From Stenotrophomonas sp. 364 (lineage in GTDB: Bacteria; Pseudomonadota; Gammaproteobacteria; Xanthomonadales; Xanthomonadaceae), in contig NZ_CP047135.1 of NCBI RefSeq assembly GCF_009832905.1, positions 1,466,001-1,530,000 of the forward strand: DNA of 64,000 nucleotides. The letters are read 5' to 3'. Position 1 is the first letter of the stretch. Every line of letters begins with the position of its first letter. Both the position numbers and the translations under genes were made by a program. Shown piece after piece: positions 1-64,000 of this stretch. The notes under the pieces are model-generated. The model made no database searches. It saw nothing but the letters and a program-made list of their open reading frames with translations, and was not told where the DNA came from.

Positions 1-1988
1 CTGCCATCGCGGTAGGAGCCGGTGATGTTCGGCTTGCCCGTTACCGGGTCGTACCCGTCGTAGGTGAAGTAGTCCATCGTGTAGTAAGAAGCTGTGGCCG
101 CGCGTAGCGCCACGTTGGCCGCGATCGGCAACGAGTAGCGGCCGAGCGAGGCGTACAGCTTGCTGTAGCCGTCACCGATGGGATCCCAAGACAGCCCCAG
201 CCGTGGCTGCCAGATGTTGTCCTGTTTGACGAACGTGGCGCCGCTGCCGTTGCGGTTGTCGAACGAGTCGTTGCGCAGCCCGGCGTACAGCATCAGCCGG
301 TCGTTGACCTGCCAGTGGTCTTCCAGGTACCACGACGCCTGTTTGACGCCGATCGTCCCGCCGGTGCGGAAATTGATGCGCTGGGCGTAGTTCGCGTAGA
401 GGTTCCAGTAGGCACCGCTGGAGTACGCCGTGCCTTGCACCGAGGTCCAGTCTTCCGTGCTGTAGCCGGCGCCGAGCTGGTGATTGCCGAGTTGCCAGAC
501 CAGGTCGGCCTGGGTGGTGCGGCGTTCGTTGCTGCCGCCGCGCAGGCCCAGCTGGCTGTCGACAGCGCACCCGACCTGTTTGCCGAGCACGCGGTCCACC
601 ACGTACGGGCATTCACCATCGGGAGCGTTGATGTCGCCCTCGTAGTCGCCGCGCTTTCCGTCCGGGCTGAGCGTGTACTCACCCGTGTGGTTGCGCATGC
701 GGCCATGCTGCACGCTGGCGGTGAGGTCATCAGTGAGTTGGCTGGTCCACTTGAACACATGGGTGGTGCCACCGGCGCGACCTTCCTTACGCCCGCGATA
801 GTCGCGCTTGCCGGGCTCGGCATCGGGCTGGTCGCTGCTGTAGTCGGCGTCGTAGTAGTCGTAGCGGTAGCGTTGGCGGTTGTCGAAGCCGGTGTATTCC
901 AGGTGGTTGCGGTCATTGAGGTACCAGTCCAGCTTCAACAGCCAGTACGGGTCGCGCGAGCGGTAGTCCTGTGCCGATGCCGACAGCGAGGCGGGCGGTG
1001 CTGGCGTGTCGGGGTCGCTGGCGCGACGCGGGCCGCTGGCCGTGCGGCCACCGAAGGCGGTGCTGTCCGAGCGGCTCAGGCTGCCCAGCGCGAACACGAA
1101 CAGTGTGTCCTCGATGAGCGGGCCACCGGCCCAGGCGCTGGCCACGTCGCTGGACCTGCTGTTGTTGTCGTACGAGCGCAGGATGCTGCCATCGCTGCGC
1201 AGGGTGTCCGGCGCATTCTCCCGTAGCGCGGAAGGTTCGGTGGTCCAGCTGAACCCGCCCTTCCAGGTGTTGGTGCCGCGCTTGACGTTGACGCTGGTCA
1301 CCCCGCCGGTGGAGAACCCGTAGCGTGCGCCATAGCCGCCGGTCTGCACGTCCAGCTGGTCGATGGCCTGGAACGGCACCTCGGAGAAGGACAGGCTGTC
1401 GAACAGGTTGGTGACGTTGAAGCCGTTGACGTAGTAACTGTTTTCCGCCGCCGAGGCGCCACCGAACGAGGCCGGGCCAAAGAAGCTGCTGCTGGCCACG
1501 GTGCCCGGTGTCAGCAGCGAAATGCTGGTGATGTCGCGTGCCACCGGCAAGGTGTTGAGCTGCTCGGCGGTGAACGTGGTGCGCGTTTCCACGCTGCCCA
1601 GGTCGATCGGGGCGGCGGCAATGGCGCGCACCTTGACCGTCTCCAGCGTGGCTGCCCGGGCGAAGTCCGCCTGCGTGGTCTGGCCTGCCACCACGGTTAC
1701 CTGGCGTTGCTCGCTGCTGCCGTCGGCACGGGTGATGCGGACCTCGTACTGGCCGGCGGACAGTGCCGGCAGGCGGAAGCGGCCTTCAGGGTTGATCCGG
1801 GTTTCACGCGTGGTGCCAGCGTCCAGGTGCCGGATCTGCACCGTGCCCTGGGTGGCGCCGGGGACGTGGCCGAGGATGTCGCCGACGGTGCTCTGCGCCA
1901 GCGCGGGCAGCGGCGACAGCAGGGCCACCAGCAACAGGGAAAGACGGGTCTTGCGCGGTTGCATACGTGCGCGGAACGGGTGGTGCAT
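1..1988 (-). CDS. TonB-dependent receptor, Oar-like (partial, C-terminus off the window)
   Basis: Outer-membrane receptor expected to import a large substrate using TonB energy. One uninterrupted frame of about 662 codons runs from the ATG at 1988 to the left edge. The ATG follows a GGAGGCGA ribosome-binding site. The N-terminus is a signal peptide ending in PLPALA before Gln. Next comes a small carboxypeptidase-regulatory-like beta domain, which starts with VGDILGHVPGA and contains the GRFRLPALSAGQYEV stretch. A plug follows (TAEQLNTLPVARDITSI, then the GGYGARYG turn), and then barrel strands rich in Tyr, Asp and Asn. This order is that of Oar-type receptors, not small siderophore receptors. 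The substrate cannot be read from the sequence. The gene lies downstream of smeRv on the same strand but is separated from it by a hairpin. Confidence 0.85.
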   Translation of the reverse strand, partial: MHHPFRARMQPRKTRLSLLLVALLSPLPALAQSTVGDILGHVPGATQGTVQIRHLDAGTTRETRINPEGRFRLPALSAGQYEVRITRADGSSEQRQVTVVAGQTTQADFARAATLETVKVRAIAAAPIDLGSVETRTTFTAEQLNTLPVARDITSISLLTPGTVASSSFFGPASFGGASAAENSYYVNGFNVTNLFDSLSFSEVPFQAIDQLDVQTGGYGARYGFSTGGVTSVNVKRGTNTWKGGFSWTTEPSALRENAPDTLRSDGSILRSYDNNSRSSDVASAWAGGPLIEDTLFVFALGSLSRSDSTAFGGRTASGPRRASDPDTPAPPASLSASAQDYRSRDPYWLLKLDWYLNDRNHLEYTGFDNRQRYRYDYYDADYSSDQPDAEPGKRDYRGRKEGRAGGTTHVFKWTSQLTDDLTASVQHGRMRNHTGEYTLSPDGKRGDYEGDINAPDGECPYVVDRVLGKQVGCAVDSQLGLRGGSNERRTTQADLVWQLGNHQLGAGYSTEDWTSVQGTAYSSGAYWNLYANYAQRINFRTGGTIGVKQASWYLEDHWQVNDRLMLYAGLRNDSFDNRNGSGATFVKQDNIWQPRLGLSWDPIGDGYSKLYASLGRYSLPIAANVALRAATASYYTMDYFTYDGYDPVTGKPNITGSYRDG

Positions 1989-2303
1989 GTGTCGCCTCCA
2001 GTGCATCCGGCCGGGCTGGCCAGGTCGCGTGGGGCGGAACCTAACGCCGCGTAGACAGTTGAAGTGCGCAGTGGTTCGCGGGACCGGCGTTCAATGTGAC
2101 GCGGGTCGGATAAACAGGGATGGGCATGATCAAAGGCGTGATGCAGTTCGCGTTGAACGCCTCCGCAGGAGTGCGATGGATGCAGTGCGCAAGGGCGCCA
2201 ATCACGACAATTTGCGCAGGCCGGGACAGATGCGACAAGGCCGCCCGGAGGCGGCCTTGTGCGGCAGTGGATCGACACTCCACCGCAGGAAAAAAACTCG
2301 CGA
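1989..2303. other. Intergenic region between smeRv and the TonB receptor
   Basis: About 315 bases without a convincing gene. It holds the receptor's ribosome-binding site at its left end and the smeRv-distal hairpin at 2235-2260. Several short frames cross it but lack codon bias or ribosome-binding sites. A promoter for the receptor is expected between about 2020 and 2200, but no clear -35/-10 pair stands out. Confidence 0.5.
2235..2260 (-). terminator. Hairpin downstream of smeRv, probable terminator
   Basis: Perfect 11-bp inverted repeat (ACAAGGCCGCC and its complement) around a 4-base loop, 44 bases past the smeRv stop codon. It has no T-run on the minus strand, so it may terminate weakly or only protect the 3' end. 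Confidence 0.5.
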
Positions 2304-3326
2304 TCAGGTCGCGGTGACCGTCTCCAGGATCCGCTTGCCAGTGGCCTGCAACTCCTCTTCGGCCTGCGCGCTCTGCTGTTTGGCGAACTTGGCGTTCGGG
2401 CACTGCGCCAGCATGTAGTTGGCGTCGAAGTCGAGCTTGGCCACCAGGAAGTCGACGAACGCCCGCACCTTCGGCGAGACCAGCCGGCCGCCGGCGAACA
2501 CCGCGTTGAAGTCCACTTCCGGGCCGGTCCAGCCGGCCAGCACGCGGCGCACCATGCCCGATTCGACGAACGGCTTGGCCATCACGTCACCGGTGAGCAG
2601 CAAGCCTTCGCCACAGACCAGCGCGCCATTGAGCGCGGACGGATCGTTGGCCACAAGCAGTGGATTGACCGGGAAGTCGCGCAGGTCGCCCCCGTTTTCG
2701 CCCAGCTGCCAGAAGAACCGGTTGTTGTTGAGGTTGCGTGCCTTGCGCATCGCCAGGATGCGATGGAACTGCAGTTCGTCCGGGTGCAGCGGCTCGCCGT
2801 AGCGCTCGATGTAGGCCGGGCTGGCGAACACCTGGGTGCGCAGGCTGCCCAGCTTGCGCGCCACCAGGTTGGAGTCGGGCAGGGTGCCCACGCGCAACGC
2901 CAGATCGGCTTCACCTGCAATCAGGTCCAGCTTCTCGTTGCCCAGGTGCATGTCCAGCTGGATTTCCGGGTACTGCGCATGGAACTCGCCCAGCAGCGGA
3001 GCGATCCAGGTGATGCCGATGGAGTAGGGCACGGTGAAGCGTAGCCAGCCGCGCGGGCCGGACTGCAACTGGTTGACCGCACCTTCGGCTTCTTCCAGTT
3101 CGCGCGCGATGCGCTGGCAATGTTCGTGGTACACCGACCCGGCCTCGGTCAGGCCCAGCCGGCGCGTGGTCCGGTGCAGAAGGCGCGCGCCCAGGCGCGT
3201 CTCCAGTTCCTGCACCTTGCGGCTGACCGTGGTCTTGGGCAGGCCAAGCGCAGTGGCGGCGGCAATGAAGCTGCCTTGCTCGACCACCTTGACGAAGATC
3301 AGCGTGTCGTTGAGATCGTGGGCCAT
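2304..3326 (-). CDS. smeRv: LysR-type regulator SmeRv of the smeU1VWU2X efflux operon
   Basis: Transcription factor of 340 residues with the LysR plan. An N-terminal winged helix-turn-helix (about residues 5-65, including TTVSRKVQELETRLGARLL) is followed by a periplasmic-binding-like effector domain (about 90-300). It is transcribed divergently from smeU1VWU2X, the arrangement known for SmeRv in S. maltophilia, where the regulator controls this pump. The C-terminal tail after the effector domain (FAKQQSAQAEEELQATGKR) is longer than in many LysR proteins. The intergenic space to the operon carries T-N11-A type dyads (see 3387-3436). The identification rests on domain and gene order. The inducer is not visible from sequence. 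Confidence 0.88.
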   Translation of the reverse strand: MAHDLNDTLIFVKVVEQGSFIAAATALGLPKTTVSRKVQELETRLGARLLHRTTRRLGLTEAGSVYHEHCQRIARELEEAEGAVNQLQSGPRGWLRFTVPYSIGITWIAPLLGEFHAQYPEIQLDMHLGNEKLDLIAGEADLALRVGTLPDSNLVARKLGSLRTQVFASPAYIERYGEPLHPDELQFHRILAMRKARNLNNNRFFWQLGENGGDLRDFPVNPLLVANDPSALNGALVCGEGLLLTGDVMAKPFVESGMVRRVLAGWTGPEVDFNAVFAGGRLVSPKVRAFVDFLVAKLDFDANYMLAQCPNAKFAKQQSAQAEEELQATGKRILETVTAT

Positions 3327-3386
3327 GACGGGTCCGAAGTCGGGGGAGGGGATAGGGTGCCCGAAAGATTGTGCCGGGTACGGGAC

Positions 3387-3436
3387 GATTATTCCCCTTA
3401 ATCCGGACTAATCAAGTGGGAGTTTGAGGACTAATC
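3387..3436 (+). promoter_or_regulatory. Putative LysR operator array between smeRv and smeU1
   Basis: GATTA (3387-3391) and TAATC (3399-3403) form a dyad with a 7-base centre that contains a T-N11-A match (T3389, A3401), the LysR-box signature. The block GGACTAATC then occurs twice, at 3405-3413 and 3428-3436, 23 bases apart, giving further TAATC half-sites about two helical turns apart. The sites lie 60-110 bases upstream of the smeRv start and upstream of smeU1. Binding by SmeRv is inferred. Confidence 0.5.
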
Positions 3437-3468
3437 TGGCGCCATTCCCGAATTGAAGGACCTCCGCC

Positions 3469-3696
3469 ATGTGGTTGCGGAACATTCTTGGCCGCGTACT
3501 GACCGGCCGCACAGCCCCGCTGGACTTGGCGATGACCGTTGAGAAACGGCCCTCGTCGTTGTCCTACAAGGCTTTCCGAGAGTTCACCCCGCCCGCCAAG
3601 ATGCAGCGCGGCGGCAGCCTGCGCCTGGGCAATCGTGATCTGGGCCGACTGGGCCGGATTGGGATTATCCCGGCGGCGGGAGTGAAAGTCCCATGA
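3469..3696 (+). CDS. Possible 75-residue leader ORF coupled to smeU1
   Basis: Small frame starting MWLRNILGRVLTGRTAPLDL, preceded by AAGGA with good spacing. Its TGA overlaps the smeU1 ATG as ATGA. I do not recognise a family. It is basic, has no signal peptide and has no convincing membrane segment. It may be a genuine small gene, a leader ORF that couples translation into smeU1, or simply the smeU1 5' untranslated region. The ribosome-binding site and the exact stop/start overlap are the only support. Confidence 0.35.
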   Translation: MWLRNILGRVLTGRTAPLDLAMTVEKRPSSLSYKAFREFTPPAKMQRGGSLRLGNRDLGRLGRIGIIPAAGVKVP

Positions 3697-4466
3697 GTGG
3701 GACGCTGGCCCCCGAGGTCCTTGTCCTGGGCGGCACCGGTAGTGTCGGCCAGGGCATCGTGGCTGCGCTTCTGGAGGCCGGCAGCCCGGTCCTGGTGGTC
3801 GGTCGCGACCCCGGTCGGCTGGCGGCCCTGCAGGAACAGTTCGCCGATGAGCCCGGTCTGGAGACGCTGCTGGGCTCCTTCGGCGACGACGCCTCGGCGC
3901 AGACGGTGGCCGAGCGCATCGCGCCACGCCGGCGCCCGTTGTCGGCGGTGGTCGATGCGATGGGCGGCCCGTACCACCGCGGTCGGGTGACCGATCGCAG
4001 TGGCGACGCGCTGCTGCAGGCGCTGCAGGCCGACGTGATGCCGCACGTGCATGCCGGCCGCCACCTGTTGCCGCTGCTGCGCGGTGGCAGCCATCCACGC
4101 CGCTACGTGTTGATCGGCGGCCCAGCCGGCTTCAAGCCGTGGGCCGGGCACGGCGAATCCTCCATCACCATGTCCACCACGCGCATGTACGCGCAGGTGC
4201 TGCACCAGGAAGCGCAGGCGCTGGGCGTACGCGCGCAGATGCTGGAAGTGTGCAACCCGGTCTGCACTCCGGCCAATGCGGCCAACGCCTGCATCGAATG
4301 GCCCAGCGCATTGCTGGTGGGTCGCCGCCTGGTCTCGCTGCTGGACACCTGTACCGACAACCGCGCCATCGTCCGATGTGACGCGCGCGATGGCGAACTG
4401 CCGCGCGGCCTGCTGCACAGGGATTGGCCTCCCCCGATGTCGCGCGACACCGCTGGCGCTGCTTGA
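3693..4466 (+). CDS. smeU1: SmeU1, SDR-like Rossmann protein of the efflux operon
   Basis: Protein of 257 residues with a short-chain dehydrogenase/reductase N-terminus (GGTGSVGQG at 13-21, then VLVVGRDPGRL). The usual catalytic YxxxK is not present: the aligned area reads STTRMYAQVLHQE, where Tyr is not followed by Lys at +4. It may therefore be an atypical or inactive SDR, perhaps a nucleotide-binding accessory. It is the first gene of the smeU1VWU2X operon. The preferred start at 3693 follows GGGAG and overlaps the stop of a small upstream frame. The known S. maltophilia operon also begins with an SDR gene named smeU1. Its biochemical role is unknown to me. Confidence 0.8.
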   Translation: MSGTLAPEVLVLGGTGSVGQGIVAALLEAGSPVLVVGRDPGRLAALQEQFADEPGLETLLGSFGDDASAQTVAERIAPRRRPLSAVVDAMGGPYHRGRVTDRSGDALLQALQADVMPHVHAGRHLLPLLRGGSHPRRYVLIGGPAGFKPWAGHGESSITMSTTRMYAQVLHQEAQALGVRAQMLEVCNPVCTPANAANACIEWPSALLVGRRLVSLLDTCTDNRAIVRCDARDGELPRGLLHRDWPPPMSRDTAGAA

Positions 4467-4493
4467 CCTCTACCAAGGTTGAGGTCGCAGGAT
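4463..4493 (+). promoter_or_regulatory. SoxR-type operator/promoter between smeU1 and smeV
   Basis: The 18-base dyad CCTCTACCAAGGTTGAGG (4467-4484) differs from the SoxR pattern CCTCAA-N6-TTGAGG at one position. It sits inside a promoter with -35 TTGACC (4463-4468) and -10-like CAGGAT (4488-4493), separated by 19 bp, the overlong spacer typical of MerR-family activators such as SoxR. The -35 overlaps the smeU1 stop codon. Transcription would start near 4500, upstream of the smeV start chosen here at 4558. The -10 is weak, as is usual for such promoters. Confidence 0.6.
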
Positions 4494-4557
4494 GCGCCAC
4501 CCACGTTCTGCACTACCCCCGATTTTCGAATACCACCCCTCCGTACGGATGCATGTC

Positions 4558-5778
4558 ATGACCTCCCTTACCTCCACTCCGCATCGTCTTACCCGACGGC
4601 TGGCCATGGCCGGCGTCTCGATCCTCGCCGCCGCCGTGCTGGCTGCCTGCAGCGGTGGCCACGCAGAAGAAGCCGGCATGCCGCCGCCGCCGCAGGTGAG
4701 CGCCGCGCCGGTGCTGATCAAGCCCGTCAGCCAGTGGGACGACTTCAGTGGCCGCGTTGAAGCGGTGCAGAGCGTCGAGCTGCGCCCGCGCGTGTCCGGC
4801 TACATCGACAAGGTCAACTACGTCGAAGGCGAGGAAGTGAAGAAGGGCGACGTGCTGTTCACCATCGACGCCCGCAGCTACCAGGCCGAGTACGACCGCG
4901 CCCGTGCCGAACTGGCGCGCGCCCGCACCCAGGCCACCCTGGCCCGCAGCGAATCCGAGCGCGCCAAGAAGCTGTCCGACCAGCAGGCGATCTCCACCGA
5001 GACCTGGGAGCAGCGGCGTGCCGCGGCCGACCAGGCCGGTGCCAGCGTGCAGGCCGCGCAGGCCGCGCTGGATGCCGCCGCGTTGAACCTGGAGTTCACC
5101 AAGGTGCGTGCCCCGATCAACGGCCGCGCCGGCCGCGCGATGGTGACTGCCGGCAACCTGGTCACCGCCGGCGACAGCGCCAGCGTGCTGACCACGCTGG
5201 TGTCGCTGGACACGGTGTTCGTGTACTTCGATGCCGACGAAGCCACCTTCCTGCGGTACGCACAGATGGCACGCAAGGGCGAGCGCCCGAGCGAGCGTGA
5301 CAGCGACCTGCCGGTGAAGGTGGGCCTGTCGGGCGAGGACGGCTTCCCGCACGAAGGCAAGGTCGACTTCCTCGACAACCAGGTCACCCGCAGCACCGGC
5401 ACCATCCGCGTCCGTGCGCTGCTGGACAACGCCGACCGCACCTTCACCCCGGGCCTGTTCGCCCGCGTGCAGCTGCTCGGCAGCGGCCAGTTCCAGGCCA
5501 TGCTGATCGACGAGAAGGCCGTGCTGACCGACCAGGACCGCAAGTATGTGTACGTGGTCGACAAGGACGGCAAGGCACAGCGCCAGGACATCACGCTGGG
5601 CCGCAATGCCGACGGCCTGCGCATCGTGCAGCAGGGTCTGAAGGCCGGCGACCGGGTGATCATCGACGGCGTGCAGAAGGTCTTCATGCCCGGCATGCCG
5701 GTGCAGGCCAAGGCCGTTGCCATGCAGCCGGTTGCCGCACCGGCTGCGCCTGCGACGGCACCCGTTGCATTGAATTAA
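4558..5778 (+). CDS. smeV: SmeV, membrane fusion lipoprotein of the RND pump
   Basis: Periplasmic adaptor linking the inner-membrane pump SmeW to the outer-membrane channel SmeX. From the ATG at 4558 it is 406 residues, with a lipoprotein signal peptide and lipobox LAAC (Cys31). The rest shows the HlyD/AcrA plan: barrel-sandwich halves (ELRPRVSGYIDKVNYVEGEEVKKG, later NGRAGRAMVTAGNLVTAGD) flanking an alpha-helical hairpin rich in Ala, Arg and Glu, then a beta-barrel and a membrane-proximal domain. In-frame ATGs at 4549 and 4492 exist. Starting at 4492 would add 22 residues before a signal peptide that already looks complete, and would place the start inside the predicted -10 of the internal promoter, so 4558 is preferred. 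Confidence 0.9.
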   Translation: MTSLTSTPHRLTRRLAMAGVSILAAAVLAACSGGHAEEAGMPPPPQVSAAPVLIKPVSQWDDFSGRVEAVQSVELRPRVSGYIDKVNYVEGEEVKKGDVLFTIDARSYQAEYDRARAELARARTQATLARSESERAKKLSDQQAISTETWEQRRAAADQAGASVQAAQAALDAAALNLEFTKVRAPINGRAGRAMVTAGNLVTAGDSASVLTTLVSLDTVFVYFDADEATFLRYAQMARKGERPSERDSDLPVKVGLSGEDGFPHEGKVDFLDNQVTRSTGTIRVRALLDNADRTFTPGLFARVQLLGSGQFQAMLIDEKAVLTDQDRKYVYVVDKDGKAQRQDITLGRNADGLRIVQQGLKAGDRVIIDGVQKVFMPGMPVQAKAVAMQPVAAPAAPATAPVALN

Positions 5779-5782
5779 AGGC

Positions 5783-5805
5783 AGCCGACTGACAGTCGGC
5801 TCTAC
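5783..5805. repeat. SMAG-type palindrome (CTAC end)
   Basis: AGCCGACT and its complement around GAC, followed by CTAC (GTAG on the minus strand). This matches the short GTAG-terminated palindromes (SMAG, a REP family) of S. maltophilia. It lies between smeV and smeW, five bases after the smeV stop. Confidence 0.7.
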
Positions 5806-5811
5806 CGTCAT

Positions 5812-5840
5812 GTAGCAGCCGACCCCACCGTCGGCTCTAC
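5812..5840. repeat. SMAG-type palindrome with GTAG and CTAC at its two ends
   Basis: GTAG (5812-5815), then AGCCGAC (5817-5823), a 6-base loop, GTCGGCT and CTAC (5837-5840). It pairs with the preceding element, so a double hairpin can form in the smeV-smeW intercistronic RNA. Confidence 0.65.
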
Positions 5841-5876
5841 CGTGTCTGCCATCGCCCCGTGCAGGGGAGCCCGCCA

Positions 5877-5898
5877 CCGCTGTCACCTGTGACAGCGG
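5877..5898. repeat. Perfect palindrome before smeW
   Basis: A 22-base near-palindrome: CCGCTGTCAC and its complement around CT, ending 46 bases before the smeW start. It is distinct from the SMAG units and could be a hairpin in the operon mRNA or a protein-binding dyad. Confidence 0.5.
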
Positions 5899-5944
5899 CC
5901 GGGGTCGTGCACGCCGGCGCTGGTGAAACCCCAGGAATCCACCC

Positions 5945-8900
5945 ATGGACTTTTCCCGTTTCTTCATCGACAGGCCGATTTTCGCGGCGGTGTTGTCGAT
6001 CGTGATCTTCGCCGCCGGCCTGATCTCCATTCCGATGCTGCCCATTGGCGAGTACCCGGAAGTGGTGCCGCCGTCGGTGGTGGTGCGTACCGTGTACCCG
6101 GGTGCCAACCCGAAGGTGATCGCCGAAACCGTGGCCACCCCGCTGGAAGAGGCCATCAACGGCGTCGAAGGCATGATCTACCTCAAGTCGGTGGCCGGCT
6201 CCGACGGCGTGCTGCAGATGACCATCACCTTCCGCCCGGGTACCGATCCGGACGAGGCCGCGGTGAAGGTGCAGAACCGCGTCGCCCAGGCCCAGGCGCG
6301 CCTGCCCGAGGACGTCCGCCGCCAGGGCGTGACCACCCAGAAGCAGTCGCCCACCTTCCTGATGGTGGTGCACCTGACCTCGCCCAAGGGCAAGTACGAC
6401 ACCCTGTACCTGCGCAACTACGCCCGCCTGCACGTCAAGGACGCGCTGGCACGTATCCAGGGCGTGGGCGATGCACAGATCTTCGGCGGCGGCGACTACG
6501 CCATGCGCGCCTGGCTGGACCCGGACAAGGTGGCCGCGCGCGGCCTGACCGCCAGCGACGTGGTCGGTGCCATGCGCGAGCAGAACGTGCAGGTCTCGGC
6601 CGGCCAGCTCGGTGCCGAGCCGATGCCCAACAGCCAGTTCCTGACGCTGATCAATGCCCAGGGCCGCCTGCGCAGCGAAAAGGAGTTCGGCGACATCGTG
6701 CTCAAGAGCGGTACCGACGGTGAAGTGGTGCGGTTGTCGGACGTGGCCCGGGTGGAACTGGGCGCTGGCGACTACACCCTGCGCTCGCAGCTGGACGGCA
6801 AGAACGCGGTCGGCATCGGTATCTTCCAGGCCCCCGGCGCCAACGCGCTGGAGATCCGCGATGCGGTGATGGCCAGCATGGACGAAATGCAGAAGACCAT
6901 GCCCGCCGATGTGAAGTACGAAGCGGTGTATGACACCACCATCTTCGTGCGCGACTCGATCAAGGCGGTGGTCTCCACGCTGCTGGAAGCGATCGCGCTG
7001 GTGGTGCTGGTGGTGATCCTGTTCCTGCAGACCTGGCGCGCCTCGATCATTCCGTTGATCGCCGTGCCGGTGTCCATCGTGGGCACGTTCGGTGCGCTGT
7101 ACCTGCTGGGCTTCTCGATCAATACGCTGAGCCTGTTCGGCCTGGTGCTGGCCATCGGCATCGTGGTCGATGACGCGATCGTGGTGGTGGAAAACGTTGA
7201 GCGCAACATCGAAGAAGGCCTGACTCCGCTGGCCGCTGCGCATCAGGCGATGCGCGAAGTGTCCGGCCCGATCATCGCCATCGCGCTGGTGCTGTGTGCC
7301 GTGTTCGTGCCGATGGCGTTCCTGTCGGGCGTCACCGGCCAGTTCTACAAGCAGTTCGCGGTCACCATCGCCATCTCCACGGTGATCTCGGCGATCAACT
7401 CGCTGACCCTGTCGCCGGCCCTGGCCGCCCGCCTGCTCAAGCCGCACGGCGCGCCGAAGGATGCCCCGACCCGCATCATCGACCGTCTGTTCGGCTGGGT
7501 GTTCCGTCCGTTCAACCGCTTCTTCAAGTCCAGCTCGGAAAAGTACGAGCGCGGCGTGTCGAAGATCCTCGGTCGCCGCGGTGCAGTGTTCGTGGTGTAT
7601 GCGGTGCTGCTGGTGGGCACCGGTTTCATCTTCAAGCTGGTCCCGCCGGGCTTCATCCCGACCCAGGACAAGCTGTACCTGATCGCCGGTGTGAAGCTGC
7701 CGGAAGGCTCGTCGATCGCGCGTACCGATGAAATGCTGCGCAAGGTGGCCAAGATCGCCCAGGAAACCGATGGCGTGGCCCACACCATCTCGTTCCCCGG
7801 CCTCAACGCGCTGCAGTTCACCAATACGCCCAACACCGGCGTGGCGTTCATTCCGCTCAAGCCGTTCAACGAGCGTCATGGCCGCACCGCTGCGCAGATC
7901 AATGCCGAGATCAACCAGAAGATCGCCGGGCTGCAGGAAGGCTTTGCCTTCGCGATGATGCCGCCGCCGATCCTGGGCCTGGGTAACGGCAACGGCTACC
8001 AGATGTTCATCCAGGACCGGGGCAACCTCGGCTACGGCGCGCTGCAGAACGCGGTGCAGTCGATGCAGGGCGCGGTCGCGCAGACGCCGGGCATGGCGTT
8101 CCCGATCACCAGCTACCAGGCCAACGTGCCGCAGCTGGATGCCGAAGTGGACCGGGTCAAGGCCAAGGCGCAGGGCGTGCAGCTCACCGAGCTGTTCGAC
8201 ACCCTGCAGACCTACCTGGGCTCGTCGTACGTCAACGACTTCAACCAGTTCGGGCGTACCTGGCAGGTCATCGCCCAGGCCGACGGGCAGTTCCGTGACA
8301 GCGTCGAGGACATCGGCAAGCTGCGTACCCGCAACGACCGTGGCGAGATGGTGCCGATCGGCTCGATGGTCACCGTCAAGGAAACCTTCGGCCCGGACCC
8401 GGTACTGCGCTTCAATGGCTACCCGGCCGCCGACCTGGCCGGTGAAGCCGATCCGCGCATGCTGTCGTCGGCTGAAGCGATGACCAACCTCACCGCCATC
8501 GCTGCCAAGGTGCTGCCGGTCGGTATGGCCACCGAATGGACCGACCTGAGCTACCAGCAGGCCACCCAGGGCAAGGCCGCCTTCATCGTGTTCCCGGTGG
8601 CCATCCTGCTGGCGTTCCTGGTGCTGGCTGCGCTGTATGAAAGCTGGTCGCTGCCGCTGGCGGTGATCCTGATCGTGCCGATGACCCTGCTGTCGGCGTT
8701 GTTCGGCGTGTGGATGACCGGTGGCGACAACAACGTGTTCGTGCAGGTCGGCCTGGTGGTGCTGATGGGCCTGGCGTGCAAGAACGCGATCCTGATCGTC
8801 GAGTTCGCCCGGGAGCTGGAGATGGGCGGCAAGGGCATCGTCGAGGCCGCGCTGGAAGCCTGCCGCCTGCGTCTGCGCCCGATCGTGATGACCTCCATCG

Positions 8901-9115
8901 CCTTCATTGCCGGCACCATCCCGCTGGTGCTCTCGCACGGCGCTGGCGCCGAGGTGCGCTCTGTCACCGGCATCACGGTGTTCGCCGGCATGCTGGGCGT
9001 GACCTTGTTCGGCCTGTTCCTGACCCCGGTGTTCTACGTGGCCCTGCGCAAGTTCGTCAGCCGTAACGGCGGCGGGCAGCTGGTGACCCACGGCGAACCC
9101 ACCATCCACCATTGA
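5945..9115 (+). CDS. smeW: SmeW, RND-type multidrug efflux permease
   Basis: Inner-membrane proton-driven pump of 1056 residues, the usual HAE-1 RND length. It starts MDFSRFFIDRPIFAAVLSI, typical of AcrB/MexB homologues. The proton-relay residues are present: paired Asp in VVDDAIVVVENVER (TM4) and Lys in LACKNAILIVEFARE (TM10). Two large periplasmic loops lie between TM1-2 and TM7-8. With SmeV and SmeX it forms a tripartite pump. In S. maltophilia, overexpression of this system is known to raise resistance to chloramphenicol, quinolones and tetracyclines. A 166-base gap with SMAG hairpins separates it from smeV. Confidence 0.96.
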   Translation: MDFSRFFIDRPIFAAVLSIVIFAAGLISIPMLPIGEYPEVVPPSVVVRTVYPGANPKVIAETVATPLEEAINGVEGMIYLKSVAGSDGVLQMTITFRPGTDPDEAAVKVQNRVAQAQARLPEDVRRQGVTTQKQSPTFLMVVHLTSPKGKYDTLYLRNYARLHVKDALARIQGVGDAQIFGGGDYAMRAWLDPDKVAARGLTASDVVGAMREQNVQVSAGQLGAEPMPNSQFLTLINAQGRLRSEKEFGDIVLKSGTDGEVVRLSDVARVELGAGDYTLRSQLDGKNAVGIGIFQAPGANALEIRDAVMASMDEMQKTMPADVKYEAVYDTTIFVRDSIKAVVSTLLEAIALVVLVVILFLQTWRASIIPLIAVPVSIVGTFGALYLLGFSINTLSLFGLVLAIGIVVDDAIVVVENVERNIEEGLTPLAAAHQAMREVSGPIIAIALVLCAVFVPMAFLSGVTGQFYKQFAVTIAISTVISAINSLTLSPALAARLLKPHGAPKDAPTRIIDRLFGWVFRPFNRFFKSSSEKYERGVSKILGRRGAVFVVYAVLLVGTGFIFKLVPPGFIPTQDKLYLIAGVKLPEGSSIARTDEMLRKVAKIAQETDGVAHTISFPGLNALQFTNTPNTGVAFIPLKPFNERHGRTAAQINAEINQKIAGLQEGFAFAMMPPPILGLGNGNGYQMFIQDRGNLGYGALQNAVQSMQGAVAQTPGMAFPITSYQANVPQLDAEVDRVKAKAQGVQLTELFDTLQTYLGSSYVNDFNQFGRTWQVIAQADGQFRDSVEDIGKLRTRNDRGEMVPIGSMVTVKETFGPDPVLRFNGYPAADLAGEADPRMLSSAEAMTNLTAIAAKVLPVGMATEWTDLSYQQATQGKAAFIVFPVAILLAFLVLAALYESWSLPLAVILIVPMTLLSALFGVWMTGGDNNVFVQVGLVVLMGLACKNAILIVEFARELEMGGKGIVEAALEACRLRLRPIVMTSIAFIAGTIPLVLSHGAGAEVRSVTGITVFAGMLGVTLFGLFLTPVFYVALRKFVSRNGGGQLVTHGEPTIHH

Positions 9116-9140
9116 TCCCATCCCCCGCGAGGTTTCATAC

Positions 9141-9878
9141 ATGAATACCGCTACCCAAACGATCGCCCTGGTCACCGGTGCCACCCGCGGCATCGGCCTG
9201 GAAACCGTCCGCCAGCTGGCCCAGGCCGGCGTGCATACGCTGCTGGCCGGGCGCAAGCGCGACGTCGCCGTGGCCGAGGCGCTGAAGCTGCAGGCCGAAG
9301 GCCTGCCGGTCGAGGCGATCCAGCTGGACGTGGGTGATGCCGCCAGCATCGCCGCCGCGGTGCAGACCGTGACCGAACGTCACGGTCGCCTGGACATCCT
9401 GGTCAACAACGCCGGCATCCTGCTTGATGACATCAAGCTGGCCCCGTCGGCGCAGACCCTGCAGACCTGGCGCGATACCTTCGACACCAACGTGTTCGCG
9501 GTGATCGCCGTGACCCAGGCGTTCCTGCCGCTGATCACCGCCTCGCCGGCGGGTCGTATCGTCAACGTGTCCAGCATCCTGGGCTCGCTGACCCTGCACA
9601 GCCAGCCGGGTTCGCCGATCTATGGCTTCGCCGTGCCGGCCTACAACGCCTCCAAGAGCGCGGTGAACGCCTGGACCGTGCAGCTGGCCTACGAGCTGCG
9701 CGACGGCACCACCAAGGTCAACACCGTGCACCCCGGCTACGTCAAAACCGACATGAACGGTGGCGAAGGCGAGATCGAGATCAGCGAAGGCGCGCGCTCC
9801 AGCGTGGGCATGGCGCTGATCGGCGCCGACGGCCCGAACGGCAGCTTCACCTACCTGGGCGAGGTGCTGCCATGGTGA
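9141..9878 (+). CDS. smeU2: SmeU2, short-chain dehydrogenase/reductase
   Basis: Classical SDR of 245 residues with intact signature motifs: TGATRGIG nucleotide-binding loop (12-19), NNAG (89-92), catalytic Ser in VNVSS (141-145) and YNASK (Tyr168, Lys172). Unlike SmeU1 it should be catalytically competent, probably with NADP given the Arg after the glycine loop and the later AGRKR. The substrate is unknown. The gene lies between the pump and outer-membrane genes and overlaps smeX by seven bases, so the two are translationally coupled. An SDR inside an RND operon suggests a role in detoxifying or reducing pump substrates such as quinones. That last step is inference. Confidence 0.9.
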   Translation: MNTATQTIALVTGATRGIGLETVRQLAQAGVHTLLAGRKRDVAVAEALKLQAEGLPVEAIQLDVGDAASIAAAVQTVTERHGRLDILVNNAGILLDDIKLAPSAQTLQTWRDTFDTNVFAVIAVTQAFLPLITASPAGRIVNVSSILGSLTLHSQPGSPIYGFAVPAYNASKSAVNAWTVQLAYELRDGTTKVNTVHPGYVKTDMNGGEGEIEISEGARSSVGMALIGADGPNGSFTYLGEVLPW

Positions 9879-11302
9879 TCCGCCTGTTGACCGTGGCCGT
9901 GACCAGCGCGCTGCTGGCCGGCTGCGTCAGCGTCGGCCCCAACTACCAGGCGCCACCGGCTACGCCGGTGACCCTGCAGGGCGCCGCCGCGCCGGTGTTC
10001 ACCTCCGCCTCGCCGGTGGCCAGCTGGTGGGCGCAGTTCGATGACCCGGTGCTGGAACAGCTGGTGCACGACGCACTGGGCACCAACCTGGACCTGCGCA
10101 TTGCGATGGCCCGCGTGCGTGAAGCGCGCGCGGTGTTCGTTGAACAGCGCCTGGACCAGCTGCCGCACGTCACCGCCGGCGGCAGCTACGACCGCCGCAA
10201 GCAGCCCGATGCCACCGTGGGCGGCGAGCGTGTCTTCAGCGAAACCTACCAGCTCGGCTTCGACGCCGGCTGGGAGCTGGACCTGTTCGGTCGGCAGCGC
10301 CGTGCCGCCGAAGCGGCGCGCGCGGACCTGGGGGCCGAGCAGGACAACCTGGCCGATGCCCAGGTCACCGTGGCCGCCGAAGTGGCGCGCAACTACTTCG
10401 AACTGCGTGGCTCGCAGAAGCGCATCGACGTGGCCAAGCGCACCCTGGTCAACCTGCGCGATACCCAGCGCCTGACCGAGGCACGCTGGGAACTGGGTGC
10501 CGGCAGTGAGCTGGACGTGCAGAGCAGCCGCGCACGCCTGAAGGCGATCGAGGCCGATATCCCGCTGCTGGAAGTGGCCGAAGTGCAGTCGCGGCACCGC
10601 CTGGCGGTATTGCTGGCTCAGCGTCCGGATGCGCTGGACGCACTGCTGCAGCCGCGCGAAGTGCCGGCCTACGCCAAGCAGCTGCCGCTGGGTGACACCA
10701 CCGACCTGCTGCGCCAGCGTGCCGACGTGCGCAGTGCCGAACGCCGCCTGGCCGCCGCCACTGCCCGCGTGGGCGTGGCCACGGCCGACCTGTTCCCGCG
10801 GATCAGCCTGACCGGCTTCGTCGGCTTCCTGTCCGGCGATGCCAGCGGCCTGGTCAACGGTGCCAACAAGGCGTGGTCGGTGACCCCGTCGATCAGCTGG
10901 GCCGCGTTCGATTTCGGCACCGTGCGGGCGCGCCTGCGTGCCAGCAAGGCGCAGGCCGACGGCGTGGCGGCCGAGTATGAGAAGACGGTGCTGCTGGCGC
11001 TGGAAGACACCGAGAACGCGCTGACCCGGTATGCCAAGCAGCAGTCGCGGCTGGGCATCGTCGCCGAGCAGGCGCAGGCCGCACGGCGTGCCGAGCAGCT
11101 GGCGCAGATCCGCTACCGCGAAGGCTCGGAAGACTTCCTGACCCTGCTGGATGCGCAACGCACCCAGCTGGCGGCGGATGACGCATTGGCGGCGGCCGAA
11201 TCCACGGTCAACGTCAGCGTGGTGGGGGTATACAAGGCCCTGGGGGGCTGGGGGCAGCAGCAGGACGCAGCACCGCCGGCGGTGGCCGGCACACTGCGCT
11301 GA
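9872..11302 (+). CDS. smeX: SmeX, outer-membrane efflux lipoprotein (NodT family)
   Basis: Outer-membrane channel of 476 residues, the exit duct of the SmeVWX pump. It begins with a lipoprotein signal peptide and lipobox LAGC (Cys18), followed by the family marker VGPNYQAPP. Two OEP repeats follow (about 55-250 and 265-455), with long amphipathic helices and the pattern LGxELDVQSSRARL. It is last in smeU1VWU2X, and its ATG overlaps the end of smeU2. A GC-rich hairpin lies just downstream. Length, lipobox and order all match known NodT-type outer-membrane factors. Confidence 0.94.
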   Translation: MVIRLLTVAVTSALLAGCVSVGPNYQAPPATPVTLQGAAAPVFTSASPVASWWAQFDDPVLEQLVHDALGTNLDLRIAMARVREARAVFVEQRLDQLPHVTAGGSYDRRKQPDATVGGERVFSETYQLGFDAGWELDLFGRQRRAAEAARADLGAEQDNLADAQVTVAAEVARNYFELRGSQKRIDVAKRTLVNLRDTQRLTEARWELGAGSELDVQSSRARLKAIEADIPLLEVAEVQSRHRLAVLLAQRPDALDALLQPREVPAYAKQLPLGDTTDLLRQRADVRSAERRLAAATARVGVATADLFPRISLTGFVGFLSGDASGLVNGANKAWSVTPSISWAAFDFGTVRARLRASKAQADGVAAEYEKTVLLALEDTENALTRYAKQQSRLGIVAEQAQAARRAEQLAQIRYREGSEDFLTLLDAQRTQLAADDALAAAESTVNVSVVGVYKALGGWGQQQDAAPPAVAGTLR

Positions 11303-11310
11303 CCCGGCAG

Positions 11311-11335
11311 GTGAGGGCGGCCTGGCCGCCCTCAC
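11311..11335 (+). terminator. Hairpin after smeX, probable operon terminator
   Basis: GTGAGGGCGGC and its perfect complement around CTG, nine bases after the smeX stop. It is a very stable 11-bp stem without a T-run, so termination efficiency is uncertain. Confidence 0.5.
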
Positions 11336-11429
11336 ATGTGAGCAGCGTCGGAGTTTGCCGCGATGGCGAGCCGGAAAAGCGGCCATTGGCGGCTTTGCCA
11401 CTGCCGCTGACATCAATCCGGATGATACA

Positions 11430-11458
11430 AAACGTCCCTTTTTACCGGGGGGACGTTT
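11430..11458 (+). promoter_or_regulatory. Hairpin covering the ribosome-binding site of the 11461 gene
   Basis: AAACGTCCC (11430-11438) and GGGACGTTT (11450-11458) form a perfect 9-bp stem with an 11-base loop. The purine-rich Shine-Dalgarno (11447-11452) lies in the 3' arm and the ATG follows two bases later, so folding would hide the initiation site. Confidence 0.45.
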
Positions 11459-11460
11459 CC

Positions 11461-11727
11461 ATGATCACACCCAACCCATGGCGGGGCGACGCCACGCCCG
11501 CGCATACCGGGCAGGCGGCACTGTCGCCCGGCGCGATCACGCTGCTGGTGCTGGCCGCATTGATGGTGGCGCTTGGCTTTGCCAGGCTTCCCGATACGCT
11601 GCTGGACATCGGCGTACTCGTGATCGGCGTCTTCATCGCCGTGGTGGCCAGGATCTGCCAGGCGCGTGACCAGCATCTGGCGGTGTGCCGGCTGTTGCGG
11701 GAGTACGCCAGCCAGCGCAGGCGCTGA
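11461..11727 (+). CDS. Small two-helix membrane protein, unknown function
   Basis: Protein of 88 residues that I do not recognise. Residues about 22-41 (SPGAITLLVLAALMVALGF) and 47-66 (LLDIGVLVIGVFIAVVARIC) form two likely transmembrane helices, followed by a short basic C-terminus ending REYASQRRR. The start at 11461 is chosen because it follows a GGGGGGA ribosome-binding site. A longer frame upstream lacks one. It stands alone between smeX and a convergent VOC gene. The ribosome-binding site is embedded in a hairpin, which hints at translational control. Confidence 0.55.
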   Translation: MITPNPWRGDATPAHTGQAALSPGAITLLVLAALMVALGFARLPDTLLDIGVLVIGVFIAVVARICQARDQHLAVCRLLREYASQRRR

Positions 11728-11728
11728 C

Positions 11729-12112
11729 TCAGTCCCAGTGGTTGGCCTCAGCGCGCTCCTGCCCATCACGCATGCGCACGATGCAGAACCGATGGCCGGT
11801 AGGCGCTTCCATCACCCACCAGCGTTTGACGAAGCCGATCCGCCGTGCACCCAGTGCTTCCAGGCGCGAGGCCTCGGCATCGATGTCGTCGCTTTCGATA
11901 TCCAGGTGCACGCGTGAGGCGTGCTCCACCCGTTGCACTTCCACATTCAGTCCGGCCGGTGCGCCCGCCAGGTCCGCGTACTCGGCCCCCTCTTCGCTGT
12001 AGGCCGGTTGGGCGCGGTAGCCCAAGGCCGCCGACCAGAAGGCGGCGGCCTCGTCGGCGGGGGTGTTATGGCAATCGATGATGAATCCGGCAAGGCGGCT
12101 GCGGTGGGCCAT
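11729..12112 (-). CDS. VOC/glyoxalase-fold protein
   Basis: Single-domain vicinal-oxygen-chelate protein of 127 residues. It starts [20 protein letters not shown] and has the pattern of glyoxalase-like small proteins: ALGY after the first helix, [22 protein letters not shown], then a GHRFCIVR strand. The start at 12112 follows GGAGGTG at good spacing. A longer upstream frame is discarded. Such proteins are found as small dioxygenase, isomerase or antibiotic-binding folds. No specific substrate can be assigned. It converges with the small membrane protein, with one base between the stop codons. Confidence 0.75.
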
Positions 12113-12258
12113 GGTCGGCACCTCCAGAGTGGGAGGGTGCCGGTATCGCACCGCCGGCATCGACGTGGCGTGAGGTAGCCCGGTCGGCGTCGTCTCACGT
12201 CGCTGCCGCGACGTCCTGGCCGCGTCGCGTCGTGCGTCGTGGCCGGAGGCAGGGCGGC

Positions 12259-13125
12259 TCAGCGCGCCGTCGTTGCCGGGAAGACCAGCTCGGCCTGCAC
12301 CGGGTAGTGGTCCGACGGCAGCACGCCGCCGGGCGCATCGTCGAGCGTCTGGAAACGGTCGACCTTGAAGCCCCGCACCAGGATCCAGTCCAGTTCCACG
12401 GTCGGCTTGCCGGTGAAGTCGTGGAACGTCAGGCGCGGGCCATCGACCTTGGCAGCCAGTTTGCGGGCATCGCCCAGTGCCGCGGTGAATGTCTGGTAGG
12501 TGGTGCTGCCCGGTTCGCTGTTGAAGTCGCCGGTGACCACCACCGGGATGTCCTCGGGCAGCGTGGCCAGGCGCGTGGCGATCAGCTTGGCGCCCAGCAC
12601 GCGGCGCGGCTCGTCCTCCTCGCGGTAGGGCAGGTGGGTGTTGAGCAGGTAGAACTGCTTGCCGTCGGCCTGGCGCTGGAACAAGGCCCAGGTGACCATG
12701 CGCGGCATGAGATTGCCCCAGGTGATGCTGCCTGGGACATCGGGCGTGTCGGACAGCCAGAAATCGCCCTGTTCCACCACCGTCAGCTGCGCGCTGTCGT
12801 AGAACACGCCCATGTGTTCGTCGCCGCTGCCGCCGCGACGGTCCTTGCCGAACCAGCGGTAGCCGGGCAGGTGGGCAACCAGATAGTCGGCCTGCTTCTG
12901 CACCAGTTCCTGGGTGCCGAACACCGCCGGGTGCTGCTCACGCAACAGACTGACCATCGCATCGCGACGGTCGTCCCAGCGGCGGCCGGGTTCGGTATCC
13001 ACGGGGGTGCGCACATTGAATGACATCACCCGCAGCGGGGCAGCCGGTTCGGCCAGTGCGTGGCCGACGGGCAATGACAAGGCCATCAGGGCCAGCAGCG
13101 CGGTACGACGAAAACGAGACAACAT
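12259..13125 (-). CDS. Secreted endonuclease/exonuclease/phosphatase-family protein
   Basis: Protein of 288 residues of the metal-dependent EEP superfamily. A signal peptide (MLSRFRRTALLALMALSLPV, cut after GHALA) predicts export. The catalytic motifs occur in order: Asn in MSFNVRT, Glu in FGTQELV, His in LNTHLPYREED, Asp/Asn in VTGDFNSEP and the terminal SDHYPV. Secreted homologues act as nucleases, sphingomyelinase-like or phosphodiesterases. The sequence does not decide which. The start at 13125 follows GGAGGGA. No operon partner is obvious. Confidence 0.82.
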   Translation of the reverse strand: MLSRFRRTALLALMALSLPVGHALAEPAAPLRVMSFNVRTPVDTEPGRRWDDRRDAMVSLLREQHPAVFGTQELVQKQADYLVAHLPGYRWFGKDRRGGSGDEHMGVFYDSAQLTVVEQGDFWLSDTPDVPGSITWGNLMPRMVTWALFQRQADGKQFYLLNTHLPYREEDEPRRVLGAKLIATRLATLPEDIPVVVTGDFNSEPGSTTYQTFTAALGDARKLAAKVDGPRLTFHDFTGKPTVELDWILVRGFKVDRFQTLDDAPGGVLPSDHYPVQAELVFPATTAR

Positions 13126-13257
13126 TGGAATCCCTCCATCCCATGAAAACGTTTTCCCGAAGGGTCGCATGGAACGGGGCCGCGGGGGAATTGCCGGCGT
13201 TGGCGGCTGGAGGGGCAGGCAGCGTGCGCCTGCCCCGTGCGGCTCAACGCCGCAGTG

Positions 13258-13500
13258 TCACTCGTTGGGCACGTACCATTGCCCATCCTGGTCGATGTGA
13301 TACACGCTGACCACCTGGCGATTGCCATTTTCATCCAGGTAATAGGTGGTGCAACGCTGGTGGTACACGTACTTGGCCACCATGAACGGAACGCACTCGG
13401 TGAACTGGCCGTCCTGTGCGGAGGCCTCGGCCATGCCCACGGTGCCGCTGGCGGCCAACGTGATTACCAGTGTGGCCATCGCGGCCAAATGCAGTTTCAT
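13258..13500 (-). CDS. Small secreted protein, paralogue A of a tandem pair
   Basis: Protein of 80 residues with signal peptide MKLHLAAMATLVITLAASG, ending near AEASA. The mature part of about 50 residues carries TECVPFMV, HQRCTTYY and VSVYHIDQDGQWYVPNE, with two Cys that could form a disulfide. It closely resembles the next gene (13567-13806), so the two are a tandem duplication. I do not recognise a named family. The start at 13500 is favoured over the ATGs at 13506 and 13509 because AAGGA then has normal spacing. Confidence 0.65.
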   Translation of the reverse strand: MKLHLAAMATLVITLAASGTVGMAEASAQDGQFTECVPFMVAKYVYHQRCTTYYLDENGNRQVVSVYHIDQDGQWYVPNE

Positions 13501-13566
13501 AAGCATCATCCTTGCTTCTGCAGTGGAAATGTCACGGCATGGGTAATCCATGCCCACGTAATCCGT

Positions 13567-13806
13567 TCAGTCTGCCGGGAGATACCAGACGCCATTCTGG
13601 TCGATGTAATACACCGATACCCAGACCGATCCGTCCGCCGCTGTATGGGTGACGGTGCAGCGTTGATGGATGGTATGGCGGTCTACTTTGAACGGGACAC
13701 ATTCGGTGGTGGAGGTGCCGGGCAGGCCGGCATTGGCCGGTGTCGCCGTCGCTACGCTACCTGCGAGCAATACCATGCTGGCCATCGCGGCCAAGTGCAG
13801 TTTCAT
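13567..13806 (-). CDS. Small secreted protein, paralogue B of a tandem pair
   Basis: Protein of 79 residues sharing with its neighbour the signal sequence MKLHLAAMA, the TECVPF.V core, HQRCT and the ending VSVYYIDQNGVWYLPAD. The upstream leader (AAGGATAATGCTG before the ATG) is also similar to that of the other copy, so the duplication included the 5' region. The two conserved Cys are kept. The function is unknown. A small periplasmic or secreted beta-rich protein is the most that can be said. Confidence 0.65.
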   Translation of the reverse strand: MKLHLAAMASMVLLAGSVATATPANAGLPGTSTTECVPFKVDRHTIHQRCTVTHTAADGSVWVSVYYIDQNGVWYLPAD

Positions 13807-13906
13807 CAGCATTATCCTTGCTTCTCTGCAGCGCACATGCGCCCGCGTTATTTAGCATGGACGTACGTACCGGGCAATATGCCGTTACCCTCGCGCTGGC
13901 GCCCGC

Positions 13907-14575
13907 TCAGTTCGCCAGCAGTACCCAGCCGATCAGGCTGTTGATCACGATGCCCAGCATCAGTACCCAGACGGTCGACAGCACCGTGTTTGGCCACGAC
14001 CGCTGCAGGGCCACCTTGAGCCAGCCAGCCTGCACCACCGCATACCAGACCAGAGACAGCACCGACACCGCGATGCCGATCTGGGTGGACAACGCGCCGG
14101 GCAGCCGCACGAACACCATGCTGGTCGACAGCGCCACCGCGAACGGGGCCGTCAGGTAGCACTGCATGAAGAACGGGCGGCGCAGCGATTCACGGGTCAT
14201 CGGCACTTTCTTGCGCCGCAGCAGATGCACGCTGCTGATCAGCGGCCACACCGCAAAGGTGATGGAGCGGTACAGCAGCAGGCTTTCCTCATTGCCGAAC
14301 ACCGTGCGCGACAGTTGCCCGGTACCGGTGACCTGCTGGTGCATCAGCAGCTCCACCCCGTGCGCGACCAGCACCGCCAGCATCAGGAACATCGGCGGGC
14401 TGATCGCATCGTCGAACTGCTTGTCCAGCTTCTGGGTCAGCTCGGTGTTGACGTACTGCGCCATGCGCCGCGGATGCACGATTACCCGGTACAAGGTGCG
14501 CGGAAAGAACAGAAACCAGGTGCAGAGTTCGTACAGAAACTCTTCCAGCGACCGGAGCAGTTTGAGGAAATCCAT
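13907..14575 (-). CDS. Multi-pass membrane protein, unknown, paired with a PliG-like gene
   Basis: Protein of 222 residues. After an amphipathic N-terminus (FLYELCTWFLFFPRTLYRVIVHPRRM) there are about five hydrophobic helices at roughly 60-80, 100-118, 133-155, 163-183 and 196-218. No enzymatic motif is visible, and the overall form resembles small Yip1-like or permease-like membrane proteins. It begins two bases after the stop of the upstream PliG-like gene, so the pair is probably one transcript and functionally linked. A function cannot be named. Confidence 0.6.
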   Translation of the reverse strand: MDFLKLLRSLEEFLYELCTWFLFFPRTLYRVIVHPRRMAQYVNTELTQKLDKQFDDAISPPMFLMLAVLVAHGVELLMHQQVTGTGQLSRTVFGNEESLLLYRSITFAVWPLISSVHLLRRKKVPMTRESLRRPFFMQCYLTAPFAVALSTSMVFVRLPGALSTQIGIAVSVLSLVWYAVVQAGWLKVALQRSWPNTVLSTVWVLMLGIVINSLIGWVLLAN

Positions 14576-14577
14576 GG

Positions 14578-14988
14578 TCAGTGGATGGCGACGGTCAACG
14601 TATGCGGTGCCTTCTCGCCGCGACGTGCCTGCGCACGCATCTGATAGACCTGGACCACATAGGTGCCGGAGGCGGGCAGGGTGCCGGTCCAGCGCCGCGT
14701 CTCATCGGTGCTGCCCAGTGCTTCGCCCTGGCCGGGCACCACGCCCGGCGCGTACACGTTGAGATTGGCGTTGGCGCTGCCACCCAGCGTGACGGTCATG
14801 GTCTGGCCGGCGCGTGCGGCCACCGTGTAACGGACGGTGTCGTAGCCGGCAACAGTGCCGCGCAGCGTGGCGCTGCTGGTGCCCTTGGCGAACTGCACCG
14901 GCGTGGTGGTGACCTTGTCGGCCGCGCCGGCCAGGGTCGGGACCAGTGCGAGCAGGGCGGTCAACAGGATCGAACGGAAGGGGGCCAT
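14578..14988 (-). CDS. Secreted PliG-like protein (g-type lysozyme inhibitor family)
   Basis: Protein of 136 residues with signal peptide ending LAGA before ADK. The mature part resembles, from memory, E. coli PliG (YcgK): VQFAKGTSSATLRGTVAGYD, then a YTVAARAGQTMTVTL strand, NLNVYAPG, LPASGTYVVQVYQMR and the ending ARRGEKAPHTLTVAI. PliG binds and inhibits goose-type lysozyme in the periplasm. The fold is also that of bacterial pre-peptidase C-terminal beta domains, so a non-inhibitor role is possible. It is followed after two bases by a membrane protein gene. Confidence 0.6.
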   Translation of the reverse strand: MAPFRSILLTALLALVPTLAGAADKVTTTPVQFAKGTSSATLRGTVAGYDTVRYTVAARAGQTMTVTLGGSANANLNVYAPGVVPGQGEALGSTDETRRWTGTLPASGTYVVQVYQMRAQARRGEKAPHTLTVAIH

Positions 14989-15107
14989 GGCAATCTTCGC
15001 AGTCCGGGAGGGGATGACCGGAGCATGATCGCCCGCACATCAAGGTGTTGTCGATGACGCCAGGGAGGGTAACCTTGGCGGTTCCCTTCTAGAACGGCAG
15101 GCCCCCG

Positions 15108-15419
15108 ATGGATTACCAGCTTGTGATCAAGTTCTGGAGAAAGTCGCTGGACGACGAGGCCTTCCTGGCCACCCTGGAGGCCGAGCTCAGCCAGGTCCTG
15201 GGCGCGACCGCGGCGCTGGACGGCCACGACCTCAGCGCCAAGGAGATCAACCTGTTCATCTTCACCGACGACCCGCGCTCGGTCTTCCGGCGGGCCAAGG
15301 ACGTGCTGGACCGGCTTGGGGTGCTGCACAGCGTCTCGGCGGCCTACCGGCTGGTGGGCGGCGCGCAGTTCACCTCGGTGTGGCCGCTGCGAATGGCCCG
15401 GAAGTTCACCCTGCCGTGA
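15108..15419 (+). CDS. Conserved-looking protein of unknown function
   Basis: Cytoplasmic protein of 103 residues, starting MDYQLVIKFWRKSLDDEAFL. It is mixed alpha/beta with no signal peptide or membrane helix. The strand-like EINLFIFTDDP and the ending RLVGGAQFTSVWPLRMARKF look well structured. I do not recognise the family. It precedes another orphan by 34 bases on the same strand, so the two could be co-transcribed. Confidence 0.55.
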   Translation: MDYQLVIKFWRKSLDDEAFLATLEAELSQVLGATAALDGHDLSAKEINLFIFTDDPRSVFRRAKDVLDRLGVLHSVSAAYRLVGGAQFTSVWPLRMARKFTLP

Positions 15420-15453
15420 GCGAGCGTCGGCACCGTCACAAGGAGCGTAACGC

Positions 15454-16125
15454 GTGACCCAGGCTACCCAGTCAATGCTGAAGACGCTTACCGATGCCGT
15501 CGCCGCCGATTTCGCGGCCGCGGGATTCGTGCTTAAGCGCGGGCGCCATTTCGAGCGCGTCAGTGCATCTGGTCGGACCCACCGCTACACGGTGGGGTTG
15601 TCCAAACAGAAAGGGTGGTACTCACTCCACCTCACCCTCGGCCTGCTTGATCGCGGGCTGATGGCGGGGGTGAACGCCGTGCTGGAACAGGCGCTGCGCG
15701 ACGAGGCATTCGACTACCCGGAAACCTGGCCGCCCGCTGTGGTTGAATCCACGATCAAGGCGCGCGTGTCCAAACAGGTGGTGGCGGAGCTGACCGATTG
15801 GCGGAGCCTCAGGGATGAGGCGGAGACGCTGGAGGCCTTCAACGCACGTTTCGGGATCTGGTTGCGTACGTTCGACAGCCTCGAGGAGGTGCCGGAATGG
15901 CAGGCGCAGCTGACGGCGAGTGTCACGCTGTCGCTGGAATGGTTTCGCAGCGTCGACGCAGTGGACTGGATTGAGGCCAATACCGATTATCCCGCGCTGT
16001 ATCTGTTGCGCCGGCGCGCGGCGCACGACGCGCTGCAGTCGCGCTATCAGGCGCTGCTGGAGCGCGCGCCGCACGCGCAAGAAGTGCGGCTGTTCCACAA
16101 GCACCTGAGCGGCTTTGCGGGTTGA
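15454..16125 (+). CDS. Unknown protein, weakly DUF4304-like N-terminus
   Basis: Protein of 223 residues starting at a GTG that follows AAGGAG. The N-terminal pattern (LTDAVAADFAAAGFVLKRGRHFER, then RYTVGLSKQKGWYSLHLTLGL) resembles DUF4304-type proteins, which have a helix followed by strands reading a hydrophobic substrate or partner. The rest is helical, ending EVRLFHKHLSGFAG. DUF4304 members are sometimes found near toxin immunity genes. No toxin is visible here. The function is unassigned. Confidence 0.55.
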   Translation: MTQATQSMLKTLTDAVAADFAAAGFVLKRGRHFERVSASGRTHRYTVGLSKQKGWYSLHLTLGLLDRGLMAGVNAVLEQALRDEAFDYPETWPPAVVESTIKARVSKQVVAELTDWRSLRDEAETLEAFNARFGIWLRTFDSLEEVPEWQAQLTASVTLSLEWFRSVDAVDWIEANTDYPALYLLRRRAAHDALQSRYQALLERAPHAQEVRLFHKHLSGFAG

Positions 16126-16149
16126 CCCATCGGGTGTGTCGAGGGCAGA

Positions 16150-16728
16150 TTGAGGGACACCGCACCGACACCCCGCATCATGTGTAACCGCATTCCACCT
16201 TCCGGGCACCCCGAGGTCAACCTGCGTCCCCTGGTGCGGGGCGACGCCGGCCACTGGTATGCCTGCCTGATGCAACCGGGCGTACGGGAACACACCAGCT
16301 GGCAGCTCTCCTCCGTGGACGATCTGGCGCCGCTGTTCGACGCGCTGGAAACACCCCGCGCGCCCACCCAGATCCGCATGGCCGTCGTGGACCGCGCCGG
16401 TGCCTTGGTGGGCAGCATCGGCTTCCACAGCATCCAGTGGCCGCATGGCACCGCAGAAATCGCCTATGAACTCTGCCCTGCGTATTGGGGGCGCGGGATC
16501 GCCAGCGCACTGTGCCAGTCGGTCAGCCGGTGGGCGTTGGCGGCCTTCGGCTGGCATCGCATCCAGGCGTGCGTGCTGGACACGAACGTGGCCTCCGCTG
16601 CCGTGCTGCGCCACTGTGGTTTCCAGCACGAAGGCCGACTACGCCACTTCCGTCAGGTGCGGGGTGTTGCCCGTGACTTCGACGTTTATGGGTTGATCGT
16701 GGCCGACGTTGGCACCGCGTCGGGCTGA
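16150..16728 (+). CDS. GNAT acetyltransferase, RimJ/RimL type
   Basis: Acetyl-CoA-dependent N-acetyltransferase of up to 192 residues. The GNAT core is visible: VNLRPLVRGDAGHWY, AEIAYELCPAYWGRGIAS (acetyl-CoA loop, with WGRGIAS in place of the usual RGxGIG), HRIQACVLDTNVAS and LRHCGFQHEGRLR. The start is uncertain. A TTG at 16150 has GAGGG upstream, while an ATG at 16180 (MCNRIPP) lacks a ribosome-binding site. The 3' end overlaps the convergent DUF1203 gene by 43 bases. The substrate, whether protein N-terminus or small molecule, is not known. Confidence 0.8.
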   Translation: MRDTAPTPRIMCNRIPPSGHPEVNLRPLVRGDAGHWYACLMQPGVREHTSWQLSSVDDLAPLFDALETPRAPTQIRMAVVDRAGALVGSIGFHSIQWPHGTAEIAYELCPAYWGRGIASALCQSVSRWALAAFGWHRIQACVLDTNVASAAVLRHCGFQHEGRLRHFRQVRGVARDFDVYGLIVADVGTASG

Positions 16729-17207
16729 TCCCCGGTATCGCTGCGTTCGGCGCGGCAGGAAAAGCAGCCGCGCCCGGCGTTGTGCAGATGGACCTGATGC
16801 ACGTGGGGATCCTCGAACAGCTGGTCCAGCGCTGCGGCTACTTCGCCGCCTTCGCAGATCTGCCCGCTGAGCATGAACGCACGTGCGTCGTAGGCGCGTA
16901 CCGACATCTGCCGGCGGTGCACGTAGGGCGGCACCACGCCGGGTGGCAATATGCAGCGTACTGCCTGCCGCCGGATGAACACCGGTCCGGATGCGCGGTA
17001 CGGCGAGCTGGATGCCAGATGCGTGTAGGGAAGCAGCAACAGCTCTTCGCCAACGCGCGCGTCCATCAGGCTGATGCGGCAGGGGAATCCGTGGTCCTGC
17101 GTGGCCACGCAGCGCACGATCCCGCGCGCTGCGAGGTCGCTGTCATCCGTCTCAAAGAGGGGTTCGAATTGGCGGTGGTCAAGGCCGCTCAGATGCCAAC
17201 GGTGCAT
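16686..17207 (-). CDS. DUF1203 family protein
   Basis: Protein of 173 residues, starting MHRWHLSGLDHRQFEPLFET, with DUF1203 features: GFPCRISLMDARVGEELLLLPY, YRASGPVFIRR and a C-terminal HVHQVHLHNAGRGCFSCR. The start at 17207 follows AGGAG. No biochemical function is established for this family to my knowledge. The His/Cys-rich end could bind metal. The gene ends inside the convergent GNAT gene. Confidence 0.75.
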   Translation of the reverse strand: MHRWHLSGLDHRQFEPLFETDDSDLAARGIVRCVATQDHGFPCRISLMDARVGEELLLLPYTHLASSSPYRASGPVFIRRQAVRCILPPGVVPPYVHRRQMSVRAYDARAFMLSGQICEGGEVAAALDQLFEDPHVHQVHLHNAGRGCFSCRAERSDTGDQPDAVPTSATINP

Positions 17208-17395
17208 GGGGGTCTCCTGGTGTGCGCCCATCCTGATGCGATGTGGTGGGCGCTGCTCGCCATCTTTGGACACCACACCATCAGGCTGCACGGCAAGTTA
17301 CTTTCGGCGCCGGCGGAGCCGACGCGTTTCCTGCCTTCGTCGGCAGCGTGCACACTACGACGTATCACCCGTCTTTTTCTCATGCAGGGACCGCC

Positions 17396-18121
17396 ATGTT
17401 CTACCAGACCGATATCCGCGAGCTTCAGCCGGGCCTCACCCCATTTCCTGCCGACGTATTCGTTCCGGGGCAGGCCTGGTTGGCGGCGCATTTACTGCCA
17501 CTGATCTCCGTGGACCTGGGCATTCTGCGTCCGGAACTGGCGGGTACCGTGGCCACGATGCTGTGCCCGGTCGAACCCTATGAAGGATGCCTCGGCGAAG
17601 AGACCGAGGCGCATCACAACGCGTGCATCGGCACCAACTGGATCGCGTTCGAACTGACGACCGACAATCGCATGCGCTTCCTCGGGGAAGAAGGCTACTT
17701 CCTGGGGAGCAACGTGCAGGACCCGGAGCTGGTGGAGCACATCGGCGAAATGCGGGACAGCTACGAAAGGGCGAAGGCCTATTTCCAGGACCATGGACGG
17801 TTGGCCAGCTATTCGCACTTTGGCGAAGGCGGCCCCAACGAGCAGGCCTACCTGGACACGCTGGGTGGACAGATCTCCGACGGGAACTGGACCGAGACGG
17901 CGCCCATCCCCTCTGCGTTCGAGCTGTGGCTGGATCCGCTGATGTATGAGCGCGATCAAGCGGCCGATGCAGAGAATGTGCGGATCACCCGAGCGGGCAG
18001 GCCGTTCTTCGCGGTCGCCACGGTTGCCGGCTACAACTGGTGTGCCACCGGCCCCGATGCCATCGTGATGATGTACGAGCCGGACAGCCGCACTGTGTTG
18101 TTCTCGTTTGATTGGACCTGA
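17396..18121 (+). CDS. Unknown cytoplasmic protein
   Basis: Protein of 241 residues, starting MFYQTDIRELQPGL after AGGGA at good spacing. It is acidic, with no signal peptide or membrane helix. Conserved-looking segments are HHNACIGTNWIAFEL, GEEGYFLGSNVQDPELVEHI and a C-terminal VMMYEPDSRTVLFSFDWT. The composition and the alternating strands resemble the broad set of SUKH/DUF1963-like binding or immunity proteins, but I cannot place it in a family. It stands alone between DUF1203 and the ADP-ribosylglycohydrolase. Confidence 0.6.
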   Translation: MFYQTDIRELQPGLTPFPADVFVPGQAWLAAHLLPLISVDLGILRPELAGTVATMLCPVEPYEGCLGEETEAHHNACIGTNWIAFELTTDNRMRFLGEEGYFLGSNVQDPELVEHIGEMRDSYERAKAYFQDHGRLASYSHFGEGGPNEQAYLDTLGGQISDGNWTETAPIPSAFELWLDPLMYERDQAADAENVRITRAGRPFFAVATVAGYNWCATGPDAIVMMYEPDSRTVLFSFDWT

Positions 18122-18231
18122 TGGAGAGCGTGCGCGGTGTTGAGGCTGCGGGCGAAAGGGTGGGCTGCACATTGAGTGGATAAAGCAACAGACCTGCATC
18201 GCGGGTGGCGCTGTTGTCCTAGAATCGCTCT

Positions 18232-19137
18232 ATGGACCTACAGAATCGATACCGAGGCGCTCTGCTCGGCTTGGCCGCAGGCGACGCCGTTGGCACCACG
18301 CTGGAGTTCAAGCCACGCGGCAGCTTCGAACCGTTGACCGACATGGTGGGCGGCGGGCCCTTCGATCTGGAGCCAGGGCAGTGGACGGACGACACGTCCA
18401 TGGCCTTGTGCCTGGCCGAGAGCCTGATCCGTTGCGACGCGTTCGATCCACGGGATCAGATGAACCGCTACGCCAATTGGTATCAGCATGGCTACTGGAG
18501 CTCAACGGGCACCTGCTTCGATATCGGCGTGGCAACACGCGGCGCGATCCACACCTACCTCGTGACCGGGGAGCCTCTGGCGGGAAACATCGACCCCGAT
18601 AGCGCCGGCAATGGATCGATCATGCGTTTGGCGCCCGTGGCCCTTCGGTTTGCCAGGAAGCCGGAGCTTCAAGCAATGGCCGTGCTGAGTTCCCGTACGA
18701 CGCACGCGGCGGAGGAGTGTCTGGACGCGTGTCGCCTGCTGGTCGTGGCGCTTGAGCGCGCGCTGGCGGGGTGCGACAAGACGGAGGTGTTGGACCTGGC
18801 CGCCATCGAGGTGTCCAGCCAGCGTCTGCGCGACATCGCCGCCGGCGGATACCGGAGCGCCAAGCGCGACCAAGTACGTGGCACAGGCTACGTCGTGGAC
18901 AGCCTGGAAGCCGCGTTGTGGTGCTTCCACCAGCACGACACCTTCGCTGGTGCGGTGCTGGAGGCTGCGAACCTCGGTGATGATGCGGATACCACCGCTG
19001 CGGTTGTCGGTCAGCTGGCGGGTGCCTTCTACGGCGTGGCCGGCATCCCAGCGGCTTGGCTCGCCCGGGTGCACCGGGGAGACGAGATCGCGGCATTGGC
19101 GGACGGCCTGCTGCAGCGCAATCTTGCCGAGGCATAG
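18232..19137 (+). CDS. ADP-ribosylglycohydrolase family protein (DraG-like)
   Basis: Enzyme of 301 residues expected to remove ADP-ribose from proteins or small molecules using two Mg ions. Metal-binding motifs are intact: GDAVG near residue 17, WTDDTSM (51-57), GNGSIMR in the middle and LGDDADTTAAVVGQLAGAFYG near the C-terminus. There is no dinitrogenase-reductase partner in the window, so a nitrogen-fixation role is unlikely. Repair of protein or nucleotide ADP-ribosylation is more plausible. The intense terminator at 19168-19210 lies 31 bases past its stop. Confidence 0.9.
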   Translation: MDLQNRYRGALLGLAAGDAVGTTLEFKPRGSFEPLTDMVGGGPFDLEPGQWTDDTSMALCLAESLIRCDAFDPRDQMNRYANWYQHGYWSSTGTCFDIGVATRGAIHTYLVTGEPLAGNIDPDSAGNGSIMRLAPVALRFARKPELQAMAVLSSRTTHAAEECLDACRLLVVALERALAGCDKTEVLDLAAIEVSSQRLRDIAAGGYRSAKRDQVRGTGYVVDSLEAALWCFHQHDTFAGAVLEAANLGDDADTTAAVVGQLAGAFYGVAGIPAAWLARVHRGDEIAALADGLLQRNLAEA

Positions 19138-19167
19138 GCTGGCTGCGCACAGCCCATGCCGGAAATT

Positions 19168-19210
19168 AAAAAGCCCGGGAACCCTTATTGTGTAAGGATT
19201 CCCGGGCTTC
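19168..19210 (-). terminator. Intrinsic terminator of ssrA
   Basis: AAGCCCGGGAA and its perfect complement enclose a 17-base loop. The minus strand continues into TTTTT. It ends the tmRNA gene, and because it is symmetrical it may also stop the oncoming ADP-ribosylglycohydrolase transcript. Confidence 0.9.
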
Positions 19211-19234
19211 TTCGGATTCTTTCGAACCCGTCAT

Positions 19235-19634
19235 TGGTGGAGGTGGGCGGAATTGAACCGCCGTCCGAAGGCACTCCATCCCCGGTACTACATGCTTAGC
19301 TCGCCGTTGAATCTCGCCCTGTGGCAGCACGGCGTGCAAAGCGCACCCCAGGACCAGCCTGCTTTAGTTAAGTCGTGACTGACAGGCAGCCATCACAACC
19401 GGTTCCGTGATAATGACCCTACATCTACGAGCACGGGCACAAGTAGGTTCGGGGGTTCGCCTTAGGCGGCTGTAGAACTAAAGCAACTGCTGCTGTTTAG
19501 GCGGCGATTGCGAAGTCCGAACCGTAGTTGTCGTCGTTGGCAACTAAAAGTTTGCTGCTGGATTAACGAGGAAAGCTGCCCCCTCGGCATGCACCAAGTA
19601 ACTTCACAACCCCCGTCGAAACCAATGCACCCCC
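19235..19634 (-). ncRNA. ssrA: tmRNA (transfer-messenger RNA)
   Basis: About 400 bases. The 5' end GGGGGTGCATTGGTTTCGAC (minus strand) and the 3' end GTTCAATTCCGCCCACCTCC plus ACCA are the conserved tmRNA ends. Together they form the tRNA-Ala-like acceptor with a G-U pair. The tag frame lies at 19497-19541 on the minus strand and reads ANDDNYGSDFAIAA then stop, preceded by the resume alanine codon GCC. tmRNA rescues ribosomes stalled on broken mRNA and tags the nascent chain for proteolysis. Its protein partner SmpB is encoded 2.6 kb away at 22204-22707. The 5' end position is accurate to a few bases. Confidence 0.97.
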
Positions 19635-19749
19635 GGTTTCTTCAAGAACCGCAAGACATCTGGCGACCCAGACGCTACTTGACGGGGCCAATGCTACTCC
19701 ACTCCAGCTGAACAGTCACGCGAGCGCGTCGGTGCGCGGGGCGGTGGTC

Positions 19750-20820
19750 TTACAGGTAGGTCCCGTCGCTGTGCAGCAGTTGGCGGATGCTGCGGAACAG
19801 CTGCAGCGCTTCGGCCTGCTGGGCTTCGGTCATGCGGGCCTGGAACGTGGCCACCTGGTTGGCGAACTGGTGGTCGTCGATCGGAAGCCCCTCGTCGTGC
19901 GCCGCCAGCGCGTAGGCGTAGGCCTTCACGTCGTCCTGCTCGACGCCCGTGCCGTACTCGTGCAGCGCGCCGAGCTGGGCCAGACCCGGCGGGTGACCCA
20001 GTTCGGCGGCGATCAAGGTGTAATGCGCGCCCTTGGCCAGGTCCCGTGGCACGACGTCGCCGCGGCCATACAGGTACTGGTCGGCCAGGTAGAACACCGC
20101 ATGGGCGCGGCGCTCCTTGCCGATCGCCTCCAGCCAGCGTTCGGCCTGCACCAGATCGGGCTCGACGCCGAGCCCGGCGAGGTAGGCGATGGCCAGCTGC
20201 TCCTGTGCGAACGCGTCGCCGGCCTCGGCCGCCTTCACGTACCACCGGGCCGCCTCGGGCAGGTCGACCGCGATGCACTGGGCGCCAGCGGGGTAGCGGT
20301 TGTAGCGGTTGATCGGGCCACCGATGGCGTAGATGTCACCCAGCCGGCGCATCGCTTCCGCATTGCCCTGCGCCGCGGCCTGGCGGTACAGGGTGATCGC
20401 GCGGGGCAGGTCGGGCGGCGTACCCAGTCCGAACAGATGGGCCTCTGCCAGGCTGGACTGGGCGGCGGGAAGTCCCTGGTGCGCCGAACGCTGGTACCAG
20501 CGCAGGGCCTCATCCGGATCCCGGAGGACGCCGTTTCCGGCGGCGTAGGCGTGGCCCACCCGGTTCTGAGCAGGCGCATCACCGGCCTGGGCCCGCACCA
20601 GATCCGCCGCGAAAGTGCCGTCGGGTTCCTGCAGGGCCGTGCCTCTCATGCTGGCGGCGTCATCGGGGGTTTCCATGCGGTCGTCCGCGATACGTCGGCG
20701 GTCCGCTTCGTCGGCCGTGCAGGCGTGCATCGCGGGGATGGCGGCTGGCCTGGCGGCCGTCGCCGCGGTCGCCGTGGCGGCCAACGCACCGAACAACAGC
20801 AGTGGGGTCAACGTGCGCAT
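19750..20820 (-). CDS. Secreted Sel1-repeat (TPR-like) protein
   Basis: Protein of 356 residues. A signal peptide (MRTLTPLLLFGALAATATA) precedes several Sel1-like repeats of about 36 residues: PAQNRVGHAYAAGNGVLRDPDEALRWYQRSA, then similar units around ARAITLYRQAAAQGN, AARWYVKAAEAGD, AERWLEAIGKE, KGAHYTLIAAELG and AYALAAHDEG. Such repeats form a solenoid for protein-protein contacts in the periplasm. The start at 20820 follows AAAGGA. A much longer upstream frame is rejected as antisense-like coding. The partner is unknown. Confidence 0.82.
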   Translation of the reverse strand: MRTLTPLLLFGALAATATAATAARPAAIPAMHACTADEADRRRIADDRMETPDDAASMRGTALQEPDGTFAADLVRAQAGDAPAQNRVGHAYAAGNGVLRDPDEALRWYQRSAHQGLPAAQSSLAEAHLFGLGTPPDLPRAITLYRQAAAQGNAEAMRRLGDIYAIGGPINRYNRYPAGAQCIAVDLPEAARWYVKAAEAGDAFAQEQLAIAYLAGLGVEPDLVQAERWLEAIGKERRAHAVFYLADQYLYGRGDVVPRDLAKGAHYTLIAAELGHPPGLAQLGALHEYGTGVEQDDVKAYAYALAAHDEGLPIDDHQFANQVATFQARMTEAQQAEALQLFRSIRQLLHSDGTYL

Positions 20821-20906
20821 CGTGAATGTCCTTTGCGGAATGTGGGTGCATCCCGAACGGGCGACCGGTAATTCGTAGAGGGTCTCCCGTTGCTGGGGGG
20901 GATGGC

Positions 20907-21269
20907 TCAGGCCGACGCGGTGCGCCGGCTGCGCCACCCGAGCCATAAGCCGGCCAGCAGGCAGGCGGCGATGATCGCGACGGACAGGGGCAGGTGGAAA
21001 CTGCGCTCGCCGGCCGCGGCGAAGCCGCCATGGATAAGGAAGGTGGCGATCCCGAGTGCCGCGCAGATCCGTGCGTAGATCCGCGCCTGCGGGCTGCCCA
21101 GCACGACGTGCCGATACCCGAGCAGCAGCACCGGCAGGGCCAGCAGGTTGAACAGCAGGTAGCCCTGCACGCCGCCCGGCAGGTGGAACAGGTCCCACTC
21201 ATGCCAGTAGGCGGCGTCGATCTGGTGCGTGATCAGGGCCAGCAACGTGGCGAAGTAACTCTTTTCCAT
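20907..21269 (-). CDS. Small integral membrane protein (DUF6713-like)
   Basis: Protein of 120 residues, starting MEKSYFATLLALITHQIDAAYWHEWDLF, with about four hydrophobic helices (5-16, 35-52, 65-82 and 92-112). The THQIDAAYWHEW segment resembles the DUF6713 signature as I remember it, so that label is tentative. A basic C-terminus GWRSRRTASA faces the cytoplasm by the positive-inside rule. It lies upstream of the Sel1 protein on the same strand with an 86-base gap. The function is unknown. Confidence 0.6.
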   Translation of the reverse strand: MEKSYFATLLALITHQIDAAYWHEWDLFHLPGGVQGYLLFNLLALPVLLLGYRHVVLGSPQARIYARICAALGIATFLIHGGFAAAGERSFHLPLSVAIIAACLLAGLWLGWRSRRTASA

Positions 21270-21318
21270 GGGGTACCGGCAGGGGTCCGTTCCTGTCTTG
21301 CCTGCTTGCCGCGCTGGT

Positions 21319-21678
21319 TCAGCGCTTGCCTTCGCGCTGGCGCTTGCTGTCGGCCTGGTGCTTGGCCTTCAGCTTGCGCTGGTGGTTCTGCTCGTTGCGC
21401 TGGGAAATGGCCTGCTTGCGGGCTTCCGGCTGGACCTGCGCCATCAGCGCGTCCACGCGCGCGATCAGGCGGCGATGTTCCAGGGTGTCGAAGGTCTGCT
21501 TTTCCGACGCGTCACGCTTGGCATTGCGACCCAGGTAGGTCAGCACCTTGAGCAGGGCGGCCGGATCCATCGCGCGGGTCAGCTCGGCGAAGATCGATTC
21601 ATAGGCGGCGATATCGGCCTTGATTTCGTCGATCGGGTCCGCGCTCGCGGTGGTTTCCTGGGGGATTTCCTGTGTCAC
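21319..21678 (-). CDS. Small basic coiled protein, unknown
   Basis: Protein of 119 residues, entirely helical by composition, with no signal peptide. The acidic N-terminus (MTQEIPQETTASADPIDEIKADIAAYESIFAELTRA, given here as the first third) passes into a strongly basic tail, QRKLKAKHQADSKRQREGKR. A role in RNA or ribosome binding would fit the tail, but nothing proves it. The codon use and the defined ends support a real gene. It lies between the small membrane protein and a GNAT gene on the same strand. Confidence 0.6.
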   Translation of the reverse strand: MTQEIPQETTASADPIDEIKADIAAYESIFAELTRAMDPAALLKVLTYLGRNAKRDASEKQTFDTLEHRRLIARVDALMAQVQPEARKQAISQRNEQNHQRKLKAKHQADSKRQREGKR

Positions 21679-21769
21679 GCAACGCTCCAGCCTGGGTAAT
21701 AAGCGGGGATTCTGACACTTGTGGGTGCGCTGCGGGAGAATGCCGTGCGCGTTGCCCGGCCGTGTGCGC

Positions 21770-22207
21770 TCAGGCGCCGATCAACCGCTTGCGCAGGTAG
21801 GTTCGGTGATGCCCGGGCGGAAAGTCCTCCAGCCGCCCGAAGACCTCATAGCCCTGCTTGAGGTAGAAGCCCTCGGCCTGCCAAGAGAACGTATCGAGCA
21901 TGGCCGAATGGGCTCCCATCGCCGCCGCCTGCTGCTCGGCATCGGCGAGCAGGGTCTGGCCCAGCCGACGGCCGCGTTGGCTGGCGTCCACCCACAGGGC
22001 GTGCACCGTCAGCCAGCCGCCGTAGACATCGGCAAGCACGCCGGCACAGGGCTGCCCGTCCGCGTCGCGGATCACTCGATGCAAGGGCCGGTCGTCCAGT
22101 GCACTGCCGCAGGCGGCGTCGTTGAACGCACGCAGCCCCGCAAACACCGCCGCCACGTCGTCGGCCGTGGCCGCTTCGATACGGGGGGGCGGGGCAGGGG
22201 CGGTCAC
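21770..22207 (-). CDS. GNAT family N-acetyltransferase
   Basis: Protein of 145 residues with GNAT features: [16 protein letters not shown] at the start, [23 protein letters not shown] (acetyl-CoA binding QRGRRLG) and [22 protein letters not shown] near the end. The GTG start overlaps the smpB stop as GTGA, so translation is coupled to smpB. The substrate is unknown. The location directly behind smpB is probably incidental, but gives co-expression. Confidence 0.82.
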
Positions 22208-22707
22208 GCGTCGCGGTTGTGCCGGCGCATGGTCCGCGACTTCTCGCGGGCCCAGTCGCGGTCCTTTTCGGCATCGCGCTTGTCGTGGGTCTGCTTGCCT
22301 TTGGCCAGGGCGACCTCGAGCTTGATCTTGTTCTTGCTCCAGTACATGGCCGTCGGCACGATCGTGTACCCGTCGCGCTGGACTCGGCCGATCAGCTTGT
22401 CGATCTCGCTGCGATGCAGGAGCAGCTTGCGCTCGCGGCGGTCGTTGGCCACCACGTGGGTGGAGGCCTGGATCAACGGGGTGATCTGCGCCCCGATCAG
22501 GAAGATCTCGCCGTCACGCACGTAAGCGTAGGCATCGACGATGTTGCCGCGACCGGCGCGGATCGACTTGACCTCCCAGCCCTGCAGGGCCAGGCCGGCC
22601 TCGAAGCGATCTTCGATGTGGTACTCGTGGCGGGCACGCTTGTTGAGCGCGATGGTTTTGTTGGCCGTCGCGTTCTTTGCTTTATCCTTGCCGCTGTTCT
22701 TGCTCAT
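22204..22707 (-). CDS. smpB: SmpB, tmRNA-binding protein
   Basis: Protein of 167 residues required for tmRNA action. It binds the tRNA-like part of tmRNA and mimics the codon-anticodon helix in a stalled ribosome. The OB-fold core is clear: [69 protein letters not shown] and [15 protein letters not shown], followed by the disordered basic tail. The start at 22707 gives the normal length. It is divergent from ratA, as in many gammaproteobacteria. Confidence 0.96.
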
Positions 22708-22766
22708 GTCCGTATTGTCTCCGATTCGGGCCTCCCCGGTCGATTCATCAGCAATCAGTAATCGAA

Positions 22767-23195
22767 ATGCCAACTATCCGCCGTAGTGCCCTGGTCGAAC
22801 ATTCGGCTGCCCGCATGTTTGACCTGGTCAATGATATCGATGCCTATCCGCGCCGCTTCCGCTGGTGTTCGGCTGCGCAGATCCTGGAATCCGGACCGGA
22901 CCGCCTGGTGGCGCGCCTGGACCTGGGGTTGGGCGCGTTCTCGACCTGGTTCATGACCGAAAACACCCTGCAGCGCCCGAGCAGCATTGATATGCAGCTG
23001 CGCGACGGGCCGTTCAAGCGCCTGCACGGGCGCTGGGAATTCCACGCGCTGGCCGAGGATGCCTGCAGGGTCAGCCTGACCCTGGAGTTCGAACCCACCT
23101 CGCGCCTGCTGGGGCCGGCGCTGGCGCTGGGCTTTCAGGGCCTGGCCGACCGCATGGTCAATGACTTCGTCAGCGTCGCCGATGCGCAGGACTGA
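22767..23195 (+). CDS. ratA: RatA/COQ10-type START-domain protein
   Basis: Protein of 142 residues of the polyketide-cyclase/START fold. It starts [31 protein letters not shown], then has [13 protein letters not shown] and a C-terminal [18 protein letters not shown]. Homologues are E. coli RatA (YfjG), described as a toxin that blocks 70S association, and mitochondrial Coq10, a ubiquinone-binding protein. Quinone-related function is at least as likely as toxicity. The position next to smpB and followed by rnfH is conserved in gammaproteobacteria. Confidence 0.85.
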
Positions 23196-23198
23196 GCC

Positions 23199-23459
23199 GT
23201 GATTGCGGTGGAGGTGGTGCTGGCCTGGCCAGACCGGGTGCTGTCGCGGCCGCTGCAATTGCCCGCGACGGCCACGGTGGGCGAGGCTATCGCTGCCGCT
23301 GCGCTTGAGGGAAGTGCGCTGTGCCCGGCGGTGGCCGTGCACGGGGTGCTGGCGCAACCGACCCAGCTGCTCCGCGATGGAGACCGGGTCGAGCTGCTGC
23401 GCCCGCTGCTGGCCGATCCCAAGGACAACCGCCGCCGGCGCGCCCGCGCCAGCAGCTGA
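23199..23459 (+). CDS. rnfH: RnfH/RatB family small ubiquitin-fold protein
   Basis: Protein of 86 residues starting at GTG three bases after ratA. It has the RnfH (UPF0125, YfjF) pattern: IAVEVVLAWPDRVLSRPLQL, TVGEAIAAAAL, VAVHGVLAQPTQLLRDGDRVELLRPLLADPK and a basic tail RRRRARASS. The fold is beta-grasp like ThiS/MoaD, but it lacks a terminal GG. The function is not established. It is co-transcribed with ratA. Confidence 0.88.
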   Translation: MIAVEVVLAWPDRVLSRPLQLPATATVGEAIAAAALEGSALCPAVAVHGVLAQPTQLLRDGDRVELLRPLLADPKDNRRRRARASS

Positions 23460-23476
23460 CGCCGGGTCAGGTTGGC

Positions 23477-23869
23477 TCAGCGGCCGCGCTTCTTCTTGTC
23501 CTTGGCCAGGTTGCGGCCGAACTGGCGAACGCTGGACTTGGCAAGCTCGGCATCCCGGTTGGGGAAGTACTCGCCGTCCCAGCGGGTGACCTGGTCATTC
23601 TCGAAGTAGACCGTGAAGTTCTTCACTTCGGTCTGGCCGAGGCGGTTGACCCGCTCGCTGGCGGTGTAGTCCCAGCGCTGGGCGTGGAACGGGTCCGGGA
23701 TCGAGGGGGTGCCGAGCAGAGCGTTGACCTGCTGCTTGCTCTGGCCCACCTGCAGCTGACCGACGGCCTGCTCCCGGATCAGGTTGCCCTGATAGATGGG
23801 TTGCTTATAGATGATGCCGCAGCCCGTGGTGGACAGGGCAACGGCGGCGACCAGCAGGAGATTGCGCAT
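23477..23869 (-). CDS. bamE: BamE, outer-membrane assembly lipoprotein
   Basis: Protein of 130 residues, lipoprotein component of the BAM complex that inserts beta-barrel proteins into the outer membrane. Signal peptide and lipobox STTGC (Cys17), then GIIYKQPIYQGNLI (the conserved YKxxIxQGN motif), QSKQQVNALLGTPSIPDPFH and RWDYTASER. The basic C-terminus RNLAKDKKKRGR is longer than in E. coli. It is convergent with rnfH and divergent from fur with a 103-base intergenic region. Confidence 0.94.
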   Translation of the reverse strand: MRNLLLVAAVALSTTGCGIIYKQPIYQGNLIREQAVGQLQVGQSKQQVNALLGTPSIPDPFHAQRWDYTASERVNRLGQTEVKNFTVYFENDQVTRWDGEYFPNRDAELAKSSVRQFGRNLAKDKKKRGR

Positions 23870-23972
23870 CGGGAATGGCGTTTGGGGAAATCCAGTCGAT
23901 GATACACTCACGACGCGTCGCCGCGACCCAATCCGAGGCAGCTGGCGCTAAATCGCCAATGAACGGAGAACT

Positions 23973-24389
23973 ATGGAAACCCACGACCTGCGCAAAGTCG
24001 GCCTGAAGGTGACCCACCCGCGGATGCGGATCCTGGCGTTGCTTGAGCAGCGCAATGCCCAGAATCATCAGCACCACATGACCGCCGAAGACATCTACCG
24101 CCAGCTCCTGGAGCACGGTGACGAGATCGGCCTGGCCACGGTCTACCGGGTGCTGACCCAGTTCGAGGCCGCCGGGCTGGTGCTGAAGCACAACTTCGAG
24201 GGCGGCCAGGCCGTCTACGAACTGGACCGCGGCGGCCACCACGACCACATGGTGGACGTGGACAGCGGCAAGATCATCGAATTTGAAAGCCACGAAATCG
24301 AGGAGCTGCAGCGCAAGATCGCGGCTGACCACGGTTACGAGCTGGAAGAGCACTCGCTGGTGCTGTACGTGCGCAAGAAGCGCAAGTAA
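23973..24389 (+). CDS. fur: Fur, ferric uptake regulator
   Basis: Iron-responsive repressor of 138 residues. DNA-binding helix region VGLKVTHPRMRILALLEQ and TAEDIYRQLLEHGDEIGLATVYRVLTQFEAAGL; metal-site His cluster in NHQHHMT and GGHHDHMVDV; C-terminal dimerisation part ending HSLVLYVRKKRK. The CxxC pair of E. coli Fur is replaced by VDVDSG, as in Pseudomonas-type Fur, so this is not a defect. The start follows GGAG. It is separated from the next gene by a strong terminator. Confidence 0.97.
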   Translation: METHDLRKVGLKVTHPRMRILALLEQRNAQNHQHHMTAEDIYRQLLEHGDEIGLATVYRVLTQFEAAGLVLKHNFEGGQAVYELDRGGHHDHMVDVDSGKIIEFESHEIEELQRKIAADHGYELEEHSLVLYVRKKRK

Positions 24390-24441
24390 CGGCCCGTTGG
24401 GCGGCCGTTAGGCCACCCTTGCCAGGCACAGTGCGTGATCG

Positions 24442-24468
24442 AACCCCGGGCCCTGGCCCGGGGTTTTT
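24442..24468 (+). terminator. Intrinsic terminator of fur
   Basis: AACCCCGGGCC and its perfect complement around a tiny loop, followed by TTTTT. It lies 52 bases past the fur stop. Confidence 0.92.
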
Positions 24469-24473
24469 CGTTG

Positions 24474-25715
24474 TCAGCGCGGTGCCACCGGATGCGCCCC
24501 GGGAAGCAGTACCTGCAGATCCACCGCCTCGGCCATCGCCTGATTGCCCGCGTCGCCCGGGTGCAGGTGGTCGCCGGAGTCGTAGGCCGCCGCGATCCGT
24601 GAAGGAGTGGCCGGATCACGCAGGGCCGCGTCCAGGTCGATCACCGCATCGAACGGGCTGTCCGTGCGCAGCCAGCGGTTGAGCTGCTGGCGCAGGGCGT
24701 CCTTGTCCGGCTGGTAGTAGTCGTCCAACGGCGTGCCGGGCAGGGCGCCGACGAAGGGCGGCAGTGTGGCGCTCAGGATGCGCAGCCCCCGGCGGTGGGC
24801 CTGTTCGACCAGCGTGCGGTAGCCCGCCTGCAGCTCGCTCAGGCGGGGCCGGGCCTGATCGCGGGCAAACGCGGTACCCGGCCAGGCGATGTCGTTGATG
24901 CCGATCAGCACGATCACGCTGGCGATGCCGGGCTGGTCGAGCACGTCGCGCTGGAAGCGCTCAAGGGCCGATTCGCCCATGCCATCGCGCAGCAGGCGTC
25001 CGCCGGAAATGCCGGCGTTGACCACCGCCACGCCGCGCGGGGCCAGCCGTTCGGCCAGGTGGTCGGTCCAGCGCTGATCGCGGTCCAGGCTGGCGGTGGC
25101 GCCATCGGTGATGGAATCGCCGATCACCACGACGCTGCGGGCGCCGGCGGCGGCCTGCACCTCGATTCCGGTCAGGAACAGGCGGGCAGTGGTGGTGGAC
25201 GCCGTGTCCATCCGCGGCGCCAGGGTCTGGTCGCCGGCCCCGATCGACGCGGTCTGGCGGCCATCCCAGTGGAAGGTGCGCAGCGGCGTGTGCGCGGGAA
25301 CGTAGACACTGACCTGCACGGCTTGCAGATTGCGGGTGGACAGCATCACCGGGTCGCTCAGGCGCGCCTGGCCCGGAGCGATCTGCGTGCCGGCGTGGCC
25401 GTCGAAGGTCAGCGCAAGCGGTGCCTGGCCATCGGCACCGGCCACGCTGGCCGCGCCGATCCGCAGCGGCGTGGTGCCGTAGGCGTTGCTCAGGCGAACC
25501 CGCAGCTGTTCGCCGCCGAGGCTGAGGCGGGCGGTCTGGCGGAAGGTCTGCCCTTCCAGGGCGGCTGGGATCAGGGTGGGAAACAGGAACGACGCGTCCC
25601 AGACCGGCTGCGGGCTGGCCTGCCAGCTGGCCACCCATGGGGCGGGCGCCTGGGCGAACGCCGGGGTCGATGCGGCGAGCAGGGCGGCGGCGGCGAGGCG
25701 GGTAAGGGCGTTCAT
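24474..25715 (-). CDS. Secreted SGNH/GDSL-type hydrolase
   Basis: Exported esterase or lipase-like enzyme of 413 residues. The signal peptide is MNALTRLAAAALLAASTPAFA. An N-terminal beta-sandwich (about 25-195) is followed by the SGNH domain: block I VVVIGDSITDG (nucleophile Ser), block II with NAGISGGRLL (Gly), block III with LIGINDIAWPG (Asn), and block V DHLHPGDAGNQAM (Asp and His). The N-terminal sandwich plus SGNH arrangement is that of secreted carbohydrate or lipid esterases. It is divergent from a LysR gene, which is its likely regulator. Confidence 0.88.
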   Translation of the reverse strand: MNALTRLAAAALLAASTPAFAQAPAPWVASWQASPQPVWDASFLFPTLIPAALEGQTFRQTARLSLGGEQLRVRLSNAYGTTPLRIGAASVAGADGQAPLALTFDGHAGTQIAPGQARLSDPVMLSTRNLQAVQVSVYVPAHTPLRTFHWDGRQTASIGAGDQTLAPRMDTASTTTARLFLTGIEVQAAAGARSVVVIGDSITDGATASLDRDQRWTDHLAERLAPRGVAVVNAGISGGRLLRDGMGESALERFQRDVLDQPGIASVIVLIGINDIAWPGTAFARDQARPRLSELQAGYRTLVEQAHRRGLRILSATLPPFVGALPGTPLDDYYQPDKDALRQQLNRWLRTDSPFDAVIDLDAALRDPATPSRIAAAYDSGDHLHPGDAGNQAMAEAVDLQVLLPGAHPVAPR

Positions 25716-25757
25716 TGGCGATCCGTTGGAGGGGGACGGCCATCGTGATCTTCGCTG

Positions 25758-25807
25758 CATCTGTGAACTAGACTGCTCGCGGACAATCATCTGTGAACTG
25801 GATTCAC
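25758..25807 (+). promoter_or_regulatory. LysR-type operator in the SGNH/LysR intergenic region
   Basis: CATCTGTGAACT occurs twice, at 25758-25769 and 25788-25799, 30 bases apart, about three helical turns. The second copy extends into the dyad GTGAA (25793-25797)-N5-TTCAC (25803-25807), which contains T-N11-A, the LysR-box form. It ends three bases before the LysR start. Confidence 0.55.
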
Positions 25808-25810
25808 CCC

Positions 25811-26728
25811 ATGGCAGGCACCGACATCAACCGTTCGGGCGAACTGGAAGTGTTCGTCCGGGTCATCGAAACCGGCGGCTTCTCGGCTGCGGCGCGCTCG
25901 CTGGAACTGAGCCCTTCGGCGGTCAGCAAGCTGGTGTCCCGGCTGGAACAGCGGCTGGGCACGCGGTTGCTGCAGCGATCCACCCGGCAGCTGCAGCTGA
26001 CCCCCGAGGGCTGTGCCTTCTACGAGCGCGGGCTGCGGGTGCTGGCCGACCTGGACGAGGCCGAACGCTGCGCCAGTGCCCATGCCGCGCCGCGCGGGCG
26101 CCTGCGGGTGAATGCCAACGTGCCGTTCGGGCACCACTTTCTGTTGCCGCTGTTACCCGGCTTCCTGGCCGCGCATCCGCAGGTGGGCGTGGACGTGGTG
26201 CTGACCGACGAGGTCATCGACCTGCTCGAGCAGCGCACCGATGTGGCGGTGCGGGCGGGGCCATTGAAGAGCTCCAGCCTGGTGGCGCGGCGGCTGGGCG
26301 CGACCCGGATGATGATCGTGGCGGCGCCCGCCTACGTGGCGCGGCACGGGATGCCGCAGGACGTGGAGGCCCTGCTGACACACAACCGGTTGGATATCGC
26401 CCACCCGCGTGCGCAGTCCGGCTGGCCGCTGGTGGTCGACGGCGAGCGGCGGGTGGTGCAGACCGGCGGCAGTGCGCGCGCCAGCGATGGCGAGGCGTTG
26501 CGCCGGCTGGTGCTGGGGGGCGTGGGGCTGGCGCGGCTGGCGGCGTTCCAGGTGCAGGCCGACGTCGCGGCCGGGCGGTTGGTGCCGGTGCTGGAGCCAG
26601 CCAATCCGGGTGATCTGGAAGAGGTGCACGCGGTGTTCCAGGGGCAGGGCGGGTACCTGCCGCTGCGGGTACGTGCGCTGCTGGATTACCTGGTGGAACG
26701 GGTGGATCTGGCCAAGCCGTTGGGATGA
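25811..26728 (+). CDS. LysR family transcriptional regulator
   Basis: Protein of 305 residues. The N-terminal winged helix-turn-helix (about 7-65: LEVFVRVIETGGFSAAARSL, SAVSKLVSRLEQRLGTRLL) is followed by the effector-binding domain. It resembles the LTTR group that controls adjacent oxidoreductase or hydrolase genes. It is transcribed away from the SGNH hydrolase, and a repeated dyad lies between them, so autoregulation and control of that gene are likely. The start at 25811 is preferred over 25793 because the helix-turn-helix register is then typical. The inducer is unknown. Confidence 0.88.
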   Translation: MAGTDINRSGELEVFVRVIETGGFSAAARSLELSPSAVSKLVSRLEQRLGTRLLQRSTRQLQLTPEGCAFYERGLRVLADLDEAERCASAHAAPRGRLRVNANVPFGHHFLLPLLPGFLAAHPQVGVDVVLTDEVIDLLEQRTDVAVRAGPLKSSSLVARRLGATRMMIVAAPAYVARHGMPQDVEALLTHNRLDIAHPRAQSGWPLVVDGERRVVQTGGSARASDGEALRRLVLGGVGLARLAAFQVQADVAAGRLVPVLEPANPGDLEEVHAVFQGQGGYLPLRVRALLDYLVERVDLAKPLG

Positions 26729-26771
26729 GCGGCGTGCGGGTGGATGCATCGGGCGGAGGTACGCCAGGCGG

Positions 26772-26797
26772 GTAGGTACCGACCGTCGGTCGGTACC
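26772..26797. repeat. SMAG-type palindrome
   Basis: GTAG (26772-26775) overlapping GGTACCGACC, GTC and the complement GGTCGGTACC. It lies between the convergent ends of the LysR gene and recN, where it may act as a transcription end. Confidence 0.65.
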
Positions 26798-26802
26798 CCG
26801 CC

Positions 26803-28464
26803 TCACACCTGCAGCAGCTTGCGGGCTGCCGCGCGGGCTTCCTTGCTGACTTCCACGCCGCCCAGCATCCGCGCCAGTTCTTCCTCGCGGGCCTTGGGGT
26901 CCAGTTTTTCCACTGCGCTCTGGGTCATGCCGTCCACCGGGGCCTTGCTGACCCGGTAATGGGCGTGGCCCTTGGAAGCGACCTGCGGCAGGTGGGTGAC
27001 GCACAGCACCTGACGCTTCTCGCCCAGGGCGCGCAGCTTGTGCCCGACGATGTCGGCCACCGCGCCGCCGATACCCGAATCCACTTCGTCGAAGACCATC
27101 GTCGGTACCGCGTCCAGGCCAAGCGCCGCCACCTCGATGGCCAGCGAAATACGCGACAGCTCACCGCCCGAGGCGACCTTGCGCAGGGCGCGCGGTGGCT
27201 GGCCGGCGTTGGCCGCCACCAGGAACTCCACGCGCTCGGCGCCGTTCGGGTCGGGCTTGGCCACGGCCTGCGGCTCGATATCGATCAGGAACTGGCCGCC
27301 GCCCATGCCGAGCTCGCCGATCAGGGTGGTGGTGGTGTCCGACAGCGCCTTGGCCGCCTTGCGCCGGCTTGCGCTGAGTGTGTCGGCCACGGTCTGCCAC
27401 TGGCCGGCGGCGCGCTCGATCTGCCCGGCCAGCGCCTGCAGGCGGGTGTCGGCACCGCGCAGCTGCTCGACCTCGGCTTCCATCGCGTCGCGGTGCTCGC
27501 CCAGCGTCTCCATCGGCACCCGGTGCTTGCGCGCCAGGTCGTGCAGGCGGCCGAGCCGGCGTTCGATGTCCTCGAACTGCTCGGGGTCGGCATCCAGGTC
27601 GTCATGCACCCGGTCCAGCAGCGCCAGGGCCTCGTCCAGCTGGATGGCCGCGCTGTCGAGCAGGGCGTCCACCTCGCCCAGGCGCGGGTCGTGTTCGGCC
27701 ACGCGGGCCAGTTCGTGGCGGGTCTGCTGCAGCAGCTGCAGTGCCGAGGTGTCCTCGTCGCCATTGAGCCGGGCCACGGCGACATCGCAGGCGGCGATCA
27801 GGGCGCTGGCGTGGGCCTGGCGGCGATGGCTGCTGCCCAGCTGGGCGATCGAGGCCGGCTCCAGGTCTTCGCGCTGCAGCTCGCCCAGCTGGTGTTCCAG
27901 GTAGCCGATGCGGTCGCTGACGTCGCCCTGGCGCGAAAGCGCTTCGGCCTCGTCCACCAGCGCCTGCCAGCGGGCGGCGGCTTGGCGGACCTGGCCGCGC
28001 TCGGCGTCGTTGCGCGCGAACGCATCCAGCAGCGCCAGCTGCGAGGGCCGCGCCAGCAGGGCCTGCTGTTCGTGCTGGCCGTGGATTTCGACCAGGGTCG
28101 AGGCCAGTTCGGTCAGCTGGGTGAGGGTGACCGGGCGCCCGTTGATCCAGGCGCGGGAGCCGCCATCGGCGCGGATGATCCGGCGCAGCTGGCACTGGTC
28201 TTCGTCGTCCAGTTCGTTCTCGCGCAGCCAGCGCCGCGCCGGGGCGTCCTCGCCGGGGGCGAATTCGGCCGACAGTTCGGCGCGGGCGGCGCCGTGGCGG
28301 ACCACGCCGCTGTCGGCGCGCAGCCCGGACAGGAAGCCGAGGGCGTCCACCATCAGCGACTTGCCGGCGCCGGTCTCGCCGGACACCACGGTCATGCCCG
28401 GTCCGAATTCGAGTTCGGTAGCACGGACGACGGCAAAATCCTTGATCGATAGATGTTTGAGCAT
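26803..28464 (-). CDS. recN: RecN, DNA repair ATPase
   Basis: SMC-like ATPase of 553 residues for double-strand break repair. Walker A GETGAGKS (29-36) is followed by the long coiled-coil arms and a C-terminal half with ASGGELSRISLAIEV (signature) and VFDEVDSGIGG (Walker B), then VLCVTHLPQVAS. N- and C-terminal lobes join to form the ATPase head. It is divergent from hrcA. A LexA control is common in other species, but I saw no clear LexA box in the 111-base gap. Confidence 0.96.
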   Translation of the reverse strand: MLKHLSIKDFAVVRATELEFGPGMTVVSGETGAGKSLMVDALGFLSGLRADSGVVRHGAARAELSAEFAPGEDAPARRWLRENELDDEDQCQLRRIIRADGGSRAWINGRPVTLTQLTELASTLVEIHGQHEQQALLARPSQLALLDAFARNDAERGQVRQAAARWQALVDEAEALSRQGDVSDRIGYLEHQLGELQREDLEPASIAQLGSSHRRQAHASALIAACDVAVARLNGDEDTSALQLLQQTRHELARVAEHDPRLGEVDALLDSAAIQLDEALALLDRVHDDLDADPEQFEDIERRLGRLHDLARKHRVPMETLGEHRDAMEAEVEQLRGADTRLQALAGQIERAAGQWQTVADTLSASRRKAAKALSDTTTTLIGELGMGGGQFLIDIEPQAVAKPDPNGAERVEFLVAANAGQPPRALRKVASGGELSRISLAIEVAALGLDAVPTMVFDEVDSGIGGAVADIVGHKLRALGEKRQVLCVTHLPQVASKGHAHYRVSKAPVDGMTQSAVEKLDPKAREEELARMLGGVEVSKEARAAARKLLQV

Positions 28465-28520
28465 GGTTGTCTGTTCTTGAGCCGCGCAACGCTAGCATGG
28501 GGCGGGGACAGCTCCAATAA

Positions 28521-28548
28521 CTTGCCTTCGGCCCCCGGAGCCATTATC
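28521..28548 (+). promoter_or_regulatory. Putative sigma-32 promoter of the hrcA operon
   Basis: CTTGCC (28521-28526), 14 bases, then CCATTATC (28541-28548). This resembles the heat-shock sigma-32 pattern CTTGAA-N13-15-CCCCATNT. It ends 28 bases before the hrcA start. No CIRCE dyad accompanies it. Confidence 0.5.
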
Positions 28549-28575
28549 TAGGATGGCGTCTCACAGGCTGATTCC

Positions 28576-29643
28576 ATGCACCCCACTGCGTCACATCTTG
28601 CGCCCCGCGCCCGCCACCTGCTGCGGACGCTGATCGCCCGCCACATCCAGGACGGCGAACCGGTAGGCTCGCAGACACTGGCACGGCTGGCTGGGCTGGA
28701 TGTCAGCCCGGCCACCATCCGCAACATTCTGGGTGACCTGGAAGACCTGGGCCTGCTCAGTTCCCCGCATACCTCGGCCGGGCGGGTGCCTACCGCGCAC
28801 GGCTACCGGGTGTTCGTGGACAGCCTGGTCAAGATGCAGCCGCCCGGCGAGGGCGAGCTGAGCCGGCTGCGCACCGAACTGGCCAGCGGCAGCGGCACCC
28901 AGGCCTTGCTGGGCAGTGCCTCGGAGCTGCTGTCGGCGATGAGCCACTTCGTCGGCGTGGTCAGCGCGCCGCGGCGCGAACAGTTCGCCTTCCGGCATAT
29001 CGATTTCGTGGCGCTGGACGCGCGCCGGGTGCTGGCCATCCTGGTGTTTGCCGACAACGAAGTGCAGAACCGGGTGATCGAGCCTCGCCGCAGCTTCGGC
29101 CCCGGCGAGCTGGAACAGGTGGCCAACTATCTCAATGCCAACTGCGCCGGGCGGCCCTTGTCGGAGATCCGCCAGCGTCTGCTGCTGGAACTGCGCGACG
29201 CGCAGTCGGAAATGGAACAGCTGCTGGCCCACGGCATCGAGCTGGCCGAACAGGCGCTGGTACCGCCGGCCGACGACATGGTGCTGGCCGGCGCGACCCG
29301 GCTGATGGGGGTGCAGGACCTGTCCGACCTGGAGCGGCTGCGCGAGCTGTTCGAGGTGTTCGCCAGCAAGCGCGAGATCCTGCAGCTGCTCGAGCGCACC
29401 ATCCAGGCGCCGGGGGTACGCATCTTCATTGGCGAGGAGACCGGGGTGATGCCGCTGGAAGGGGTGTCGCTGGTCACCGCGCCGTACTCGGCCGGTGGCC
29501 AGGTGCTGGGCGTGCTGGGGGTGATCGGGCCCAAGCGCATGGCGTACGACCGCATGATTCCGCTGGTGGAGGCCACCGCCCAGGTGCTGGGCGCGGCGCT
29601 GGCCGACCCGGCCGGCGGTGGATTGTCCCGCGATCGCGCATAA
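28576..29643 (+). CDS. hrcA: HrcA, heat-inducible transcription repressor
   Basis: Repressor of 355 residues that normally binds CIRCE dyads upstream of chaperone genes. Winged helix at the N-terminus (RHLLRTLIARHIQDGEPVGS, SPATIRNILGDLEDLGLL, HTSAGRVPTAHGYRVFVD), GAF-like middle and C-terminal ARLMGVQDLSDLERLRELFEVF. It heads the hrcA-grpE-dnaK-dnaJ cluster. This arrangement is known in Xanthomonas. No CIRCE element was found in the window, so HrcA targets, such as groESL, must lie elsewhere. The first gene is preceded by a sigma-32-like promoter. Confidence 0.95.
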   Translation: MHPTASHLAPRARHLLRTLIARHIQDGEPVGSQTLARLAGLDVSPATIRNILGDLEDLGLLSSPHTSAGRVPTAHGYRVFVDSLVKMQPPGEGELSRLRTELASGSGTQALLGSASELLSAMSHFVGVVSAPRREQFAFRHIDFVALDARRVLAILVFADNEVQNRVIEPRRSFGPGELEQVANYLNANCAGRPLSEIRQRLLLELRDAQSEMEQLLAHGIELAEQALVPPADDMVLAGATRLMGVQDLSDLERLRELFEVFASKREILQLLERTIQAPGVRIFIGEETGVMPLEGVSLVTAPYSAGGQVLGVLGVIGPKRMAYDRMIPLVEATAQVLGAALADPAGGGLSRDRA

Positions 29644-29727
29644 AACCCGCGGCTGGACTCTTGAAACGGCACCCCGCGCCCACATAGGGGTGGGTGGAGG
29701 CGGAGAGTCACCGCCAAGGATCCGGAA

Positions 29728-30243
29728 ATGAACCAAGATCAGCCTGATATCGCATCCCAGAATCCCGCCGGTGAACCGGCTGCCGAGCCGTCCCTGCAGC
29801 AGCAGCTGGACAGCCTGCACAATGAAGTGGCGCTGCTGCGCGCCGAATCGCTGCGCGAGCGTGCCGACCTGGACAACCAGCGCAAGCGCGTGGCCCGCGA
29901 CGTCGAACAGGCGCGCCGCTTCGCCAACGAAAAACTGCTGGGCGAGCTGCTGCCGGTGTTCGACAGCCTGGATGCCGGCCTCAACAGCGCCGGTGCCGAG
30001 CCCAGCCCGCTGCGCGAAGGCCTGGAGCTGACCTACAAGCAGCTGCTCAAGGTCGCCGCCGACAACGGCCTGACCCTGCTGGACCCGACCGGCCAGGCAT
30101 TCAACCCCGATCACCACCAGGCCATCAGCCAGGTCGACGCGCCCGGCGCGGCGCCCGGCAGCGTGGTCCAAGTGTTCCAGAAGGGCTACCTGCTCAACGA
30201 TCGTCTGCTGCGCCCGGCCCTGGTGGTTGTGGCCCGCGACTGA
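29728..30243 (+). CDS. grpE: GrpE, nucleotide exchange factor for DnaK
   Basis: Protein of 171 residues. A long N-terminal helix ([34 protein letters not shown]) is followed by a C-terminal beta domain ending [20 protein letters not shown]. It exchanges ADP for ATP on DnaK and senses temperature through its helix dimer. The ATG follows AAGGA. It lies 84 bases after hrcA and 202 before dnaK, in a chaperone operon interrupted by a SMAG element. Confidence 0.95.
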
Positions 30244-30253
30244 TCTGGGCGAT

Positions 30254-30294
30254 GGCCAGCCGGTCGTCGGCCAGCCGGTCATCGGCCAGCCGGG
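30254..30294. repeat. Tandem repeat of 15 bases, three copies
   Basis: GGCCAGCCGGTCGTC, GGCCAGCCGGTCATC and a third copy starting GGCCAGCCGGG follow one another at 30254, 30269 and 30284. The third runs into the SMAG palindrome. It is too short and lacks spacers, so it is not a CRISPR array. It looks like a duplicated half of a SMAG unit. Confidence 0.6.
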
Positions 30295-30310
30295 CAGAGC
30301 CCGGCTCTAC
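30288..30310. repeat. SMAG-type palindrome (CTAC end) between grpE and dnaK
   Basis: AGCCGGGC, AGA and its complement GCCCGGCT, then CTAC (30307-30310). It can form a hairpin in the grpE-dnaK intercistronic RNA and may adjust relative amounts of the two. Confidence 0.7.
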
Positions 30311-30360
30311 TGGACGCTGAACACGTTGGGCCGCCATCGGACACTGTGTTTGGTGGATGG

Positions 30361-30389
30361 CTTGAAAGTTCTCCCGGCGTCCCACACAT
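30361..30389 (+). promoter_or_regulatory. Putative sigma-32 promoter of dnaK
   Basis: CTTGAA (30361-30366), 14 bases, then CCCACACAT (30381-30389), close to the sigma-32 consensus and spacing. It starts 85 bases before the dnaK ATG. A second heat-shock promoter inside the operon would raise DnaK relative to HrcA and GrpE. Confidence 0.5.
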
Positions 30390-30445
30390 CCCATTCATAA
30401 CCCGGCAACTGCCGGATGTTCCCCGACATTTCAGGAGTCTCCCTC

Positions 30446-32374
<1,929 letters not shown>

Positions 32375-32470
32375 TCCGGCCCAGACACGGGGCGTTGCGC
32401 AGGCAACGTCCCGTTGTCGTCTCCCCTGGGTCCTGGCAGCCGTAACACGGTTTGTCGGGGCGCCCGACGA

Positions 32471-32494
32471 AAGAGCGGACGTGGTTCCGCTCTT
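32471..32494 (+). repeat. Hairpin between dnaK and dnaJ
   Basis: AAGAGCGGA and its perfect complement TCCGCTCTT around a 6-base loop. It lies 42 bases before dnaJ and has no T-run, so it may be a processing or attenuation site that lowers dnaJ relative to dnaK. Confidence 0.4.
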
Positions 32495-32535
32495 CCGCTT
32501 TGACGAATCCCGACCTCCGGATACCGATTCAAGTT

Positions 32536-33666
32536 ATGAGCAAGCGCGACTATTACGAAGTGCTGGGCGTGTCCCGCACCGCCAGCGAAGAAGAGCTGAA
32601 GAAGTCCTATCGCCGCTGTGCGATGAAGTACCACCCCGACCGCAATCCGGGCGATGCGGCGGCCGAAGCCTCCTTCAAGGAGTGCAAGGAAGCCTACGAA
32701 ACCCTGTCTGACACCAACAAGCGCCGCATGTACGACGCCCACGGCCACGCTGCGTTCGAGCACGGCATGGGCGGCGGCGGTGGCCCGGGTGGTCCGGACA
32801 TGGGCGATATCTTCGGTGACATCTTCGGCAACATCTTCGGCGGTGCCGCCGGCGGTGGCCAGCGCCAGGCCCGTCGCGGTGCCGATGTCGGCTACGTGAT
32901 GGAGCTGGACCTGGAAGAAGCGGTGATGGGCGTGGAGCGCCGCATCGAGATTCCGACCCTGGCCGAGTGCGACGACTGCGATGGCAGTGGGTCCGAAGAC
33001 GGCAAGGTCGATACCTGCAGCGTGTGCCATGGCCACGGCCAGGTGCGCATCCAGCGTGGCATCTTCGCCATGCAGCAGGCGTGCCACAACTGCAACGGGC
33101 GCGGCAAGATCATCCAGACCCCGTGCAAGACCTGCCACGGCAATGGCCGTGTGGAGGAAGACAAGGTGTTGTCGGTGAAGGTGCCTGCGGGCGTCGATAC
33201 CGGCGACCGCATCCGCCTGTCGGGCGAGGGCGAGGCCGGTCCGGCCGGCACGCCGCCGGGCGACCTGTACGTGGAAGTGCGGGTGCGCGAGCACGCGATC
33301 TTCCAGCGCGATGGCGACGACCTGCATTGCGAAGTGCCGATCCGGATTTCGCAGGCCGCGCTGGGCGATACCGTACGCGTGGCCACCCTGGGCGGGTATG
33401 CGGAGATCCGCATCCCGGCCGAAACCCAGACCGGCAAGCTGTTCCGCCTGCGTGGCAAGGGTGTGCGTTCAGTGCGCAGCCGCAGCGAAGGCGATCTCTA
33501 CTGCCGGGTGGTGGTGGAAACGCCGGTCAACCTGACCACCGAGCAGCGCAAGCTGCTGGAACAGTTTGAAACCACCTTCACCGGGGAAGAAGCGCGCAAG
33601 CACTCGCCGAAGTCGGCGACGTTCATCGACGGCGTTAAGGGCTTCTGGGACCGGATGACCTCGTAA
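32536..33666 (+). CDS. dnaJ: DnaJ, Hsp40 co-chaperone
   Basis: Class I Hsp40 of 376 residues. J domain with [11 protein letters not shown], a Gly/Phe-rich linker ([15 protein letters not shown] and repeats of IFGDIFGN), four zinc-binding CxxCxGxG motifs ([32 protein letters not shown]) and a C-terminal substrate domain. It stimulates DnaK ATPase and delivers substrates. The start [16 protein letters not shown] is canonical, although no strong ribosome-binding site precedes it. A strong terminator ends the operon. Confidence 0.97.
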
Positions 33667-33692
33667 GCGAGACCGGTTGCTGCGATGTACCG

Positions 33693-33721
33693 AAGGCCCG
33701 CTGGCAACAGCGGGCCTTTTT
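33693..33721 (+). terminator. Intrinsic terminator of the dnaJ operon
   Basis: AAGGCCCGCTG, loop GCAA, perfect complement, then a T-run. It lies 27 bases past the dnaJ stop. Confidence 0.93.
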
Positions 33722-33794
33722 CGTGTGCGCAGGCCGGGGTAGAGCCACCCTTGCGGTAACGCTACGCGGGGGGCGGCGGGCGTAAAATGGTGGC

Positions 33795-34703
33795 ATGAAC
33801 GAATCCCTCGAAAGCCATCTGGTCCATGGACGCCGCCAGCGCCCGGACGGTCCGTCGCCGGTCGACGTCATCTCGGTGCAGTCGCAGCTGGTGTACGGCT
33901 ACGCCGGCAACAGCGCGGCGGTACCGCCGCTGCGCGCGCTGGGCGTGCGGGTGGCCGAAGTGCCCACCACGCTGCTCAGCAATGCGCCGTTCTATCCGAC
34001 CACGCGCGGTCGCGTGCTGCCGGCCGACTGGTTTGCCGAGCTGCTGCTGGGGGCCAGCGAACGCGGCCTGCCGCAGCGCGCCCGCATGCTGGTGTCCGGC
34101 TACTTCGGCAGCGTCGGCAATGGCGCGGCGTTCGCCGACTGGCTCGACCAGGTGCTGCCCACCGCGCCGCAGCTGCGCTACTGCCTGGACCCGGTGATCG
34201 GCGACACCCACACCGGCCCCTATGTCGAACCCGGGCTGGAAACCATCTTCGCCGAGCGGCTGCTGCCGCATGCGTGGCTGGTGACCCCCAATGCGTTCGA
34301 GCTGGGCCGCCTGACCGGCATGCCCAGCCTGGCCGAAGACGATGCCATCGCCGCCGCGCAGGCCCTGCTGGCGCGTGGCCCACAGTGGGTACTTGCGCAC
34401 AGCGTGGGCGGTGAGCCCGGCCAGCTCGTCACGCTGGCGGTCAGCCGCGATGCGATCTGGCGCTGGTCCTCGCCGCACCTGCCGGTGGACGTAGCCGGCA
34501 CCGGTGACGTGCTGATGTCGCTGCTGGTAGCGTTCCTGCTGCGCGGCGAATCCTTCGAACAGGCGATTTCGCGTGCCATCGCCGGCGTGCACGTCGCGCT
34601 GGAAACCACGCTGGCCAATGGCCACGAGGAGTTCGACGTGCTGGCCGCCGCACCGGCCGCGTTGGCGCTGCCGCAGCGCTTCGTGCCCGAGCGCATCGCG
34701 TGA
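33795..34703 (+). CDS. pdxY: PdxY-type pyridoxal kinase
   Basis: Ribokinase-like kinase of 302 residues that phosphorylates pyridoxal in the salvage route to PLP. Motifs: DVISVQSQLVYGYAGNSAA at the N-terminus, YCLDPVIGDTHTGPYV in the middle, WLVTPNAFELGRLTG and DVAGTGDVLMSLLVAF with the GTGD anion hole. The N-terminal extension of about 20 residues before the conserved strand could mean a later true start, but no better ribosome-binding site was found. It overlaps tyrA by four bases. Confidence 0.9.
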   Translation: MNESLESHLVHGRRQRPDGPSPVDVISVQSQLVYGYAGNSAAVPPLRALGVRVAEVPTTLLSNAPFYPTTRGRVLPADWFAELLLGASERGLPQRARMLVSGYFGSVGNGAAFADWLDQVLPTAPQLRYCLDPVIGDTHTGPYVEPGLETIFAERLLPHAWLVTPNAFELGRLTGMPSLAEDDAIAAAQALLARGPQWVLAHSVGGEPGQLVTLAVSRDAIWRWSSPHLPVDVAGTGDVLMSLLVAFLLRGESFEQAISRAIAGVHVALETTLANGHEEFDVLAAAPAALALPQRFVPERIA

Positions 34704-35809
34704 GCGCACGGGTAGTGGGCATCGTCGGCAGTGCCGGCGCGTATGGCCGTTGGCTGCGGAGTTTCCTGCAGCAGCGCATGGGCGTGGAGGTGATCGGCCA
34801 CGATCCGGCCGACCCGCAGTCGCACACGCCCGACCAACTGCTGGAGCAGGCCGATGTGCTGGTCTTCTCCGCGCCGATCCGGCACACCCCGGCGCTGATC
34901 GCCGACTACGTCGCGCGGTCGGCCGGACGCGAAGCCGGCCGTCTGTGGTTGGACGTGACCTCGGTGAAAAGCGCGCCGGTAGCGGCGATGCTGGCCTCCC
35001 AGGCCGAGGTGGTGGGCCTGCATCCGATGACCGCACCGCCCAAGGCGCCTACGCTGAAAGGCCGGGTGATGGTGGTCTGCGAGGCGCGCCTGGCACGCTG
35101 GCAGCCGTGGGTGCAGCAGCTCTGCGACGCCCTTGAAGCCGAATGCGTACGCGCCACGCCCGAGCACCACGACCAGGTAATGGCGCTGGTGCAGGCGATG
35201 GTACATGCCACCCACCTGGCCCAGGCCGGCGTGCTGCGCGAGTACGCGCCGCTGCTGGGCGCGCTGCCCGCGTTGATGCCGTACCGGTCGGCATCCTTCG
35301 AACTGGACACGGCGATCATCGCGCGGATCCTGTCGCTGAACCCGGCGATCTATGAGGACATACAGTTCGGCAACCCGCACGTGGCGCCCATGCTGGACCG
35401 GCTGCTGGCCCAGCTGCAGCAGCTGCGCGCGCAGGTCGGGCAGGGCGATGATGCCGCGCGGGCGGCGTTCCGCCAGCAGCTGCTGCTGGACAACCGTGAC
35501 AGCCAGGGCGAGACGGTGTTGGCCGAAGGCAACTACACCTTCGAACGGGTGGGCTATCTGCTGGCCGACCTGACCGAGCGCAACGCGATCAGCGTGCACC
35601 TGCCCGAAGACCGGCCCGGTTCGCTGCGCGAACTGCTGCACGTCTTCGAGCGGCATGCGGTGAGCCTGGCCTCCATCCACTCCTCGCGCACGCCGGGTGG
35701 GGAAGTGCATTTCCGTGTCGGCTTCGTGGCCGGCAGCGATGTGCGGGCGCTGCAGCGCGCCGCGGTGGAAATCGATGCCACAGGGATCGGCCGGGTTCTG
35801 CCGCGCTGA
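34700..35809 (+). CDS. tyrA: Prephenate dehydrogenase with C-terminal ACT domain
   Basis: Tyrosine pathway enzyme of 369 residues, oxidising prephenate to 4-hydroxyphenylpyruvate with NAD(P). N-terminal Rossmann loop GIVGSAGAYGRWL (7-19), then VLVFSAPI, LWLDVTSVKSAPV, VGLHPMTAPP and a helical dimer domain. A regulatory ACT domain follows (DRPGSLRELLHVFERHAVSLASIHSSR), a likely feedback site. The GTG start overlaps the pdxY stop as GTGA. The glycine loop GSAGAYG is unusual but is seen in related enzymes. The assignment is strong, though arogenate use is not excluded. Confidence 0.9.
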   Translation: MSARVVGIVGSAGAYGRWLRSFLQQRMGVEVIGHDPADPQSHTPDQLLEQADVLVFSAPIRHTPALIADYVARSAGREAGRLWLDVTSVKSAPVAAMLASQAEVVGLHPMTAPPKAPTLKGRVMVVCEARLARWQPWVQQLCDALEAECVRATPEHHDQVMALVQAMVHATHLAQAGVLREYAPLLGALPALMPYRSASFELDTAIIARILSLNPAIYEDIQFGNPHVAPMLDRLLAQLQQLRAQVGQGDDAARAAFRQQLLLDNRDSQGETVLAEGNYTFERVGYLLADLTERNAISVHLPEDRPGSLRELLHVFERHAVSLASIHSSRTPGGEVHFRVGFVAGSDVRALQRAAVEIDATGIGRVLPR

Positions 35810-35827
35810 CGTGCTGCAACGCCGCAT

Positions 35828-35873
35828 TCATCCACAGGGGGTGTGGATGAGTTGCGCACAAACATGTGGATAA
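35828..35873. promoter_or_regulatory. Cluster of three DnaA-box-like sites after tyrA
   Basis: TCATCCACA (35828-35836) and TGTGGATGA (35842-35850) are one mismatch from the DnaA box and form a palindrome around GGGGG. TGTGGATAA (35865-35873) is a perfect DnaA box on the minus strand. Three sites in 46 bases between tyrA and a small gene is striking, but the dyad could also be just the tyrA terminator hairpin. Confidence 0.5.
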
Positions 35874-35909
35874 CCGCGTGCAGCCGTTGCGGGCAAAGGC
35901 TGTCAAGAT

Positions 35910-35932
35910 GGCTGGTCATAAAATGACCAGCC
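35910..35932. repeat. 10-bp palindrome beside the DnaA boxes
   Basis: GGCTGGTCAT, AAA, ATGACCAGCC is a perfect 10-bp stem with a 3-base loop. A TTTTTT run lies 11-16 bases further right. It could be a transcription terminator of tyrA or a protein-binding dyad. Confidence 0.5.
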
Positions 35933-35977
35933 TGCCGCAAACTTTTTTCGGTCGCGCAGATCGGCCGCGTCGCGCGC

Positions 35978-36181
35978 TCAGGTGGTCAGGGTCAACTCAC
36001 CGCCAGCGGTGCGGAACTGACGGCCATCGCGGACCAGGTGGCGGCCATCGGCCAGCTCGTAACGCACGTTCGCGTCCGCTGGCGCAGCCGACGCGTCGGC
36101 GGGCGCCGGGTCCTGCTTGAATTCGATGATGACGTAGCTTTCGCCCGTGGCGTCGGTCGCGGGAAACTGTCGAAACGACAT
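35978..36181 (-). CDS. Small conserved-looking protein, unknown
   Basis: Protein of 67 residues, starting MSFRQFPATDATGESYVIIE, with an excellent AGGAGGTG ribosome-binding site. The body has a short acidic-Pro/Ala linker (QDPAPADASAAPADAN) and then YELADGRHLVRDGRQFRTAGGELTL, which looks like a small beta-strand domain. I do not recognise a family. Two other frames overlap it but lack such a ribosome-binding site. It lies between the DnaA-box cluster and the ABC transporter. Confidence 0.6.
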   Translation of the reverse strand: MSFRQFPATDATGESYVIIEFKQDPAPADASAAPADANVRYELADGRHLVRDGRQFRTAGGELTLTT

Positions 36182-36252
36182 GAAGCACCTCCTGCAGTGG
36201 CATGGACCTGTGACCTGCGCACCATGCAACCGGCAGCGTTAGCGGTGCGTCA

Positions 36253-38019
36253 TCAATCGATGAACTGCAAGCGTGCCAGCTCCGCGTACAGCCCGCCTTC
36301 GGCCAGCAGCTGTTCGTGGGTACCCTGGGCGATGATGCGGCCGTGGTCCATCACCACGATGCGGTCGGCCTTGAGAACCGTGGCCAGGCGATGGGCGATC
36401 ACCAGCGTGGTTCGCCCCGCCATCAAACGCTCCAGCGCCTGCTGCACCGCGCGCTCGCTCTGCGCGTCGAGCGCGCTGGTGGCCTCGTCGAGGAGCAGGA
36501 TCGGCGCATCCTTCAGCAGCGCCCGTGCGATCGCGATGCGCTGCTGCTGGCCACCGGACAGGCGCGCACCGCGCTCGCCCAGTTCGCTCAGGTAGCCGTC
36601 GGGCAGGGCCTGCAGGAACTCGTCGGCTTCGGCGGCCTCGGCGGCGCGCTGCACTTCCTCATCGCTGGCGTCCAGGCGGCCGTAGCGGATGTTGTCCAGC
36701 GCGGTGGCGGCAAACAGCGTGGGTTGCTGCGGCACCAGCGCCATCTGCGCGCGCAGGTGGGCCGGGTCGACCTGGCGCACATCCACGCCGTCGACCAGGA
36801 TGCTGCCGGTGGCCGGGTCGTGGAAGCGCAGCAGCATCGACAGCACCGTGCTCTTGCCGGCGCCGGACGGACCGACCAGGGCCACGGTCTCGCCGGGCCG
36901 TACATGCAGGTCGAACCCTTCCAGTGCCGCGGTGTCCGGGCGCTGCGGGTAGTGGAACACGACGTTGTCGAAGCGGATCTCGCCCCGCAGCGGCAGCGGC
37001 ATTGCCACCGGGTTGGCCGGCGCGGTGATCTCGATGTCTTCCTGCAGCAGTTCTGCGATCCGTCCCATGCCGCCGGACGCGCGTTGCAGTTCATTCCAGA
37101 CCTCTGCCAGCGCACCGACCGAACCACCGCCGATCATGGCGTACAGCACGAACTGGCCGAGCGTGCCGGCCGTCATGCGGCCGTCGCTGACATCGTGCGC
37201 GCCCAGCCACAGCACCCCGACGATGGCGCCGAACACCAGCACGATGGCGGTGGCAGTGACGATCGACTGCGCGCCGATGCGCCGACGCGCGGCCTTGATC
37301 GACTCGGCCAGCGCAACGTTGAAGCGGCCGCGTTCATAGGGCTCGCGTGCATGCGCCTGGACGGTACGCACCGCGCCCAGGGTTTCGGCGGCTAGGCTGT
37401 TGGCGTCGGCGACGCGGTCCTGGCTGGCACGGGAGATGTTGCGCAGGCGGCGCGCACCGATGATCACCGGCAGCACGGCCAGCGGGATGCCGAGCAGCGA
37501 CCACACGGCCAGCCGCGGGCTGGTGACGAACAGCATCACCAGGCTGCCCACCACGGTGACGCTGCTTCGCAGCGCCACCGACATCGTCGAACCGATCACG
37601 CTGCGCAGCAACTCGCTGTCGGCGGTGAGCCGGGACACCAGTTCGCCACTGCGGCTGCGGTCGTGGAAACCGGCGCCGAGGGTGATCAGGTGGGTGTAGA
37701 GCTGGCTGCGCAGATCGGCCACGACCTTTTCGCCCAGCAACGACACGAAGAAGAAGCGCGCCGCGGTGGCCAGCCCCATCACCACCGCGACCAGGAACAG
37801 CAGGCCGAACGCGCGATTGATCTGGCCGTTGTTGTTGAAGCCATGGTCGATCATCACCTTGACCGCCGGCGGCAGGCTCAGCGTGGCCGCCGACGAGATC
37901 GCCAGGGCGATCAGCCAGGCAGTGAACAGCCCCGAATGGCGACGTACGAACGGCCACAGCGTGCCCAGACTGCCCAGGCGGCGCAGCGCGGGGGGCGGGG
38001 CGGGGGTGGTCTCAGTCAT
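36253..38019 (-). CDS. ABC exporter (MsbA/LmrA-like half transporter)
   Basis: Half ABC transporter of 588 residues. The N-terminal six-helix transmembrane domain (about 20-310) has ITLGAGFHDRSRSGELVSRLTAD. The nucleotide-binding domain has Walker A GPSGAGKST, Q-loop LVPQQPTLFA, signature RLSGGQQQRIAIARAL, Walker B ILLLDEATSALD and an H-loop in VIAHRLATV. It exports lipids or drugs as a homodimer. The ATG at 38019 overlaps the stop of the IMPACT gene as ATGACTGA. The substrate cannot be specified. The essential lipid flippase MsbA is only one possibility. Confidence 0.92.
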   Translation of the reverse strand: MTETTPAPPPALRRLGSLGTLWPFVRRHSGLFTAWLIALAISSAATLSLPPAVKVMIDHGFNNNGQINRAFGLLFLVAVVMGLATAARFFFVSLLGEKVVADLRSQLYTHLITLGAGFHDRSRSGELVSRLTADSELLRSVIGSTMSVALRSSVTVVGSLVMLFVTSPRLAVWSLLGIPLAVLPVIIGARRLRNISRASQDRVADANSLAAETLGAVRTVQAHAREPYERGRFNVALAESIKAARRRIGAQSIVTATAIVLVFGAIVGVLWLGAHDVSDGRMTAGTLGQFVLYAMIGGGSVGALAEVWNELQRASGGMGRIAELLQEDIEITAPANPVAMPLPLRGEIRFDNVVFHYPQRPDTAALEGFDLHVRPGETVALVGPSGAGKSTVLSMLLRFHDPATGSILVDGVDVRQVDPAHLRAQMALVPQQPTLFAATALDNIRYGRLDASDEEVQRAAEAAEADEFLQALPDGYLSELGERGARLSGGQQQRIAIARALLKDAPILLLDEATSALDAQSERAVQQALERLMAGRTTLVIAHRLATVLKADRIVVMDHGRIIAQGTHEQLLAEGGLYAELARLQFID

Positions 38020-38620
38020 CAAGGGGGCCTGGTTCGGTGCATCGTTGGATGCGGATACGATCACGGGTGGCGTCGCGGAGGCGGTTTTTCAACGGCTCGG
38101 CCTGGTCGGCCGGCAATTCAACCCGCATTTCCACTCCGGACGGCGTAAAGGACTCATCGCGTTTTTCGGCGGCGTGGCTGGCCAGCGCGGCATGCAACGC
38201 GCCCAGGTCCTCGAACGCGGCCTGCACGTGCAACTGCGTCAGCGCCACCAGCGGCACGCGGGGCGCGGTGCGCAGGCATTCGGCGGCCGTGCCGCCATAG
38301 GCCCGGACCAGGCCGCCGGCGCCCAGCTTGATGCCGCCGTACCAGCGGATCACCACCACCATCACCCGGTCGAAGCCCTGGCCGTCGATGGCGGCCAGGA
38401 TCGGCCGGCCAGCGGTGCCGGCGGGCTCGCCATCATCACTGGAGCGGTAGTCGCTGCCGTGCCGGTAGGCCCAGCAGTTGTGGGTGGCATCGGGGATCGC
38501 CACCTGCTGCAGGAACGCCAGCGCGGCCGCCGCCGTATCGATCGGCGCCGCATGCGCGATGAAGCGACTGTGCTTGATCTCCAGGCTGTGGCTGACGACG
38601 GTGGCGAGCGTATCGAGCAT
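38012..38620 (-). CDS. IMPACT/YigZ family protein
   Basis: Protein of 202 residues of the YigZ/IMPACT family: KHSRFIAHAAPIDT, NCWAYRHGSDYRSSDDGEPAGTAGRPILAAI, DRVMVVVIRWYGGIKLGAGGLVRAYGG, the characteristic core. In eukaryotes IMPACT regulates Gcn2; in bacteria the function is unclear but is linked to ribosomes. The start at 38620 follows GGTGGGA. The end overlaps the ABC transporter start, so the two are coupled. Confidence 0.88.
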   Translation of the reverse strand: MLDTLATVVSHSLEIKHSRFIAHAAPIDTAAAALAFLQQVAIPDATHNCWAYRHGSDYRSSDDGEPAGTAGRPILAAIDGQGFDRVMVVVIRWYGGIKLGAGGLVRAYGGTAAECLRTAPRVPLVALTQLHVQAAFEDLGALHAALASHAAEKRDESFTPSGVEMRVELPADQAEPLKNRLRDATRDRIRIQRCTEPGPLDD

Positions 38621-38630
38621 TCCCACCATT

Positions 38631-38655
38631 GTAGGTGACGACCGTTGGTCGTCAC
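38631..38655. repeat. SMAG-type palindrome
   Basis: GTAG (38631-38634), GTGACGACC, GTT and the complement GGTCGTCAC. It lies in the short gap between the putative anti-sigma gene and the YigZ gene, just upstream of the YigZ ribosome-binding site. Confidence 0.7.
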
Positions 38656-38661
38656 GTGCCC

Positions 38662-39642
38662 TCAGTTGTCCAGCAGCTGACGTACGTCGCGCGGCACGCG
38701 CGCTTCCGGGTACTGCTGCAGGTAACGCTCCAGGCTGGCCCGTGCGGTATCGCGGTCGCCGGCATCGCGACGCTCGCGGATGCGTTTGAGCCACTGCTTG
38801 CGCGGCAGCAGGGCATCGGCTGCAACGGCCGCATCGACGGCGCTGGCCGACAACGCGCCGCCCACGGCCGGCGATGCCGCGCGCCGCATCACTCCGGGGG
38901 CGCCTTTCATCGTGCGCGCCGCTTCGTTGGCCATCGGTGCCGGTGCGGCGGTGAGCGCCTCGTCGCGCGCCCGCCCGCCGGTCACGGTGACGGTGTCGTT
39001 GGGGCGCGCCTCTGCGCTGTCCATCACGTACGCGTCTGCACGCGGGGCAGCGGGGGCCTGCATCGGGGCGGCCGCGGGTGCCGGCGGGGCCGGCGGCATC
39101 GGCGGAGTCACTACCGAGGGCGCGGGCTGTGCCGCCATCGGGCGCGGCACGTCGTTGGGTGGTGGAGGCGGCGCGGCGGCGGCCGAGCGTTGTCTGGCCT
39201 GCGGCTGGGCCACCGGTGCAGCGGCGGCATCCGCTACCTCAGCGGCGGCCATCGCGGGGGCGGCAACGTCGGCGGCTGGTGCCTGCACGGCATCCTCGGC
39301 GGGTGCGGGTGCGACCTCTGCCAGCTCGGGCGGGGTCGGGGCGTCGGGCTTGAGCTGCCAGGCGATGCCGACCGCGAACACCACCGACGCGGCCAAGCCC
39401 AGCGCGGCGGGCAGCCGCGACCGCGGCCGGCGCGTGATGGGGGCGGCAGCCTTGGGCGGTGGCGATGCAACGTCCGGGTCGCCTGCAGGGACCGCCGTGG
39501 CCACCGGTGCAGGCTGCACGGCCGCCCGTGCGGCCGCCAGCACCGCCTCGTCCAACGCGGCCGACGGTGCGCTGGGCGCGGCACGGCCGAGCAGGCGGGC
39601 CAGCGTGCGTTCTTCGGGGGTCAGCGGATCGGAGCGGTTCAT
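38662..39642 (-). CDS. Putative membrane anti-sigma factor
   Basis: Protein of 326 residues encoded directly behind an ECF sigma factor, overlapping it as ATGA. The N-terminus is short and cytoplasmic (MNRSDPLTPEERTLARLLGR), a single helix follows around residues 79-95 (ALGLAASVVFAVGIAWQ), and then a long Ala/Pro-rich periplasmic stretch, about 100-270. The last 50 residues (LPRKQWLKRIRERRDAGDRD to PEARVPRDVRQLLDN) form a compact helical repeat. No zinc-type anti-sigma HxxxCxxC motif is seen, so the role is inferred from gene order. Confidence 0.6.
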   Translation of the reverse strand: MNRSDPLTPEERTLARLLGRAAPSAPSAALDEAVLAAARAAVQPAPVATAVPAGDPDVASPPPKAAAPITRRPRSRLPAALGLAASVVFAVGIAWQLKPDAPTPPELAEVAPAPAEDAVQAPAADVAAPAMAAAEVADAAAAPVAQPQARQRSAAAAPPPPPNDVPRPMAAQPAPSVVTPPMPPAPPAPAAAPMQAPAAPRADAYVMDSAEARPNDTVTVTGGRARDEALTAAPAPMANEAARTMKGAPGVMRRAASPAVGGALSASAVDAAVAADALLPRKQWLKRIRERRDAGDRDTARASLERYLQQYPEARVPRDVRQLLDN

Positions 39643-40283
39643 TCCGACAGCCCCGCGCGCAGTTTGTCCATCGCATAGCGCAGCCGCGACTTGACCGTCT
39701 CGCGGCCAACCCCGGTGATCTGTGCGATCTCTTCCAGGCTCAGTTCCTGCTCCAGCCGCAACTGCAGTACCTCACGCTGTTCATCCGGCAGCTGTTCCAT
39801 CGCCAGCTGCAGGCGCCGCCGCTCTTCAAACTCGGACAGCTGGCTTTCGGGGGTGCGCGTGTCGCTCATCCGTGCCACCCGCTCGTCGGCGTCGCCGGGC
39901 GCTGGCGGACGGTGACGCGCGGCGCGCCAGTGATCGTTGAGCCGATTGTGGGCGATCCGGAACAGCCACGTGGTGAAGGCGGCATCGGGCTGCCAGCCGG
40001 CGCGCGCGGCGATCACCCGCTGCCAGACGTCCTGGAACATCTCGTCGGCCAGCGCCGCGTCGCGCAGCTGGCGCAGCAGGAAGCTGTACAGGCGGCTGCG
40101 GTGACGCGCATACAGGGTTTCAAACGCGCGCAGCTCCCCGCCGGCCCAGGCCAGCATCAGCGATTCGTCGGTTGGCAGGGCAGCGGCATCCACGGCGCAC
40201 AGGGTAAGCGCTGGGCGGGATTCCGCATAGCTGGGCGTGGCGGCGATGGCAGGCGACAACAGGGGCGCGGGCACGGGGGACAT
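39639..40283 (-). CDS. ECF-type RNA polymerase sigma factor
   Basis: Sigma-70 family factor of 214 residues. Region 2: ARHRSRLYSFLLRQLRDAALADEMFQDVWQRV, AAFTTWLFRIAHNRLNDHWR. Region 4: LAMEQLPDEQREVLQLRLEQELSLEEIAQITGVGRETVKSRLRYAMDKLR. An extra N-terminal stretch of about 35 residues precedes region 2, which is longer than in most ECF factors. It is followed by a coupled membrane protein, its likely anti-sigma. It is divergent from a GGDEF/EAL gene. The signal is unknown. Confidence 0.92.
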   Translation of the reverse strand: MSPVPAPLLSPAIAATPSYAESRPALTLCAVDAAALPTDESLMLAWAGGELRAFETLYARHRSRLYSFLLRQLRDAALADEMFQDVWQRVIAARAGWQPDAAFTTWLFRIAHNRLNDHWRAARHRPPAPGDADERVARMSDTRTPESQLSEFEERRRLQLAMEQLPDEQREVLQLRLEQELSLEEIAQITGVGRETVKSRLRYAMDKLRAGLSE

Positions 40284-40405
40284 GGCCTGTTCAACGTCCG
40301 AAGGCGCTGAACGGGGTTGTGGGCTTCCATTGCCCCCCGCCCGCCGCGTTATGCTCAGGGCACAGGGGAGGTGCCGGGCATCCGGCGCCAGAAGAGATCA
40401 GCATC

Positions 40406-43276
40406 GTGTCCAGCCAGATAGCGACATCCGTGCGGCATTCCGATCATGACGCAGTGGTTTCCGCTGCGCTTGCGCAGGCGTTGGGCGCGCTGTTGCCCGG
40501 CGATGCGCAGGTGGCGCTGGCCTGGTCCGATCCAGGCCTGGGGGAAGGCTGCCAGGCCGATCCTGTCCCCGCTCAGGACCCCGCCGCGCTGCTGGAGGCC
40601 CTGCTGGGCGGTGCCACCGGGGCCGAGGCCGCGCTGCGTCGCTGGCAGGACCACGGCAGCGAACTGGCCGTGCAGGCGCTGACCGCCGACGGTGGCGTGC
40701 CCGACCAGGCCTGGTGGGACATCGCCCGGCGGGCGTTGCAGGACGCGGTAGCCCTGGCCCGGCAGCGGGCACAGATCCGCTCACTGGAAACGTCCAAACG
40801 GCTGCAGCAGGCGCTGTACGAGATTGCCGACCTGGCCGGCGCGGACCTGGAAATGGCCGACATGCTGCGCCACTTCCACCGCGTGCTCAATTCGTTGATG
40901 TACGCGCAGAACTGCTACATCGTCGAGTACGACGACGTGCGCCGACGGGTGCGCTTCCTGTACTTCGCCGACCAGCGCGACAGCTTCGTGGCCGACCCCG
41001 ACCGCAGCTACGAAGAACACGAAATGCCGCGCAGCCTGACGTTCGCGCTGCTGCGCCACGGGCAGCCGCTGAGCGGGCCGTCCAACGAGCTGCTGGCGGC
41101 GATGAACGACGAATACGACCCCAGCCGCGGGCCGGAAAGCCTGGACTGGCTCGGCGTTCCGATGCTGCGCGAGGGCCGCGTGTGCGGAGCCATCGTGGTG
41201 CAGAGCTACGAGCAGCGGGTGCGCTACAACGAGGCCGATCGCACCCTGCTGGGCTACGTGGCCCAGCACATCCTCACCGCGATGGACCGCCGCCAGGCCC
41301 AGGTGCAGCTGGAACGCCAGGTGGAGCGGCGCACGCTGGAACTGCAGCGCGCCAACCGCAGCCTGCAGGACGAGGTAGTAGAACGCCGCCGCGCCGAGAA
41401 GCTGCAGCTGGCGTTGTTCAACATCGCTGAAATGGCGATGAGCGCCGAGAGCCTGGCGCAGTTCTACGTGCAGGTGCATGGCGTGGTGGGCACGCTGCTG
41501 GATGCACGCAATTTCTACATCGCCCTGGTCAACGAAGGCGGTGACGGGCTGGATTTCGTGTACTCGGTGGATGAGTACAACGCGTCGCGCGCGCCGCGTC
41601 CGTTCAGCCAGGGCCTGACCGAGTTCATCGTGCGCAACCGGCAGCCGCTGCTGGCCTCGCGCGAGCACATCGACGCCCTGCGTGACGCCGGGCGGGTACG
41701 CGAGTTCGGTGCGCGCTCGCATTGCTGGCTGGGCGTGCCGCTGTTGAGCGACGACGACGTGGTCGGGGTGATCGTGGTGCAGAGCTACTCGCCGGAGGTG
41801 AGCTTCACCGCGCACGACCAGCGCCTGCTTACCTTCGTGGCGCAGAACATCGGCAACGGCCTGGCCCGCCAGCGCGACCAGGAGCGCCTGCGCAACGCGC
41901 ACGCCGAGCTGGAAAAACGCGTGGACGAGCGCACCCGCGAGTTGGCCGAGGTGAACGACAAGCTGCTCGGGCAGATCGGCGAGCGCCTGCGCGCCGAGCA
42001 GCGCCTGACCCACCAGGCCATGCACGACGCGCTGACCGGGTTGCCCAACCGGCTGCATCTGCTGGACCGGCTGGAAGATGCCATCGCGCGCGCGCGGGTG
42101 CCCGACGGGCCGCGCTTTGCGGTGCTGTTCCTGGACCTGGACCGCTTCAAGCTGGTCAACGACAGCATCGGCCATGCGGCCGGTGACCAGATGCTGGTCG
42201 AGGTGGCCAAGCGGATCGTGTCGATGATCGGCCCCGGCGACGTGGTGGCGCGGTTGGGCGGCGATGAGTTCGCCATCGTGCTGCAGTGCGACCACGGCCT
42301 GGATTCGGCGCGCGAATTCGCGCAGCGGATGCTGGTGGCGCTGGAAGAGTCGATGTGGGTGAAGGGGCGTGAACTGTTTCCGTCCGGCAGCCTGGGCATC
42401 GCGATGTGGAACCCGCGCTACCGCAATGGCGAGGAACTGGTTCGTGATGCCGACGCGGCGATGTACCGGGCCAAGGCTCAGGGCAAGGACCGCTGTGCGG
42501 TGTTCGACGAGGCCATGCGCGAAGAAGCCCTGCGCAGCCTGGATCTGGAAGCGGATCTGCGCCGGGCGATCATCAACCGCGACTTCCTGCCGTATTACCA
42601 GCCGATCGTGCGGTTGTCCGACGGCGCGGTGGTGGGCTACGAAGCGCTGCTGCGCTGGCGCCACGAACGCCGTGGGCTGCTGCTGCCGAGTGCGTTCCTC
42701 GACCTTGGCGAGGAAAGCGGTCTGATCGAGCAGGTGGACTGGCTGCTGTACGAAGACGTGATTGGGCAGCTCGCGAAGGGGGGCGAGGGCTATCTGTCGG
42801 TGAACGTGTCGCCGCGGCATTTCCGTTCGGCCGATTTCAGCGCCCGCCTGTTCGGGCTGATCGAGGCGGCTGGGGCCGACCCACACCGGCTGCGCCTGGA
42901 GATTACCGAAGTGGCGCTGCTCGACGACGGCCCGCGCACGCTGCGCATCCTGCAGGCGCTGCGTGAGCGCGGCGTGCTGGTGCAGCTGGATGATTTCGGT
43001 ACGGGCTTCTCGGCGCTGTCCTACCTGCACCGGTTCCCGATTTCGACGTTGAAGATCGACCAGAGTTTCATCGCCGGCCTGCACGGCCAAGACATGCAGA
43101 GCACCTACGCGCTGGTGCAGGGCGTGCTGTCGCTGGCCCGCACGCTGGGCATCGAGACGGTGGGGGAGGGCATCGAAAACGATGCCCAGCGCCAGACCCT
43201 GCTGCAGCTGGGCTGCGACTACGGCCAGGGCTATCTGCTGGGTCGCCCCGCGCCCATGGACACCTTCGCAGGGTAG
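40406..43276 (+). CDS. GAF-GAF-GGDEF-EAL cyclic di-GMP enzyme
   Basis: Protein of about 956 residues combining signal sensing with c-di-GMP turnover. Two GAF domains (about 135-295 and 335-480), each with DWLGVPML/CWLGVPLL and a VVQSY strand, are separated by helical linkers. GGDEF domain about 535-700 with intact RLGGDEFAIV, so cyclase activity is possible. EAL domain about 720-950 with YEALLRWRHE, NVSPRHF, LEITEVALLDD and DDFGTGFSALSYL, so phosphodiesterase activity is also possible. The start is uncertain. A GTG at 40406 is chosen. Another GTG at 40319 would add 29 residues. The stop codon lies in a SMAG element. Confidence 0.93.
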   Translation: MSSQIATSVRHSDHDAVVSAALAQALGALLPGDAQVALAWSDPGLGEGCQADPVPAQDPAALLEALLGGATGAEAALRRWQDHGSELAVQALTADGGVPDQAWWDIARRALQDAVALARQRAQIRSLETSKRLQQALYEIADLAGADLEMADMLRHFHRVLNSLMYAQNCYIVEYDDVRRRVRFLYFADQRDSFVADPDRSYEEHEMPRSLTFALLRHGQPLSGPSNELLAAMNDEYDPSRGPESLDWLGVPMLREGRVCGAIVVQSYEQRVRYNEADRTLLGYVAQHILTAMDRRQAQVQLERQVERRTLELQRANRSLQDEVVERRRAEKLQLALFNIAEMAMSAESLAQFYVQVHGVVGTLLDARNFYIALVNEGGDGLDFVYSVDEYNASRAPRPFSQGLTEFIVRNRQPLLASREHIDALRDAGRVREFGARSHCWLGVPLLSDDDVVGVIVVQSYSPEVSFTAHDQRLLTFVAQNIGNGLARQRDQERLRNAHAELEKRVDERTRELAEVNDKLLGQIGERLRAEQRLTHQAMHDALTGLPNRLHLLDRLEDAIARARVPDGPRFAVLFLDLDRFKLVNDSIGHAAGDQMLVEVAKRIVSMIGPGDVVARLGGDEFAIVLQCDHGLDSAREFAQRMLVALEESMWVKGRELFPSGSLGIAMWNPRYRNGEELVRDADAAMYRAKAQGKDRCAVFDEAMREEALRSLDLEADLRRAIINRDFLPYYQPIVRLSDGAVVGYEALLRWRHERRGLLLPSAFLDLGEESGLIEQVDWLLYEDVIGQLAKGGEGYLSVNVSPRHFRSADFSARLFGLIEAAGADPHRLRLEITEVALLDDGPRTLRILQALRERGVLVQLDDFGTGFSALSYLHRFPISTLKIDQSFIAGLHGQDMQSTYALVQGVLSLARTLGIETVGEGIENDAQRQTLLQLGCDYGQGYLLGRPAPMDTFAG

Positions 43277-43295
43277 TGCCGGCCGCTGGCCGACA
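43273..43295. repeat. SMAG-type palindrome overlapping a stop codon
   Basis: GTAG (43273-43276), whose TAG is the stop codon of the GGDEF/EAL gene, then TGCCGGCC, GCT and GGCCGACA with one mismatch. It lies between two convergent genes. Confidence 0.65.
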
Positions 43296-43311
43296 CCCCC
43301 ACATCACCGCA

Positions 43312-43905
43312 TCACACCAATGCGGCGCGACGCTTCTCGTCGATCCACTTGGATGCCTGCGCCGGCTCATACGCGCGCATCCAGTCCAGCATGGCGTCGA
43401 TGTCCGCGCCGTACCAGAGGTCCGCACGCTGTTCCGGGTGCAGGAAGCGCTCTTCGACCATGCGGTCGATCATGCCGATCAGCGGTGCGTAGAAACCGTC
43501 GACGTCCAGGAACGCGCACGGCTTGTTGCCGATGCCGAGCTGGCGCCAGGTGAGCATCTCAAAGATCTCTTCCATGGTGCCGAAGCCACCGGGCAGGGCC
43601 ACGAACGCGTCGGACAGCTCGAACATGCGCGACTTGCGCTCGTGCATCGAGCCGACGATCTCCAGCTCGGTCAGGCCGCGGTGGGCCACTTCCCAGTCGG
43701 CCAGCTGCTGCGGGATCACGCCGGTCACTTCGCCGCCGCCGGCCAGCACAGCATTGGCTACGGTGCCCATCAGGCCGACGTTGCCGCCGCCATAGACCAG
43801 GCGCAGGCCGTCGCGGGCGATGCGGTCGCCCAGCGCGATGGCGCGTTCGGTGTAGATCGGCTTGCTGCCGGGGTTGGAGCCACAGTAAACGCAAATCGAC
43901 TTCAT
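43312..43905 (-). CDS. LOG family protein (cytokinin riboside-phosphate hydrolase type)
   Basis: Protein of 197 residues, starting MKSICVYCGSNPGSKPIYTE. It carries the LOG signatures YGGGNVGLMGTVANAVLAGGGEVTGVIP and PGGFGTMEEIFEMLTW (105-120), and the Arg/Lys pair in MHERKSRMFEL. LOG enzymes hydrolyse nucleoside 5'-monophosphates, in plants and some bacteria releasing free cytokinins. In bacteria without cytokinins, AMP or other nucleotides are used. The start follows AGGA. It converges with the GGDEF/EAL gene. Confidence 0.9.
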   Translation of the reverse strand: MKSICVYCGSNPGSKPIYTERAIALGDRIARDGLRLVYGGGNVGLMGTVANAVLAGGGEVTGVIPQQLADWEVAHRGLTELEIVGSMHERKSRMFELSDAFVALPGGFGTMEEIFEMLTWRQLGIGNKPCAFLDVDGFYAPLIGMIDRMVEERFLHPEQRADLWYGADIDAMLDWMRAYEPAQASKWIDEKRRAALV

Positions 43906-44060
43906 TGGATCTTCCTGTGTTCGGAACGGGTGCGGCGGAAACGAAAAAGCCCCGCCGATGACCGATGTTCCGGCCTCGTGACGGGGTTCGTTCCGCGAAT
44001 GCGGGAGGGGATTATCGCGCGTTCCCGGCGCGGAGGCCAATCGGGGTGTGGGCGACGGGC

Positions 44061-44082
44061 GCCGGCCAACGGTCGGCTCTAC
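44061..44082. repeat. SMAG-type palindrome (CTAC end)
   Basis: GCCGGCC, AAC, GGTCGGC with one mismatch, then CTAC at 44079-44082. It lies upstream of the LOG gene and beyond the end of the aminotransferase gene. Confidence 0.55.
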
Positions 44083-44099
44083 CGGGCGATGGCGGCCGA

Positions 44100-44123
44100 C
44101 CGTGCGGGTTCACGCCCGCACGG
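44100..44123 (-). terminator. Hairpin past the aminotransferase gene
   Basis: CCGTGCGGG and its perfect complement around a 6-base loop, 10 bases past the stop codon on the minus strand. There is no T-run. Probable transcript end. Confidence 0.5.
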
Positions 44124-44132
44124 CCACGGGCC

Positions 44133-45629
44133 TCACGCCGCCTGCGACTGCTCCCGGCGCGGGCCTTCTTTCAACGCCCGGCCCACCAGCCCCACCAGCA
44201 GGTCCAGCTCTTCGCTGTCCATGCCGAAATGCGGGGTGAAGCGCAGCGAGTTCTCGCCGCCGTGGATGACGTTGATGCCGTGGTTGCGCAGCCATTCCTC
44301 GGTGGAACCGGCGCCGTAGCACTTGAACTGCGGGGCCAGCTCGCACGAGAACAGCAGGCCGGTGCCCTGCACCTTGGTGATCAGCCCGCCGAGGTCGGCC
44401 TTGAGCTGTTCCAGCTTGCGCACCGCCTCCTCACCCCGCACACGGATGTTCTCGCGCACCTGCGGGGTCAGCAGCGACAGGGTGGCACAGGCCACGTCCA
44501 GCGCCCGCGGGTTGGAGGTCATGGTGTTGCCGTAAATGCCCTTGCGGTACAACTGCGCGGCATGTTCGGTGACGGCCAGGACCGACAGCGGGAACTGCGC
44601 CGCGTTCAGTGCCTTGGAATAGGTTTCCATGTCCGGCGCCTCCAGGCCCTCGAACCCGGGGTAGTCCACCAGCGACAGCACGCCATGCGCACGCAGGCCG
44701 GCCTGGATCGAGTCGATCAGCAGCAGGCTGCCGTGCTGGCGGGTCAGCTCGCGGGCCAGCGCATAGAACGACGGCGGCACCGAGCGGCCCGGGTCGCCTT
44801 CGCCCATCACCGGCTCCAGGAACACCGCCTCGATGAACCAGTGGTTCTGTTCGGCCTCGGCGAATACGCGCTTGAGCGCTTCCTCGTCGTACGGCGCCAG
44901 CGCAATGACGCTGTCTTCGCCGCGGTAGCTGGCCAGGTGCTGGGTGTAGGTCTTGCGGCTGGAATCGGAGTAGAGGCCGGGGCGGTCGGTGCGACCGTGG
45001 AAGCTGCCCTTGATCACCACCCGCTTGATCTTCGCGCCGGCATGGCGGGCGCCCGGGTCGGTCTGCAGCTTGGCGTTGACGTCGGCGATGCGCGCGGCCA
45101 AGCCGACGGCCTCGGAGCCCGAGTTCAGGCACATGAAGTGGCTGAACGGGCAACCGCCGCGACGGTGGCCGATTTCCTTGCGCAGGGCCTGGATGAAGCG
45201 CTGCTGCGACAGGCTGGGGGTCATCACGTTGGCCATCACCTGCGGGGCGGCCATCGCCTCCATCACCGCCTCGGGGGTATGTCCGAAACCGAGCATCCCG
45301 TAGCCGCCGGCGTCATACAGCACCGCCCCCTTCAGGGTGACCACCCAGGAACCGCGGGCGGCGAGGGCGACATACGGGGTCACCGCATCGTCGGCATAGA
45401 AGTTGACGAAACCGTCCTGCATCGCATCGATCTGGGCGCGTTCGTCGGCGGCCAGCAGCGCGCCCAGGTCGGCGCGCACGCGCTCGAATTCGGCGGCGGC
45501 AGCGTCGATCGCGGCAACCAGGTGCGGGTGGCCAGCGGCCAGGCGTTCCAGCGTGGCGTCATCCAGGCCGGCGGTGAGGCGGGTGCCGGGCTGGGCGCGA
45601 AGGGGGGCGAGGCGTTCGATGAAGCTCAT
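44133..45629 (-). CDS. Class III pyridoxal-phosphate aminotransferase
   Basis: Protein of 498 residues with fold-type I class III features. GFVNFYADDAVTPYV near the N-terminus, MCLNSGSEAVGLAARIAD (cofactor phosphate contact), IKGSFHGRTDRP, VFLEPVMGEGD, LLLIDSIQAGLRAHG (Asp bound to the pyridine N, with SIQ in place of the usual EVQ) and YSKALNAAQFPLS with the Schiff-base Lys. The IDSIQ variation suggests a separate subfamily from ornithine or GABA aminotransferases. The start at 45629 follows AGGAG. The amino donor and physiological role are unknown. Confidence 0.88.
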   Translation of the reverse strand: MSFIERLAPLRAQPGTRLTAGLDDATLERLAAGHPHLVAAIDAAAAEFERVRADLGALLAADERAQIDAMQDGFVNFYADDAVTPYVALAARGSWVVTLKGAVLYDAGGYGMLGFGHTPEAVMEAMAAPQVMANVMTPSLSQQRFIQALRKEIGHRRGGCPFSHFMCLNSGSEAVGLAARIADVNAKLQTDPGARHAGAKIKRVVIKGSFHGRTDRPGLYSDSSRKTYTQHLASYRGEDSVIALAPYDEEALKRVFAEAEQNHWFIEAVFLEPVMGEGDPGRSVPPSFYALARELTRQHGSLLLIDSIQAGLRAHGVLSLVDYPGFEGLEAPDMETYSKALNAAQFPLSVLAVTEHAAQLYRKGIYGNTMTSNPRALDVACATLSLLTPQVRENIRVRGEEAVRKLEQLKADLGGLITKVQGTGLLFSCELAPQFKCYGAGSTEEWLRNHGINVIHGGENSLRFTPHFGMDSEELDLLVGLVGRALKEGPRREQSQAA

Positions 45630-45842
45630 TGCAGATCTCCTGAAACAATTGGCGGCACGGCGCAAAACGCAAAACGCGCGTCTATTCGCGCGCGCTCGGG
45701 GTATTCCTGCTCGTGCATCTGACTTCCAGCCCGATGCTATCACGCGGTTTTTCGCGCGATAACCCCGTCAAAAACTGTTGCATAGCAGCATTTTGCGCGA
45801 CGTTCGGTAAAAGCTGCGTTGCCACCGAGGGCCAGTCGTACA

Positions 45843-46907
45843 ATGGCCGACATTGCCTACACGTTGCCGTGCGCTGCCTTGAAGAAGTCCGATTTCAACT
45901 ACGAACTGCCGCCCGAGCTGATTGCCCAGGCGCCCCTGGCCGAACGCTCCGCCAGCCGCCTGATGCTGGTACCGCAGGCGCCGGCCGCCTTCGACCACCG
46001 CCATGTGCGCGACCTGCCGGACCTGCTCAACGCGGGCGACCTGCTGGTGTTCAACGACACCCGGGTGATCCCGGCGCGCCTGTTCGGGCAGAAGGCCAGT
46101 GGTGGCCGCGTCGAGATCCTGATCGAGCGCCTGCTCGGTGCGCAGCAGGCCCGTGCCCAGGTGGGCGCCAGCAAGTCGCCCAAGCCCGGCAGCCGGATCG
46201 CGCTGGACGCGGGCGGTGAGACCGAAGTGCTGGGGCGCGACGGCGAGTTCTATGTGCTGCAGTTCCACGTGCCCGAGGCGCTGGAGCAGTGGCTGCTGCA
46301 TGCCGGCCGGTTGCCGTTGCCGCCGTACATCCAGCGTGAGCCGGGGCTGGACGACCGCGAGCGCTACCAGACCGTGTTCGCCCGTGAAGTGGGCGCGGTG
46401 GCCGCGCCGACTGCCGGCCTGCATTTCGACGAAGCGCTGCTGGCGGCCTTGAGGGACAAGGGGGTCGACTTCGGCCATGTGACCCTGCACGTGGGCGCCG
46501 GCACCTTCCAGCCGGTGCGGGTGGATGACCTGACCGACCATGTGATGCACCGCGAATGGTTGAACGTGGGCGCCGAGCTGGTCCAGCAGGTGCGCCGCAC
46601 ACGCGCTGCCGGTGGGCGGGTGATCGGGGTGGGCACCACGGTGGTGCGCGCGCTGGAAAGCGCGATGCGCGACGGCGAACTGCTGCCGTATGCCGGCGAG
46701 ACCCAGATTTTCATCACCCCGGGTTACCGGATCCGCAGCGTGGACGCGATGGTGACCAATTTCCATCTGCCGGAAAGCACGTTGTTGATGATGATTTCGG
46801 CGTTTGCCGGGCAGGCGCGGGTGTTCGAGGCCTACCGGGCCGCCATCGCCGAGAAGTACCGCTTCTTCAGCTATGGCGACGCGATGTTGTTGTTCCCGCA
46901 GGCGTGA
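45843..46907 (+). CDS. queA: QueA, S-adenosylmethionine:tRNA ribosyltransferase-isomerase
   Basis: Queuosine biosynthesis enzyme of 354 residues that transfers and isomerises ribose from SAM to preQ1 in tRNA, making epoxyqueuosine. Motifs: LVFNDTRVIPARLFGQK, LPLPPYIQRE, RYQTVFAREVGAVAAPTAGLHFDE, HVGAGTFQPVR and TQIFITPGYRI. The homologous N-terminus begins at KKSDFNYELP, so the true start may be the TTG at 45879. A TACAAT hexamer overlaps the ATG at 45843 and looks like a -10 box. It is followed by tgt. Confidence 0.95.
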   Translation: MADIAYTLPCAALKKSDFNYELPPELIAQAPLAERSASRLMLVPQAPAAFDHRHVRDLPDLLNAGDLLVFNDTRVIPARLFGQKASGGRVEILIERLLGAQQARAQVGASKSPKPGSRIALDAGGETEVLGRDGEFYVLQFHVPEALEQWLLHAGRLPLPPYIQREPGLDDRERYQTVFAREVGAVAAPTAGLHFDEALLAALRDKGVDFGHVTLHVGAGTFQPVRVDDLTDHVMHREWLNVGAELVQQVRRTRAAGGRVIGVGTTVVRALESAMRDGELLPYAGETQIFITPGYRIRSVDAMVTNFHLPESTLLMMISAFAGQARVFEAYRAAIAEKYRFFSYGDAMLLFPQA

Positions 46908-46931
46908 GCTGAGGGCAGCCGACCGACCGGC

Positions 46932-46954
46932 AGCCGACCAACGGTCGGCTCTAC
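46932..46954. repeat. SMAG-type palindrome (CTAC end)
   Basis: AGCCGACC, AAC and the complement GGTCGGCT, then CTAC (46951-46954). It lies 25 bases past the queA stop codon. Confidence 0.7.
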
Positions 46955-46958
46955 GTCG

Positions 46959-47020
46959 GTGGGCGCGCGACCCACCAACGGCCAGGTGCGCGTGCGTGGG
47001 CGCGCGACCGACCAACGGCC
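46959..47020. repeat. 25-base direct repeat
   Basis: Two copies, 46959-46983 and 46996-47020, starting GTGGGCGCGCGACC, with one mismatch and 12 bases between them. They lie between queA and tgt. They have no open frame of their own and look like remains of SMAG-type units. Confidence 0.55.
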
Positions 47021-47041
47021 GGGTCCAGGCAGGACGGGGAG

Positions 47042-47062
47042 GTACCGGCCGTTGGCCGGTAC
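47042..47062. repeat. Palindrome related to SMAG, without GTAG
   Basis: GTACCGGCC, GTT and the perfect complement GGCCGGTAC. The GTAG tetranucleotide is missing, so it is a degenerate member or a different family. Confidence 0.5.
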
Positions 47063-47156
47063 GGTTGGCGGGTCGATCCGTCCTCGTCGGGTTCCCACCG
47101 GCCATGTCGGCCGCTTTTCGGCGATAATCGGCAATTATTTGCCCGAATCCCGCTCC

Positions 47157-48287
47157 ATGTCCCGACTCCAGTTCCAACTCCAGACCACCGACGGCCGTGC
47201 CCGCCGGGGCCGCCTGACCTTCCCCCGTGGCACCGTGGAAACCCCGGCCTTCATGCCGGTGGGCACCTATGGCTCGGTCAAGGGCATCCTGCCGGAGCAG
47301 ATCCGGGCGCTGGGCGCGGAAATCATCCTGGGCAACACCTTCCACCTGTACCTGCGGCCGGGCCTGGACGTCATCGCCGACCACGGCGGCCTGCATGGTT
47401 TCGCGCGCTGGGATGGCCCGATCCTGACCGACTCGGGCGGTTTCCAGGTGTTCTCGCTGGCCCATCGCCGCAAGATCACCGAACAGGGCGTCACCTTCTC
47501 CTCGCCGAACGACGGCGCACGCGTCTTCCTCGGGCCGGAAGAAAGCATGCGCATCCAGAAGGTGCTCGACTCGGACGTGGTGATGATCTTCGACGAGTGC
47601 ACCCCGTACCCGGCCACCGAGCCGGTGGCGCGCACCTCGATGGAGCTCAGCCTGCGCTGGGCCCAGCGCAGCCGCAACGCGCATGACGAACTGGGCAACG
47701 ACGCGGCGCTGTTCGGCATCGTCCAGGGCGGGGTCCACCACGACCTGCGCAGCCGCTCGGCAGAGGGCCTGCAGAAGATCGGCTTCGACGGCTACGCCAT
47801 CGGCGGTCTGGCCGTGGGCGAGCCCGAGCACGAACGCAATGCCATGCTCGACCATATGCACCCGATCCTGCCGGCCGACCGCCCGCGCTACCTGATGGGG
47901 GTGGGCCGCCCGGAGGATCTGGTCGAAGGCGTCGCACGTGGCGTGGACATGTTCGATTGTGTGATGCCCACCCGCAATGCCCGCAACGGCCACTATTTCA
48001 CCTCGGCCGGCACCATCCGCATCCGCAACGCGCGCTACCAGCGCGACATGGACACCATCGAGCCGGGCTGCGGCTGCCACGCCTGCACCAGTGGCTATAC
48101 GCGTTCCTATCTGCGCCACCTCGACCGCTGCAACGAAATGCTGGCCCCGATGCTGGGCACCATCCACAACCTGTATTACTACGAGAAACTGATGGCCGAC
48201 ATGCGCGCGGCTATCGAGGCGGGAACCTTTGCCGCCTTCCGTGAGTCCTTCTACGCGGCCCGTGGCATGGCCACGCCGGCGCTGTAA
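47157..48287 (+). CDS. tgt: Tgt, queuine tRNA-ribosyltransferase
   Basis: tRNA-guanine transglycosylase of 376 residues, which swaps guanine 34 for preQ1 in tRNAs for Asp, Asn, His and Tyr. Motifs: [27 protein letters not shown] (base-binding Asp), [38 protein letters not shown] (nucleophile Asp) and zinc ligands CGCHAC with the later His. The start at 47157 gives the canonical length. It is preceded by repeats instead of a strong ribosome-binding site. Confidence 0.97.
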
Positions 48288-48438
48288 GGGCCCGGCGCAG
48301 TTCAAATCGGCGCGCAAACCCTGCCAAACGGCCCAAGGACGAACTCCCGGGGCCATGGCATACTTCGTGGCTGACCCCCGTTTCGCGGCGACTCCCCGGC
48401 CCACCTGGGCGGGGCGCCTCCCAACCCAAGGACACAAG

Positions 48439-48786
48439 ATGAACCTGATCGCTTTCCTGATTCCCGCCGCCCACGCCCAAGCTGCCGGCGGCCAGCCGCA
48501 GGGCGGCATGGGTCTGACCACGCTGCTGTTCCCGATCATCCTGATCGCGATCATGTACTTCCTGATGATCCGCCCTCAGATGAAGCGCCAGAAGGAACAC
48601 AAGGCGATGCTGGAGAAGATCAAGCGCGGCGACGAAGTGCTGACCAACGGCGGCATCGCCGGCACGGTCACCGACATCGGCGACAACTTCATCACCCTGG
48701 AAGTGGCCGACAACGTGCGCATCCGCGTACAGAAGGGCGCCGTCGGCAACGTGCTGCCCACCGGCACGCTGAAGTCGGCCAACTAA
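48439..48786 (+). CDS. yajC: YajC, Sec translocon accessory subunit
   Basis: Small membrane protein of 115 residues. N-terminal AAHAQAAGGQ stretch, one transmembrane helix (about 27-44: LTTLLFPIILIAIMYFL), the conserved MIRPQMKRQKEHKAMLEKIKRGDEV and a C-terminal beta domain GIAGTVTDIGDNFITLEVADNVRI. It associates with SecDF. The ATG follows AAGGA. tgt-yajC-secD-secF is the standard order. Confidence 0.96.
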   Translation: MNLIAFLIPAAHAQAAGGQPQGGMGLTTLLFPIILIAIMYFLMIRPQMKRQKEHKAMLEKIKRGDEVLTNGGIAGTVTDIGDNFITLEVADNVRIRVQKGAVGNVLPTGTLKSAN

Positions 48787-48846
48787 GCCACTCCTTTCCG
48801 AAGCACAACCGCGGCGCCGGGATGGGCGCCGCGCGGGACCCAAGCA

Positions 48847-50700
48847 ATGCTCGAATTTCCACGCTGGAAGTATTTCCTCATCCTGATCGTGCTGGCGCTC
48901 AGTACCCTGTATGCGCTGCCCAACGTCTATCAGAAGGACCCGGCCGTCCAGATCACCGCCAACCGTGGCGGCCAGATCGACGACGCGCTGCGTGACCAGG
49001 TGCTGGCCGACCTCAAGAAGGCCGGTATCGCCACCATCGGCGCGGAAAAGGAAGGCGACAGCCTGATCGTCCGCCTGCCGGACCTGCAGGCGCAGGCCGC
49101 CGCCAGCGACATGCTGCGCGACAGCGTGGGTGAGAACTACGTGGTGGCCCTGAACCTGGCCTCGACCGTGCCCGAGTGGCTGGCCAAGCTGGGCGGTCGC
49201 CCGATGGTGCTGGGCCTGGATCTGCAGGGCGGTGTGCACTTCGTGCTGCAGGTCGACCAGAAGGCTGCCCTGGACAAGCGCCTGGATGCCTACGCCGAAG
49301 ACGTGCGGACCAGCCTGCGTGATGCCCGCGTGGCCTACCAGTCGGTGGAGCGCCGCCCGGACAACAGCATCGTGGCCACCATCAGCCCGTCGGCCGGCGA
49401 AGAAGCGGTCACCAAGGCGCGTGATGTGATGGCCAAGGCCCAGCCCACCTTGGGCTACAACGTCACTGGCAACCGTATCGCCATCACCGTGCCGGAGACC
49501 GAGCTGAGCCAGATCGCCAACGGGGCGATCGAGCAGAACATCAATACGCTGCGTAATCGCGTCAACCAGCTGGGTGTGGCCGAGCCGATCATCCAGCGCC
49601 AAGGTGCCGACCGCGTGGTCGTGCAGCTGCCGGGTGTGCAGGACACCGCCGAAGCCAAGCGCATGATCGGTGCCACCGCGACGCTGGAATACCGCGCCGT
49701 GGTCGACGGCAACGCGCAGGACGCCATCACCAGTGGCCGCATCCCGCCGGAAGCCAAGGTCTACCAGCGCCGTGACAACGGCGGCCCGGTGCTGCTCAAC
49801 AAGCGCGTGATCGTCACCGGTGACCAGATGGTCGCCGCGCAGGCCACCACCGACCAGAACGGCTCGGCCGCGGTCAGCGTGACGTTGAACAACGTCGGCG
49901 GCCAGCGCATGTTCGACTTCACCAGCGCCAACGTGAACAAGCCGATGGCGGTGGTCTACACCGAGCGCATCCCGACCGTGACCATGGTCGATGGCAAGGA
50001 AGTGCGCAGCTTCCGGGTCAAGGAAGAAGTCATCTCGGTGGCCAACATCAACGGCGTGTTCGGCAAGAACTTCCAGACCACCGGTCTGGAGAAGAAGGAA
50101 GCCGAGGACCTGGCCAAGCTGCTGAAGTCCGGCTCGCTCGCCGCGCCGATGGACTTCGTGGAAGAGCGCGTGGTCGGCCCGAGCCTGGGTGCCGAGAACG
50201 TGCAGAACGGTATTACCGCCGTGGTCTACGCGTTCCTGTTCACCCTGGTGTTCTTCAGCGTGTACTACCGCATGTTCGGCGTGATCACCTCGCTGGCCAT
50301 GCTGTTCAACCTGCTGATCGTGGTGGCGGTGATGTCGATGTTCGGTGCCACCATGACCCTGCCGGGCTTCGCCGGCCTGGCGTTGTCGGTGGGCCTGTCG
50401 GTCGACGCCAACGTGCTGATCAACGAGCGTATCCGTGAAGAGCTGCGGGCCGGCATGCCGGGCAAGACCGCGATCGTGACCGGTTACGACCGTGCCAGCG
50501 GCACCATCCTCGACGCCAACCTGACCGGCCTGATCGTCGGCGTGGCCCTGTACGCATTCGGTACCGGTCCGCTGAAGGGCTTCGCGTTGACAATGATCAT
50601 CGGTATTTTCGCCTCGATGTTCACTGCGATCACCGTATCGCGCGCCCTGGCGACGCTGATCTACGGCCGTCGCAAGAAGCTCCAGAACGTGGCCATCTGA
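48847..50700 (+). CDS. secD: SecD, preprotein translocase subunit
   Basis: RND-superfamily membrane protein of 617 residues that uses proton motive force to help pull secreted proteins across the inner membrane. The first transmembrane helix is near residues 7-25, then a large periplasmic region (with LGLDLQGGVHFVLQVD) and five C-terminal helices, with GLALSVGLSVDANVLINERIREEL carrying the functional Asp. Length and motifs agree with other SecD proteins. It is followed by secF after 16 bases. Confidence 0.97.
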   Translation: MLEFPRWKYFLILIVLALSTLYALPNVYQKDPAVQITANRGGQIDDALRDQVLADLKKAGIATIGAEKEGDSLIVRLPDLQAQAAASDMLRDSVGENYVVALNLASTVPEWLAKLGGRPMVLGLDLQGGVHFVLQVDQKAALDKRLDAYAEDVRTSLRDARVAYQSVERRPDNSIVATISPSAGEEAVTKARDVMAKAQPTLGYNVTGNRIAITVPETELSQIANGAIEQNINTLRNRVNQLGVAEPIIQRQGADRVVVQLPGVQDTAEAKRMIGATATLEYRAVVDGNAQDAITSGRIPPEAKVYQRRDNGGPVLLNKRVIVTGDQMVAAQATTDQNGSAAVSVTLNNVGGQRMFDFTSANVNKPMAVVYTERIPTVTMVDGKEVRSFRVKEEVISVANINGVFGKNFQTTGLEKKEAEDLAKLLKSGSLAAPMDFVEERVVGPSLGAENVQNGITAVVYAFLFTLVFFSVYYRMFGVITSLAMLFNLLIVVAVMSMFGATMTLPGFAGLALSVGLSVDANVLINERIREELRAGMPGKTAIVTGYDRASGTILDANLTGLIVGVALYAFGTGPLKGFALTMIIGIFASMFTAITVSRALATLIYGRRKKLQNVAI

Positions 50701-50716
50701 CGGGACGACTCGCACA

Positions 50717-51694
50717 ATGAAACTGTTTCCGCTGCATATCCTCCCGAACGACACCAAGATCGACTTCATGCGCTGGCGTCATGCCGCCATGGTGGTCACC
50801 CTGCTGCTGTTCATCGGTTCGATCGCATTGATCGCCACCAAGGGCTTCAACTACGCGCTGGATTTCACCGGCGGCACCCTGATCGAGGCCCGCTTCGAGC
50901 GCAAGGTGGACGTCGAAGACGTCCGCGCCAAGCTCGAAGCCAACGGCTTCGAAGGGGCCCAGGTGCAGAGCTTCGGTGGCAACACCGACCTGCTGATCCG
51001 TCTGGCGCCGCAGGGCGAGCACGCACCGGGCACCGGCAATTCGGCCAGTGACCAGCGCACCGCCGCTGCGGTGGTCAAGGCCATCTCGCTGAGCGACAAC
51101 CAGGCCACCATCCAGCGCAACGAGTTCGTTGGCCCGCAGGTTGGCAAGGACCTGGCGATGAACGGGCTGTACGCCACGCTGTTCATGCTGGTGGGCTTCC
51201 TGATCTACATCGCGTTCCGCTTCGAGTGGAAGTTCGCGATCACCGCCAGCATCGTGGCCCTGTTCGACCTGCTGGTGACGGTGGCCTACATCTCGGCCAC
51301 CGGCCGCGAGTTCGACCTCACCGTGCTGGCCGGCCTGCTGTCGGTGATGGGGTTTGCCATCAACGACATCATCGTGGTGTTCGACCGCGTCCGCGAAAAC
51401 TTCCGCAGCCTGCGCGTGGAGCCGCTGGAAGTGCTGAACCGGTCGATCAACCAGACGCTGTCGCGTACGGTGATCACCGCGGTGATGTTCTTCCTGTCGG
51501 CGCTGGCGCTGTACATGTACGGCGGCACCTCGATGGAAGGGCTGGCCGAAACCCACATGGTGGGCGCGGTGATCGTGGTGCTGTCCTCGATCCTGGTGGC
51601 CGTGCCGATGCTGACCATCGGCGCCCTGCGCGTGACCAAGCAGGACCTGCTGCCCAAGGCCAAGGACATCGAGGCGCTCGAGCGTCGCCCGTAA
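50717..51694 (+). CDS. secF: SecF, preprotein translocase subunit
   Basis: Partner of SecD, 325 residues, six transmembrane helices. Motifs: LDFTGGTLIEARF in the periplasmic loop start, FRFEWKFAITASIVALFDLLVT, GFAINDIIVVFDRVRENFR and NQTLSRTVITAVMFFLSALALYMYGG. It forms the SecDF-YajC complex. The operon ends at a strong terminator. Confidence 0.97.
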   Translation: MKLFPLHILPNDTKIDFMRWRHAAMVVTLLLFIGSIALIATKGFNYALDFTGGTLIEARFERKVDVEDVRAKLEANGFEGAQVQSFGGNTDLLIRLAPQGEHAPGTGNSASDQRTAAAVVKAISLSDNQATIQRNEFVGPQVGKDLAMNGLYATLFMLVGFLIYIAFRFEWKFAITASIVALFDLLVTVAYISATGREFDLTVLAGLLSVMGFAINDIIVVFDRVRENFRSLRVEPLEVLNRSINQTLSRTVITAVMFFLSALALYMYGGTSMEGLAETHMVGAVIVVLSSILVAVPMLTIGALRVTKQDLLPKAKDIEALERRP

Positions 51695-51718
51695 GCCACC
51701 GGCTGCATGAAGTACCTG

Positions 51719-51747
51719 AAAAGCCGCGCCCTGCGCGGCTTTTCTTT
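51719..51747 (+). terminator. Intrinsic terminator of secF
   Basis: AAAAGCCGCGC, CCT, and the perfect complement ending TTTT, followed by CTTTTG. It lies 25 bases past the secF stop. Confidence 0.92.
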
Positions 51748-51765
51748 TGCGCGGCGGTAAAGCCC

Positions 51766-51788
51766 AGCCGGGCAGAGCCCGGCTCTAC
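51766..51788. repeat. SMAG-type palindrome, left half of an inverted pair
   Basis: AGCCGGGC, AGA, GCCCGGCT, then CTAC (51785-51788). Confidence 0.72.
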
Positions 51789-51803
51789 GGGGCGTAACAG
51801 CAC

Positions 51804-51826
51804 GTAGAGCCGGGCTCTGCCCGGCT
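51804..51826. repeat. SMAG-type palindrome, right half of an inverted pair
   Basis: GTAG (51804-51807), AGCCGGGC, TCT, GCCCGGCT. It is in the opposite orientation to the unit at 51766, so the two form one larger imperfect palindrome, the usual REP doublet form. Confidence 0.72.
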
Positions 51827-51857
51827 GCTCTTCTCTCCGCGCGCAGCCCACTGTCGG

Positions 51858-51966
51858 GCGAGGGACGGGATGGGCGTGGCGGGACCGTTGGGCCGCATGG
51901 ATGCGGACCACGAGCCCCCAAGGATGGGTTTACGGCGTGTCCCGCCATGCCCATCCCGTCCCTCGC
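51858..51966. repeat. Long inverted repeat with 28-base arms
   Basis: Arms 51858-51885 and 51939-51966 match at 27 of 28 positions (the exception allows G-U in RNA). The 53-base interior contains a second perfect hairpin, CCGCAT-GG-ATGCGG at 51893-51906. Arms begin GCGAGGGACGGGATGG. It lies upstream of fabV. It could be a small RNA, a leader structure, or a MITE-like element. Confidence 0.75.
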
Positions 51967-52122
51967 AACACCGGGGCAAGCAACCCGCCATACACCCCCG
52001 TCGGTTGTGAAACACCGCCCCGCACACTACGATCCCATGCGTTCCGCGCAGCCGCCCCGGTGGCGCGCACTGCCCCTTTTCATCGCGCAGGCCCGGCCTG
52101 CGCCAGTCCAAACGAGGTTTCC

Positions 52123-53379
52123 ATGGTCATCAAACCGCGTGTGCGCGGCTTCATCTGCGTCACCACCCATCCCGTCGGCTGCGATGCGGCCGTCAAGCAG
52201 CAGATCGAGTACATCCAGTCCAAGCCGAAGATCGCCAACGGCCCCAAGAAGGTGCTGGTGCTGGGCGCCTCCACCGGATACGGCCTGGCCGCGCGCATCA
52301 CCGCCGCCTTCGGCAGCGATGCCGCCACGCTGGGCGTGTTCTTCGAGCGCCCGGGCACCGAAACCAAGCCCGGCACCGCCGGCTGGTACAACACCGCCGC
52401 CTTCCACAAGTACGCCGAGCAGGCCGGCCTGTACGCCAAGAGCGTCAACGGCGATGCCTTCTCCGATGAAGTGAAGGCCAAGGTCATCGAACTGATCAAG
52501 CAGGACCTGGGCCAGGTCGACCAGGTGGTGTACAGCCTGGCCGCGCCGCGCCGCAAGCATCCCAGGACCGGCGAGATCATCAGCTCCACCCTCAAGCCGA
52601 TCGGCGCGCCGATCACCCTGCGCGGCCTGGACACCGACAAGGAAGTGATCACCCAGACCACCATTGAACCGGCGACCCCGGAAGAAGTGGCCGGCACGGT
52701 GGCGGTGATGGGCGGCGAAGACTGGCAGATGTGGATCGACGCGCTGCTGGAGGCGGGCGTGCTGGCCGACGGCGCCACCACCACCGCCTTCACCTATGTG
52801 GGCGAAGAGATCACCCAGGCCATCTACTGGAACGGCTCGATCGGCGCGGCCAAGAAGGACCTGGACAACAAGGTGCTGGGCCTGCGCGAGAAGCTGCAGG
52901 CGATCGGCGGCGATGCGCGCGTGTCGGTGCTCAAGGCCGTGGTCACCCAGGCCAGCTCGGCCATCCCGACCATGCCGCTGTATCTGTCGCTGCTGTTCAA
53001 GGTGATGAAGGCCAAGGGCACGCACGAAGGCTGCATCGAACAGCTCGATACGCTGTACGACATCGTCTACGGCGGCAAGGCCACCGGCACCGCAACCGAG
53101 CGCCTGCGCCATGAACTCACCGATGGCGACCGCCAGGTGGAACTGATCGACGACGCCGGCCGCCTGCGCGCGGACTACAAGGAAATGGCGCCGGACGTGC
53201 AGGGCGAAGTGGTGGCCCTGTGGCCGCAGGTGACCAACGAGAATCTGTACGAGATCAGCGACCTGGCCGGCTACAAGGCCGACTTCCTGCGCCTGTTCGG
53301 GTTCGGCGTGGACGGCGTGGATTACGACGCCGACGTGGCCACCGACGTGCAGATCCCGAACCTGGTCGACATGGCCTGA
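52123..53379 (+). CDS. fabV: FabV, trans-2-enoyl-ACP reductase
   Basis: NADH-dependent reductase of 418 residues for the last step of fatty acid elongation. Start [20 protein letters not shown], cofactor loop [15 protein letters not shown], catalytic Tyr235 and Lys244 in the YX8K spacing that defines FabV, then [15 protein letters not shown]. FabV is the single enoyl reductase of Xanthomonas and Stenotrophomonas, and is known to be insensitive to triclosan. The upstream frame extension is rejected. The ATG follows GAGG. Confidence 0.97.
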
Positions 53380-53419
53380 GCCAAGATGCCCCGCCAGGGG
53401 CACGCCTGAGGTGTACTGC

Positions 53420-53443
53420 AAACGCCGGGATTACCCGGCGTTT
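53420..53443. terminator. Terminator between fabV and the convergent MFS gene
   Basis: AAACGCCGGG, ATTA, CCCGGCGTTT: a perfect 10-bp stem with A and T ends on both sides, 40 bases past the fabV stop. It is symmetrical, so it could serve both genes. Confidence 0.75.
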
Positions 53444-53463
53444 GTCGTTCCTGTCTGCGGCGG

Positions 53464-54636
53464 TTACCCGCGTGCCGTCAGCACCAGGGCCAAGGCCAGC
53501 GCGGCGCCGGCACAGCCCGCCGACGACCACAGCATGGCGGTCAGCCCCGGCCCGTCCATCAGCTGGCCGCCGCTCCATGAGCCCAGCGCGATGCCCACGT
53601 TGAACACGCCGACATACAGCGCGCTCGCCATTTCAACCGCGTGTGGCGCGGCCCGCATCACCCAGGTCATCAGCGCCACCGACACCCCGCCATAGGCCAG
53701 CCCCCAGAGCAGCAGCACGGCGGTACCGGCAGCCGGGCTATCGCCGACGGTAACGAACAGTACCGGCGTGAGCAGCAGGCCCAGCGCAATGGCAGCAACC
53801 GTCGGTGCAGTGCGACGGGCGGCCGCGGTGCCCGCGAGGAAATTGCCGCCGATGCCCGCGATGCCGTAGCCGAACAGCACGGCACCCATCCAGCGCGGAT
53901 CGATGCCGGCCACGCTGACCAGCAGCGGCCGCACGAAGGTGAACGTCATGGAGTGAGCACCGACCAGCAGCAGCGTCAGCAGCAGCCCCGCCTGCAGCGC
54001 CCGGTTGCCCAACTGCCCGCGCAACTGGCGCAGCGTGGGCGAAGACGCCACCGGCAGCGCGGGCATTGCCAGAAGATGCAGCGCCAGTACCGCTGCGCTG
54101 AACAACGCCATGCCGGCAAAGGCCCAGCGCCAGCCGGCCAGGTCGCCGACCCAGGTGCCCAGCGGTACGCCCAGCACTGACGCCGCCGCGACACCGCCGA
54201 AGATGATCGACGTGGCCAGGCCCACGCCCCCGGCCGGCACCAGTCGCGCCGCCAAGCCACCGGCGATGGCCCAGATGCCGCCCATGCAGAACCCCACCAG
54301 CACGCGGGCGGCGAGCAGCCAGTAAATGTCCACTGCCAACGCGGAGGCCAGGTTGGCGACCACCAGCAGGCCCAGCAAGCCTGCCAGGATCCAGCGGCGG
54401 TCAATGCCACCGGCGCCGATCACCGCGATCGGCGCGAACAACGCGGCCAGCAGCGCCGGTAGCGAGAGCGTTAGACCCACGGTGCCGGTGCGCGTGCCCA
54501 ACTGTTCGGCGATGCTCGACAGCAGGCCGACCGGCAGCATTTCGGTGGTGACCACCGAGAACGTGGCCAGGCCGGCGGCCACCACCGCCAGCCATGGACG
54601 CGGTGCGAAGGAAGGTGCAACGGAAACGCGGGTCAT
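53464..54636 (-). CDS. MFS transporter (DHA1-like), second gene of the pair
   Basis: Twelve-helix major facilitator of 390 residues. Start MTRVSVAPSFAPRPWLAVV, then TTEMLPVGLLSSIAEQLG (motif of the AraJ/YdhP-like group), IDRRWILAGLLGLLV and later LYVGVFNVGIALGSW. The ATG overlaps the upstream MFS gene as ATGA, so both pumps are made together. Homologues export sugars or drugs. No exact substrate can be stated. It is part of a unit controlled by the divergent TetR gene. Confidence 0.9.
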   Translation of the reverse strand: MTRVSVAPSFAPRPWLAVVAAGLATFSVVTTEMLPVGLLSSIAEQLGTRTGTVGLTLSLPALLAALFAPIAVIGAGGIDRRWILAGLLGLLVVANLASALAVDIYWLLAARVLVGFCMGGIWAIAGGLAARLVPAGGVGLATSIIFGGVAAASVLGVPLGTWVGDLAGWRWAFAGMALFSAAVLALHLLAMPALPVASSPTLRQLRGQLGNRALQAGLLLTLLLVGAHSMTFTFVRPLLVSVAGIDPRWMGAVLFGYGIAGIGGNFLAGTAAARRTAPTVAAIALGLLLTPVLFVTVGDSPAAGTAVLLLWGLAYGGVSVALMTWVMRAAPHAVEMASALYVGVFNVGIALGSWSGGQLMDGPGLTAMLWSSAGCAGAALALALVLTARG

Positions 54637-55874
54637 CGGTCGGATCCTGCAGCAAGGGCGGCGGGCGATTCGGCCGCATCGGGTGCGGCGCCCGTCGTGG
54701 CGGGCAGACGCTGATGCACCCACAGCGTGGTGATCACCACCAACGCAGCACCGGTCACGGCCACCCCGAATCCCGCGCGTGCACCGGCGATATCCACGAT
54801 CTGGCCAGCACCGGCCGCACCCATCGCCACGCCCACGTTGAGCCCGGCCAGCAGCCAGGTCATGCCTTCAGTCAGCCGATGCGCAGGCACCAGCCGCTCC
54901 ACGATCGACATCGCCACGATCATGGTCGGGGCGAAGAACATCCCGGCCACCAGCACGGCCACCGCAAGCGCGGCGGCGCCGTCCACCTGCAGCAGGGGCA
55001 GGGTGGACAGCGCGGTTGCCATGCCGCCCAGCAACAGCAGCCGCCGCAGCGGCCACCGCAGCGACACCGCACCGAATACCAGCCCGGCCACGCATGAGCC
55101 CAGTGCATAGGCGGACAGCACCACGCTGGCGGCACCAGGCACGCCGCGCTGCGCGGCGAAGGCGACGCTGGTGATGTCCACGGTGCCCACAATCACGCCC
55201 ATTGCCACCATCAGCAGTGCCAGCAGACGCACGTTCGCCACGCCGATCGCCGATCCTTGGCGGTCGCCCGCATCGATGGGCTGCAGGGGCGGTTCGCTGC
55301 TGCGTTGCAGGACCAGCGCGGTGACGCCCAGCGCCAGCAGCGCGGCGGCGGCGAACAGGCCGGCCAGCGGATCGACCATCACCGCCAGCCCCACCGCCAG
55401 CGGCGGACCCGCAATGAAGGTCACTTCGTCCAGCACGGTTTCCAGTGCGTAGGCGGTCTGCAGGCGCGGTTGCCCCCGGTACAGCGCGGCCCAGCGCGCA
55501 CGCACCATCGCCGACATGCTCGGCATGCACCCGGCCAGCACCGCCCCGGCAAACAGCGTCCCTGTCGGCGCCTGCCATGCGGCGGCGGCGAGCAGGAGCG
55601 CCATGCCGAACACACTGACCGCCGTCGCGACCGGCAGCACGCGCGATTGCCCATGGCGGTCCACCAGGCATGAGATCTGCGGCGACAGCAGCGCGTAGGT
55701 GAGCACGAACGTTGCGGCCACGGCACCGGCCAGGGCGTAGCTGCCGCGCAGCTGCGCGAGCAGCGTGATGATGCCGATGCCGGTCATCGGCAGGGGCAGG
55801 CGCGCCAGCAGCCCGGCCAGGGCGAAGCGTCGGTTTTCGGGGGCGGCAAACAGGGTTCGGTACGGGGTGAGCAT
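54633..55874 (-). CDS. MFS transporter, first gene of the pair
   Basis: Major facilitator of 413 residues, less typical than its partner. MLTPYRTLFAAPENRRFALAGLLARLPLPM, SPQISCLVDRHGQSRVLPVA (motif A-like), ERLVPAHRLTEGMTWLLAGLNVGVAMGAAGAGQIVD. This resembles the YbjJ/CynX or nucleobase-like MFS lines as much as drug exporters. The start at 55874 follows GGAG. Two TetR operators lie upstream. The gene overlaps the second pump at the 3' end, which points to a joint function. Confidence 0.88.
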   Translation of the reverse strand: MLTPYRTLFAAPENRRFALAGLLARLPLPMTGIGIITLLAQLRGSYALAGAVAATFVLTYALLSPQISCLVDRHGQSRVLPVATAVSVFGMALLLAAAAWQAPTGTLFAGAVLAGCMPSMSAMVRARWAALYRGQPRLQTAYALETVLDEVTFIAGPPLAVGLAVMVDPLAGLFAAAALLALGVTALVLQRSSEPPLQPIDAGDRQGSAIGVANVRLLALLMVAMGVIVGTVDITSVAFAAQRGVPGAASVVLSAYALGSCVAGLVFGAVSLRWPLRRLLLLGGMATALSTLPLLQVDGAAALAVAVLVAGMFFAPTMIVAMSIVERLVPAHRLTEGMTWLLAGLNVGVAMGAAGAGQIVDIAGARAGFGVAVTGAALVVITTLWVHQRLPATTGAAPDAAESPAALAAGSDR

Positions 55875-55923
55875 CAGGTTTCTCCAGACGTCGGCCGTCG
55901 GCCCGCACGGGTTGGCGAGCATA

Positions 55924-55992
55924 CATACGGCACGTATGAATAAAATCCTATATACATACGAAGTGAATGTAAATAATCATACGTACCGTATG
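55924..55992. promoter_or_regulatory. Twin TetR-type operators between the MFS pair and its regulator
   Basis: CATAC-N5-GTATG occurs twice: 55924-55938 (CATACGGCACGTATG) and 55978-55992 (CATACGTACCGTATG), with a half-site ATACATACG at 55952-55960. They are 54 bases apart. The second ends 15 bases before the TetR start, the first lies 50 bases upstream of the MFS start. The region between is AT-rich, unlike its surroundings, and should hold both promoters. Confidence 0.75.
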
Positions 55993-56007
55993 TAAGGAGC
56001 TGACCGG

Positions 56008-56595
56008 ATGGCCCGCCGTACCCGTGCCGAGATGGAAGAAACCCGCGCCGCCCTTCTGGCCACGGCGCATGCGGTGTTCACCGCACAGGGCTATGCGGAC
56101 GCCTCGATGGATGATCTGACCGCGCAGGCGGGGCTCACCCGTGGCGCGCTGTATCACCATTTCGGCGACAAGAAGGGATTGCTGCAGGCCCTGGTGGCGC
56201 AGCTGGACGCCGCCATGGATGCCCGGCTGCAGACGATATCGGCGACGGCCGCCGATCCCTGGGACGGGTTCCGCAGCCGCTGCCATGCCTATCTGCAGAT
56301 GGCCCTGGAGCCGGACATCCAGCGCATCGTGCTGCGTGATGCGCGCGCGGTGCTGGGCGGGGCGTCACCGGAGGCGCAGCGCCATTGCGTCGCCTCGATG
56401 CAGGGCCTGATCGAGAACCTCATGCGCCTTGGCGTGGTAGCCGACGCCAACCCGCAGGCGCTGGCCTCGTTGATATACGGCAGCCTGGCCGAAGCGGCGT
56501 TCTGGATCGCCGAAGCGCCCGAGGCGACGGAGCGCCTGGGCCAGGCACAGGCCGCGCTGGATCTGCTGCTGCGCGGCCTGCTGGCCGCCCGATAA
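56008..56595 (+). CDS. TetR family repressor of the MFS pair
   Basis: Repressor of 195 residues. N-terminal helix-turn-helix ALLATAHAVFTAQGYADASMDDLTAQAGLTRGALYHHFGDKKGLLQALV, then a helical ligand domain with YLQMALEPDIQRIVLRDARAVLG and LIYGSLAEAAFWIAEAPEAT, the pattern of AcrR/TtgR-like regulators. It is divergent from the two MFS genes with twin dyads between, so it should repress them and itself. The ATG follows AAGGAG. Confidence 0.93.
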   Translation: MARRTRAEMEETRAALLATAHAVFTAQGYADASMDDLTAQAGLTRGALYHHFGDKKGLLQALVAQLDAAMDARLQTISATAADPWDGFRSRCHAYLQMALEPDIQRIVLRDARAVLGGASPEAQRHCVASMQGLIENLMRLGVVADANPQALASLIYGSLAEAAFWIAEAPEATERLGQAQAALDLLLRGLLAAR

Positions 56596-56625
56596 CGGGC
56601 GGCGCTGGCAGGTCCGGTGGGTCGG

Positions 56626-56650
56626 GTAGGTCACGACCGTTGGTCGTGAC
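56626..56650. repeat. SMAG-type palindrome
   Basis: GTAG (56626-56629), GTCACGACC, GTT and the complement GGTCGTGAC. It lies between the convergent ends of the TetR gene and fimX. Confidence 0.7.
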
Positions 56651-56655
56651 GCCCC

Positions 56656-58728
56656 TTACGCGAAATCAAAGTTCATCACCGGCCCGGCAGGGCCGACGAA
56701 GTCGCCCTGCACGTAGTCCACGCCGGCACTGAACAACAGGCTCATCGAGTTGGCATCGGCGACGAACTCGGCGATGGTGCGGATGTTGGCCGACTGCGCG
56801 CGTGCGGTGATTTCGCTGATCTTCTCGCTGTGCTCGCGGGTACTGGCCACATCGCGGGTGAAGTCGCGGTCCAGTTTGAGGAACTGCGGCTGGAAGTGCG
56901 CCAGCAGCTGGAACGAATCCAGCCCCGAGCCGAACTGCTCCAGGCCGATCCGGCAGCCCAGCGGTGCCACCTCGGCCAGGAACTGCTGGGCATTGCGCAG
57001 GTGGGTGAATACCTTCGCTTCCGGCGCATGCAGCCACAGCCGTTCGCCCGGGACGCCCTGGGCCTGCAGCTCGCGGCGCAGCGTGGCCACCATCTGCGGA
57101 TCGTTGAACGACTCCGGGGTGATCTTGACCATCATGTGGGTGGCATGGCCGGCGCGCGCGCGCTCGCCCAGCACGCCGATGGCGTGTGCCACCACCCAGC
57201 GGTTGATGTCGGCCAGCAGCCCATGTTCCTCGGCAATACCCAGGAACGCGGTAGGGCTGAGCAGTTCGCCGTTGTTGTCCAGGCGCAGGTAGGCCTCGTA
57301 CAGCTCCAGCGGCTCGCCCTGCAGGCTCAGCACCGGCTGGTAGTGCAACTGGAAGCCGTCGCCGCCCAGCGCCTCGCGGATGCGGGTGACCCAGCGCTGG
57401 ATGCGCTCTTCTTCCACCCGGTCGATGGCGGCCGGATCGAAGATGCGCGTGGTGTTGCCCAGTTCCGACGCAGCCTGCTGGCATTCGGTGGCGCGCGCCA
57501 GAACCTGGCCGATGCTGGCGATCTTCTCGCCCACCTGCACGCCGCCGATGCTGACGGTGACCGTGGCCGAGCGCTCGCCGATGCTGAACACCTGGCCGGC
57601 GAACGCATCACGGATCTGGTCGGCCAGGGCCACCGTCTGCGCGTAGGCGCCTTCGGTCAGGACCGCGAAGCTGTGCTCGCCAAAGCGGGCCACCTGGGCT
57701 GCATCGCCGACACTGGCGGCCAGCACCTGGCCGAGCGCACCGATCAGGGCGTCGGCCGAATCCAGCCCGATGTCCGGCAACAGGCGCGCGTAGTGGTCCG
57801 GCTCGATCAGCAGCAGGCCGAACTGGCCTTCGCTGCGGCCGGCCTGGGCCACCGCGTTTTCCACGTGCAGCATGAAGGTGGGGCGGTTGAGCAGGCCGGT
57901 GACCTGGTCGCGCTGGCGCAGGTCTTCGACCTCGCGGGCCAGTTCCGGGTCGAACTCCATGCGCCGCCGGCGGAACACCACCTGCAGGCAGGATTCGCCT
58001 TCGTAGCTGGCCTGGGTGAATTCCATCGTGGCCGGGAACACCGCGCCCTCCTGGTTGCGCGCATCCACCTGGTACTGCGGCGGCGGCGCCTCACCCTTGC
58101 TCATCGACTTGAGCAGCTGCTTGAAGCCGTCCACGTGCTGCGGGGCCACCATGTCCAGCAGCGAGATGCCTTCGACGTCGTCGAAGGATTCGTAGCCGAA
58201 CATCTCCAGGTACGCCTCGTTGGCGCGGATGTGCATGCCTTCGTGGACGTAGGCGATGGGGTCGCGCGAGGAGGAGATCAGGGCATCGCAGCGGCGTTCG
58301 GTTTCGCGCATCTGGGCTTCGATGCGGCGCAGCCCGCGGCGTGCGTGCAGGTCGGTCCACTCGTTGCGCACCACCGCCAGCAGATGCTCGGGGCGGTTGC
58401 GCAGGGCGATGGCGCGGATGCCGTTGGCCCCGGCCTCGACCCACTCGTTCTCGTCGATCGATTCGGCCAGCAGGATCATCGGGATGTCCTTGCCGCTGGC
58501 CGCGATCTGCTGGGTGACCAGCAGCAGCGGAATGCTCTGCGCAGGCGCGGCCAGCACCAGGTCGATCGGCTGGGCGCCCAGGATCTGGGCCAGCTCCTCG
58601 GCGTGCTGCGGGCGCGCCGGGCGCACCGCGATGCCGCTGTTGCGCAGCGTGCTGACGATGGTTTCAGCGTTTTCACCGCTGTCATCCACGATCAGCAGGC
58701 GCACGGTCATGTCATTCGTGTTCTGCAT
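56656..58728 (-). CDS. fimX: FimX-like c-di-GMP effector (REC-PAS-degenerate GGDEF-EAL)
   Basis: Protein of 690 residues, close to the length of Xanthomonas FimX. REC-like domain (about 8-120), which starts VRLLIVDDSGENAETIV, PAS domain (about 150-265), degenerate GGDEF (RFGEHSFAVL replaces the active loop) and degenerate EAL (YEAYLRL in place of EAL, EQFGSGLDSF in place of DDFGTG). Both enzymatic motifs are therefore probably inactive, and the EAL domain would act as a c-di-GMP receptor. FimX controls type IV pilus twitching through PilZ and PilB. The start follows GGGGAG. Confidence 0.82.
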   Translation of the reverse strand: MQNTNDMTVRLLIVDDSGENAETIVSTLRNSGIAVRPARPQHAEELAQILGAQPIDLVLAAPAQSIPLLLVTQQIAASGKDIPMILLAESIDENEWVEAGANGIRAIALRNRPEHLLAVVRNEWTDLHARRGLRRIEAQMRETERRCDALISSSRDPIAYVHEGMHIRANEAYLEMFGYESFDDVEGISLLDMVAPQHVDGFKQLLKSMSKGEAPPPQYQVDARNQEGAVFPATMEFTQASYEGESCLQVVFRRRRMEFDPELAREVEDLRQRDQVTGLLNRPTFMLHVENAVAQAGRSEGQFGLLLIEPDHYARLLPDIGLDSADALIGALGQVLAASVGDAAQVARFGEHSFAVLTEGAYAQTVALADQIRDAFAGQVFSIGERSATVTVSIGGVQVGEKIASIGQVLARATECQQAASELGNTTRIFDPAAIDRVEEERIQRWVTRIREALGGDGFQLHYQPVLSLQGEPLELYEAYLRLDNNGELLSPTAFLGIAEEHGLLADINRWVVAHAIGVLGERARAGHATHMMVKITPESFNDPQMVATLRRELQAQGVPGERLWLHAPEAKVFTHLRNAQQFLAEVAPLGCRIGLEQFGSGLDSFQLLAHFQPQFLKLDRDFTRDVASTREHSEKISEITARAQSANIRTIAEFVADANSMSLLFSAGVDYVQGDFVGPAGPVMNFDFA

Positions 58729-58818
58729 TCACTACTCCCCGGACTGCAAACTTGATACACGATGGCTGTGGATACGTCCATGCGGCAAACGGTAGCCGGT
58801 CACGAATCCGCCGCCGGC

Positions 58819-60003
58819 TTACACCACCTGGCCTGCCGCATGGCCGCTGGCCCAGGCCCACTGGAAGTTGTACCCGCCCAACCAGCCGGTCACGTCCAGT
58901 ACTTCCCCCACGAAGTGCAGGCCGGGGACCAACTGCGATTCAAACGTACTGGACGACACCTTGCGGGTGTCCACGCCGCCCAGGGTGACCTCGGCGGTAC
59001 GGTACCCCTCGGTGCCGCTGGCCACCAGCGGAAAGCCCTGCAGCAACGCCGCGGCCTCGCGCAGCTGCGGTTCGTCGATCTGCTTGACCGGGCGGTCGGG
59101 CAGCCAGTGCTCGCACAGGCGCAGCGCCAGCCGCCGCGGCAGCACCTCGGACAACACCGTGCGCAGTTCGGCCGCGCCGCGGTCGCGCTTCATCGCGCGC
59201 AGCCAGCCTTCCGCGTCCTGGCCCGGCAGCAGGTCCAGCCGCAGGTCGTCGCCGGGTTGCCAGAACGAGGAGATCTGCAGGATCGCCGGGCCGCTGATGC
59301 CGCGGTGGGTGATCAGCATCGAGTTGCTGAAGGCCACGTCGTTGCAGCGCGCCGTCACCGGCAGGGCCACCCCGCTGAGGTCGTTGAAGCGTTCCTGGTG
59401 CTTGCCGCTCAGGGTCAGCGGGACCAGCCCGGCGCGGGTTGGCAGCACCTCATGCCCGAACTGGCGGGCCAGCTCGTAGCCGAAGCCGCTGGCGCCCAGG
59501 CTGGGAATGGACAGGCCGCCGGTGGCCACCACCAGCGAGGCGGCATGGAACTGCCCCTGTGCGGTGGTGACATGGAAACCGTCGCTGCCGCGTTCGACCT
59601 TGGTGACCCCGCAGTCGGTGCGCACCTGCACGCCGGCGGCCTGGCACTCGTCCATCAGCATGCGCACGATCTGCTTGGAGGAGACGTCGCAGAACAGCTG
59701 GCCCAGTTCCTTCTCGTGGTAGGCGATGCCGTGGCGTTCGACCATCTCGATGAAGTGCCAGGGGGTGTACCGGGCCAGCGCCGACTTGCAGAAGTGCGGG
59801 TTGGCCGAGAGAAAATTGGCCGACGTGGTGCCGGTGTTGGTGAAGTTGCACCGCCCGCCGCCGGACATCAGGATCTTCTTGCCAACCTTGTTGGCATGGT
59901 CGATCACCTGCACCATGCGGCCACGTTGGCCGGCGGTGAGCGCACACATCAGCCCGGCCGCGCCGGCGCCGATCACCAGCACGTCGCATGCAATGGGCTT
60001 CAT
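58819..60003 (-). CDS. BaiN/HI0933-type FAD-dependent oxidoreductase
   Basis: Flavoprotein of 394 residues. FAD-binding DVLVIGAGAAGLMCALTAGQRG (GxGxxG), GKKILMSGGGRCNFTNT, VVATGGLSIPSLGASGFGYELA and the C-terminal GYRTAEVTLGGVDTRKVSSSTFES, GLHFVGEVLDVTGWLGGYNFQWAWASG. The family includes BaiN and HI0933. Substrates are poorly known. Two starts are possible: ATG 60003 is used here. ATG 60015 would add MSQA but leaves no spacing after AAGGA. It lies nine bases from yaeQ. Confidence 0.9.
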   Translation of the reverse strand: MKPIACDVLVIGAGAAGLMCALTAGQRGRMVQVIDHANKVGKKILMSGGGRCNFTNTGTTSANFLSANPHFCKSALARYTPWHFIEMVERHGIAYHEKELGQLFCDVSSKQIVRMLMDECQAAGVQVRTDCGVTKVERGSDGFHVTTAQGQFHAASLVVATGGLSIPSLGASGFGYELARQFGHEVLPTRAGLVPLTLSGKHQERFNDLSGVALPVTARCNDVAFSNSMLITHRGISGPAILQISSFWQPGDDLRLDLLPGQDAEGWLRAMKRDRGAAELRTVLSEVLPRRLALRLCEHWLPDRPVKQIDEPQLREAAALLQGFPLVASGTEGYRTAEVTLGGVDTRKVSSSTFESQLVPGLHFVGEVLDVTGWLGGYNFQWAWASGHAAGQVV

Positions 60004-60011
60004 CGCCTGGC

Positions 60012-60560
60012 TCATTCCTTGATGCGCTTGCGCCAGGTCGGGATCACGTCCAGCTGCATCTGGTCGTTGATCAGCTGCACTTCGCCATCCTGGATCAGCA
60101 CATTCCAGCGCATGGCGCGCTGGATCTGCTCGGCCCAGCGTTCCACGAAGGTGCTGTCCAGATCCAGCACCGAGAGGTTGTCGAAGCGCTCCAGGCCCTT
60201 GGCCTGCTTGCTCCACCAGATATCGGCGCCGTGCCCGGCGAAGGTGATCACCTGAACCTGGCGGCTGCGGTTGCAGGCCTTGCGGATGCGCGATTCGTCG
60301 GGCTGGCCCAGGTCGATCCACTGCAGGATGTCGCCGGTGTAGTCGCGGTGCCACAGGTCCGGTTCGTCGTCGGTGCTCAGGCCGCGGCCAAACTCCAGGC
60401 GGTCCTCTGCATTCAGCGCGAAGGCCAGCAGGCGCACCATCAGGCGCTCATCGTTTTCCGACGGGTGCTGGGCCAGGGTCAGGTTATGGGTCGCGTAGTA
60501 GCCGCGATCCATGTCGCTGATCTGCAGTTCGGCCTTGCGGATGGTGGCGGTGAGAGCCAT
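60012..60560 (-). CDS. yaeQ: YaeQ family protein
   Basis: Protein of 182 residues with the YaeQ pattern: ALTATIRKAELQISDMDRGYYATHNLTLAQHPSENDERLMVRLLAFAL, DRLEFGRGLSTDDEPDLW, GDILQWIDLGQPDESRIRKA and VQVITFAGHGADIWW. The fold is a PD-(D/E)xK nuclease-like one, with activity unproven. It is named for RfaH-related suppression in E. coli. It is directly upstream of the flavoprotein on the same strand. The start at 60560 is chosen by homology. Confidence 0.92.
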   Translation of the reverse strand: MALTATIRKAELQISDMDRGYYATHNLTLAQHPSENDERLMVRLLAFALNAEDRLEFGRGLSTDDEPDLWHRDYTGDILQWIDLGQPDESRIRKACNRSRQVQVITFAGHGADIWWSKQAKGLERFDNLSVLDLDSTFVERWAEQIQRAMRWNVLIQDGEVQLINDQMQLDVIPTWRKRIKE

Positions 60561-60683
60561 GGGGATACCGGGAGCAAAGAGGACCATGATAGTGGTTTGC
60601 CCCGGGGGTGTCCGGGGCGATGCTTCTGGAGGAGGGCGTTTGGTGGCACGCTGGGCACTTCGCGGTCCGGTTGCACGCCCTGC

Positions 60684-61058
60684 ATGTCACGTCCCCAGCC
60701 ACGCCGTCTGGTCATCGACGGTGCCTCTTTCATCTGCAGCATCCGGCGCGGGCCGGTCAGCGCCGACCCGGCCTGGACGGTGCTGGCGGCCTACGGTGCC
60801 GGGCGCCGCCTGCGTATCCGCTTCGCTGCCGATCCGGCCAGCGGTCGCCTGTCGGGCGACGCGGGGCTGGCCACGGGCAGCGTGCAGACTGCCGGCGGTC
60901 AGTGGGTCAACCTGCACCGGCCGGCGGTGATGCGTGCGCTGATCGACGCCGGGCTGGCGGCAGCCGATGGGCGGGGCGATGAGCGCGATGGCTGGGCATT
61001 GCTGGCGGTGGCCACGCTGCCAGCCGACGCCGACGCTGGCAGCGGAGCTTCGGTATGA
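60684..61058 (+). CDS. Orphan protein coupled to a pseudouridine synthase
   Basis: Protein of 124 residues, starting MSRPQPRRLVIDGASFICSI. It contains AWTVLAAYGAGRRLRIRFAAD and VNLHRPAVMRALIDAGLAAADGR, and an acidic tail. I do not recognise the family. Its TGA overlaps the ATG of the pseudouridine synthase as ATGA, so the two are translated together. An RNA-modification-related role is only suggested by that coupling. Confidence 0.6.
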   Translation: MSRPQPRRLVIDGASFICSIRRGPVSADPAWTVLAAYGAGRRLRIRFAADPASGRLSGDAGLATGSVQTAGGQWVNLHRPAVMRALIDAGLAAADGRGDERDGWALLAVATLPADADAGSGASV

Positions 61059-61936
61059 CCCCGCCCAGTCGCCTGCAGCTGCCGCCGGGCACGTGGGCAA
61101 CGCTGCTCGACGGCCTGTGCGCGCGCTTCCCGCGGATCGACCGGGCGCAATGGGAAAGCCGCTTTGCACGCGGGCGGGTGCTGGACGCGCAGGGCAGGGC
61201 GCTGGCGCCGGACCGGGCGTGGCAGGTGGGGTTGGAGATCCAGTATTTTCGTGAGGTGGCCGAGGAGCCGGTGATTCCGTTCCTCGAAACCGTGGTGCAT
61301 CAGGATGCGCATCTGTTGGTGGCTGACAAGCCGCACTTCCTGCCCGTCACCCCGGCCGGGGCGCATGTGCGCGAAACCCTGCTGGCGCGGCTGGTGGCGC
61401 GCACCGGCAATGCGGACTTGGTGCCGCTGCACCGGCTGGACCGCCTCACCGCCGGGCTGGTGCTGTTCTCGACCCGCCCCGATTCCCGTGACGCCTACCA
61501 GCGGCTGTTCCGCGAACGACGCATCGACAAGACCTACGAGGCGTTGGCGCCAGCGCTGCCCGGACGAAGCTTTCCGTTGGAACGGCATACCCGGCTGGCA
61601 GCGGGCGAACCGTTCTTCCGCATGGCCGAAGTGCCCGGGGAGCCCAATGCCCGCACCCGCATCGAAGTCATCGACGCCGACGGCCCGATCTGGCGCTACC
61701 GGCTGCACCCCGAGTCCGGCCGCAAACACCAGCTGCGCGTGCACATGGCCGCGCTGGGCGCGCCGATCGAGGGCGACGACCTGTACCCGGTGCTGCGCAC
61801 GGCGGGCGAGGGCGCAGCCGCGGCACCGCTGCAGCTGCTGGCCCAGGCCCTGTCATTCATCGACCCGCTGACCGGCGAACCGCGTCATTTCAGCAGCGAC
61901 CGGCAGCTCACAGCCAACGTGACGGCCCCCCCGTAG
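61055..61936 (+). CDS. RluA-family pseudouridine synthase
   Basis: Protein of 293 residues that isomerises uridine in RNA. The catalytic motif HRLDRLTAG (126-134, Asp129) is intact, with VADKPHFLPVTPAG before it and ESGRKHQLRVHMAALGAPIEGDDLY after it. There is a short N-terminal S4-like part (FPRIDRAQWESRFARGRVL). The target uridine, whether in 23S, tRNA or other RNA, cannot be read from sequence. It is followed by SMAG repeats. Confidence 0.92.
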   Translation: MTPPSRLQLPPGTWATLLDGLCARFPRIDRAQWESRFARGRVLDAQGRALAPDRAWQVGLEIQYFREVAEEPVIPFLETVVHQDAHLLVADKPHFLPVTPAGAHVRETLLARLVARTGNADLVPLHRLDRLTAGLVLFSTRPDSRDAYQRLFRERRIDKTYEALAPALPGRSFPLERHTRLAAGEPFFRMAEVPGEPNARTRIEVIDADGPIWRYRLHPESGRKHQLRVHMAALGAPIEGDDLYPVLRTAGEGAAAAPLQLLAQALSFIDPLTGEPRHFSSDRQLTANVTAPP

Positions 61937-62114
61937 CGCCGGGCTCTGCCCGGCTCCCCCGCAATGCCGTAGCGCCGGCCTCTGGCCGGCTCCCCGTAAT
62001 GCCAGATTTCATGAGGAGCCGGCCAGCGGCCGGCACTACCGGGTGCCCGGATTTCATAAGGAGTCAGCCAGCGGTCGACAGCCGCCGTGGTGCCCGGATT
62101 TCATGAGGCGCCGT
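61933..62114. repeat. SMAG cluster with tandem 45-47-base repeats
   Basis: Three SMAG palindromes: 61933-61954, 61969-61990 and 62018-62039. The third begins a tandem array: the block GATTTCATGAGG recurs at 62005, 62050 (as GATTTCATAAGG) and 62097. Units two and three keep the block but their palindromes are decayed. The whole lies between the pseudouridine synthase and yaiI, with no frame of its own. Confidence 0.7.
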
Positions 62115-62132
62115 CCAGCGGCCGCCTCCGGT

Positions 62133-62609
62133 TCAGCGCCCTGAACGCTTCGCCAGCCAGCGATCCAGTTCGGCCGCGAATGCCTGCCGTTCACGCGGGC
62201 CGAGCGGCGGTGGCCCGCCGGTCTGCACGCCGGCGCCGCGCAGCTCCTCCATGAAATTGCGCATCGACAGGCGCTCGGCCATGTTGTCGGGGGTATACAG
62301 CTGCCCGCGCGGGTTCAGCGCCACGGCCTGCTTGGCAATCACCAGCGCCGCCAGCGGGATGTCCTGGGTGACCACCAGGTCGCCGGCGGCCACCCGCTCG
62401 ACGATGGCGCTGTCGGCCACGTCCAGCCCGGCCGGCACCTGAAGAAAGTCGATCACCCGCGAAGGCGGGGTGCGCAGCCAGTGGTTGGCCACCAGGGTCA
62501 GCGGCACCTGCACGCGCTCGGCGGCCCGGAACAGGATCTCCTTGATCACCCCGGGGCAGGCGTCCGCATCAACCCAGATGCGGCAATTGGCGGAACTTGA
62601 ATCGGGCAT
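62133..62609 (-). CDS. yaiI: YaiI/YqxD family protein (UPF0178)
   Basis: Protein of 158 residues with the PIN-like UPF0178 pattern: [65 protein letters not shown] and [27 protein letters not shown]. Acidic residues at PIN positions are kept (VDADAC, TQDIPL), so nuclease activity is possible but not shown. The start at 62609 matches the family. It is divergent from the cold-shock gene. Confidence 0.9.
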
Positions 62610-62909
62610 TTGGCTGATCTTAAGGTAGGAAAAGTCTGAATGGGGCGCGCGAAATCGTGTAGGATGCGCCAATCCCTTGTCCCGTCAGGCGTGACGGGGG
62701 GATGGCTGAATAAACCAGCTATCGCTTTTTAGGTAAAACACGAGTATCGTCACCCACACTGTGTTTGCTAGGGTCACCGTGAATCGTGGCCTGGTGCAGT
62801 TGATCTCACGATCTGCTCATCGATCCGCTTTACCAACGCCTGCAACTCAGTCTCGGCTCCGATAAGCGGCGGCCGCGATTATTTCAACTATTGTTTCAGG
62901 AGTTAGTAC
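62610..62909 (+). promoter_or_regulatory. Long leader region of the cold-shock gene
   Basis: 300 bases with no gene. A hairpin CCCGTCA-GGCG-TGACGGG lies at 62681-62698, and AT-rich stretches at 62720-62760 and 62875-62905. A possible -10 is TAGGAT at 62660-62665. A long structured 5' untranslated region is typical for cold-shock genes and may fold differently with temperature. The promoter is not certain. Confidence 0.45.
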
Positions 62910-63119
62910 ATGTCTGATCGTCAGCAGGGCACCGTGAAGTGGTTCAACGACGCCAAGGGCTTCGGCTTCATCACCCCGGAAAGCGGCCCGGACCTTTTCG
63001 TGCACTTCCGTGCCATCCAGGGCACCGGCTTCAAGTCGCTGCAGGAAGGCCAGAAGGTGACCTTCGTCGCCGTGCAGGGCCAGAAGGGTATGCAGGCTGA
63101 TCAGGTGCAGGCGGTCTAA
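62910..63119 (+). CDS. Cold-shock protein, CspA family
   Basis: Nucleic-acid-binding protein of 69 residues with the complete cold-shock domain: RNP1-like [20 protein letters not shown] and RNP2-like DLFVHFRAI, then [24 protein letters not shown]. It melts RNA secondary structure. The ribosome-binding site AGGAG lies ahead of the ATG. A strong terminator follows. Which cold-shock paralogue this is cannot be told here. Confidence 0.96.
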
Positions 63120-63149
63120 TCGACCCCCCGCTACCGTCAGGTTGCAATG

Positions 63150-63182
63150 AAACGCCGGGAGCGAAAGCTCCCGGCGTTTTTT
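63150..63182 (+). terminator. Intrinsic terminator of the cold-shock gene
   Basis: AAACGCCGGGAGC, loop GAAA, perfect complement, then TTTT. A 13-bp stem with a GNRA tetraloop, 31 bases past the stop codon. Confidence 0.95.
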
Positions 63183-63273
63183 ATGCGGGGTGTTTTTTCA
63201 TCCGTGGGCGCCCGATGACATCGGCAGGGCGCGTACCTCGTTACGATGTCGCTTTGAACCTGCGGACCCGTCA

Positions 63274-63966
63274 ATGATCAAGGTGCACCATCTGGACCAC
63301 TCGCGCTCGCAGCGCGTGTTGTGGATGCTCGAAGAGCTGGGCCTGCCGTACCAGCTGGTCAACTACCAGCGCGACCCCACCACCTGGCTTGCGCCGCCGG
63401 CGCTGCGCGAGATCCACCCGCTGGGCAAATCGCCGGTGCTGCAGGACGACACCCTGGTGCTGGCCGAGTCCGGGGCCATCCTGGAATACCTGGCCGACCG
63501 CTACGACAGCGCCCGCCAACTGTCGCCCGAACTGCTGCCGGCTCAATCCGCCGAGCGCCTGCGCTACCGCTACTGGATGCACTACGCCGAAGGCTCGGCG
63601 ATGCCGCCGTTGCTGATGAGCCTGGTGTTCGCACGCGTGCGCAAGGCCCCCATGCCGTTCTTCGCCAAGCCGATTGCCCGTGGCATCGCCGACAAGGTGA
63701 TGAAGGGGTTCGTGGGCCCGCAGCTGAAGCTGCACCTGCAGTGGATGGAGCGTGAGCTGGGCCAGTCGCCGTGGTTTGCCGGCGAACGCTTCACCGCCGC
63801 CGACATCCAGATGAGCTTCCCGATCCAGGCGGCCGCCTCGCGCGCAGGCAGCATGGACGCGTACCCGAAACTGCAGGCCTTCCTGCAGCGCATCGAACAG
63901 CGCCCGGCCTACCAGCGCGCCACCGAGCGCGGCGGGGCGCTGGACCTGGGCGCGGGCGCGGCATGA
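63274..63966 (+). CDS. Glutathione S-transferase family protein
   Basis: Protein of 230 residues. N-terminal thioredoxin-fold domain with IKVHHLDHSRSQRVLWMLEELGLPYQ, REIHPLGKSPVLQDDTLVLAESGAILEYLADRY (cis-Pro and the ES glutathione contact), then the helical C-terminal domain with WFAGERFTAADIQMSFPIQAA (the N-capping box). It conjugates or reduces substrates with glutathione. The start at 63274 is the first ATG that fits the family. The substrate is unknown. Confidence 0.92.
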   Translation: MIKVHHLDHSRSQRVLWMLEELGLPYQLVNYQRDPTTWLAPPALREIHPLGKSPVLQDDTLVLAESGAILEYLADRYDSARQLSPELLPAQSAERLRYRYWMHYAEGSAMPPLLMSLVFARVRKAPMPFFAKPIARGIADKVMKGFVGPQLKLHLQWMERELGQSPWFAGERFTAADIQMSFPIQAAASRAGSMDAYPKLQAFLQRIEQRPAYQRATERGGALDLGAGAA

Positions 63967-64000
63967 ACTTGCGGGGGCGTGGCGGCGCCCCCATCTGGTG

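Follow-up and report, generated by a model that had tools for sequence, protein, structure and literature searches.

In Stenotrophomonas maltophilia, the SmeVWX efflux pump confers fluoroquinolone and chloramphenicol resistance, and overexpression of the pump is associated with resistance to co-trimoxazole (PMC12189255). The pump is said to be MexEF-OprN-like, with a LysR-type regulator, and its operon to be induced under superoxide stress through SoxR (PMC12189255). In the published wiring, SmeRv and AzoR control the operon directly, and oxidized SoxR up-regulates smeRv (PMC11356428). Changes in soxR have been reported to be selected by ciprofloxacin (PMC11047544). Reported SoxR targets in S. 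maltophilia are mfsA and sodA1 (PMC4411124, PMC6479884). The mfsA promoter consists of TTGACC, 19 bp and CATGCT, lies between divergent genes and heads its own unit, and has been characterized by gel shift, which demonstrated SoxR binding, and by primer extension (PMC4411124). For sodA1, induction requires SoxR, and binding of SoxR to its box was inferred (PMC6479884). In Pseudomonas aeruginosa, mexGHI-opmD, likewise an RND pump operon, is activated by SoxR with redox-active compounds (PMC7927275, PMC11047544), and MexT, which regulates mexEF-oprN, is redox-responsive (PMC7927275). The mexGHI-opmD pump is a different RND pump from SmeVWX. Its SoxR promoter heads the operon, and we know of no SoxR box at P. 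aeruginosa mexEF-oprN.

The window (the whole stretch of 64,000 nucleotides analysed here) carries genes in the order smeRv, smeU1-V-W-U2-X described in PMC12189255, and the published smeVWX forward primer BT8139 (PMC11356428) matches positions 5091–5109 exactly. The gene names used below rest on this gene order and on the primer match, not on alignment to named reference genes.

2304..3326, minus strand: smeRv, LysR-type regulator, divergent from smeU1
3693..4466, plus strand: smeU1, short-chain dehydrogenase/reductase, named by gene order as in PMC12189255
4558..5778, plus strand: smeV, RND periplasmic adaptor (start at 4558 most likely, at 4549 possible, at 4492 unlikely)
5945..9115, plus strand: smeW, RND permease, OqxB-like by NCBIfam but under the cut-off of that model
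9141..9878, plus strand: smeU2, short-chain dehydrogenase/reductase
9872..11302, plus strand: smeX, outer-membrane efflux channel (NodT family)

Between smeU1 and smeV lies the sequence TTGACCTCTACCAAGGTTGAGGTCGCAGGAT (4463–4493), in which we distinguish the following elements.

4463..4468, plus strand: -35 hexamer TTGACC, read from the sequence and present in 33 of 33 distinct 31-mers (72 loci)
4467..4484, plus strand: candidate SoxR-type operator CCTCTACCAAGGTTGAGG, a conserved dyad close to CCTCAA-N6-TTGAGG
4488..4493, plus strand: -10 hexamer CAGGAT, 19 bp 3' of the -35 hexamer, with A2 and T6 in 72 of 72 loci
4499..4501, plus strand: predicted transcription start, placed by spacing about 6–8 bases 3' of the -10 hexamer

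The dyad has one mismatch in 12 to CCTCAA-N6-TTGAGG, whose arms are those given for the E. coli box in PMC4411124, and its symmetry extends to 4465–4486 (GACCTCTACCA/AGGTTGAGGTC, 9 of 11 pairs). The spacer in which it sits, flanked by -35 and -10 hexamers of sigma-70 type, is overlong at 19 bp. A first-pass annotation, made from the letters, had described a dyad with a single off-consensus base, TTGACC and CAGGAT exactly 19 bp apart, and a location between smeU1 and smeV; the dyad is correct to the base, both hexamer coordinates and the spacing match, and the location agrees with the gene map. The stop codon of smeU1 (TGA, 4464–4466) lies inside the -35 hexamer, a point absent from the first-pass annotation. 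A sigma-70 scan, which allowed spacers of 16–18 bp, did not call a promoter at 4463–4493, as is expected for a spacer of 19 bp.

The closest described counterpart is the mfsA-soxR promoter of S. maltophilia, which has the same TTGACC, 19-bp spacer, dyad with AAC/GTT arms and CAxxxT -10 hexamer, occurs in the same genus and likewise targets an efflux gene (PMC4411124). Unlike it, the smeV promoter is operon-internal, with its -35 hexamer on the stop codon of the preceding gene. The box that controls sodA1, a gene for superoxide dismutase, is CCTCAACCAATGTTGAGG (PMC6479884); compared with the smeV dyad, it has 2 base differences (positions 5 and 11 of 18). Because the left arm is off consensus at one base, the affinity of SoxR for the smeV site may be below that for mfsA. 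At this base, T here, 70 distinct sequences of the genus have G (36), T (18) or A (15), and in the right arm C replaces G in 14 of the 70.

We consider it highly likely that 4463–4493 is an operon-internal promoter activated by SoxR, with binding, activation and start read from what is characteristic of the SoxR/MerR class; as a SoxR-type promoter within the smeU1VWU2X operon, it is very probably functional. The basis obtained here for the promoter reading comprises the sequence, the spacing, the conservation and the link to soxR. By this mechanism, a SoxR dimer would occupy the dyad in the overlong spacer, and upon oxidation by redox-cycling compounds SoxR would distort the DNA and align the -35 and -10 hexamers, whereupon RNA polymerase would initiate near 4500 and transcribe smeV-W-U2-X, leaving a leader of about 58 nt before the smeV start at 4558. 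With SoxR reduced, the promoter would be silent. SmeRv (with AzoR, according to the literature) would control the whole operon from a promoter 5' of smeU1, and SoxR would control the pump part only. Both the promoter class and the control of the operon by SoxR were already known, and the statement in the first-pass annotation that oxidative stress induces the operon by way of SoxR is borne out in print (PMC12189255, PMC11356428). Relative to the literature passages covered, in which no SoxR box before smeV is described, the placement, its conservation and the predicted direct route are additions.

The first-pass annotation had also argued against a smeV start at 4492, and that argument holds. 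An ATG at the 4492 position is in frame and unblocked in 8 of 71 loci, and in 32 of 71 a stop codon intervenes in the smeV frame, versus 70 of 71 loci that keep the ATG corresponding to 4558 (and 66 of 71 that keep the one at 4549). A start at 4492 is thus unlikely. Just before smeV, ACCACCCCTCCGTACGG (4532–4548) follows a motif that is kept in 57 of 86 genus loci and in none of the 14 loci that lack the promoter.

Those loci come from 91 genomes of the genus, in which we located 86 smeV loci (G016, G021, G054, G079 and G085 were dropped for a weak or partial smeV match) and searched for a box defined by a consensus in which the -35 hexamer and A2 and T6 of the -10 hexamer were included, at a threshold of 18 of 23. 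All smeU1-bearing loci scored at least 20 and all other loci at most 14, so the threshold of 18 excluded none. The promoter is present at the smeU1-smeV junction in 72 of 72 loci with an adjoining smeU1 and in 0 of 14 without one; the 14 boxless loci belong to 8 genomes with soxR and 6 without it. An xAxxxT hexamer resembling a -10 element follows at a spacer of 19 in 72/72 loci and at none of the spacers 14–18 or 20–23. The first-pass annotation had proposed that its reading would fall if related genomes did not keep the dyad with its spacing of 19 bp; within the genus, every locus with an adjoining smeU1 keeps both, an outcome in favour of that reading. In the 70 distinct flanked sequences, no variation is seen in TTGACC, in most arm bases or in A2 and T6 of the -10 hexamer.

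With up to 3 mismatches allowed, the 12 bases of the dyad alone are not enriched in the window (7 matches versus 17.3 expected from shuffles), and since the matches are fewer than in shuffles, weak matches mean nothing; the sole match with 1 mismatch in the window is 4467–4484. Combining the -35 hexamer with the dyad (TTGACCTCAANNNNNNTTGAGGT, up to 3 mismatches) leaves two matches in the window, which are the 4463 site on both strands, at a shuffle mean of 0.02. In the 4.84-Mb genome, the 23-base pattern TTGACCTCNACNNNNGTTGAGGT has two exact matches, namely the smeV site and one 5' of a RidA-like gene, and 10 matches with up to 3 mismatches (some representing two strands of one site; reversed control, 2). 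The 31-base promoter pattern has 6 matches in the whole genome and 0 in the control. Among the looser matches are ones adjoining soxR, a MnSOD-like gene, an N-acetyltransferase gene (PF00797) and a MerR paralogue, and the one beside soxR points at the divergent gene, which by analogy would be mfsA.

In this genome a single soxR exceeds the TIGR01950 cut-off (222 bits versus 116.9), and the SoxR translation contains CIGCGCLSLKRC, the CIGCGC cysteine motif (Fe-S cysteines). Across the genus, a SoxR over this cut-off is encoded in 78 of 91 genomes, and the 31-base pattern (up to 3 mismatches, genome-wide) occurs in 77 of these 78 versus 2 of the 13 genomes without soxR; its reversed control has 1 match in all 91 genomes. 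The two genomes with the pattern and without soxR are G036 (85 per cent complete) and G067 (77 per cent complete), and G050 is the single genome with soxR and no match.

Outside the genus, 297 genomes were searched, of which 158 have a smeU1 hit; 40 were fetched, from the better hits and from several genera. The box was found in 12 of these 40, all in genus g17, which contributes 16 of the 40. Among these 16 g17 genomes with a smeU1 hit, soxR is present in all 12 that carry the box and in none of the 4 boxless ones (concordance 16/16), and in the 12 it lies on the same contig, about 9–12 kb from smeU1; in the two loci read, L221 and L222, the distance from the end of smeX to soxR, which faces it, is about 4.4 and 2.4 kb, respectively. 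The g17 arms vary (CCTCAAG, CCTGAAG and CTTCAGG forms), with a constant spacing and the -10 A and T in 12/12. The g17 box shares bases with the smeU1 stop in 3 of 12 loci and is 27–60 bp behind it in 9 of 12, so the stop codon does not explain the upkeep of the box.

Presence of soxR does not imply the smeV promoter. Specifically, 27 of the 40 outside genomes have soxR, and 15 of these 27 (three from g7 and three from g18 among them) carry smeU1 with no box; smeU1 and soxR without a box is the state of Xanthomonas and some other relatives. In the genus, soxR accompanies the 8 boxless loci mentioned above. In a set of named loci (the best 80 of 268, overlapping the 91 genomes), the box is found in 38, comprising 37 Stenotrophomonas-like loci and Pseudoxanthomonas composti L111. 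Among the same best 80 of 268, 28 loci have smeU1 and no box, mostly from Xanthomonas, and 14 have neither smeU1 nor box. Three of the 28 are titled Stenotrophomonas (L087, L108 and L112), and their genomes were grouped in genera g2 and g44 as G091, G165 and G133. One of the 37 box-bearing Stenotrophomonas-like loci (L054) is titled Bacillus subtilis SK7B5; it has a Stenotrophomonas-like smeRv-smeU1-smeV arrangement (smeV 95–96 per cent) and is probably a contamination or mislabelling.

We placed these loci on a SmeV tree of 49 rows, made up of 39 of the 40 outside loci (G341 was dropped, its fragment being too short) and 10 of the 72 box-bearing genus loci. On this tree the box label takes three changes overall. 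The agreement of box and soxR in g17 is clustered, so that the 16/16 do not amount to 16 independent cases and reflect few evolutionary events, and Fisher values calculated for the association are too strong. The box may have a single origin on the SmeV tree. A fuller reading, to which we assign about an even chance, holds that SoxR acts directly and in parallel to SmeRv, with smeU1 left out, and that the same junction promoter arose separately in Stenotrophomonas and in g17.

A conserved SoxR-type switch behind smeU1 would mean that redox-cycling chemicals probably induce the pump directly, and not only via the regulator of the pump. Such a direct route, if true, would explain induction by redox-cycling compounds without a step via smeRv, would change the published wiring, in which SoxR acts through smeRv, and predicts that the pump could be produced without SmeU1. 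It could also tie the ciprofloxacin-selected soxR changes (PMC11047544) to pump expression, a link that is ours.

The alternative that survives best, though we regard it as improbable, is that SoxR reaches the operon only indirectly, through raised smeRv, and that the internal dyad is decayed or idle. The indirect route is the one stated in PMC11356428. However, of the distinct 31-mers, 33 of 33 retain TTGACC, a spacing of 19 bp and A2 and T6 of the -10 hexamer, which would hardly be expected of an idle site. Furthermore, in the smeRv-smeU1 gaps of 70 loci, the best SoxR-like dyad mismatches 4 of 12 bases in 16 loci and 5 of 12 in 54; with none under 4, a SoxR box at smeRv was rejected as a candidate. 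These gaps show no site from which SoxR could act on smeRv directly, which also speaks against an exclusively indirect route. The direct and the smeRv-mediated routes could coexist.

Binding of the site by another activator of the MerR family appears very unlikely. The one MerR paralogue of the genome that was examined (G000 2085518–2085910) does adjoin a similar 19-bp promoter, but its own site has CCTCAAG/CTTGAAG arms and not the AAC/GTT arms of mfsA and sodA1, and the paralogue is found in 13 of 91 genomes (E <= 1e-35), versus the box in 72 of 86 smeV loci, and is thus too rare to be the binder. The co-occurrence of box and soxR in g17 likewise favours SoxR over a relative.

Less probable still is that the dyad acts as an RNA hairpin between smeU1 and smeV, with a role in attenuation, processing or stability. 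Folding of a 26-nt RNA from the window gives -11.7 kcal/mol (z -3.6), but compensating changes are absent: of the 33 distinct 31-mers, 10 do not form pair 8/19 and 11 do not form pair 9/18, and pairs 3/24 to 12/15 show no second Watson-Crick type. No terminator was called at the dyad, and A2 and T6 of the -10 hexamer, which belong to the promoter but not to the arms, are invariant. We therefore rejected the hairpin. Chance or coding constraint (from the end of smeU1, or from overlap with a smeV start at 4492) has a negligible claim, because, although the -35 hexamer overlaps the smeU1 stop in 72 of 72 genus loci, the dyad arms are located behind that stop, the g17 box is clear of it in 9 of 12 loci, the 4492 start is usable in 8/71 loci with a stop in between in 32/71, and the 31-mer carries a mean of 1.63 bits of information versus 1.13 for the last 60 bases of smeU1 and 0.67 for the following 30 bases.

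Several further observations concern other sites and genes. The RidA-like gene (PF01042; L002 1036–1523, minus strand) downstream of the exact match to the SoxR-promoter pattern is not named as a SoxR target in the published passages on SoxR in S. maltophilia covered here. The MnSOD-like (sodA1-like) gene has a SoxR-type 19-bp promoter (L004 835–1523, minus strand; G000 near 1459000) and precedes the window by about 7 kb and smeV by about 11 kb. The N-acetyltransferase gene (PF00797; L006 1501–2382, plus strand) comes after a SoxR-like site with a weaker right arm, and L010 is one further weak genome match, with 3 mismatches. A second SoxR-family gene is situated about 13–15 kb from smeV in three genus genomes (G025, G032 and G060), and the second SoxR-family gene in L223 (16816–17229, minus strand) has a SoxR-like promoter alongside. 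Within the operon, the smeV-smeW gap contains, at 5780–5850, a terminator-like site on the minus strand and short inverted repeats, which we take to be REP/SMAG-like.
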